This document shows positions 1 through 24,634 of a DNA stretch of 24,634 nucleotides, piece after piece (the first letter of the stretch is position 1; the number at the start of each line of letters is the position of its first letter). The notes beneath the pieces are model-generated. The model was not told the origin of the DNA, did no database searches, and worked only from the letters and a program-made list of their open reading frames with translations. Both the position numbers and the translations under genes were made by a program. Location: positions 1-24,634 of IMG/VR virus record IMGVR_UViG_3300007539_000208. One strand, 5' to 3'. Source of the stretch: a virus.

Positions 1-1164
1 TCCTACATATATATTATCAAGCTCAATGGTAACATCACCTGTATATGAAGCGTTTTTAATTTCATACTCCACACTGGCAGCCCCATATACAAAGGGAATC
101 TCGTATTTTCTCCAAGTATTATCACCAAGAATATTTAGCTTATAAGCATCGTCACAAGCACTTGCAAAACCTGAATCATCAGTTCTTAAACATAACTCAA
201 AGTTTTCAGCATTAGCTTTAATCCAAATAGAGAAAAGACCTTGCTTTCCATCTAAGTCAGTTCTAGCGAATGTATCACGAACATAAGTATTATTTGCAGT
301 TAATCCAGTGTATGCAGCTCTATAGTATTGCTCGTTAAATTCTGCATAGAGCTTATCGTCAGCAGTATAAAGTTGATAAGACTCAACCGCACTTGCATCA
401 GTATCAGGATTTAAGTCACCTTTTTCAAAACTAGGGTCAAATACAAAGTTAATCCCAGCAGAACCGCCACCACCTTTAGAATCAGCCCATACTGGCAACC
501 CTGACGCATTAACAGTTAAAACTTGATCTTCTGTTCCTATTGGAAGTCTGGTATCTTGTGTTGCATCTCTATACAGTAAATCACCCTCTGTTGTTAATGG
601 TGAAGTATAAAAGTCTGCATCAACCCATTCCAAGCCAGTGCTTGTTGCACTATTTGCTTGCAAGACCTGACCATCAGTTCCAACCGGTAATCTATCAGCT
701 TGTGTTGAGTATGTTTGTAAATCGCCTTTTGTTGTGACACTAACTGCTGTTGGCAAATCAACCCATTCAGGAAATCCTAAAGAACTAACTTTTAAAAACT
801 GACCCTCTGTTCCTATTGTTAAATTAGAAAGACCACTGTTCCAGTAGTACAAATCCCCATCTGTTCCAGTAATTGAGTCTTGCTTGCTACCAATTTGCGT
901 TTGTATGCTACTGGTAACACCAGATAAATAACCAAGCTCTGTGGTTGTAACAGTGCTTTCCTCCAATAAACCTTCAGACGTTGATTGAATTATTTTATCT
1001 CCAGTCAGATAATCTATTCCAACCTTATTAGATGGCTTTAAAATAATATTATCACCAGTATTATTATAAATTTCATCAATGCGCATTTTTGTCTGCCCAC
1101 CAAATCCAAACACTATTGGAATGGCAACAAAGAACAATAGGATAATAGTTGAGATAATTTTCAT
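1..1164 (-). CDS. Large tail-fibre/adhesin-like protein, 3' end cut by window edge
   Basis: The frame is open for 388 codons from ATG at 1164 to the left edge with no stop, so the C-terminus is missing. The N-terminus (MKIISTIILLFFVAIPIVFG) looks like a signal peptide or membrane anchor: Lys2, then about 17 hydrophobic residues. Next comes a fibre-like TTTELGYLSGV segment (about residues 74-84) and three imperfect repeats around 'GDL...LPVGTDGQVL...WVD', a pattern common in phage and bacterial fibre proteins. The visible C-terminal third resembles a carbohydrate-binding beta-sandwich (FDPSFEKG, then FSIWIKA and WRKYEIPF), suggesting glycan or surface binding. An alternative start is Met27 (ATG at 1086), which would drop the hydrophobic segment; GGTGG lies upstream of it. 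The ATG at 1164 has AAGGA about 10 nt upstream and follows the previous stop by 2 nt. Role as receptor-binding fibre is inferred from motif style and position after the tail genes. Confidence 0.75.
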   Translation of the reverse strand, partial: MKIISTIILLFFVAIPIVFGFGGQTKMRIDEIYNNTGDNIILKPSNKVGIDYLTGDKIIQSTSEGLLEESTVTTTELGYLSGVTSSIQTQIGSKQDSITGTDGDLYYWNSGLSNLTIGTEGQFLKVSSLGFPEWVDLPTAVSVTTKGDLQTYSTQADRLPVGTDGQVLQANSATSTGLEWVDADFYTSPLTTEGDLLYRDATQDTRLPIGTEDQVLTVNASGLPVWADSKGGGGSAGINFVFDPSFEKGDLNPDTDASAVESYQLYTADDKLYAEFNEQYYRAAYTGLTANNTYVRDTFARTDLDGKQGLFSIWIKANAENFELCLRTDDSGFASACDDAYKLNILGDNTWRKYEIPFVYGAASVEYEIKNASYTGDVTIELDNIYVG

Positions 1165-1166
1165 AG

Positions 1167-1664
1167 TTAAAAGTTCCTTGATTTTTCGATGTATCTTAAT
1201 AAATTGTTATCATAGATTAAAACAAGCATGAAGCCACGTTGTAAAGTAGCATTACCATTTAAAAGGCATCCATAATCAACATCGTTGTGCTCTATTGTTA
1301 CGGTATTTGCATCATCATATCCAATAAGTACAATTTCACTATAATCTTGAGGTGTGATAGTGTTGCCGAATGGTAAAGAATTTATTGTTACTGGTGCTGA
1401 TTGCCCTTGTACTTTTACATATTGACTCATACTAAATTGGTTCAATTCTAGCTGATCACTGTCTTCTAGGCTTTCAGGTAGGATATTCACAATCCTTTTT
1501 GACTTGTTTATTTCAAGCTGCACATCGTCTATAGTGCTACCGTGTGTCGTGTCGTCTGGATTTAATAAAGAAATTTTGCCAATTGTTGAGGTGTCAACAG
1601 TTCGATCCATGAACGTTTCATTTGCAATTGATGATGATAATCTTGACTTAAACTGTATTGGCAT
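1167..1664 (-). CDS. Small fibre-associated / distal tail structural protein
   Basis: 165 aa, with AGGT about 9 nt before the ATG. It lies 10 nt after the distal-tail-like gene and 2 nt before the long fibre gene, so it is translationally linked to both. The N-terminus is KSRLSSSIANETFMDRTVDT. The C-terminal part (IVLIGYDDANTVTIEH, LNGNATLQRG, then a closing EKSRN) resembles the beta-rich end domains of phage fibre proteins. There is no signal peptide or transmembrane segment. I infer a virion component of the tail tip, either a fibre adaptor or a short fibre. The exact role is not visible from sequence. Confidence 0.6.
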   Translation of the reverse strand: MPIQFKSRLSSSIANETFMDRTVDTSTIGKISLLNPDDTTHGSTIDDVQLEINKSKRIVNILPESLEDSDQLELNQFSMSQYVKVQGQSAPVTINSLPFGNTITPQDYSEIVLIGYDDANTVTIEHNDVDYGCLLNGNATLQRGFMLVLIYDNNLLRYIEKSRNF

Positions 1665-1674
1665 AATGCTTTAC

Positions 1675-2454
1675 CTATTTTAATTTTCTAAAAGTTAATA
1701 ATCCAGTTGTATAGTAACCAACCAACTTTCTAGCATATTGCTCTTTTAGCTTGAAGGCTGTTCCGTTTCTATCCTCTGGTGTTGATTCAAGTATGCACTC
1801 TGTTATATTATTAGCTTTATTTCCATTTGTGTAGTTAGGAATAAATTCAATTGGCGACTTTGTTATAGCATAGATTAAAAAGTTTCTAGCATCGCTTACA
1901 CCGTTTGAATTTTCCTTGATGTATAGCTGTGGTGTAATATCTGTTATTAGTGGAATTTCACATTCCATTGTTTCAACTTGACCAAATGATACAACCTCAA
2001 CGACACCTGATGCACTTTCATTTACGCTTGATTGGTTACTTCTAACATTATCCTGGAAATCAACGTATCTTTGTAGTGGAGTTTGTGGTTCATAAACAAA
2101 GCCAGAAATAACATCAGATTCATAACTAGATGCACCGCTTCTATTTGTTGTAAATCCCATTAATCCATATGCTGAGATTGATACATTCGTACCATTCGTA
2201 ACATATAGCTCAAATTCACTATCGCCTTGGATGGTTAATTTAAGTGTTTCTCTATTTACTGTGCAGGTATAGTTTAGCGTGCCAACTTCATTCATAGCCT
2301 GAGCCACTCTGTTTGCATAATTATCAAGTGTGACTGAACCAATAGGCAGTTGTGCAGATAATTCGTCAACACCATTTTCTGAAAAATTAATCCATTGATT
2401 GTTTTCTGTTGTCGTGTGCCCATATGTAAAAGCGCTGTAGTTAAAAATACTCAT
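1675..2454 (-). CDS. Distal tail (Dit-like) / minor tail protein
   Basis: 259 aa, starting 7 nt after the tape-measure stop with AGGA before the ATG. The N-terminus (FNYSAFTYGHTTTENNQWIN) followed by LSAQLPIGSVTLDNYANRVA and a beta-rich GLMGF segment is a pattern I recall from proteins encoded just after tape measures in marine and other siphophages. The gene order tape measure, this gene, fibre genes matches the usual position of a distal tail protein, which caps the tail tube and connects it to the receptor-binding apparatus. Assignment rests mainly on gene order; a different minor tail protein is possible. Confidence 0.6.
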   Translation of the reverse strand: MSIFNYSAFTYGHTTTENNQWINFSENGVDELSAQLPIGSVTLDNYANRVAQAMNEVGTLNYTCTVNRETLKLTIQGDSEFELYVTNGTNVSISAYGLMGFTTNRSGASSYESDVISGFVYEPQTPLQRYVDFQDNVRSNQSSVNESASGVVEVVSFGQVETMECEIPLITDITPQLYIKENSNGVSDARNFLIYAITKSPIEFIPNYTNGNKANNITECILESTPEDRNGTAFKLKEQYARKLVGYYTTGLLTFRKLK

Positions 2455-2461
2455 TTTTTTC

Positions 2462-4342
2462 CTATGTAAACCTAGCGTCAGTTAATGATATACCTTGTTT
2501 CCCGAAACTTTCTGATAGTGTTTCAGCGATAAATGTTCCAAGTTCCTCTTGTTGTACCAATGAACCTTGAACTACTATTTCAATATTTTGCTGTGGAGCC
2601 TGTCTTTCTACCTGGTTGGGAGCCGTTGTGTCTTCAACCAAGAAGTCATTTGTATTTTCAGTTGGAGCCGCAGATCCACCTCCACCACCGCCAGATTCCT
2701 TACTGCTTATTGAAGCTCCCAGCGCTCCACCAAAAGCAGCTAATGCAGCACCAGCCGCAATCAACGGTGCAGAAAGAGCCTGGTAACCTGGCAAGAAAGC
2801 ATAAGCCGCACCCTCTAGAATAAATCTTGTACCAAGGGCAACAGCTTGATCGGCAATAGCTTTTAATAAGCTTTTTCCAAATGCTTCTAAAGCGTTTTCA
2901 CCTTCAACTAAAGCTTTTCCAAATTCAGAAAATGCTTGACCAGCACCAGTTGCAATACCTTGTCTTAAGCTGTTTGCAGCCTCTTTAGAGAATTTTTTAA
3001 TTCTTTCATTAACTTCCAATATTTTCTTTTGTGAATTATCAATCCTAGTACTAATTCCTGAAAATACAGTATCAAATACAGCACCAAGACCTAATAAGCT
3101 TTGCTTTGCTACTTCCGTTTGTTGTGATTGTATTTGGTTTGCAGCTATTGCGTTTTGACTAATAATAGCTTGCTGCTCAGTAAAGTAATTTCTTAGATCT
3201 TCATTTTTTTGGTTCAAATTATTTGTTAAATCTGTCTCAGTAACACCTTTAAAAAAACCATCTTTGTTACTCTCTATAGCAAATTGCTTGATTCTTTCAG
3301 TAGCTAAATCAAATGCAGCACCTACGTTTTTGCCAACTAAATTTGCTGTTTTGACTGCTAGGTTTATTACTGGCTGGAAAAAATCCAGAATACCGTTAGC
3401 AATATCAACGAAAAAATTTCCAATAGCTGATGCTATGCGCGTACCTACATTAAAGACTATTTCAAAAGGTCTTATGACGTTTTCAATAACAGCTTTATTA
3501 AAATTTAATAACGGCTTTATTAAATCATCAAATACATTAAAGTTTTGTCTAAAATTATTAACTGTTTTGATTGAATCTTGAAATGTTGAGTTTAGAGCCT
3601 TTATACCTTTTAAAACAATTGGATTTTTTGTAATTATAAAACCAATTTCTTCTAATAAATCTCCAAAAGTATTAGAAAGCTGTTGGGTAGAACCACTAAA
3701 TGTTAATACGTCTTTTTGTGCAGCACCACCAAACTTTTGCTGTATTGCTGTTAATGCATTTGTAAAAGTCTTGGTATTATCTTCTGCTTTTTTTATTGAT
3801 AGACCATACCTGGAAAATGTACCAACCTCACCAGCAGCAGCTTTACCAACTAATAATGCAGCAGTGTTAAGATCTATCTTTAATGCTGCGGCTAAATCCA
3901 ATGTAGCAGCAGTTGCATCTTTTAGTTGTTGCTTGCTTAAGTTACCAAGCGACTGAATTAATCCCTGCGTTCTTAATATAGCCTCGTCACCAAACCTTGT
4001 TACTTGCTGTAATGAACTTGCATAAGCTTGTAAATCCCTACTAGCTTGTTCTGAAAATTTACCTGTAATTTGCAATGCTGTATTAAGTTGATTTATTGCA
4101 TCTTCTTGTTCCTGGGCAGCTCTTATTGATGCTCTAAATGTTAATGCACCAGCTATTGTTGATATAGCAGATGCAATTTTAGTTGCAGATTTTATAAGGT
4201 TTCCAGTTGATTTTGCAAAGGAATTTGAAAAATTTTTAGCAGCTTTTAGACCAGCTCCCCTTGCGTCTTTTTCTATTTTATTAAAAGCGCTTTTTGTGTT
4301 GCCAGTCTCTAAGTCAATTTGAATTATAATGTTATCTGCCAT
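2462..4342 (-). CDS. Tail tape measure protein
   Basis: 626 aa, the longest gene here, directly after the frameshifted tail-chaperone pair, as in siphoviruses. The N-terminal half is alpha-helical, rich in Ala, Gln and Lys, with segments typical of tape measures (FGDEAILRTQGLIQSLG and FGDLLEEIG). A strongly hydrophobic Ala/Gly stretch lies near residues 503-545, followed by a six-Gly linker and a short acidic tail. The protein would set tail length and enter the host envelope on DNA injection. Using roughly 0.15 nm per residue, a tail of about 95 nm is expected (inference). ATG at 4342 is preceded by AAAAGG and overlaps the end of the upstream T frame by 11 nt, implying coupled translation. 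Confidence 0.88.
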   Translation of the reverse strand: MADNIIIQIDLETGNTKSAFNKIEKDARGAGLKAAKNFSNSFAKSTGNLIKSATKIASAISTIAGALTFRASIRAAQEQEDAINQLNTALQITGKFSEQASRDLQAYASSLQQVTRFGDEAILRTQGLIQSLGNLSKQQLKDATAATLDLAAALKIDLNTAALLVGKAAAGEVGTFSRYGLSIKKAEDNTKTFTNALTAIQQKFGGAAQKDVLTFSGSTQQLSNTFGDLLEEIGFIITKNPIVLKGIKALNSTFQDSIKTVNNFRQNFNVFDDLIKPLLNFNKAVIENVIRPFEIVFNVGTRIASAIGNFFVDIANGILDFFQPVINLAVKTANLVGKNVGAAFDLATERIKQFAIESNKDGFFKGVTETDLTNNLNQKNEDLRNYFTEQQAIISQNAIAANQIQSQQTEVAKQSLLGLGAVFDTVFSGISTRIDNSQKKILEVNERIKKFSKEAANSLRQGIATGAGQAFSEFGKALVEGENALEAFGKSLLKAIADQAVALGTRFILEGAAYAFLPGYQALSAPLIAAGAALAAFGGALGASISSKESGGGGGGSAAPTENTNDFLVEDTTAPNQVERQAPQQNIEIVVQGSLVQQEELGTFIAETLSESFGKQGISLTDARFT

Positions 4343-4658
4343 CTTTGCCTTTTAAAACATCGGCTATATTGCCGCCAAATATCTTATTCAAATCATCTGT
4401 TTTAACAGCTCTTTTTTCCATTTCTTTTTGCGGTGTTGACTCTTTAATTATAGCTCTATGTATTTTTTCTTGATTCTCTCTTTTAGCGTGAGGATAAACA
4501 TGTAGCTGTAACTGACTCAATCTTTCCTTAGCCTTTGCCCTAATCATGTTTTCAACTAAAAAATTGTAATCATTATATTCTAACTCTAAAACTTCATGAT
4601 ATTTGTAGCTGTAATAATTCATAAATTCAGCAATCAATATAGTTTTAGAGTCTATTAC
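4332..4658 (-). CDS. Tail assembly chaperone, T segment made by -1 frameshift (G-T fusion)
   Basis: This frame has no good start: the only candidate near its beginning is TTG at 4637 with no Shine-Dalgarno sequence. It stays open up to the slippery site at the end of the preceding gene. Slipping by -1 on A AAA AAG (4658-4664) joins the 79-aa G protein to 108 residues beginning VIDSKTIL, giving a G-T protein of about 187 aa. The segment is charged and helical (FLVENMIRAKAKERLSQLQ; C-terminal FGGNIADVLKGKDGR). In lambda-like phages the G and GT proteins chaperone the tape measure during tail assembly, and GT is made at low level. Position between major tail protein and tape measure agrees. The fusion is inferred from sequence. 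Confidence 0.82.
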   Translation of the reverse strand, partial: VIDSKTILIAEFMNYYSYKYHEVLELEYNDYNFLVENMIRAKAKERLSQLQLHVYPHAKRENQEKIHRAIIKESTPQKEMEKRAVKTDDLNKIFGGNIADVLKGKDGR

Positions 4659-4664
4659 TTTTTT
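4583..4664 (-). promoter_or_regulatory. Programmed -1 ribosomal frameshift signal
   Basis: The minus strand reads GAT ACA AAA AAG TAA, placing the classic heptamer A AAA AAG in frame (4658-4664) directly before the G stop. Five to six nt downstream starts an 11-bp perfect stem: ACTCTAAAACT (4651-4641) pairs with AGTTTTAGAGT (4593-4583), extendable by one G-U pair, with a 47-nt loop. The loop itself contains GCTG/CAGC, allowing a nested stem. Heptamer, spacer and stem are what efficient bacterial -1 sites use. Confidence 0.85.
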
Positions 4665-4894
4665 GTATCTATTAACTCTTTTAAAATTGCTTCTAAGTGG
4701 TGCATTTCTAATTTATCACATACCTCACGGTCTAATCCTAGCTCCACAATAAAGTCGCATATAAGCTTAACTTTATTCTCTTCCTTTTCAAATCCTTCAT
4801 TGTAAACTTGCACTTGCTTTACTGTTGGATATCCAATTCTGTGAAGTTCACCGTTAAATTTAATTTCAAGCTCTCTAGTTCTAAAATCTAGCAT
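4655..4894 (-). CDS. Tail assembly chaperone G
   Basis: 79 aa from ATG at 4894, which has GGGAG about 8 nt upstream. The earlier in-frame ATG at 4909 has no Shine-Dalgarno sequence, so it is less likely. The protein is a small, acidic, mostly helical product (beginning MLDFRTRELEIKFNG) lying between major tail protein and tape measure, the usual place for the siphovirus tail chaperone. Its final codons (ACA AAA AAG TAA) carry the frameshift site that extends a fraction of product into the T frame. It is expected to bind the tape measure and keep it soluble while tube subunits are recruited. Confidence 0.78.
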   Translation of the reverse strand: MLDFRTRELEIKFNGELHRIGYPTVKQVQVYNEGFEKEENKVKLICDFIVELGLDREVCDKLEMHHLEAILKELIDTKK

Positions 4895-4916
4895 TTGTCT
4901 TACTCCCATAAGATAA

Positions 4917-4932
4917 AGGGGCTTTCGCCCCT
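4917..4932 (-). terminator. GAAA-tetraloop hairpin after major tail gene
   Basis: On the minus strand AGGGGC-GAAA-GCCCCT forms a 6-bp GC-rich stem closed by a GNRA tetraloop, followed by TTATCTT. It lies in the 43-nt gap between the major tail protein stop and the chaperone start. The weak U tract suggests partial termination or mRNA 3'-end stabilisation, either of which would make tube protein more abundant than downstream products. Confidence 0.6.
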
Positions 4933-4937
4933 ATTAA

Positions 4938-5834
4938 TTATAATAATGAATGATCGCCTCTAGCAAATATATCTACTGTACTTGGCTTTGTTGAGTCTTT
5001 TAAAGCAATAAAGCTAAACTCTGCAGCTTGTACTTCACTACCAGCATAATTAATGCTGTTCATGTTTGGAGTGGTTTTCCAGATTACAATATCAGCACTC
5101 CTGTTTGATAAAGGAAGTCTAATTGGATGACCAACTAACATTCCAGCATAATCAAAAGATGATTGGTAAAGTTTAGAAGTTCCATAACCAACAGCATCAC
5201 CCTCTTTTGCTCCGTATCCTTCACCAATTAATGAAGCCCATCTTGAGCTGTTCATTTCAACAAGTGTTAAATCACAAGAAACGGAAGCACCCTTCATGAT
5301 TCTATCTAAAACGATGTCACCAGTTTGATCCGATAAGATATCTTCAAGAGACTGTTCAGTAGAAACTGAACCACCACCCTGGGCGATTGCACCAAGTTTA
5401 CCACCAAAACCAGCGCTATTTACAGTTAATGAAATAGAACCAGCATTGCTGAAATCCTCATCTGTGATTTCTCCAAGAAATTTATTTTCAATTTCTGCGA
5501 CACCTTCAGTTAGAGTTACGTTAAAATCACCTGCAGCCTCAATAGCTGTTTTAGCCAGAGCAGCAATAGCAGAAGCAGTATCACCAGCAGTATAGACAAC
5601 TTGAATACCAGTAGCGCCAGAAACCATTGGATCTGTACCAGTACCAGCATCAAGCCATACATAAAATTTTTCTTCTTCATAGTTCTCATTGATTCCATTT
5701 AAGGTGAAGTAAAGATCTTCTTGGTCTCCTGCTGTGTCGTTTGCAAAAGTAACAGATCTACATTCTCTACCGCCAAAGTACCAATCCATTGCTTCTAAAA
5801 CTTGCTCAGTTCTTTGTGTTGTTGTACAAGCCAT
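4938..5834 (-). CDS. Major tail (tube) protein
   Basis: 298 aa, in the canonical place: after two neck proteins and before the frameshifted chaperone and tape measure. N-terminal and C-terminal parts (SFDYAGMLVGHPIRLPL; VQAAEFSFIALKDS) look like a beta-rich tube fold. Between about residues 40 and 150 there is a separate domain (FYVWLDAGTGTDPMVSG, GIQVVYTAGDTASAIAALA) resembling a module found repeated in other phage and bacterial surface proteins; I infer it decorates the outside of the tube. Its ribosome-binding leader (AATAACAAAGGAT at 5840-5852) is shared with capsid and scaffold genes, consistent with high expression, and a stem-loop follows the stop. Confidence 0.8.
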   Translation of the reverse strand: MACTTTQRTEQVLEAMDWYFGGRECRSVTFANDTAGDQEDLYFTLNGINENYEEEKFYVWLDAGTGTDPMVSGATGIQVVYTAGDTASAIAALAKTAIEAAGDFNVTLTEGVAEIENKFLGEITDEDFSNAGSISLTVNSAGFGGKLGAIAQGGGSVSTEQSLEDILSDQTGDIVLDRIMKGASVSCDLTLVEMNSSRWASLIGEGYGAKEGDAVGYGTSKLYQSSFDYAGMLVGHPIRLPLSNRSADIVIWKTTPNMNSINYAGSEVQAAEFSFIALKDSTKPSTVDIFARGDHSLL

Positions 5835-5839
5835 TTTTT

Positions 5840-5852
5840 ATCCTTTGTTATT
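5840..5852 (-). promoter_or_regulatory. High-expression ribosome-binding leader of major tail gene
   Basis: Minus-strand AATAACAAAGGAT followed by AAAAA and ATG. The same 13 nt precede the major capsid gene (10626-10638), and a one-base variant precedes scaffold (11261-11274). The AAGGA core is the Shine-Dalgarno sequence; the A-rich flank may act as a translation enhancer. Confidence 0.6.
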
Positions 5853-6268
5853 TAATAATAGTAACCAGTTCTTACTGTAAATTGTATAGTGTATCTGAAT
5901 AGATTGTCATTACTTTCGACAGTGCTAACAGATATGCCACTTGAGATAACACTTTTTAATGCAGTTGTTTGGTCAATTAATTTTTGGTTCATTGAATAAG
6001 CTTGTATATCAATTGCCTTGCAATATCCCAAATCATAATTTGTGATTGGATCATTGTATCCATTCTTAAACAAATCTATAGTAACATCAAACTCACCATC
6101 AATTGTAGTGTCTATTCTCGTACTGGATAGGTTTCCAATTGTTATTGTGTAAGAGTCTTCTAAGATTGTGTCGGCTATATCATCAAGTATAGGCTGATTG
6201 TGTTCAATTAAATCATTATCTATTTCTGATATAGCAGCTCTAAAGTAATCTCTTATCTCTACAATCAT
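5852..6268 (-). CDS. Tail terminator / neck protein
   Basis: 138 aa, overlapping the preceding gene by 4 nt (ATGA) and lying immediately before the major tail gene. The N-terminal helix (MIVEIRDYFRAAISEID) followed by alternating beta strands and a closing strand (LFRYTIQFTVRTGYYY) fits the size and secondary structure of tail-terminator proteins that cap the tube and join it to the head. Assignment is by order, length and predicted fold; no diagnostic motif exists in this family. Confidence 0.6.
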   Translation of the reverse strand: MIVEIRDYFRAAISEIDNDLIEHNQPILDDIADTILEDSYTITIGNLSSTRIDTTIDGEFDVTIDLFKNGYNDPITNYDLGYCKAIDIQAYSMNQKLIDQTTALKSVISSGISVSTVESNDNLFRYTIQFTVRTGYYY

Positions 6269-6984
6269 CTTCTGACCATCATCGTTGTTCTTATATTGTA
6301 TGGTATCTCATCAATTACACCATCGCCATCTCTATCTAGTCTTAGGCTTGCTCTGTTTCTTGCTTGTATCATTAGTTTTTCGTATTCCATTTTCTTTTCT
6401 TGGAATATATCGTTATTACTAACCTGGATAGACTCAAATATAATAACTAATGTTTGAAATGTTGACCATTGCTTAAACTGATCTTTCATTTCACTTCCAA
6501 GATCAACTAAATCTAATTTAGTAAATATAGAGTTATCTTGCTTCCAAATTCTTTGCTCATCCAGGTAAGCCAATATCCTTTCTTGAGCTTTTCTATGCAC
6601 GTATAAATAGCTATTTCTTCCTTTTGGTAGGTAATTTAGTATGTCTGGCTCGTACGCAATTAAATCATTATCACTGCTAAGAAGTGCATCCTCATCCTGA
6701 TCTAAAACATTTATCGCTGCCATATAGGTTTTTGTTTTGACTTCATGCTGACAAGTGACTCTTATTGTAACATTCTTAAATCCGCTAGTTTCGTATGCCC
6801 AATCAATAAACCATTTGGCTGGCTGTTTATTTACAAAAACACTTATAAAGTCTTCGCCAACTTCTGGCTGGATTTCTATATCGTTTATGTGATCATTCTC
6901 TGGAGAAAATGTTAAACCTGCATCGAGCCTTACCATGTCATCTTGCTGAACCACTGTGTCAAATGTTAGCTTAGGAAAAACCAT
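6265..6984 (-). CDS. Head-tail connector / head completion protein
   Basis: 239 aa, with AGAGG before the ATG. The N-terminal half is beta-rich (Ig-like, about residues 1-95: ISVFVNKQPAKWFIDWAYET). The middle is helical (YVHRKAQERILAYLDEQRIW; WSTFQTLVIIFESIQ), as in connector adaptors. Near the C-terminus LDRDGDGVIDE matches a DxDxDG EF-hand/dockerin-type calcium loop, unusual in such a protein. It lies between the fibre gene and the tail terminator, supporting a neck role. The precise gate or adaptor function is inference. Confidence 0.55.
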   Translation of the reverse strand: MVFPKLTFDTVVQQDDMVRLDAGLTFSPENDHINDIEIQPEVGEDFISVFVNKQPAKWFIDWAYETSGFKNVTIRVTCQHEVKTKTYMAAINVLDQDEDALLSSDNDLIAYEPDILNYLPKGRNSYLYVHRKAQERILAYLDEQRIWKQDNSIFTKLDLVDLGSEMKDQFKQWSTFQTLVIIFESIQVSNNDIFQEKKMEYEKLMIQARNRASLRLDRDGDGVIDEIPYNIRTTMMVRR

Positions 6985-6999
6985 AAAACCTCTAAGTAA

Positions 7000-7018
7000 G
7001 CAGGGCGCTAAGCCCTGC
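7000..7018 (-). terminator. GC-rich hairpin after fibre gene
   Basis: GCAGGGC and GCCCTGC form a perfect 7-bp stem around a 5-nt loop, 9 nt after the fibre stop. In the transcribed minus direction it is followed by TTACTTAG, so it lacks a real U run. A weak terminator or an mRNA-stabilising/processing hairpin is more likely than full termination. Confidence 0.45.
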
Positions 7019-7027
7019 CTTTAATTA

Positions 7028-8680
7028 TTAATGTGAGTAAGCAACTTTTACTTTATCACCTACAGCCATTGGCTCTGTGCCATCAGAAGCAAATGATCCA
7101 ATAAAAGTAATTCTTGTAACACCACCAACAGTGCTAAGTTGATAATCTTCACCCTCAAATCCTGCCAATCTACCAACATAAAATCTTACAGATTTTACAA
7201 TGGCTTCATTTTGAAGATCAATATATCCGTTAGCAATATCTGTTGAAGTTAAAACAAAATTTTCTTTTTCAAAGCTAACAGCTTCTAGTGCAGAAATTCT
7301 CGCATCCAAAGCAGCTTCAGCATCTTCTCTTTCAGTAGATCCAAGAATTGCATCAATTCTAGCTTTTTCAACGTCAATATTAGCTTGTAAAGTATTATCT
7401 GCATTGATTCTATCTCTTTCTTCGTTTTCGATATTGGTTTGAAGAGTATCATCTGCAGCTTCTCTATCTGCAATTTCTTGAGCTAGTGCAGCATCGTTAG
7501 AAAGAACATATCCTGCAAAAGCTTGGTCATTAGTAGTATCTATGCTGTTTATCAGTGTAACAACTTCAGCGAATGTATCTAAATCAGCACTGGCACCTGA
7601 TAAAATGGCATCAATTCTAGCTTTTTCAACGTCGATATTATCTTGTAATTGACCGTCTGCATTTTGTCTTGCAATAGACTCTTCAAGGATAGATTGCTTA
7701 ACACCAGCAAGAGTAAACTCGCCTCTAATTTCCAGGCTGTACTCTTTGTTGTAAACAGATGAATTAAAGCCTATTTTATTAACTAATATTTTAACTGTAT
7801 CTGCATCTGCGACACTATTTGTTCCCAAAACAGCAGTTGAAATTACTTCTGTATCTTCATTCAAACCAATGCTTGAACCAGCTACACTGGTAACAACCAT
7901 TTGAACTCTTGGAAGATCAGGGTAAACAGAAGCGTCTGGCTCTTGACCCATGTAGAATAAGGTTTTTACGCCTCTTTCAAATCCATTGGATGGAACATAA
8001 ACAATTCTTGATCTATACCAAGAACCAGCATCTTGACCATCACCAAGAGGTACAGTGTAGTATGCTAAATGAAATGAGTCATTGCTTGGGCTATCAACAG
8101 TTGCGACTGTGTATAATCTATCCCATTGACCAACAGTAACAGGGTTTTCTTGCCCATTGTGAAAATACCAGTTGATTTTATCTGGTGACCCAGCACTCTT
8201 ATAGTACCAACCATCGCGACCAGTTGGATCTTCAACAGCAGCCGTACCATCAGCATAAACCCCTGCGTTATCTTCAAATAAAACATCTTCAGCGCCTTCT
8301 AAAGATGTAATCTGTGATTGAACATTAGAAATAGCAGCCTGTCTGTCACTAATTTCTTGTGTGATTTGATCTTGCAATCCATCATCTGCATCTTCTCTAT
8401 CACTTGCTTCTTGAGCAATTTCAGATTGCAGTTGAGAAATAGCAGCTTGTAAATCATCACCAACTTGTGATTCTAAAGATGTGATTCTTGTATCAAGACC
8501 ACTTTCAGCAACAAGTGCTCTTGTTTCCTCGTCAGATATCAATCCCTCAAGATGTGCTATAACATCCTGGGTACTTCCATCTTCCATCAAACGTCTAAGC
8601 GTTTGGTCATTTTGCAGTAATAGCTTTAAGCCATCAATTGCATCATTTTCAATGTACTTTTTCTTGATTTGATTAGCCAT
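7028..8680 (-). CDS. Trimeric coiled-coil fibre protein encoded in head module
   Basis: 550 aa with a strong GGAGG Shine-Dalgarno sequence. Residues 1-35 (MANQIKKKYIENDAIDGLKL... NDQTLRRL) match an attachment motif I recall at the start of many phage fibre proteins. Roughly residues 65-130 and 325-470 are coiled coil with heptad-like repeats (ASDREDADDGLQDQI, IADREAADDTLQTNI, RDRINADNTLQANI). NIDVEKARIDAIL occurs twice, reflecting an exact 26-bp DNA repeat at 7350-7375 and 7608-7633. Between the coils is a globular region with Trp/Tyr-rich carbohydrate-binding-like sequence (GWYYKSAGSPDKINWYFHN). A compact beta domain ends the protein (VGDKVKVAYSH). The gene lies among head and neck genes rather than after the tape measure, so it may be a head or neck fibre; this is inference. 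Confidence 0.75.
   Translation of the reverse strand: MANQIKKKYIENDAIDGLKLLLQNDQTLRRLMEDGSTQDVIAHLEGLISDEETRALVAESGLDTRITSLESQVGDDLQAAISQLQSEIAQEASDREDADDGLQDQITQEISDRQAAISNVQSQITSLEGAEDVLFEDNAGVYADGTAAVEDPTGRDGWYYKSAGSPDKINWYFHNGQENPVTVGQWDRLYTVATVDSPSNDSFHLAYYTVPLGDGQDAGSWYRSRIVYVPSNGFERGVKTLFYMGQEPDASVYPDLPRVQMVVTSVAGSSIGLNEDTEVISTAVLGTNSVADADTVKILVNKIGFNSSVYNKEYSLEIRGEFTLAGVKQSILEESIARQNADGQLQDNIDVEKARIDAILSGASADLDTFAEVVTLINSIDTTNDQAFAGYVLSNDAALAQEIADREAADDTLQTNIENEERDRINADNTLQANIDVEKARIDAILGSTEREDAEAALDARISALEAVSFEKENFVLTSTDIANGYIDLQNEAIVKSVRFYVGRLAGFEGEDYQLSTVGGVTRITFIGSFASDGTEPMAVGDKVKVAYSH
7350..7375. repeat. 26-bp exact direct repeat inside fibre gene (copy 1; copy 2 at 7608-7633)
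   Basis: The two copies encode the repeated coiled-coil segment EKARIDAI and are identical at DNA level, unlike the diverged remainder of the coil repeats. This suggests recent duplication or gene conversion within the fibre gene. Confidence 0.9.
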
Positions 8681-8701
8681 GCTCTAAACCTCCGTGTTGA
8701 G

Positions 8702-9109
8702 CTATTGCACTATATTAGGCAATGCGGTGTAATAGATGTAAACAGTTTCCCCAACTTCCAGAAAACCATCTAAGCCCAGATCCTTGAACACAACTTGATT
8801 TCCATTAACTAAAAAATCATCGTTGTAATCCTGTTCTATGCCATTTTTTGGAACTAATCTCACGCTACTTGGTGTGTCTGGAACTTTTTGTAATACAATT
8901 GTACCAGATAAAATTTGATCGTCACTAAGAATTATTTCTTCGCGATAAAATCTTATACCACCCTGTGAGCCTAGTTCAATTCCACCTACTACTTGACCAT
9001 TTCCGCCGAAAAAAGCTTCAACATCCGTATCATATACAATTTCGCTGGCTTCCAATGTTAGATTCACCCTCGTAAGTGTATCTAGCCTTGGCACTTTTAG
9101 AATTGCCAT
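8702..9109 (-). CDS. Virion protein with tropism-determinant-like N-terminus
   Basis: 135 aa, with GGGAAG before the ATG, and 21 nt before the fibre gene. The N-terminal half (MAILKVPRLDTLTRVNLTLE, EIVYDTDVEAFFGGNGQVVG) follows the pattern 'R...l.l..gE.vyDTD...ffgG.g...GG' that I recall from N-termini of major tropism determinants and short fibre proteins. The remainder is beta-rich (GTIVLQKVPDTPSSVRLV; ETVYIYYTALPNIVQ). Adjacent to a long fibre, it is probably a fibre partner, adaptor or capsid decoration. Function inferred from motif style and position. Confidence 0.55.
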   Translation of the reverse strand: MAILKVPRLDTLTRVNLTLEASEIVYDTDVEAFFGGNGQVVGGIELGSQGGIRFYREEIILSDDQILSGTIVLQKVPDTPSSVRLVPKNGIEQDYNDDFLVNGNQVVFKDLGLDGFLEVGETVYIYYTALPNIVQ

Positions 9110-9120
9110 AATCTTCCCGT

Positions 9121-9300
9121 TTAAATTCTATTACCATAATCAGCAAGACTTGAATTTTCTTGTCTGGTTCCCAAATCAGTTGATATGTCACCCTCTAGTC
9201 TTTCACCAAATTGTATCACACCATCATTTGTTGCTTCTATAATAACATCATCATTATCTAATTTAATTAGACCACTTATGAAATCAAAAATAAACCTCAT
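9121..9300 (-). CDS. Small acidic head-module protein (59 aa)
   Basis: An open frame of 59 aa fills the gap between two structural genes: MRFIFDFISGLIKLDN... ending SSLADYGNRI. It overlaps the previous stop by ATGA and is preceded by GGTGAG. It ends 11 nt before the next start, so it is packed as a genuine gene in the operon. No motif is recognised. An acidic, beta-prone centre (DDVIIEATNDGVIQFGERLE) suggests a small virion or assembly protein. Confidence 0.65.
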   Translation of the reverse strand: MRFIFDFISGLIKLDNDDVIIEATNDGVIQFGERLEGDISTDLGTRQENSSLADYGNRI

Positions 9301-9587
9301 GTTCTCACCAAACTAATTAAATTTTTTTTCAAGTCACTTTGAAAAGTGGCTGTCACCGTTGCTACTAAGCTGCCAGATGTTCCACCTAAATAGTATCTGT
9401 GTATCTCTGTGACATTATCTGGGTAGCTAAATGTAATGGCGTCATATTCAATCCCGGCTATTATCGAACCCTGGTAAAGATCAACTTTATTGGAAATTGC
9501 AACCTCGACGGCTGTTCCATTGGATCTGGTAGATGATTCAACAAATTTGTTTAATTCTCTACCTTCAATTGTCTTTGGTATTGCCAT
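9297..9587 (-). CDS. Small head-module structural protein (96 aa)
   Basis: 96 aa. The start (MAIPKTIEGRELNKFVESST) lies inside the upstream gene, overlapping it by 23 nt, and the stop overlaps the next gene by ATGA. The sequence is beta-rich (VDLYQGSIIAGIEYDAITFSY; GTSGSLVATVTATFQ). It lies among head and fibre genes, suggesting a small virion component such as a fibre adaptor or decoration protein. No family recognised. Confidence 0.6.
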   Translation of the reverse strand: MAIPKTIEGRELNKFVESSTRSNGTAVEVAISNKVDLYQGSIIAGIEYDAITFSYPDNVTEIHRYYLGGTSGSLVATVTATFQSDLKKNLISLVRT

Positions 9588-9780
9588 TTGCTATTTCATC
9601 CAGTGATTGAGTATTTAATATTTCATAGAACCATGCAAACCAGTATCCGTTAGCATGTACAATATCAAATTGCATTGCAGCCATTTTTAACTGCAATTGC
9701 TTTTGATACATTAAAGAGCGAAGCCGTTTTTCAGACTTCGCCTTTATAAAATTTCTTACTTTAAAAGAAGAATCACTCAT
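9565..9780 (-). CDS. Small basic protein downstream of capsid (71 aa)
   Basis: 71 aa. The ATG overlaps the capsid stop (TAATG), so it is translationally coupled to capsid. The N-terminal half is basic (FKVRNFIKAKSEKRLRSLMY), the C-terminal half aromatic (ANGYWFAWFYEILNTQSLDE). Its DNA includes a hairpin (9718-9741) that could attenuate transcription past capsid. Unknown function. Confidence 0.6.
   Translation of the reverse strand: MSDSSFKVRNFIKAKSEKRLRSLMYQKQLQLKMAAMQFDIVHANGYWFAWFYEILNTQSLDEIANGNTKDN
9718..9741 (-). terminator. Attenuator-like hairpin just after capsid gene
   Basis: On the minus strand GCGAAG and CTTCGC pair (7 bp with a G-U) around a 12-nt loop and are followed by TCTTT. 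It begins about 40 nt after the capsid stop, inside the coupled 71-aa gene. It could reduce transcription beyond capsid. Weak evidence. Confidence 0.35.
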
Positions 9781-10619
9781 TAAGCAACAAGTTTACCAAC
9801 AAGTGGAGATGCACCAGAAACAAGATTTAATCCGCCACAACCGAAAACTTGATCGATAGCTACACGCTTGCTATTTGCGCCATACTCGTTAGCCATTTGC
9901 TCAGACATTTCAACCCCACCTTGGAAAGCAAGACCAAAACCATCAGCATCGTAACAAAGCATTGAGTTAGCACCTTCACCAGTAAGTAGTCTTGAAATAA
10001 CTACTGGCATGCCGTAGATTTGACCAATTTGACCAAGCCTTACGTTTGCACTTCCCATATAGTCAGCTCTGATAAAATCAGCTTCTTTTAGCATTTCAGC
10101 TTCTTTATCTAAAGAGATTGCAAGAGTAACCTTTCCAAGATCACCACCATTTTGAAGGATTTGTCTTCTAAGCTCTAAAGCTTGCTCTTTAACAGTAGTA
10201 AAAGAAGCAACAGATACTTCAACATCAGCAGCAGAAATCAATCCAGAAATTACTTGCTGATCAACATATTTTGCATGAGCAGCAGATGCTCTTAAAGCAG
10301 CTTCTACTTGATACTCGATGCTTGACTGATATGCGTCACGTGAGTCGTACAAGTATGCAACGTAAGCATTGAAGTCAAGATTGATAGTGTCGTGAGAATC
10401 AGTTAGTGCAGTAGCGTCACCAGCAGAACCAAAAGCTCTGTCAACAACAGTAAAGTTAGTAAGCTTAGGCACTTTAAAAGATTTAGCACCTTTAATTGCA
10501 AAACCGCTCAAGTTAGATACGGTTGGAGCAATTACAGCTTTTTCAATAAGGTTTTTCTGTACAGCAGCCACGATCAAATCGTTTTTTGTGTTGCTTAAAG
10601 TTTGGATAGCATCAGCCAT
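9780..10619 (-). CDS. Major capsid protein
   Basis: 279 aa, directly after a scaffold-like gene and sharing the high-expression leader AATAACAAAGGAT. N-terminal region MADAIQTLSNTKNDLIVAAV is followed by FKVPKLTNFTVVDR and an Ala-rich helix (AALRASAAHAKYVDQQVISG), typical of the HK97-fold spine helix. The C-terminal region (DGFGLAFQGGVEMSEQMANE, KRVAIDQVFGCGGLNLV) matches the end of HK97-fold coat proteins. There is no N-terminal delta-domain and no recognisable protease gene nearby, so assembly probably uses the separate scaffold. Position and composition make this confident. Confidence 0.85.
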   Translation of the reverse strand: MADAIQTLSNTKNDLIVAAVQKNLIEKAVIAPTVSNLSGFAIKGAKSFKVPKLTNFTVVDRAFGSAGDATALTDSHDTINLDFNAYVAYLYDSRDAYQSSIEYQVEAALRASAAHAKYVDQQVISGLISAADVEVSVASFTTVKEQALELRRQILQNGGDLGKVTLAISLDKEAEMLKEADFIRADYMGSANVRLGQIGQIYGMPVVISRLLTGEGANSMLCYDADGFGLAFQGGVEMSEQMANEYGANSKRVAIDQVFGCGGLNLVSGASPLVGKLVA

Positions 10620-10625
10620 TTTCTC

Positions 10626-10638
10626 ATCCTTTGTTATT
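10626..10638 (-). promoter_or_regulatory. High-expression ribosome-binding leader of capsid gene
   Basis: Minus-strand AATAACAAAGGAT followed by GAGAAA and ATG; identical 13 nt precede the major tail gene. Confidence 0.6.
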
Positions 10639-10643
10639 AGTTG

Positions 10644-11252
10644 TTATTTAAGTTTATCAGCGTTAGCCTTTAAATATTCTACTATCTCAGATGATGTTGC
10701 TTTATTTAAGTCAAACTTTGGTTTACTTGTGTTCATTGGATTATTGTTAGGTGTTGCATCTGCGACATTAACTCGTCTATTAAAGATTTCACCATAACGC
10801 TTTAAATGATCATCAACCAAATTATTAACATCATCACTTTTGACATTGAATCGTTCATCGAACTCAACAATGCCTTTTTGTTCATTGTCAATCAAACGAA
10901 TAAAAGCGTCAAGTTGAGCACCCTTAAGACCTTTGCTTGCGGCTGTTGTCTTAATAGCGTCATCAAGTCGCTGTTCTGCAAAAGTTTTCTGCAATTCTGC
11001 ATTTCTTCTTTTTTCTGCATTGAGATCTTCTTTTAGTTTAGAAATAACAGATTCAAAGTTGCCTTTTTTCTGTTGGTCTGAAAGCTCAATCTCTTGCAGC
11101 CTCTCCCTAAGTTCTTTTGCTTCGCTTTTGTACTTGAACATATCACGCTTATAATCTTCATAAGCTTGATTGTTTTGTACTTTTTGACTTTGATTCTCAG
11201 ATGAAACACTGTTAGCATCTGGTTGAGCCACTGGCTCTTGTGCATTTTCCAT
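10644..11252 (-). CDS. Scaffolding protein
   Basis: 202 aa, immediately before capsid. Gln/Asn/Ser-rich N-terminus, then a charged coiled coil (about residues 30-100: YKSEAKELRERLQEIELSDQ; LKEDLNAEKRRNAELQKTFA), then a C-terminal helical region ending EIVEYLKANADKLK. This layout (disordered tail, long coiled coil, small basic capsid-binding end) is typical of phage scaffolds that are lost on head maturation. No serine-protease motif is seen, so it is not a protease-scaffold fusion. The leader is a one-base variant of the capsid leader. Confidence 0.78.
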   Translation of the reverse strand: MENAQEPVAQPDANSVSSENQSQKVQNNQAYEDYKRDMFKYKSEAKELRERLQEIELSDQQKKGNFESVISKLKEDLNAEKRRNAELQKTFAEQRLDDAIKTTAASKGLKGAQLDAFIRLIDNEQKGIVEFDERFNVKSDDVNNLVDDHLKRYGEIFNRRVNVADATPNNNPMNTSKPKFDLNKATSSEIVEYLKANADKLK

Positions 11253-11278
11253 AATTTTACATCCCTTTGTTATTGAGC

Positions 11279-11293
11279 GTCAACACTGTTGAC
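11279..11293. promoter_or_regulatory. Perfect 15-bp palindrome upstream of scaffold
   Basis: GTCAACACTGTTGAC reads the same on both strands except for its centre base (7-bp arms). It overlaps the stop of the upstream gene and lies 27 nt before the scaffold ATG. It could be a dimeric-regulator site or, in RNA, a 5-bp hairpin. No -35/-10 pair is obvious nearby. Confidence 0.4.
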
Positions 11294-11805
11294 TATTTTC
11301 TTCTTTTTAATGTCTTTATAATTTTCTTTCTTATAAATTCAAGCACATTGTTCTTTGATTTGTCACTGAAAACCATGTATTTATAACCCAATTTTTCTAC
11401 AAAATCTTGGATAGCTTTATACTTTTGCGCCTTGCCTTTTGTTGGTTTTCCGTTTGGTTTCTTATATTTTTTGTGTAGCTTTTCGCTATGCTCAATAACA
11501 TATTCAGATTTTGAACCACTAAATGCAGCCTTAACATTCTTGATCAAATCGTTTAAAAGTTCGCCAGTAAATGTAATGTTTATTTTATCTCTACTGTACT
11601 TCTCGTGTGTTGGGTTTCCTTTTTCAAGGTACTTTCTCCATTCTTTTGTTGCTTTTTTAGCACTGGCAAACTTAGTGTCTCTAATACCATTTACAACAAT
11701 CTCTCCAACGCCATTTCTAGTTTCTTTATCACGCAAGATTTTTCTAATATCCTGCCTTATTTGGGTTTGCACTTTTTTTACATTTAGTATTTCTAGCTTT
11801 GCCAT
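11293..11805 (-). CDS. Basic head/tail-completion-like protein
   Basis: 170 aa, very basic. ATG overlaps the upstream stop (TAATG). Contains ITFTGELLNDLIKNVKAAFS, reminiscent of the 'GdLlnSL' segment seen in the neighbouring protein and in tail-completion proteins of the Mu gpG / HK97 gp10 type. The Lys-rich stretch around residues 108-130 (EKLHKKYKKPNGKPTKGKAQ) may bind nucleic acid or the acidic neck. It sits between portal-side genes and scaffold. I infer a head-tail joining role; it could instead be a second morphogenesis factor of unknown type. Confidence 0.5.
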   Translation of the reverse strand: MAKLEILNVKKVQTQIRQDIRKILRDKETRNGVGEIVVNGIRDTKFASAKKATKEWRKYLEKGNPTHEKYSRDKINITFTGELLNDLIKNVKAAFSGSKSEYVIEHSEKLHKKYKKPNGKPTKGKAQKYKAIQDFVEKLGYKYMVFSDKSKNNVLEFIRKKIIKTLKRRK

Positions 11806-12344
11806 TACTCAGTCTGCTCTATACCTAATAATGCTAATGCATTTCTCAGGTCTGCTAAAGTTGTTTTTTTCTCAGTAGGTGTTTCCTTAATTGATTCAGC
11901 TATATTTTGAGCTTCACTGTCTGTTAAACCAAACCATGGTCTTTTTGGTACTTTTCCATCTAAAACTCTATGACCTTTAAATCCAGTCTGATGCGCATAC
12001 CCTTTAGCTGTTTCAGTATCATCATCAATTACAATTTTTGGCTTGTCATCTACAACTTCATAGTCAAGAGAATTGAGCATATCTCCTTGAAGAAATAGAT
12101 CAACAGAATTTTGTGTTACACCTTTAAAGTCAGCATACTTTTTAGAGTACTTTTTAAATTTGCCACCATTGATTGTTTGACCGTCTAGTGTTCTGTTCTT
12201 AATTGTTTCAATTGCAAGCTCGGCAAATAGCCTAGCATCTCTTGCCTTGGGTTTGTAGCCAAGATATGTCTCCAGGTCAATCTCCTGGCTCATTTCACTT
12301 AATGAGACTAGATATTTACCGCTCGCTTTCTTCTTTGCTGGCAT
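11805..12344 (-). CDS. Phage virion morphogenesis / tail completion-like protein
   Basis: 179 aa from ATG at 12344, chosen over GTG at 12350 because GGAAGG lies 6 nt upstream of the ATG. It overlaps the end of portal by 29 nt. Motifs: FLQGDMLNSLDYEVVDDKPK in the middle, then AHQTGFKG and VPKRPWFGLTDSE near residues 125-150. The 'AHQ.G......vP.RPW.GL' pattern is what I know from the phage virion morphogenesis family (Mu gpG / P2 gpS type), which acts at head-tail joining. N-terminal residues are Lys-rich. Confidence 0.65.
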   Translation of the reverse strand: MPAKKKASGKYLVSLSEMSQEIDLETYLGYKPKARDARLFAELAIETIKNRTLDGQTINGGKFKKYSKKYADFKGVTQNSVDLFLQGDMLNSLDYEVVDDKPKIVIDDDTETAKGYAHQTGFKGHRVLDGKVPKRPWFGLTDSEAQNIAESIKETPTEKKTTLADLRNALALLGIEQTE

Positions 12345-13917
12345 CTTCACCTTCCATTGGTGTTTGTTCCATATTTGGCACAGATTGATCTATTTGTTCC
12401 TTATATGGGTCAAAAGAGTCATCCTCTTTAATGTCTTCCAATATATTAAAAGCCTTTTCCTCATCTTCTATGTTGTGCCATTCCATAATAGCCATTTTTT
12501 TGCTCATCAATCCAAGGTCTAAAAGCTTTTCAATATTGGCTAATTTTTCAGATTCAGTTTGTATCATTTCTGGCTTCATGTAATCAATTTCAAGCTCTGT
12601 GTCTTCCGGCAATACCACCTTGTATTTATCCTCTAAAAGATCGGAACCACTGGCAACATTTAACCATGCTTGAATTATTTTAAAGATTTGTTTCTCACAA
12701 TTCTTAAACTTATCATAGTCATCCTGGTGAGCCTCGACCCTTGATAGCATCATTAAATAACGATCGATTCCACTCGATGCTCTTTCAGTTTCACCACGAC
12801 TATTAACAACAGAGCCGCCTAGACCCTCACTTGTTACAAAGTAGTTAAGTAGCTTATCAATGGCATCTGAAATCTCGCCTATATTGCTATTAGGTGAAGC
12901 AAAGGCAAAATCAACTTCTTTGTCTGGGTCATCTGTTGGTAGCTTTAACAGCATTGATGCACCAACAACTTGATTCTCTGGCTGTAGATCACTTGGAGCT
13001 TTTAATATTCCTACAGCATAGCCATTCATCTTTATATTGTTACTTAGATCAGATAGCTGGCTGTTAAACTGAATTGTAAAGTCTGTTAATGAATTGCTTG
13101 ATCTAACAAAGTATTCAAAGTCTTTATCTTTACTAACTTCAAAGAATGGAAGCATACCAATTGGATTAATAATCTCAACTTCATTAGATGGCTCACCTGT
13201 CTCTGGGTCAATAACTTCACCCATGCCGTTCATCATGAAGTTGTAATCTTTAGACCAAACTAGATATCTTTCAACATATTTCTGATACTGGTATTTCTCT
13301 GCAATTCCAAGATCATTGTCTTGTGATGCTGCCGATCTTGATGATCTTCCAATGTAACCAGTGGCTGTATCACGATCTGTCTTGTCTTGATCTAGTTGAG
13401 TGTACATCGTTCTATCAAATGTACTAATAATATAAGCATCTGCCACTTCTGGGTCAGATAGACTAGGAATGGCATCTATTTGATGCATTTTCAAAATACG
13501 ACAAATTAGCTTACCGTTCTTAGGAATTATCATCCCGATTGTTTGATCTTGGTATACATAATTTTTATTTGCTGTATTTAGCTTTTCATCTATATTCATA
13601 TCACGATAAATAAGCTTTAACGTGCTTTCTTGCTCTGGTGTTGTATTTGTGAAGCGTCTATCAACACCTTTTTTGTAAACAGTGGCTTTTTTATCAGCCA
13701 CAGCTTTTTGTACATTAACAGAGCTCACAATTGGCATTTCTTTAACAGATGATCTTGATAATTCTCCAAGTAGCTTTTCTTTAACAAACTGTTCAAGTCT
13801 ACCACCAGCCACTTCACTAGCTTTAAATGACTCTTGCTTTCTTGCTTTGTTGTTTTCACTGTTAATATCAGAGATTAACCTTATTCTCTCGTCTTGGTTT
13901 AATAGATTGTAAATCAT
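12316..13917 (-). CDS. Portal protein
   Basis: 533 aa, second in the packaging order after terminase and a 45-aa gene, with ATGA overlap with the latter. N-terminal helices, a 'DKKATVYKKGVDRRFTNTTP' segment, a long central domain (PIGMLPFFEVSKDKDFEYFV) and an acidic C-terminal tail (EDASKEESER) match siphovirus portals in length and layout. It forms the dodecameric head vertex through which DNA is packaged by the adjacent terminase. No MuF-type head protein is fused or adjacent. Confidence 0.82.
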   Translation of the reverse strand: MIYNLLNQDERIRLISDINSENNKARKQESFKASEVAGGRLEQFVKEKLLGELSRSSVKEMPIVSSVNVQKAVADKKATVYKKGVDRRFTNTTPEQESTLKLIYRDMNIDEKLNTANKNYVYQDQTIGMIIPKNGKLICRILKMHQIDAIPSLSDPEVADAYIISTFDRTMYTQLDQDKTDRDTATGYIGRSSRSAASQDNDLGIAEKYQYQKYVERYLVWSKDYNFMMNGMGEVIDPETGEPSNEVEIINPIGMLPFFEVSKDKDFEYFVRSSNSLTDFTIQFNSQLSDLSNNIKMNGYAVGILKAPSDLQPENQVVGASMLLKLPTDDPDKEVDFAFASPNSNIGEISDAIDKLLNYFVTSEGLGGSVVNSRGETERASSGIDRYLMMLSRVEAHQDDYDKFKNCEKQIFKIIQAWLNVASGSDLLEDKYKVVLPEDTELEIDYMKPEMIQTESEKLANIEKLLDLGLMSKKMAIMEWHNIEDEEKAFNILEDIKEDDSFDPYKEQIDQSVPNMEQTPMEGEDASKEESER

Positions 13918-14051
13918 TTTCGACCTTTATTTTTAAAGTATAATATTTCTTTTTCACGCTTTAGTGCAGCTTCTTTAGTGGCAAATGTTCCAAGCTTCTT
14001 ACTGCCATCTTTGGAATATAAAACATATTTGTTATTTTCTTTTTTAATCAT
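13914..14051 (-). CDS. Small basic protein between terminase and portal (45 aa)
   Basis: 45 aa from ATG at 14051, which overlaps the terminase stop as ATGA; a longer frame starting at 14108 lies wholly within terminase and is less likely. The sequence contains YVLYSKDGSKKLGTFATKE followed by AALKREKEILYFK. The pattern 'skdGskkLGtf.tk..A.kRe.qi.yFK' is one I recall from small proteins encoded next to terminase or portal genes in many phages. Function unknown. The ATGA on both sides makes it a genuine operon member. Confidence 0.7.
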   Translation of the reverse strand: MIKKENNKYVLYSKDGSKKLGTFATKEAALKREKEILYFKNKGRK

Positions 14052-15313
14052 CTGTAATGCCCTATTTGTATTGCTTTTCTTATTCCTTGAATTGGCTCCA
14101 AATGCCAAAGCGCATAACCTAAAGCATCTGAAATATGAGTAAGCATGGAATCTGTCTTTTGATCAAGTTTATTATCTTTCCAGCTTACTTTTTCCAAGTC
14201 ACCTATTAGCTTTTTGCACTTAGGGTTTATTATAATTCTATTTTCCGTTAAAAGTCTATTTACGTTGTTCACCCTATCAGTGACAAATGGGTTTTGCACA
14301 CTTGGTATTTTAAAACCATTTTCTTTTAGAATCTCGTGGTCTGACTTTCCAGATGTTTTTCTATTCTTACCTGTGCTATCGGGTATTACTAGACCACTCA
14401 CTCCCTTTTTAACAAGAGCATCGCACATCTTATATGTATCGCTGTTTTCTAAATATATTTCATCATGTATATGAAATTGGTTATTAACATATTGCAGAAT
14501 AACTGCTGTCATCGGATTTACGTTAAAATCCATCCCAATATACATAGCCCCAGCCATTTGTTTTGTTTCTTTAACGTGTGTTTCCCTGTCAAAAGAATAG
14601 TAGGCAGCACCATCGTCATCATTGGTAAATTCACCTTCCAAGAATCTCATGCGTTCTTTTTCTGGCATTTTTTCAAGCATTTTTATGTAATCTTGATCTA
14701 TATTTTCCAAGTTATCTTTTGGATTCATTATAATTGAGGCATATTCTTCTGGATTATCCAACGGCTCTGATTCAATAGGCTCTAATTTTTTAATGAATAA
14801 CCAATAAGACCAGTGCTTTTTTGATGGTGGGTTTTCATCATAGTAAACTTTCTTTTTCAATATAGATTTTTCAGCCAAACGTGTAAGCATAATTTGAATA
14901 GAGCTGTAAGATAACTGAGAGCACTCATTAAAAAATATTGTTGAGTATTCTTTACCTAAATGCTTTTCAACTCTTTTATCATCATCTAAGCCACCGAACC
15001 ATATCTCACTACCATTAGGATATGTTACACAATAGTCTGATTTATTGACTGAATAGCTTAAATGAGGATAACAAATGCTCATTACTTTTGGGAATGTATC
15101 CATAAAAACTGATGTCTTAACACTGTTAAAAGTAAGTCTTAATATAATATGTCTTGATTTACATTTCACAGCTCTTGCAATTATACACCTAACAATATTA
15201 AATGTTTTGCCGCTTCTTGAGCCACCATAACACATAACGTGCTTTGCTGATGAAGCCATTAATTTAGTAGCTTCTATTTGTATTGGTGTTTTTTTAAAAT
15301 CATAACTGTGCAT
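14048..15313 (-). CDS. terL: Terminase large subunit (ATPase-nuclease)
   Basis: 421 aa. Walker A GGSRSGKT at residues 30-37 and Walker B TIFFNE at 125-130 form the packaging ATPase. The C-terminal RNase H-like nuclease has its expected acidic residues at Asp262 (YIGMDFN), Asp312 (VIPDSTG) and Asp396 (HISDALGYALW). It moves DNA into the prohead and cuts concatemers, docking on portal. The ATG lies 14 nt inside the small-terminase end, and no good Shine-Dalgarno sequence is seen, consistent with coupling. Length is normal for this family. Confidence 0.93.
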   Translation of the reverse strand: MHSYDFKKTPIQIEATKLMASSAKHVMCYGGSRSGKTFNIVRCIIARAVKCKSRHIILRLTFNSVKTSVFMDTFPKVMSICYPHLSYSVNKSDYCVTYPNGSEIWFGGLDDDKRVEKHLGKEYSTIFFNECSQLSYSSIQIMLTRLAEKSILKKKVYYDENPPSKKHWSYWLFIKKLEPIESEPLDNPEEYASIIMNPKDNLENIDQDYIKMLEKMPEKERMRFLEGEFTNDDDGAAYYSFDRETHVKETKQMAGAMYIGMDFNVNPMTAVILQYVNNQFHIHDEIYLENSDTYKMCDALVKKGVSGLVIPDSTGKNRKTSGKSDHEILKENGFKIPSVQNPFVTDRVNNVNRLLTENRIIINPKCKKLIGDLEKVSWKDNKLDQKTDSMLTHISDALGYALWHLEPIQGIRKAIQIGHYR

Positions 15314-15683
15314 CGTCAGAATCTAAATCAACTACGTTGGTTTTTATTGTACCATCAATTTCTATGTCTTGCCTGTCAGACCATTTATTAATGTTTTTTA
15401 AACAAAAAATCATCATTGCAGTATTTCCCGATGTTGCCATTTCAATTGCTTTTTGAACTAACTTTACTTTTGTTCTTGAAAGTTTCTTTTCTGCATATTC
15501 AGTGAATGTCATATCGTATCTGCGTTTTATATGATTCTTTATGGTCGTATCTGTTGTTTCTAAAATATCAGCACAAACTACCAAAGATGACTTATAAGCT
15601 AGTAAACCGTCTAGTTTCTCCCAACTAAATGGGCATTTTGCTGGGTCATATTCTTTTGTATTATTTTCAGCAATATTAATCAT
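15300..15683 (-). CDS. terS: Terminase small subunit
   Basis: 127 aa immediately before the large subunit. It contains a helix-turn-helix-like segment (VVCADILETTDTTIKNHIKR) and the typical small-terminase part 'KAIEMATSGNTAMMIFCLKN' followed by WSDRQ. It recognises phage DNA and stimulates the large subunit. AAGG lies upstream of the ATG at 15683. This is the first gene of the long leftward late operon. Confidence 0.82.
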   Translation of the reverse strand: MINIAENNTKEYDPAKCPFSWEKLDGLLAYKSSLVVCADILETTDTTIKNHIKRRYDMTFTEYAEKKLSRTKVKLVQKAIEMATSGNTAMMIFCLKNINKWSDRQDIEIDGTIKTNVVDLDSDDAQL

Positions 15684-15731
15684 TATAAAGCCTTATCATA
15701 TACCATTTTTGTAGAGTATTACGACATAATG

Positions 15732-15740
15732 TGTTATAAT
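15732..15740 (+). promoter_or_regulatory. Extended -10 promoter for lone plus-strand gene
   Basis: TGTTATAAT is a perfect extended -10 (TGnTATAAT). It is followed 6 nt later by GCGAGGT (15747-15753) and ATG at 15758. No good -35 lies at 17 nt, which extended -10 promoters can tolerate. The same TGTTATAAT occurs before the early rightward operon at 22800. Confidence 0.65.
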
Positions 15741-15757
15741 TTAAAAGCGAGGTTAAT

Positions 15758-15997
15758 ATGACAAGAATAGAAAAATTCAATTCCCTTTTTACGCACGCTT
15801 GGTATAAAAACCAATTAAGTAAATTAAAACAAAAAGATATAGATTTTTGTTTAAATTTTATAAAAGAAAATAACGAACTATGCAAAGTTGATTTTTGGAA
15901 CAAACTTAAAATGATGCGATGTGACTCTTTAAAAAAATCTGATATTTCAAGATTTAATATTTGTATAGAATTGCTAGATGTTTCAAGAGACATTTAA
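15758..15997 (+). CDS. Lone plus-strand basic protein of unknown function (79 aa)
   Basis: 79 aa, Lys/Asn/Phe-rich, helical, with no recognised motif (MTRIEKFNSLFTHAWYKNQL; then a repeat-like LNFIKENNELCKVDFWNKL). It is the only plus-strand gene between the late leftward operon and the ParB/glycosyltransferase operon, and has its own extended -10 promoter and a GCGAGGT leader 4 nt from the ATG. Its stop overlaps the stop of the convergent glycosyltransferase. Such an isolated gene with a private promoter looks like a moron or a small regulator. A DNA- or RNA-binding role is possible given its charge but not shown. Confidence 0.75.
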   Translation: MTRIEKFNSLFTHAWYKNQLSKLKQKDIDFCLNFIKENNELCKVDFWNKLKMMRCDSLKKSDISRFNICIELLDVSRDI

Positions 15998-16857
15998 ACC
16001 TTCTTGTATTTTTCATTTAAAATTTTAGGGTATGTAAAATTTTTTTCTATTGAATGATGTAGCCTTCTGTTATCTTTGTTTCCCATATCCTTAACCACTA
16101 TTGATGATGGGTGAAATATTACAGAATAAAAACTTTTTACATAAGTTCCTAGTTCTAGGTATATTGTTGTTAGACCGCCATCGTTAGATTGAGTAACTGT
16201 TTGCTCTAAAGATATTCCAGATGTTGTGAAATAAATATCACCCCTTGATGCATTAAGTGTGTAACAGTTAACATCTTCATTTATTAGACCATAAAAACTA
16301 AAAGGCTTATCTGTTCTACAGAAAAAACTATTCATACATTTTCTATCTAACATTTCTGTTGTTCCAAATTTGTTTCCATAACCACCAATAAAGTCACCAC
16401 CCTGTGACATTGCTATGCATTTAATATCTGTTTGTTTTAAAAATTCTAAATAAATAGATATTACTTTATTTAGGTTTTTTATTTGCTTTGGCTTATAGAT
16501 ACCATTAAAATTAGACCGATACTGAAAAGTAGTATAGTCATCATCTAGAACTAAAAAGTAATCATATCCTAGTTCTCTAGCTATACTCCAGCACATATTC
16601 CTGGCATAAACAACAGCCTTCATGTTTTTAGTATTATCTGCCGTGTCTGTAATTTTCAAAGCATCATTTTTATTAAATTTATAGATAATAATGTCTTTAT
16701 AATTTTTTTTGTATTCATTAAAAGTTTTATCTTGGTCATCCAGTACAATAACAATATCACCATTATAGTTAGATTTATTTAATGCATTTATAGTTTTAAC
16801 ATTTTCTGGTCTATTATTACTCAATATAAAAACTGCAAATTTATTAATTTGACTCAT
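15994..16857 (-). CDS. TAGT-type (TET-associated) DNA glycosyltransferase candidate
   Basis: 287 aa from ATG at 16857, chosen because AGAGG precedes it; the TTG at 16872 is weaker. The N-terminal Rossmann-like part is FAVFILSNNRPENVKTINAL. Then come VVYARNMCWSIARELGYDYF (residues 82-101), the metal/sugar-nucleotide acidic motif LDDDYTTFQYR (104-114), AMSQGGDFIGG (149-159), FFCRTD (178-183) and NEDVN (193-197). This is the layout I know for phage TAGT proteins, GT-A-like glycosyltransferases proposed by Iyer, Aravind and colleagues to glycosylate hydroxylated bases made by TET/JBP enzymes. It overlaps the ParB-like gene by 14 nt and forms one operon with it. No TET/JBP gene is seen in the window, so substrate is inferred; glycosylation of another target is possible. 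Confidence 0.78.
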   Translation of the reverse strand: MSQINKFAVFILSNNRPENVKTINALNKSNYNGDIVIVLDDQDKTFNEYKKNYKDIIIYKFNKNDALKITDTADNTKNMKAVVYARNMCWSIARELGYDYFLVLDDDYTTFQYRSNFNGIYKPKQIKNLNKVISIYLEFLKQTDIKCIAMSQGGDFIGGYGNKFGTTEMLDRKCMNSFFCRTDKPFSFYGLINEDVNCYTLNASRGDIYFTTSGISLEQTVTQSNDGGLTTIYLELGTYVKSFYSVIFHPSSIVVKDMGNKDNRRLHHSIEKNFTYPKILNEKYKKV

Positions 16858-17608
16858 TGTATGCCTCTGCAAATTTTTCTGTCATTTTAACAAATCCAAG
16901 CTCTATTGCCTTATTGAAATCAATTATAATTAAAGCACTCTCTTCCATTAATTGCTGCATTTTTTCATTAGAATGAGCGTAATATTCTGCAGCCATTTTG
17001 TAATTGAATTTTATATGCCTAGCAGCGGCAAATCTAAGATATACCTTTTCATCTTCTGGCAATTCTGATTTATCTATGTTGTTAATTAATGAGTAATATT
17101 TGTCTGTATCGTATAAAGATTTTATGCTTGGCTTTTCTTCTGTTGGTTCATATATTGGTGACTCTACCTTTCTTGTATACAACTCATCACTATCTTTATT
17201 TTCATCTATTTCTGGAAGTTCAAAATTTTCAATACCAAGCATATCAATATCAACAATTTTAATATTTTCCATTTCTGTGTATACGGAATGCAAGTCTAAT
17301 TCTGCCCATCGAGCAATTTCATTATCTGAAATTAAATATGCATACTCTTGCGCTTCTGATTCGAAGTCTTGCTTTATAACTGGTACTTGTTTCATTCCCA
17401 AATTTATTGCAGCTTCTAATCTGCCATGACCGACAACTAAAAAGCCTGTGCGATTAGATACTATCAACGGGTTTCTAAAACCTTGGTATTTAATTAGCTT
17501 TTCTAGTCTTTTAATCTGTTCGATTGAATGTCTGTTTGCGTTTTTTGGGTTTGGAACAATAGAATCAATATCGACTAACTCGATATTTTTAGATTTTATA
17601 TCTGACAT
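16844..17608 (-). CDS. ParB-like (ParB/Srx nuclease-domain) protein with conserved phage C-terminus
   Basis: 254 aa. Residues 10-110 are a ParB N-terminal domain: ELVDIDSIVPNPKNANRHS, LIKYQGFRNPLIV, the signature GHGRLEAAINLG (60-71), and YAYLISDNEIA. There is no C-terminal helix-turn-helix as in plasmid ParB and no methyltransferase fusion. Instead the C-terminal half (EKVYLRFAAARHIKF; MAAEYYAHSNEKMQQLMEES; ALIIIDFNKAIELGFVKM) resembles a domain I recall in phage-encoded ParB-like proteins. The ATG has AAAAGG upstream. It shares an operon, promoter and operator-like site with the glycosyltransferase. ParB/Srx proteins often accompany DNA-modification genes in phages, so a role in targeting or processing modified DNA is inferred. 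Confidence 0.8.
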   Translation of the reverse strand: MSDIKSKNIELVDIDSIVPNPKNANRHSIEQIKRLEKLIKYQGFRNPLIVSNRTGFLVVGHGRLEAAINLGMKQVPVIKQDFESEAQEYAYLISDNEIARWAELDLHSVYTEMENIKIVDIDMLGIENFELPEIDENKDSDELYTRKVESPIYEPTEEKPSIKSLYDTDKYYSLINNIDKSELPEDEKVYLRFAAARHIKFNYKMAAEYYAHSNEKMQQLMEESALIIIDFNKAIELGFVKMTEKFAEAYNESN

Positions 17609-17618
17609 AAATTTCCTT

Positions 17619-17631
17619 TTGGCACTGCCAA
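17619..17631. promoter_or_regulatory. 13-bp palindromic operator-like site
   Basis: TTGGCACTGCCAA has perfect 6-bp arms around one base. It lies between the ParB-operon promoter and the Shine-Dalgarno sequence, about 10 nt before the ATG. It may be a repressor site or, in mRNA, a small hairpin hiding the ribosome-binding site. Confidence 0.5.
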
Positions 17632-17659
17632 TAAGTTAAAGATCACTGACCTTTTCTAA

Positions 17660-17688
17660 ATTACACATCGAATTATATGTTCTGTCAA
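17660..17688 (-). promoter_or_regulatory. Sigma70-type promoter of ParB-glycosyltransferase operon
   Basis: Minus strand: consensus -35 TTGACA (17683-17688), exactly 17 nt, then -10 TGTAAT (17660-17665). Predicted transcription start is near 17653, leaving about 45 nt of leader containing the palindrome. This is the best -35/-10 match I found in the window. Confidence 0.75.
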
Positions 17689-17698
17689 TTTTTTGGCA

Positions 17699-17727
17699 TA
17701 AAAAAAGCCCCATATTGCTATGAGGCT
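17699..17727 (-). terminator. Rho-independent terminator insulating the ParB operon
   Basis: Minus-strand AGCCTCAT and ATGGGGCT form an 8-bp stem (one G-U) around a 6-nt loop, followed by seven T residues. It ends leftward transcription from the accessory operon 11 nt before the ParB promoter's -35, so the ParB operon is independently controlled. Confidence 0.82.
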
Positions 17728-17757
17728 AATTCACTTTTAATTTGCGAGGTTAAAACA

Positions 17758-17787
17758 ATGAATGAAATGAAAAAAGATATTCAGTAG
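17758..17787 (+). CDS. Nine-codon open frame behind a GCGAGGT leader
   Basis: On the plus strand GCGAGGT (17744-17750) stands 7 nt before ATG, which opens only MNEMKKDIQ and a stop, ending 3 nt before the stop of the convergent gene. The leader matches those of the three real rightward genes, so this is either a true micropeptide/leader or the 5' remnant of a lost gene. No promoter is obvious. Confidence 0.35.
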   Translation: MNEMKKDIQ

Positions 17788-17790
17788 TAT

Positions 17791-18036
17791 TTATATACCA
17801 TTAGCGTAAGAAGAAAACCAGAAAAAACATTCATTGAGTTTCAAATATGCTTGTTCAAAAGTGGGATCTTCACCAGCATATTGCTCCATGTAATCGAGTA
17901 TTACTCCCAACATGATTTCAACTTGCTCAACACTTCCATCAGCTTCCATGAGATCACGTTTAAAAGCCTCTATCCTGGCTTGGATTCTTTCTTCTGGTGT
18001 TGATATTGATGGAAGCAAATGCAGATTATCACTCAT
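17791..18036 (-). CDS. Hypothetical acidic helical protein (81 aa)
   Basis: 81 aa, acidic and helical (STPEERIQARIEAFKRDLME; VEIMLGVILDYMEQYAGEDP), ending in an aromatic run (CFFWFSSYANGI). No family recognised. It is the last gene of the leftward accessory operon, and the insulating terminator lies 64 nt downstream. The start has no strong Shine-Dalgarno sequence. Confidence 0.6.
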   Translation of the reverse strand: MSDNLHLLPSISTPEERIQARIEAFKRDLMEADGSVEQVEIMLGVILDYMEQYAGEDPTFEQAYLKLNECFFWFSSYANGI

Positions 18037-18064
18037 TCATACATTTTAATATGAAGGATATAAT

Positions 18065-18265
18065 CTACCAATCGTTATAATCTTGAGTGGAATAGTTTTC
18101 TTGATAATTGGTGCAATCACAGTTACATGATGCATTTGGTGCATTTATTTGATAGCTATTTATTTGCTCATAATCTAAATTTTCGTATGGATTAAGTATT
18201 ACATCAATCGCAACACAATTTAAAGCAAAAGATAGAATGAGAATTAAGAGTGTAAGTAATCTCAT
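18065..18265 (-). CDS. Small exported cysteine-rich peptide (66 aa)
   Basis: 66 aa. Residues 1-19 (MRLLTLLILILSFALNCVA) form a clear signal peptide with probable signal-peptidase I cleavage after Ala19. The lipobox-like ALNC is not canonical (Asn at -1), so a lipoprotein is less likely. The mature part of about 47 residues is acidic, with a Cys cluster SCNCDC near the end and many Asn/Tyr residues. It would be exported and may bind metal or form disulfides. It might be a surface or exclusion factor; a spanin is unlikely because it lacks a lipobox and a proline-rich body. Function unknown. Confidence 0.65.
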   Translation of the reverse strand: MRLLTLLILILSFALNCVAIDVILNPYENLDYEQINSYQINAPNASCNCDCTNYQENYSTQDYNDW

Positions 18266-18301
18266 ATTATTATTCTTACATTTTTTCGGAAGATAAAAAA
18301 G

Positions 18302-18904
18302 CTAATTATTCTGTAAGTGCTTTACTATTGGATGATTTTGCTCAAAATATTGAATTATATCGCTATTTTTTCTATTGCCTTTAAGCCATTTAATTGCCAA
18401 TTCTGATCTGTTTTTAGTGGGAATCATCTGATCTAATAAGTGCATTAAATGATAAATAAAATTATATTTTCCAGCATTTTTTAGAATATAATGCCTATCC
18501 TGGAACGGAACCTTAAAAGCTATTTGATAAATTTGTGACTTATTATTTTTCCAAAAGTAATTTCTATCTTTTGCATAGCACTCTATAGCTTCTTTTATAA
18601 ATTCTACCAAATCAAATTTTGGCTTTTCGTACGGGCAAAAATCCCATTTTCTTTTTAATAGTTTTTCACACATGCTATTAGGTAAAAAATAAGATAAGCC
18701 TAATATTTCATCTCGACTTATTGGAGGATTTGAAACGATATAAGGATGCCTTTCAAAATTTTGATAACAATCATAAATGTGCACATGAGCAATATCTAAT
18801 ATTAACCCTGCCTTTTCTGCATAAGCACTATATATCCAGCCATTATTTGATAGCTTATTTTCTTTTTCGTGAATCCTTCCATATTTATCAATGTAATTTT
18901 TCAA
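18302..18904 (-). CDS. Conserved-type phage protein of unknown function (200 aa)
   Basis: 200 aa. The start is TTG at 18904, with GGA upstream; no ATG exists upstream before an in-frame stop, and the next internal Met is far inside. N-terminal segment NNGWIYSAYAEKAGLILDIA is followed by PPISRDEILGLSYFLP, a pair of patterns I recall from phage proteins of unknown function. The C-terminal half is basic and helical (KNRSELAIKWLKGNRKNSDI). I checked it for the TET/JBP HxD...H...R signature and did not find it. Function unknown. Confidence 0.65.
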   Translation of the reverse strand: MKNYIDKYGRIHEKENKLSNNGWIYSAYAEKAGLILDIAHVHIYDCYQNFERHPYIVSNPPISRDEILGLSYFLPNSMCEKLLKRKWDFCPYEKPKFDLVEFIKEAIECYAKDRNYFWKNNKSQIYQIAFKVPFQDRHYILKNAGKYNFIYHLMHLLDQMIPTKNRSELAIKWLKGNRKNSDIIQYFEQNHPIVKHLQNN

Positions 18905-18952
18905 TTTTAATCCAGTAAACTATTTGTTTATTATGTCATTTTTTCTAGAGAT

Positions 18953-18989
18953 AAAAAAGCTATTTTATTCCTAACTAGCTATAAAATAG
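18953..18989 (-). terminator. AT-rich rho-independent terminator
   Basis: Minus-strand CTATTTTA (18989-18982) and TAAAATAG (18967-18960) form a perfect 8-bp stem around 14 nt and are followed by CTTTTTTATC. It overlaps the stop of the upstream 81-aa gene. The T-rich element TAGCTTTTTTATCT recurs at 18291-18304 at the end of the next gene, there without a stem. Confidence 0.5.
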
Positions 18990-19224
18990 TAAAATCGCCT
19001 TTAACATTATAAACACCATTAGGATCTTCTGTTCTAAACCAGTGCTTAATATTTTCTTTAATCAACCTATAGTACTTTGGTCTGATATCATATACGATAC
19101 CATTTTTCTTGTTACTTAACTGTATCTTGGCTTTTACATACTCATCATTCTGATAAGCAACATTTACAACATTAATTAATAAATCACTATTTTCTGTGGC
19201 ATAAAAGCCTTTTCTTAGATTCAT
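18979..19224 (-). CDS. Hypothetical protein (81 aa)
   Basis: 81 aa, basic, with mixed alpha/beta character (MNLRKGFYATENSDLLINVV; IVYDIRPKYYRLIKENIKHW), ending DPNGVYNVKGDFTIL. The Shine-Dalgarno sequence is weak (TTGG). It lies 14 nt after the preceding gene in the operon and runs into a terminator. No family recognised. Confidence 0.55.
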   Translation of the reverse strand: MNLRKGFYATENSDLLINVVNVAYQNDEYVKAKIQLSNKKNGIVYDIRPKYYRLIKENIKHWFRTEDPNGVYNVKGDFTIL

Positions 19225-19238
19225 AAAAAAACCAAAAT

Positions 19239-19439
19239 TTATAGTTTAGACATATGTTCATAAATTTCTTTCCAAACTCGCTCATAGCAAGATACTAGCT
19301 TTTCATCTTCTGAGTATCTTATCACTTTTCTAAAAACCTCGTCATATAGTTCATCATGAAATTGCTTGTATTTATGCCTGTTAATGATTGCATCTATTTC
19401 TTCATCATCGTTGGTTTTAAGTGTTATTTTTGTTTTCAT
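19239..19439 (-). CDS. Small conserved-type phage protein (66 aa)
   Basis: 66 aa. ATG overlaps the preceding stop as ATGA and has AAAGGTG upstream. Begins MKTKITLKTNDDEEIDAIIN and continues with a helical, charged region (HDELYDEVFRKVIRYSEDEK). The pattern 'MK.KITLKTnDdeE... d.lR' is one I recall from widespread small phage proteins of unknown function. Probably cytoplasmic; role unknown. Confidence 0.65.
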   Translation of the reverse strand: MKTKITLKTNDDEEIDAIINRHKYKQFHDELYDEVFRKVIRYSEDEKLVSCYERVWKEIYEHMSKL

Positions 19440-19675
19440 TTATCACCTTTGTATTTATCAAAATAGTTTCTAGCGCATTTTCCTGCCTCTAAACTACCAT
19501 TAACCTCGCTTACATCATCTATTACTTGTTGGTATGACCAATTATTTGCGTCACCATAAAACTCAATAACACTCTCAGCTTCTTTTAGTTGCTGTTCGAG
19601 TTGTTCAACTGCCATATACCAATCATTAAATCCAGCATCGTAAAGCATATCTTTTAATCTATCTATGTCACTCAC
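19436..19675 (-). CDS. 'FYGD' family small coiled-coil protein, paralogue A (79 aa)
   Basis: 79 aa, starting at GTG 19675 with GAGG 6 nt upstream. Layout: helical start, EQLEQQLKEAESVIEFYGDA (about residues 24-43), NNW, then a variable stretch and ARNYFDKYKGDK. The core 'lkeAesviEFYgd..NW ... AR.Yl.KYk' is a version of a pattern ('aleFYAd..NW...AR.aL') seen in many small phage early proteins. It is paralogous to 19688-19957 and, more distantly, 20368-20538; the DNA for the EAESVIEFYGD segment is nearly identical in the first two over about 46 bp. Function unknown. Confidence 0.7.
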   Translation of the reverse strand: MSDIDRLKDMLYDAGFNDWYMAVEQLEQQLKEAESVIEFYGDANNWSYQQVIDDVSEVNGSLEAGKCARNYFDKYKGDK

Positions 19676-19687
19676 TTAACACCTCAT

Positions 19688-19957
19688 TTATTCGTTTGTT
19701 TTGTATTTAACTAAGTATTGTCTAGCGTGCTTATGACCATTATTATAATCACAAAAAAGTGCCGTATGATCGTCTTTTTTTGTTTCTATAGTATACCAGT
19801 TTTCCACATCACCATAAAACTCAATAACACTCTCAGCTTCTTTTAGTTGTTGTTCTCTGTTTTCCAATTTTTTAGCCAATATGTGTATTTGCTGATTTTT
19901 CAATTCAATAATTTTTTCTAGTTGCTCAATCTGCATATCCCTCATAACTTCACTCAT
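19688..19957 (-). CDS. 'FYGD' family small coiled-coil protein, paralogue B (89 aa)
   Basis: 89 aa; AAGGG precedes the ATG. A longer N-terminal coiled coil than paralogue A (IEQLEKIIELKNQQIHILAK; LENREQQLKEAESVIEFYG), then NW, an acidic insert, a Cys, and ARQYLVKYKTNE. The C-terminal codons ACA AAC GAA TAA lie in a 16-bp direct repeat that recurs at 19966-19981 and 20345-20360, suggesting it arose by cassette duplication. Unknown function. Confidence 0.7.
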   Translation of the reverse strand: MSEVMRDMQIEQLEKIIELKNQQIHILAKKLENREQQLKEAESVIEFYGDVENWYTIETKKDDHTALFCDYNNGHKHARQYLVKYKTNE

Positions 19958-19965
19958 ACTTATCC

Positions 19966-19981
19966 CTTATTTATTCGTTTG
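19966..19981. repeat. 16-bp direct repeat (copies also at 19683-19698 and 20345-20360)
   Basis: CTTATTTATTCGTTTG on the plus strand occurs at 19966-19981 and 20345-20360, and with one mismatch at 19683-19698. Each copy corresponds to the codons '..NE-stop' at or just beyond the end of a small gene. In the 56-aa gene the remnant N K A N E stop follows its own stop in frame. Confidence 0.85.
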
Positions 19982-20019
19982 TAACTTTAATCACACGCTA
20001 TAGCTGTTTGTGTGCTAGT

Positions 20020-20045
20020 TGTTACATAATTCTGCGTTATGTTAC
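20020..20045. repeat. 26-bp intergenic repeat (second copy 20320-20345)
   Basis: TGTTACATAATT(CTGCG)TTATGTTAC at 20020 and TGTTACATAATT(ATGTC)TTATGTTAC at 20320 differ at three of 26 positions and are spaced exactly 300 bp apart. Each is roughly an inverted repeat of TGTTACATAA / TTATGTTAC. They flank the 87-aa gene: copy 1 after its stop, copy 2 before its ribosome-binding site. Operator or duplication scar. Confidence 0.8.
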
Positions 20046-20305
20046 CCATTTATTTGTTGCTTTTTAACTTTATACTCTAGCAATAACCTATAAACAAACA
20101 ACAGGTCTGAGTTTGCATCTGTACAATTTTCAAGCCTACCGAGGCACCTATCAATTGTTTCTTCGAAATCATCTATTTTTAACTGTTGATAATCCCAAAT
20201 TTTTTTTAACCCATTAACGTAATTAAAGTTTAATCCTGTTTTTGGGATATCGTAATTACTTACTAGATATCTATGAAAGGCAGTACCTTCTAATTCTTCA
20301 ATCAC
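20042..20305 (-). CDS. Hypothetical protein (87 aa)
   Basis: 87 aa, starting with GTG at 20305 behind AAAGGAG. Helical (LKKIWDYQQLKIDDFEETID; LFVYRLLLEYKVKKQQ) with two Cys in the centre. It lies between two copies of the 26-bp repeat, so it looks like a cassette. No family recognised. Confidence 0.6.
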   Translation of the reverse strand: MIEELEGTAFHRYLVSNYDIPKTGLNFNYVNGLKKIWDYQQLKIDDFEETIDRCLGRLENCTDANSDLLFVYRLLLEYKVKKQQING

Positions 20306-20367
20306 ATTATTCTCCTTTATGTTACATAATTATGTCTTATGTTACTTATTTATTCGTTTGCTTTGTT

Positions 20368-20538
20368 TTATTTATCGCCATAATATTTTAAAAAATAATC
20401 ATCTAATAACCTAGCTTCACTATTAATAGTTCTAAGGATAAATTCAGCATCATTTAATTTTGATTTAGCTTCTTTCAACTTTTCTTTTAAGTCTTGATTC
20501 TCAAGATACAATTGTTCGCATTTATCTCGATAGCTCAT
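20368..20538 (-). CDS. Short 'FYGD'-like coiled-coil protein, paralogue C (56 aa)
   Basis: 56 aa. The ATG overlaps the methyltransferase stop (ATGA), so translation is coupled. Sequence MSYRDKCEQLYLENQDLKEK, then LKEAKSKLNDAEFILR, and the end DDYFLKYYGDK. The 'LKEA.s.l..aef...' coil and the YYGDK end mirror paralogue A's KYKGDK. After its stop the same frame reads N K A N E stop, matching the end of paralogue B, so it seems truncated by a stop mutation or recombination. Unknown function. Confidence 0.65.
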   Translation of the reverse strand: MSYRDKCEQLYLENQDLKEKLKEAKSKLNDAEFILRTINSEARLLDDYFLKYYGDK

Positions 20539-21368
20539 TTTATAACTCGCTTTAAAATATGTGCTATAACGTCAACTGTGAATCCGTTTCCTAGCATTTT
20601 ATATCTCTGTGTATTTGAAACATGATTTGTATAATTATCTGGAACAGTTTGTAATCGTTCGCACTCAATTGGTGTTAGTTTCCTTACTCCATTAACTCCC
20701 ATATAGTAAGGATCACTCCTACCCATTTTATAATACCTTGCCGTCAAACAGGGGCATATATCCTCATCTGTTTTAGGAGAAAACCTTTTATACCAAGTAG
20801 GATTTCTTTTAAACCCCTCTAATAATTTATCACTTAAATAGTATTTTCTATCTACGTATTTTTGCAAAATATTTCCTAATCTTAGTAACTCATCTTTCGG
20901 TAAATCAACTTCCCAGTTACACCAATAAAGCCTAACTCTATTTTGAGCACTAACCAATGCGCTATTTATCTTAATTGGTTCAACACCTAAATGCTCAGAT
21001 ATTACATCCTGGTATTCTTGTTTCATTCTGACATTTTCTAATAAAAAATACTTTGGCTTTAATTCTTTTAATAGGCGCACAAATTCAAAAAATAGCGCTG
21101 ATCTTTCATCATTAAAATTCAATTGCTTTCCAGCAAAACTAAATCCTTGACATGGAGAACCAGCAACCAAAAGATCAATTTCTGGTAAATCACTTGCTCT
21201 TATTTGTGTTACATCTCCCAATTGAATTGTGTTGGGATAATTAGCTTGCGTAACCTTAATTGCATATTTATCAATCTCACTAGCATAGTATTTATAGTTT
21301 TTTATGCCCAATTTATTTATTGCAATTTGGGCGCAACTCATTCCGTCAAATAAAGATAGTATATTCAT
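20535..21368 (-). CDS. C5-cytosine DNA methyltransferase
   Basis: 277 aa from ATG at 21368, just after the upstream stop; GTG at 21380 would add four residues. All core motifs are present: I (LSLFDGMSCAQIA, residues 4-16), IV with catalytic Cys73 (GSPCQGFSFAG), VI (ENV, 111-113), VIII (QNRVRLYW, 142-149), IX (RKLTPIECERLQ, 229-240) and X (MLGNGFTVDV, 258-267). The target-recognition region is short (about 150-228), as in many phage enzymes. It methylates cytosine C5 using S-adenosylmethionine; target site unknown. Role could be protection from host restriction or the first step of a hypermodification pathway with the TAGT enzyme. It is in an operon with a nuclease-like gene 0.45 kb upstream. 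Confidence 0.92.
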   Translation of the reverse strand: MNILSLFDGMSCAQIAINKLGIKNYKYYASEIDKYAIKVTQANYPNTIQLGDVTQIRASDLPEIDLLVAGSPCQGFSFAGKQLNFNDERSALFFEFVRLLKELKPKYFLLENVRMKQEYQDVISEHLGVEPIKINSALVSAQNRVRLYWCNWEVDLPKDELLRLGNILQKYVDRKYYLSDKLLEGFKRNPTWYKRFSPKTDEDICPCLTARYYKMGRSDPYYMGVNGVRKLTPIECERLQTVPDNYTNHVSNTQRYKMLGNGFTVDVIAHILKRVIK

Positions 21369-21369
21369 T

Positions 21370-21555
21370 TTATAATTCACTCAATTTATCATTATTAATA
21401 TTAATCCGATCAATCATTCTTAATGCTGACTCATAAGCATCTATTTTGCCCTGAGAATACTCTTTAATTGTTATTGGCATATCTATCTTGATATAACTTG
21501 TTTCCATTTCCAAAGCTGCCTGTAGCATGATTTTAATTCTTTCTAACTCTCTCAT
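21370..21555 (-). CDS. Hypothetical protein (61 aa)
   Basis: 61 aa. ATG overlaps the previous stop (TAATG) and has GGGGGAA upstream. Helical, charged: MRELERIKIMLQAALEMETS, then KIDAYESALRMIDRI. It ends 1 nt before the methyltransferase ATG. Unknown function; possibly a small partner of the flanking enzymes, inferred only from coupling. Confidence 0.6.
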   Translation of the reverse strand: MRELERIKIMLQAALEMETSYIKIDMPITIKEYSQGKIDAYESALRMIDRININNDKLSEL

Positions 21556-21743
21556 TATTCCCCCAATATCTGTTCTCTCAATAAATGTAATCCATCAATC
21601 TCCCAGAATATATCATCAATGTCTTTTGTGTTGTCAGTTTCAGAGTAGCATTGTTCCAGTGCAAGCTCGCCAGCTAATTCAGTCATATATCTTATTCTTT
21701 TGTCGAAAATTTCATTAATTCTTTGTTGATCTTTTTTGTTCAT
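21555..21743 (-). CDS. Hypothetical acidic protein (62 aa)
   Basis: 62 aa with AGGT before the ATG. Acidic and helical (MNKKDQQRINEIFDKRIRYM; DIDDIFWEIDGLHLLREQ). First gene after an 81-nt AT-rich gap that follows the nuclease-like gene. No family recognised. Confidence 0.6.
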   Translation of the reverse strand: MNKKDQQRINEIFDKRIRYMTELAGELALEQCYSETDNTKDIDDIFWEIDGLHLLREQILGE

Positions 21744-21795
21744 TTTAACCTAGCTTGTAATTTGTTATTTATACTATATAAGGTTATTTATCTAT

Positions 21796-21814
21796 AATAT
21801 AATTTTTATATAGT
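21796..21814. repeat. 19-bp exact direct repeat (second copy 22748-22766)
   Basis: AATATAATTTTTATATAGT occurs twice in the same orientation. One copy is just beyond the 3' end of the nuclease-like gene, the other about 35 bp before the rightward early promoter. The pair brackets 21815-22747. AT-richness weakens the significance, but 19 exact bases are unlikely by simple composition. Confidence 0.75.
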
Positions 21815-21824
21815 GAAATTTTTT

Positions 21825-22316
21825 CTATACAATATCTGCTAAATAAATGGCTTTCTTTGTAGGCAAATTATAAATAGGATTTTTAAAAGGTATATTTGCA
21901 TGATGTATAATTTTTAGAATCCTAATATCTTCAATGCTGTAAAATACACATAAAGCAAAAAAACAATTCTCAGTAAGTTTTTCAATTTCTTTTTCTTCCA
22001 GGAGCCAAGATTCTTTTATCTCGGAATCATGTCTGCAAACTTTAACATGGATGTTTCTTTTACCATTAACTGTCTTGCATATCAAGTCTGATGAATAATC
22101 ATTAGAATCAATTGTAAAGTCAGGATAAGTAACCGCTAGTCTTTGCTCTCTTAAATGGTAATAAACAACCAATTCAGCAAGTTTACCTATAAAGCAATCA
22201 TTTATCATTTTCTCATAAGATACTTTTTTGTTTCTTTGGGAATATGACTCACGTCTAATCTCTGTAACTTTATAAGCAAATTCTATACATAGAGCTATTT
22301 CATTTTTAGATAACAT
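21825..22316 (-). CDS. Nuclease-fold (PD-(D/E)XK-like) candidate
   Basis: 163 aa. The region CFIGKLAELVVYYHLRE (about residues 41-57) followed by YPDFTID, SSDLIC (about 74-79) and NIHVKVCRHDS (87-97) follows the order Gly/Glu helix, Asp strand, x-V-K strand found in restriction-endonuclease-fold proteins. I recall a phage family with '..AD....iHVKsq' of this type. The usual E/Q-x-K is H-V-K here, so the active site may be degenerate. It is in the same leftward operon as the cytosine methyltransferase, with two small genes between. The ATG at 22316 lacks a clear Shine-Dalgarno sequence. Confidence 0.5.
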   Translation of the reverse strand: MLSKNEIALCIEFAYKVTEIRRESYSQRNKKVSYEKMINDCFIGKLAELVVYYHLREQRLAVTYPDFTIDSNDYSSDLICKTVNGKRNIHVKVCRHDSEIKESWLLEEKEIEKLTENCFFALCVFYSIEDIRILKIIHHANIPFKNPIYNLPTKKAIYLADIV

Positions 22317-22428
22317 GATAATAGATTAAGTCTTTATTACTTTAAATGTAAAACCTTGATTAATAATTTGCTTTTTGAGCATAGGGATTCAAGTAAAGCT
22401 ATGACTTAGTTCTTTTATTAAGATTTAC

Positions 22429-22593
22429 CTAAATCATGTTACATGGCTTTATTCTTCTCGCAATAAACCTACTCCAAATAGGCTGGTCACAACACCACTT
22501 TATCGTTATTGGTATAATCATCATTACTGTTTTCAAGTGTAGTGATATATATTCACATGATGAAAGTTTTTTAGGCTGGTATCTTTCCAGCAT
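22429..22593 (-). CDS. Possible small gene in control region (54 aa)
   Basis: ATG at 22593 opens 54 codons (MLERYQPKKLSSCEYISLHL ... IWSRFIARRIKPCNMI). The frame stays open upstream to 22671. The product is basic and Cys/Trp-containing, and the codon choice looks less AT-biased than neighbours. The Shine-Dalgarno sequence is weak and no family is recognised. It may be a foreign or decayed gene rather than functional. Confidence 0.25.
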   Translation of the reverse strand: MLERYQPKKLSSCEYISLHLKTVMMIIPITIKWCCDQPIWSRFIARRIKPCNMI

Positions 22594-22799
22594 CAGTCTC
22601 GATAACTTGCTTCCGTCGCAATGGTCATCAAGGCGTTTTGTAGTGCTTGCATCTACCAGTGCTTGCTCACACTAAGGATAAACACTAACCCCTCTGGTAG
22701 ATTTAAATATTTATTAAAATGAGCATGGATTGTAAAATTAAAAAAACAATATAATTTTTATATAGTATTTATATAATTTATATATTTTCACTTGAACTA

Positions 22800-22808
22800 T
22801 GTTATAAT
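22800..22808 (+). promoter_or_regulatory. Extended -10 promoter of rightward early operon
   Basis: TGTTATAAT, a perfect extended -10, lies 23 nt before the GCGAGGT leader (22832-22838) of the first rightward gene. No consensus -35 at 17 nt. Identical to the element before the lone plus-strand gene at 15732. Confidence 0.65.
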
Positions 22809-22842
22809 ATATAGTTCTAAAACAATATTTTGCGAGGTTTCA

Positions 22843-23538
22843 ATGTCTTACTACAGGGCACAAAAAGATTTTAACCATATACAAGACCTTAACGCTTTAG
22901 ATCAATTAGCTAGCTCCAATTATAACGCTAAAGAAAAACAGTTGAGTATGATGAAAAACTTACTAGATGAGCTTAGTGGCTTAATTGGTGGCTATAATAG
23001 CTCTAAAATTGACGCTATAGCCATTAGGCTGCAAGAGCAAGGGTATGGCTGCAAACAATTAGAAAGAGCCTGTAAAATCATTCCAGAGCGTTTAGACAGG
23101 TTTCCCTCATTTAAAGATTTAAAGACCATTTTAAGCGAATTTAAAGAAAAGAAAGAAGTTGAATTGATTGATCAACAAGCAATAAAAGACAGAGAAAGAT
23201 TCAATGGCATTAAAAACCTTTTTATGTCTAAATGCACAAAAGACCAGCTAGACTCCTATGTTAAATGGTGGCTAATTAATGTTTATGAATTAACGACTGA
23301 TCAAGTTCAAGCATTTGTTAGCCCGAATCTTTTTGAAATGCCAGCTCTATTTGACTGGTATGATAATTACTGCGAATGGAATCTTGATAGAATAAAAAAT
23401 GTTGGATTAAAGAAATTACAATATCTGTTGAAAGAACAAGAAAAGAATTATATGAATAATGAATACGATAAAAAAATAGAGCCAATGTGGATTAATAAAA
23501 ACACAGAATGGAAAAAATATTGCGAGGTATCAAAATGA
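22843..23538 (+). CDS. Early replication/recombination-region protein of unknown function
   Basis: 231 aa from ATG at 22843, picked because GCGAGGT lies 4 nt upstream; upstream in-frame codons fall inside the promoter. Helical throughout. ERACKIIPERLDRFPSFKDLKTIL (positions about 72-95, split by Pro) resembles the 'FPs...lk..l' part of small helicase-loader or replisome-organiser proteins, but no ATPase or zinc motif is present. The C-terminal half has Trp-rich segments (LDSYVKWWLINVYEL; FDWYDNYCEWNLDRI). First gene of an operon with an annealing protein and SSB, so a DNA-replication accessory role is plausible but unproven. Confidence 0.6.
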   Translation: MSYYRAQKDFNHIQDLNALDQLASSNYNAKEKQLSMMKNLLDELSGLIGGYNSSKIDAIAIRLQEQGYGCKQLERACKIIPERLDRFPSFKDLKTILSEFKEKKEVELIDQQAIKDRERFNGIKNLFMSKCTKDQLDSYVKWWLINVYELTTDQVQAFVSPNLFEMPALFDWYDNYCEWNLDRIKNVGLKKLQYLLKEQEKNYMNNEYDKKIEPMWINKNTEWKKYCEVSK

Positions 23539-24071
23539 GTGAAAAATCAGTCTTCCAAATTTTATCATCAATTAATGTAGAAAAAGACGTCAAAGAAAAA
23601 AATGGCATGCGCTATTTACCATGGGCAGCTGCTATTAAGTATTTATTGAATTATTTTCCCGATGCAAATTGGGAGCATAGAGAATGGGATGGAATACCAT
23701 ACCTGAAAACTGGTTCAGGTTGTTTTGTTGAGGTATCTGTTATCATAGGCGGTATCACAAGAAAGCAATTGCATCCCATTCTTGATTATAGAAACCAGCC
23801 GATTAAAGAGCCAAATGCCTTTCAAGTTAACACATCAATTCAAAGAGCATTGGCTAAAGCTATCGCACTGCATGGTCTTGGTCTTTACATATTTGACGGT
23901 GAGGATTTGCCACCAAACGAGAAAGAAGCTATTGAGCTAGCAAGAGTCGAGCTAGCTGATCTATTACAAGAGGCTGGTAAGTTTTCGCCACAAGCAAAGC
24001 AAGCACTACTTAAAATGAACTATCAAGATATTCAGAACAAAATTGCTGAATATAGAAACAAAGGGGAGTAA
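23535..24071 (+). CDS. Sak/DUF1071-like single-strand annealing protein
   Basis: 178 aa from ATG at 23535, which has GCGAGGT (23522-23528) 6 nt upstream and overlaps the previous stop. Key parts: FQILSSINVEKDVKEKNGMR, YLPWAAAIKYLLNYFPDANW, then AFQVNTSIQRALAKAIALHG and LGLYIFDGEDLP. The pattern 'ngl.YLsWa.A......P.a.w ... m.v.t.i.RcL.KaiAl.GLGLYi..GEDLP' is that of the DUF1071 family, placed with Rad52-like (Sak) annealing proteins. It pairs complementary single strands during phage recombination and normally acts with the SSB encoded just downstream. C-terminal residues form a charged helix. Confidence 0.8.
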   Translation: MSEKSVFQILSSINVEKDVKEKNGMRYLPWAAAIKYLLNYFPDANWEHREWDGIPYLKTGSGCFVEVSVIIGGITRKQLHPILDYRNQPIKEPNAFQVNTSIQRALAKAIALHGLGLYIFDGEDLPPNEKEAIELARVELADLLQEAGKFSPQAKQALLKMNYQDIQNKIAEYRNKGE

Positions 24072-24072
24072 A

Positions 24073-24498
24073 ATGATTAACAAAGTACTATTGATTGGAA
24101 ACATGACAAAAGACGTTGAATTGAAAACATTGCCAACAGGTTCATCGGTAGCTAACTTTGGTGTTGCTACAAACGAAACATGGAACGATAAAGCAAGTGG
24201 AGAAAAACAAGTTAAAACTGAATATCACAACATTGTATTATTCGGAAAACAAGCAGAAAACCTATCCAAATACACTAGCAAAGGCTCCAAACTTTTTATC
24301 GAGGGTAAACTTCAAACAAGATCGTGGGAAGATAAAGATGGGAACAAGAGATACACTACAGAAATAATTGCTGCAAATGTTCAATACTTATCAACTAATA
24401 AAGACGTAAACAAAGCATTACACCAAGCTGATGATTCACAATCTGAATACCAAGTGAAAACAGATGTAAATTATGCTTCTGATGAGATTCCATTTTAA
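24073..24498 (+). CDS. ssb: Single-stranded DNA-binding protein
   Basis: 141 aa from ATG at 24073, 1 nt after the annealing-protein stop, with GGGGAG just upstream. OB-fold hallmarks: MINKVLLIGNMTKDVELKTL, TEYHNIVLFGKQAENLSKYT, GSKLFIEGKLQTRSWEDKDG. The acidic C-terminal tip DEIPF matches the bacterial SSB tail (DDIPF) that recruits replication partners. Length and layout are normal. It coats single strands in phage replication and recombination. Confidence 0.95.
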   Translation: MINKVLLIGNMTKDVELKTLPTGSSVANFGVATNETWNDKASGEKQVKTEYHNIVLFGKQAENLSKYTSKGSKLFIEGKLQTRSWEDKDGNKRYTTEIIAANVQYLSTNKDVNKALHQADDSQSEYQVKTDVNYASDEIPF

Positions 24499-24634
24499 TG
24501 AGAATGAATAGAAAACTAGCACAAGAGCAGTTGTCGGATTTAACTCGTTCATACATGAGTCATTCCGATAACTGCACCAAGTGCGGTGATGAAATAGATA
24601 TTAGTTTGATTCACATTCCAACAGGTGAATGTAA
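24498..24634 (+). CDS. Zinc-ribbon-type small protein, cut by right edge
   Basis: The ATG overlaps the SSB stop (TAATG); 45 codons are visible before the window ends. Begins MRMNRKLAQEQLSDLTRSYM and then NCTKCGDEIDISLIHIPTGEC, with one CxxC pair plus a further Cys, so a zinc ribbon is likely to be completed beyond the edge. Met3 (24504) is an alternative start. Within the gene CAGTTGTCGG (24528-24537) and CCGATAACTG (24565-24574) form a 10-bp stem with one G-U. Function unknown. Confidence 0.6.
   Translation, partial: MRMNRKLAQEQLSDLTRSYMSHSDNCTKCGDEIDISLIHIPTGEC

Follow-up and report, generated by a model that had tools for sequence, protein, structure and literature searches.

The question raised by this locus is whether a short run of adenines, followed by an RNA stem and placed at the end of a small gene, moves some of the ribosomes into another frame, and which protein would be gained in this way. 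The DNA analysed, called the window in the following, is the whole stretch of 24,634 nucleotides of the IMG/VR record IMGVR_UViG_3300007539_000208; all the features of the element are on its minus strand. An earlier note, made from the letters of the window, had proposed a -1 frameshift element of the type found in tail chaperone genes, and this proposal is supported by the synteny, by the fold predicted for the first protein, by the conservation of the shift site, by an excess of stem at synonymous sites, and by compensatory changes. The element very likely directs programmed -1 ribosomal frameshifting in a pair of tail assembly chaperone genes, G and GT, of an uncultured tailed phage: a few ribosomes would slip back one base, and one gene would probably yield two helper proteins of tail assembly, one short and one long.

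The G/GT frameshift is a textbook case. In lambda, a few ribosomes add T to G, with G binding the tape measure and T the tail tube subunit, and the G-T frameshift is conserved in long-tailed phages (PMC5009743). Regarding the window, the gene order is tail protein, G, T in the -1 frame and tape measure, as in lambda and in the relatives described below; two overlapping open reading frames thus lie between the tail protein, named by position, and the tape measure gene. The product of 4938..5834 (minus strand) was assigned as a major tail tube-type protein by position and conservation; its PHROGs matches are weak only (Ig domain protein, tail sheath), so that its name is a deduced one. G (4655..4894, minus strand) is the short tail assembly chaperone, with 79 amino acids: its frame is open from 4909, its conserved MLDF start is at 4894, with a GGGAG about 8 nt upstream of the ATG, and it ends with ...DTKK and TAA. 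T (4332..4658, minus strand) is the -1 frame extension, open for 108 codons, as the earlier note had described, from the GTA at 4658; the GT fusion would read ...DTKK-VIDSKTILIAEF..., and the tape measure gene (2462..4342, minus strand; phrog_27166, E 4.5e-11) overlaps the T stop with its start. T of the window is 59% identical over its full length to that of the relative L083, and its model is all-helical.

As for the identity of G, neither G nor T of the window has a significant match in Pfam or PHROGs, the families of tail assembly chaperones (TAC) included; the one match to a curated TAC family came from a relative (phrog_8595, E 0.053), with none for the G of the window. The AlphaFold2 model of G, built from 21 sequences, has a pLDDT of 91.8, and four structures stand out in its comparison: 3fgx (Z 6.1), 5ir0 (Z 5.8), 3klu (Z 5.3) and 2ob9 (Z 4.8), the next being at 2.8. 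By its structure title 2ob9 is HK97 gp13, a known tail chaperone, and 3klu is YqbN, which we take to be another; the predicted fold of G is like theirs, with moderate Z values (4.8-6.1), whereas sequence identity is only 9-10%. Among viral predicted structures, many matches of the G model are named tail assembly chaperone, none of them significant by E-value, and Foldseek alone gave nothing significant for G against the PDB. Hence, G is taken as a tail assembly chaperone by its predicted fold and its position, and not by sequence family.

Regarding the anatomy of the element, the G-like frame (4909..4655) terminates with ATA GAT ACA AAA AAG TAA TAG, and the slippery heptamer A AAA AAG (4664-4658) is in frame with the stop directly 3' of it, as had been claimed. 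The double zero-frame stop TAA TAG (4652..4657) makes up a 6-nt spacer, and the putative stimulatory stem follows, with its 5' arm at 4641..4652 and its 3' arm at 4582..4593, for 11 perfect base pairs and one G-U. The perfect part is ACTCTAAAACT (4651-4641), the reverse complement of AGTTTTAGAGT (4593-4583), and it encloses a loop of 47 nt, so that the stem noted earlier holds in all its dimensions. RNA folding adds to the 11 bp the G-U pair and an inner extension of 5 bp; the hairpin has an energy of -19.6 kcal/mol, with z = -4.05 compared to dinucleotide shuffles. The window therefore has the X XXY YYZ heptamer, a spacer within the 5-9 nt usual for -1 shift sites (PMC5009743) and a stable stem downstream. 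A-rich heptamers in frame are found ten more times in this AT-rich window, and the heptamer by itself is not rare; it is therefore the combination of the parts that counts. Perfect inverted repeats of at least 11 bp with a loop of at most 60 nt occur twice in the whole 24.6-kb window, where shuffles give an expectation of 0.73; the other one (9260-9323) is rich in A/T, covers the place where a minus-strand frame of 59 codons starts, and may be due to chance.

Two smaller elements accompany the site. A Shine-Dalgarno (SD)-like AAAGAG (4676..4681, minus strand) is located 11 nt upstream of the heptamer, and most members of the A AAA AAG group have AAGGAG or AAAGAG 10-11 nt upstream (AAGGAG in L083, L084, L125 and L126); the stretch is part of K-E codons. 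The nested stem suggested earlier for GCTG/CAGC within the loop does form as a hairpin in the RNA fold, but it has no covariation beyond shuffles, and no consistent inner stem was found in the group of relatives with the A AAA AAC site; the analysis lends no support to the pseudoknot named earlier as the alternative.

Relatives of this locus were gathered from IMG/VR via the tail protein, the terminase and T; DNA and protein searches found none among the 50,697 records of cultured phages, nor among bacterial and archaeal species genomes, where the single match (L097) was a flagellin and was rejected. The set consists of 23 non-redundant loci, the window and 22 relatives, and every one of them keeps a shift site, either A-rich or GGGAAAG, where G ends, T being in the -1 frame. 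The site is A6G in the window, L083, L110, L112, L117, L125 and L126; A7G in L084, which belongs to the same A AAA AAG group; G GGA AAG in L116; A7C, hence A AAA AAC, in L085, L086, L091, L092, L094 and L096; A8C in L120, which also counts as A AAA AAC; and exactly A9 in the last seven, L087, L089, L090, L093, L095, L107 and L118. Relatives lacking the heptamer had been named in advance as the finding that would speak against frameshifting, and the outcome was favourable: the homologous shift site is kept in 22 of 22, with A9 instead in seven. In L085 and L086, a TGA in the -1 frame is immediately 5' of AAA AAA, and because of it T can be reached only at the shift site. A further record, L002, was dropped from the comparison because it is too distant; it may have a shift site, C CCA AAA (2971-2977), and its T starts with IAEFMNYY as well. 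In L083, a reading frame that looks like an HNH endonuclease (7340-7834), so named from the appearance of its sequence and absent from the window, separates the tape measure gene from the tail gene that follows.

T might instead be a separate protein, made from an internal start or by re-initiation after the G stop. There is a TTG at 4637, which corrects the earlier statement that the -1 frame is devoid of a start, and ATG is found near the same place in L083, L084 and L116; no start is conserved at this place, though, since L125 and L126 have ATA and no start is shared by the A7C and A9 loci, which is the part of that statement that stands. The shift site, in turn, is kept everywhere and would not be needed by a separate T, so that this explanation is very unlikely compared to the frameshift.

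As for the stem, selection was examined by keeping the T protein and resampling its synonymous codons from the usage of each locus, with comparison of the energy between the two arms; the p-values are single ones, with no correction for multiple tests. The stem exceeds the synonymous expectation (p<0.05) in 12 of the 16 loci whose site is A6-A8 or GGGAAAG, the window included, whose stem energy was reached in 0.4% of the draws (p 0.004). Within the sites ending in G, the values were 0.009 for L084, 0.007 for L116, 0.004 for both L125 and L126, and 0.03 for L112; within the A7C sites, they were 0.001 for L085, L091 and L094, 0.03 for L086, 0.008 for L092, and 0.02 for L096. The stem was not significant in L083 (8 bp, p 0.16) and L120 (p 0.11), it was marginal in L110 (p 0.066), and L117 has merely a small and different hairpin at this position. 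In most loci the stem is positioned about 4-8 nt after the shift site. Among the A9 loci, one of the seven (L090) is beyond the synonymous expectation and the other six have no stem; the difference between the two sets has a p of 0.002 by a rank test and of 0.02 by a Fisher test, both of which ignore relatedness.

The covariation of the two arms, proposed earlier as a check, is strong in the A7C group and weak in the A AAA AAG group to which the window belongs. A single register (columns i + j = 80) is common to all six A7C loci, and the combinations found at one place include GAG/CUC, GAU/AUC, GGU/GCC, GGA/UCC and GAA/UUC; both sides have changed in 4 of the 14 pairs, 91.7% of the cells are paired compared to 82.5% in shuffles, and the covariation score is 0.376 against 0.180, with none of 500 shuffles as high. 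When this stem is slid out of register, pairing falls to 34-62%, and RNAalifold recovers it unprompted. Among the A AAA AAG loci, the place of the stem is maintained but its register slides a few bases from locus to locus, for which reason the covariation pair by pair is weak; a single common register was tried for this group, and it was weak as well. The idea that a weaker shift site is matched by a stronger stem (A AAA AAC compared to A AAA AAG) was not supported (p 0.18). Taken with the codon resampling, these data indicate that an RNA hairpin is conserved by selection in the relatives; in the open-access papers searched, no report was found of a stimulatory stem of tail chaperones with comparative evidence of selection.

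These results bear on two other readings of the stem. In the first, the heptamer alone would shift the ribosomes, as in the lambda G-T pair, and the stem would be due to chance or be a by-product of the coding sequence; it is favoured by the absence of a significant stem at the same place in L083, L117, L110 and L120, by the lambda-type G GGA AAG of L116, and by the ease with which A/T stems arise in AT-rich DNA. The synonymous excess of the twelve loci, the compensatory changes of the A7C group and the position of the stem, about 4-8 nt after the site in most loci, argue against it and make it unlikely. In the second, the stem would serve RNA processing, termination or the control of tape measure translation, as could be expected from a stable hairpin located between genes for structural proteins; yet it is not followed by a U run, it keeps a fixed position with respect to the shift site, it tends to be missing at A9 sites, and it has no match in Rfam, so that this role appears most improbable. 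A stem that assists the frameshift is the reading retained.

Regarding the A9 sites, nine A's is the run length that makes the bacterial RNA polymerase slip with efficiency, and many genomes show selection against runs of this length (PMC1088944); in Thermus thermophilus, the dnaX gene uses transcriptional slippage on A9 in place of a ribosomal shift (PMC1088944, PMC5009743). The A9 relatives are like Thermus dnaX in having exactly nine A's, mostly with no stem downstream. In the eight A9 records searched on both strands (L088, a near-copy of L087, being the eighth), the only A9 is that of the G/T junction, apart from one A10 that L093 has within its tape measure gene. Over 154 kb of loci of both types, a Markov model predicts 11.4 runs of at least nine A or T, and six were seen, all at the G/T site. 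The A9 is read in two codon phases, xxA AAA AAA AAT and xAA AAA AAA AGT/ATT, and therefore what is kept is the length of the run and not one codon phase. The A10 of L093 (6662-6671) is inside an open tape measure frame of 695 codons, and it may be a second slippage site or the result of chance.

A frame change made by the RNA polymerase on the A run, and not by the ribosome, could also be invoked for the window, on account of the known slippage length (PMC1088944) found in seven relatives, six of them with no stem, and of the near absence of other runs of at least nine A's in the A9 records. The window, though, has A6 at the site, which is below the slippage length, and no run of at least nine A's on either strand; moreover, it has a downstream stem, of no evident use to a slipping polymerase. 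For the window, this explanation is hardly tenable and the ribosomal frameshift is preferred; its A6 also sets it apart from Thermus dnaX. As for the A9 phages, A AAA AAA is a ribosomal shift site too, and because of this transcriptional slippage at their sites may be regarded as a good hypothesis and nothing stronger.

The two types of site occur in close relatives. L090 (A9) and L091 (A7C with a stem) have tail proteins that are 97% identical and DNA that is 87% identical over 4.9 kb, up to the point where the tail protein ends, and then identity is 37% for G, 46% for T and 36% for the beginning of the tape measure protein. The same is found for L095 and L096 (tail proteins 97%; G 36%, T 45%, tape measure start 25%) and for L087 and L092 (tail proteins 90%; G 31%, T 41%, tape measure start 30%), with DNA identity resuming downstream of the tape measure; in the three pairs, the divergence begins where the tail protein gene stops, near 4897. 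On the tree of G and T, the type of shift site has changed three times by parsimony, and at least twice as forced by well-supported branches. On these comparisons, G, GT and the tape measure are exchanged as one cassette with the type of frameshift inside it, which is why either type can be found in phages whose tail proteins are 97% identical; the exchange of the whole cassette fits with G binding the tape measure. Somewhat short of a favoured reading, one lineage of uncultured phages may use two interchangeable means for this frame change, ribosomal shifting on A6-A7 with a stem and polymerase slippage on A9 with none, swapped together with the G-GT-tape measure cassette. If so, the A9 relatives would extend to phage tails the lesson of dnaX, one outcome reached by two mechanisms; close genomes with both types allow the mechanisms to be compared side by side, and the alternation of A9 and stem among relatives is the part worth following.

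Compared to known systems, the locus resembles lambda G/GT in the gene order, in the slip near the end of G and in the G GGA AAG site of one relative, L116; unlike lambda, there is no homology detectable in Pfam or PHROGs, the shift site is in most cases an A run adjoining the stop, and the downstream stem is under selection. The dnaX gene of Escherichia coli has A AAA AAG, a simple stem-loop and an SD sequence 10 nt 5' of the shift site (PMC5009743), and the window is like it in the first two and has, about 10 nt upstream, an SD-like sequence as a candidate counterpart of the third; they differ because the dnaX shift leads to a short product and the present one would lead to a long product, and they are not related by sequence, given that the Rfam search found no match. 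The window element would add to the known G/GT pairs and to the stem-stimulated frameshifting of the dnaX type.

In the proposed mechanism, most ribosomes would read A AAA AAG, terminate at TAA and release G. The stem, 6 nt downstream, would resist unwinding at the mRNA entrance while the shift codons are decoded; the two tRNA-Lys would then re-pair one base back, on AAA AAA, and the shifted ribosomes would continue in the -1 frame through T, giving GT. By analogy with lambda, G would coat the tape measure protein and T would recruit the tail tube protein, which is the reason why the ratio of G to GT would matter.

Finally, other genes of the window deserve mention. A TET-associated glycosyltransferase (TAGT) adjoins a ParB-domain protein (15994-17608, minus strand), and a C5 cytosine methylase is encoded at 20535-21380 (minus strand); the presence of the glycosyltransferase and the methylase suggests that the phage DNA may contain a glycosylated modified cytosine. 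The genes of 22792-24498 are on the plus strand, opposite to the late genes, and include those for a Sak single-strand annealing protein and an SSB.
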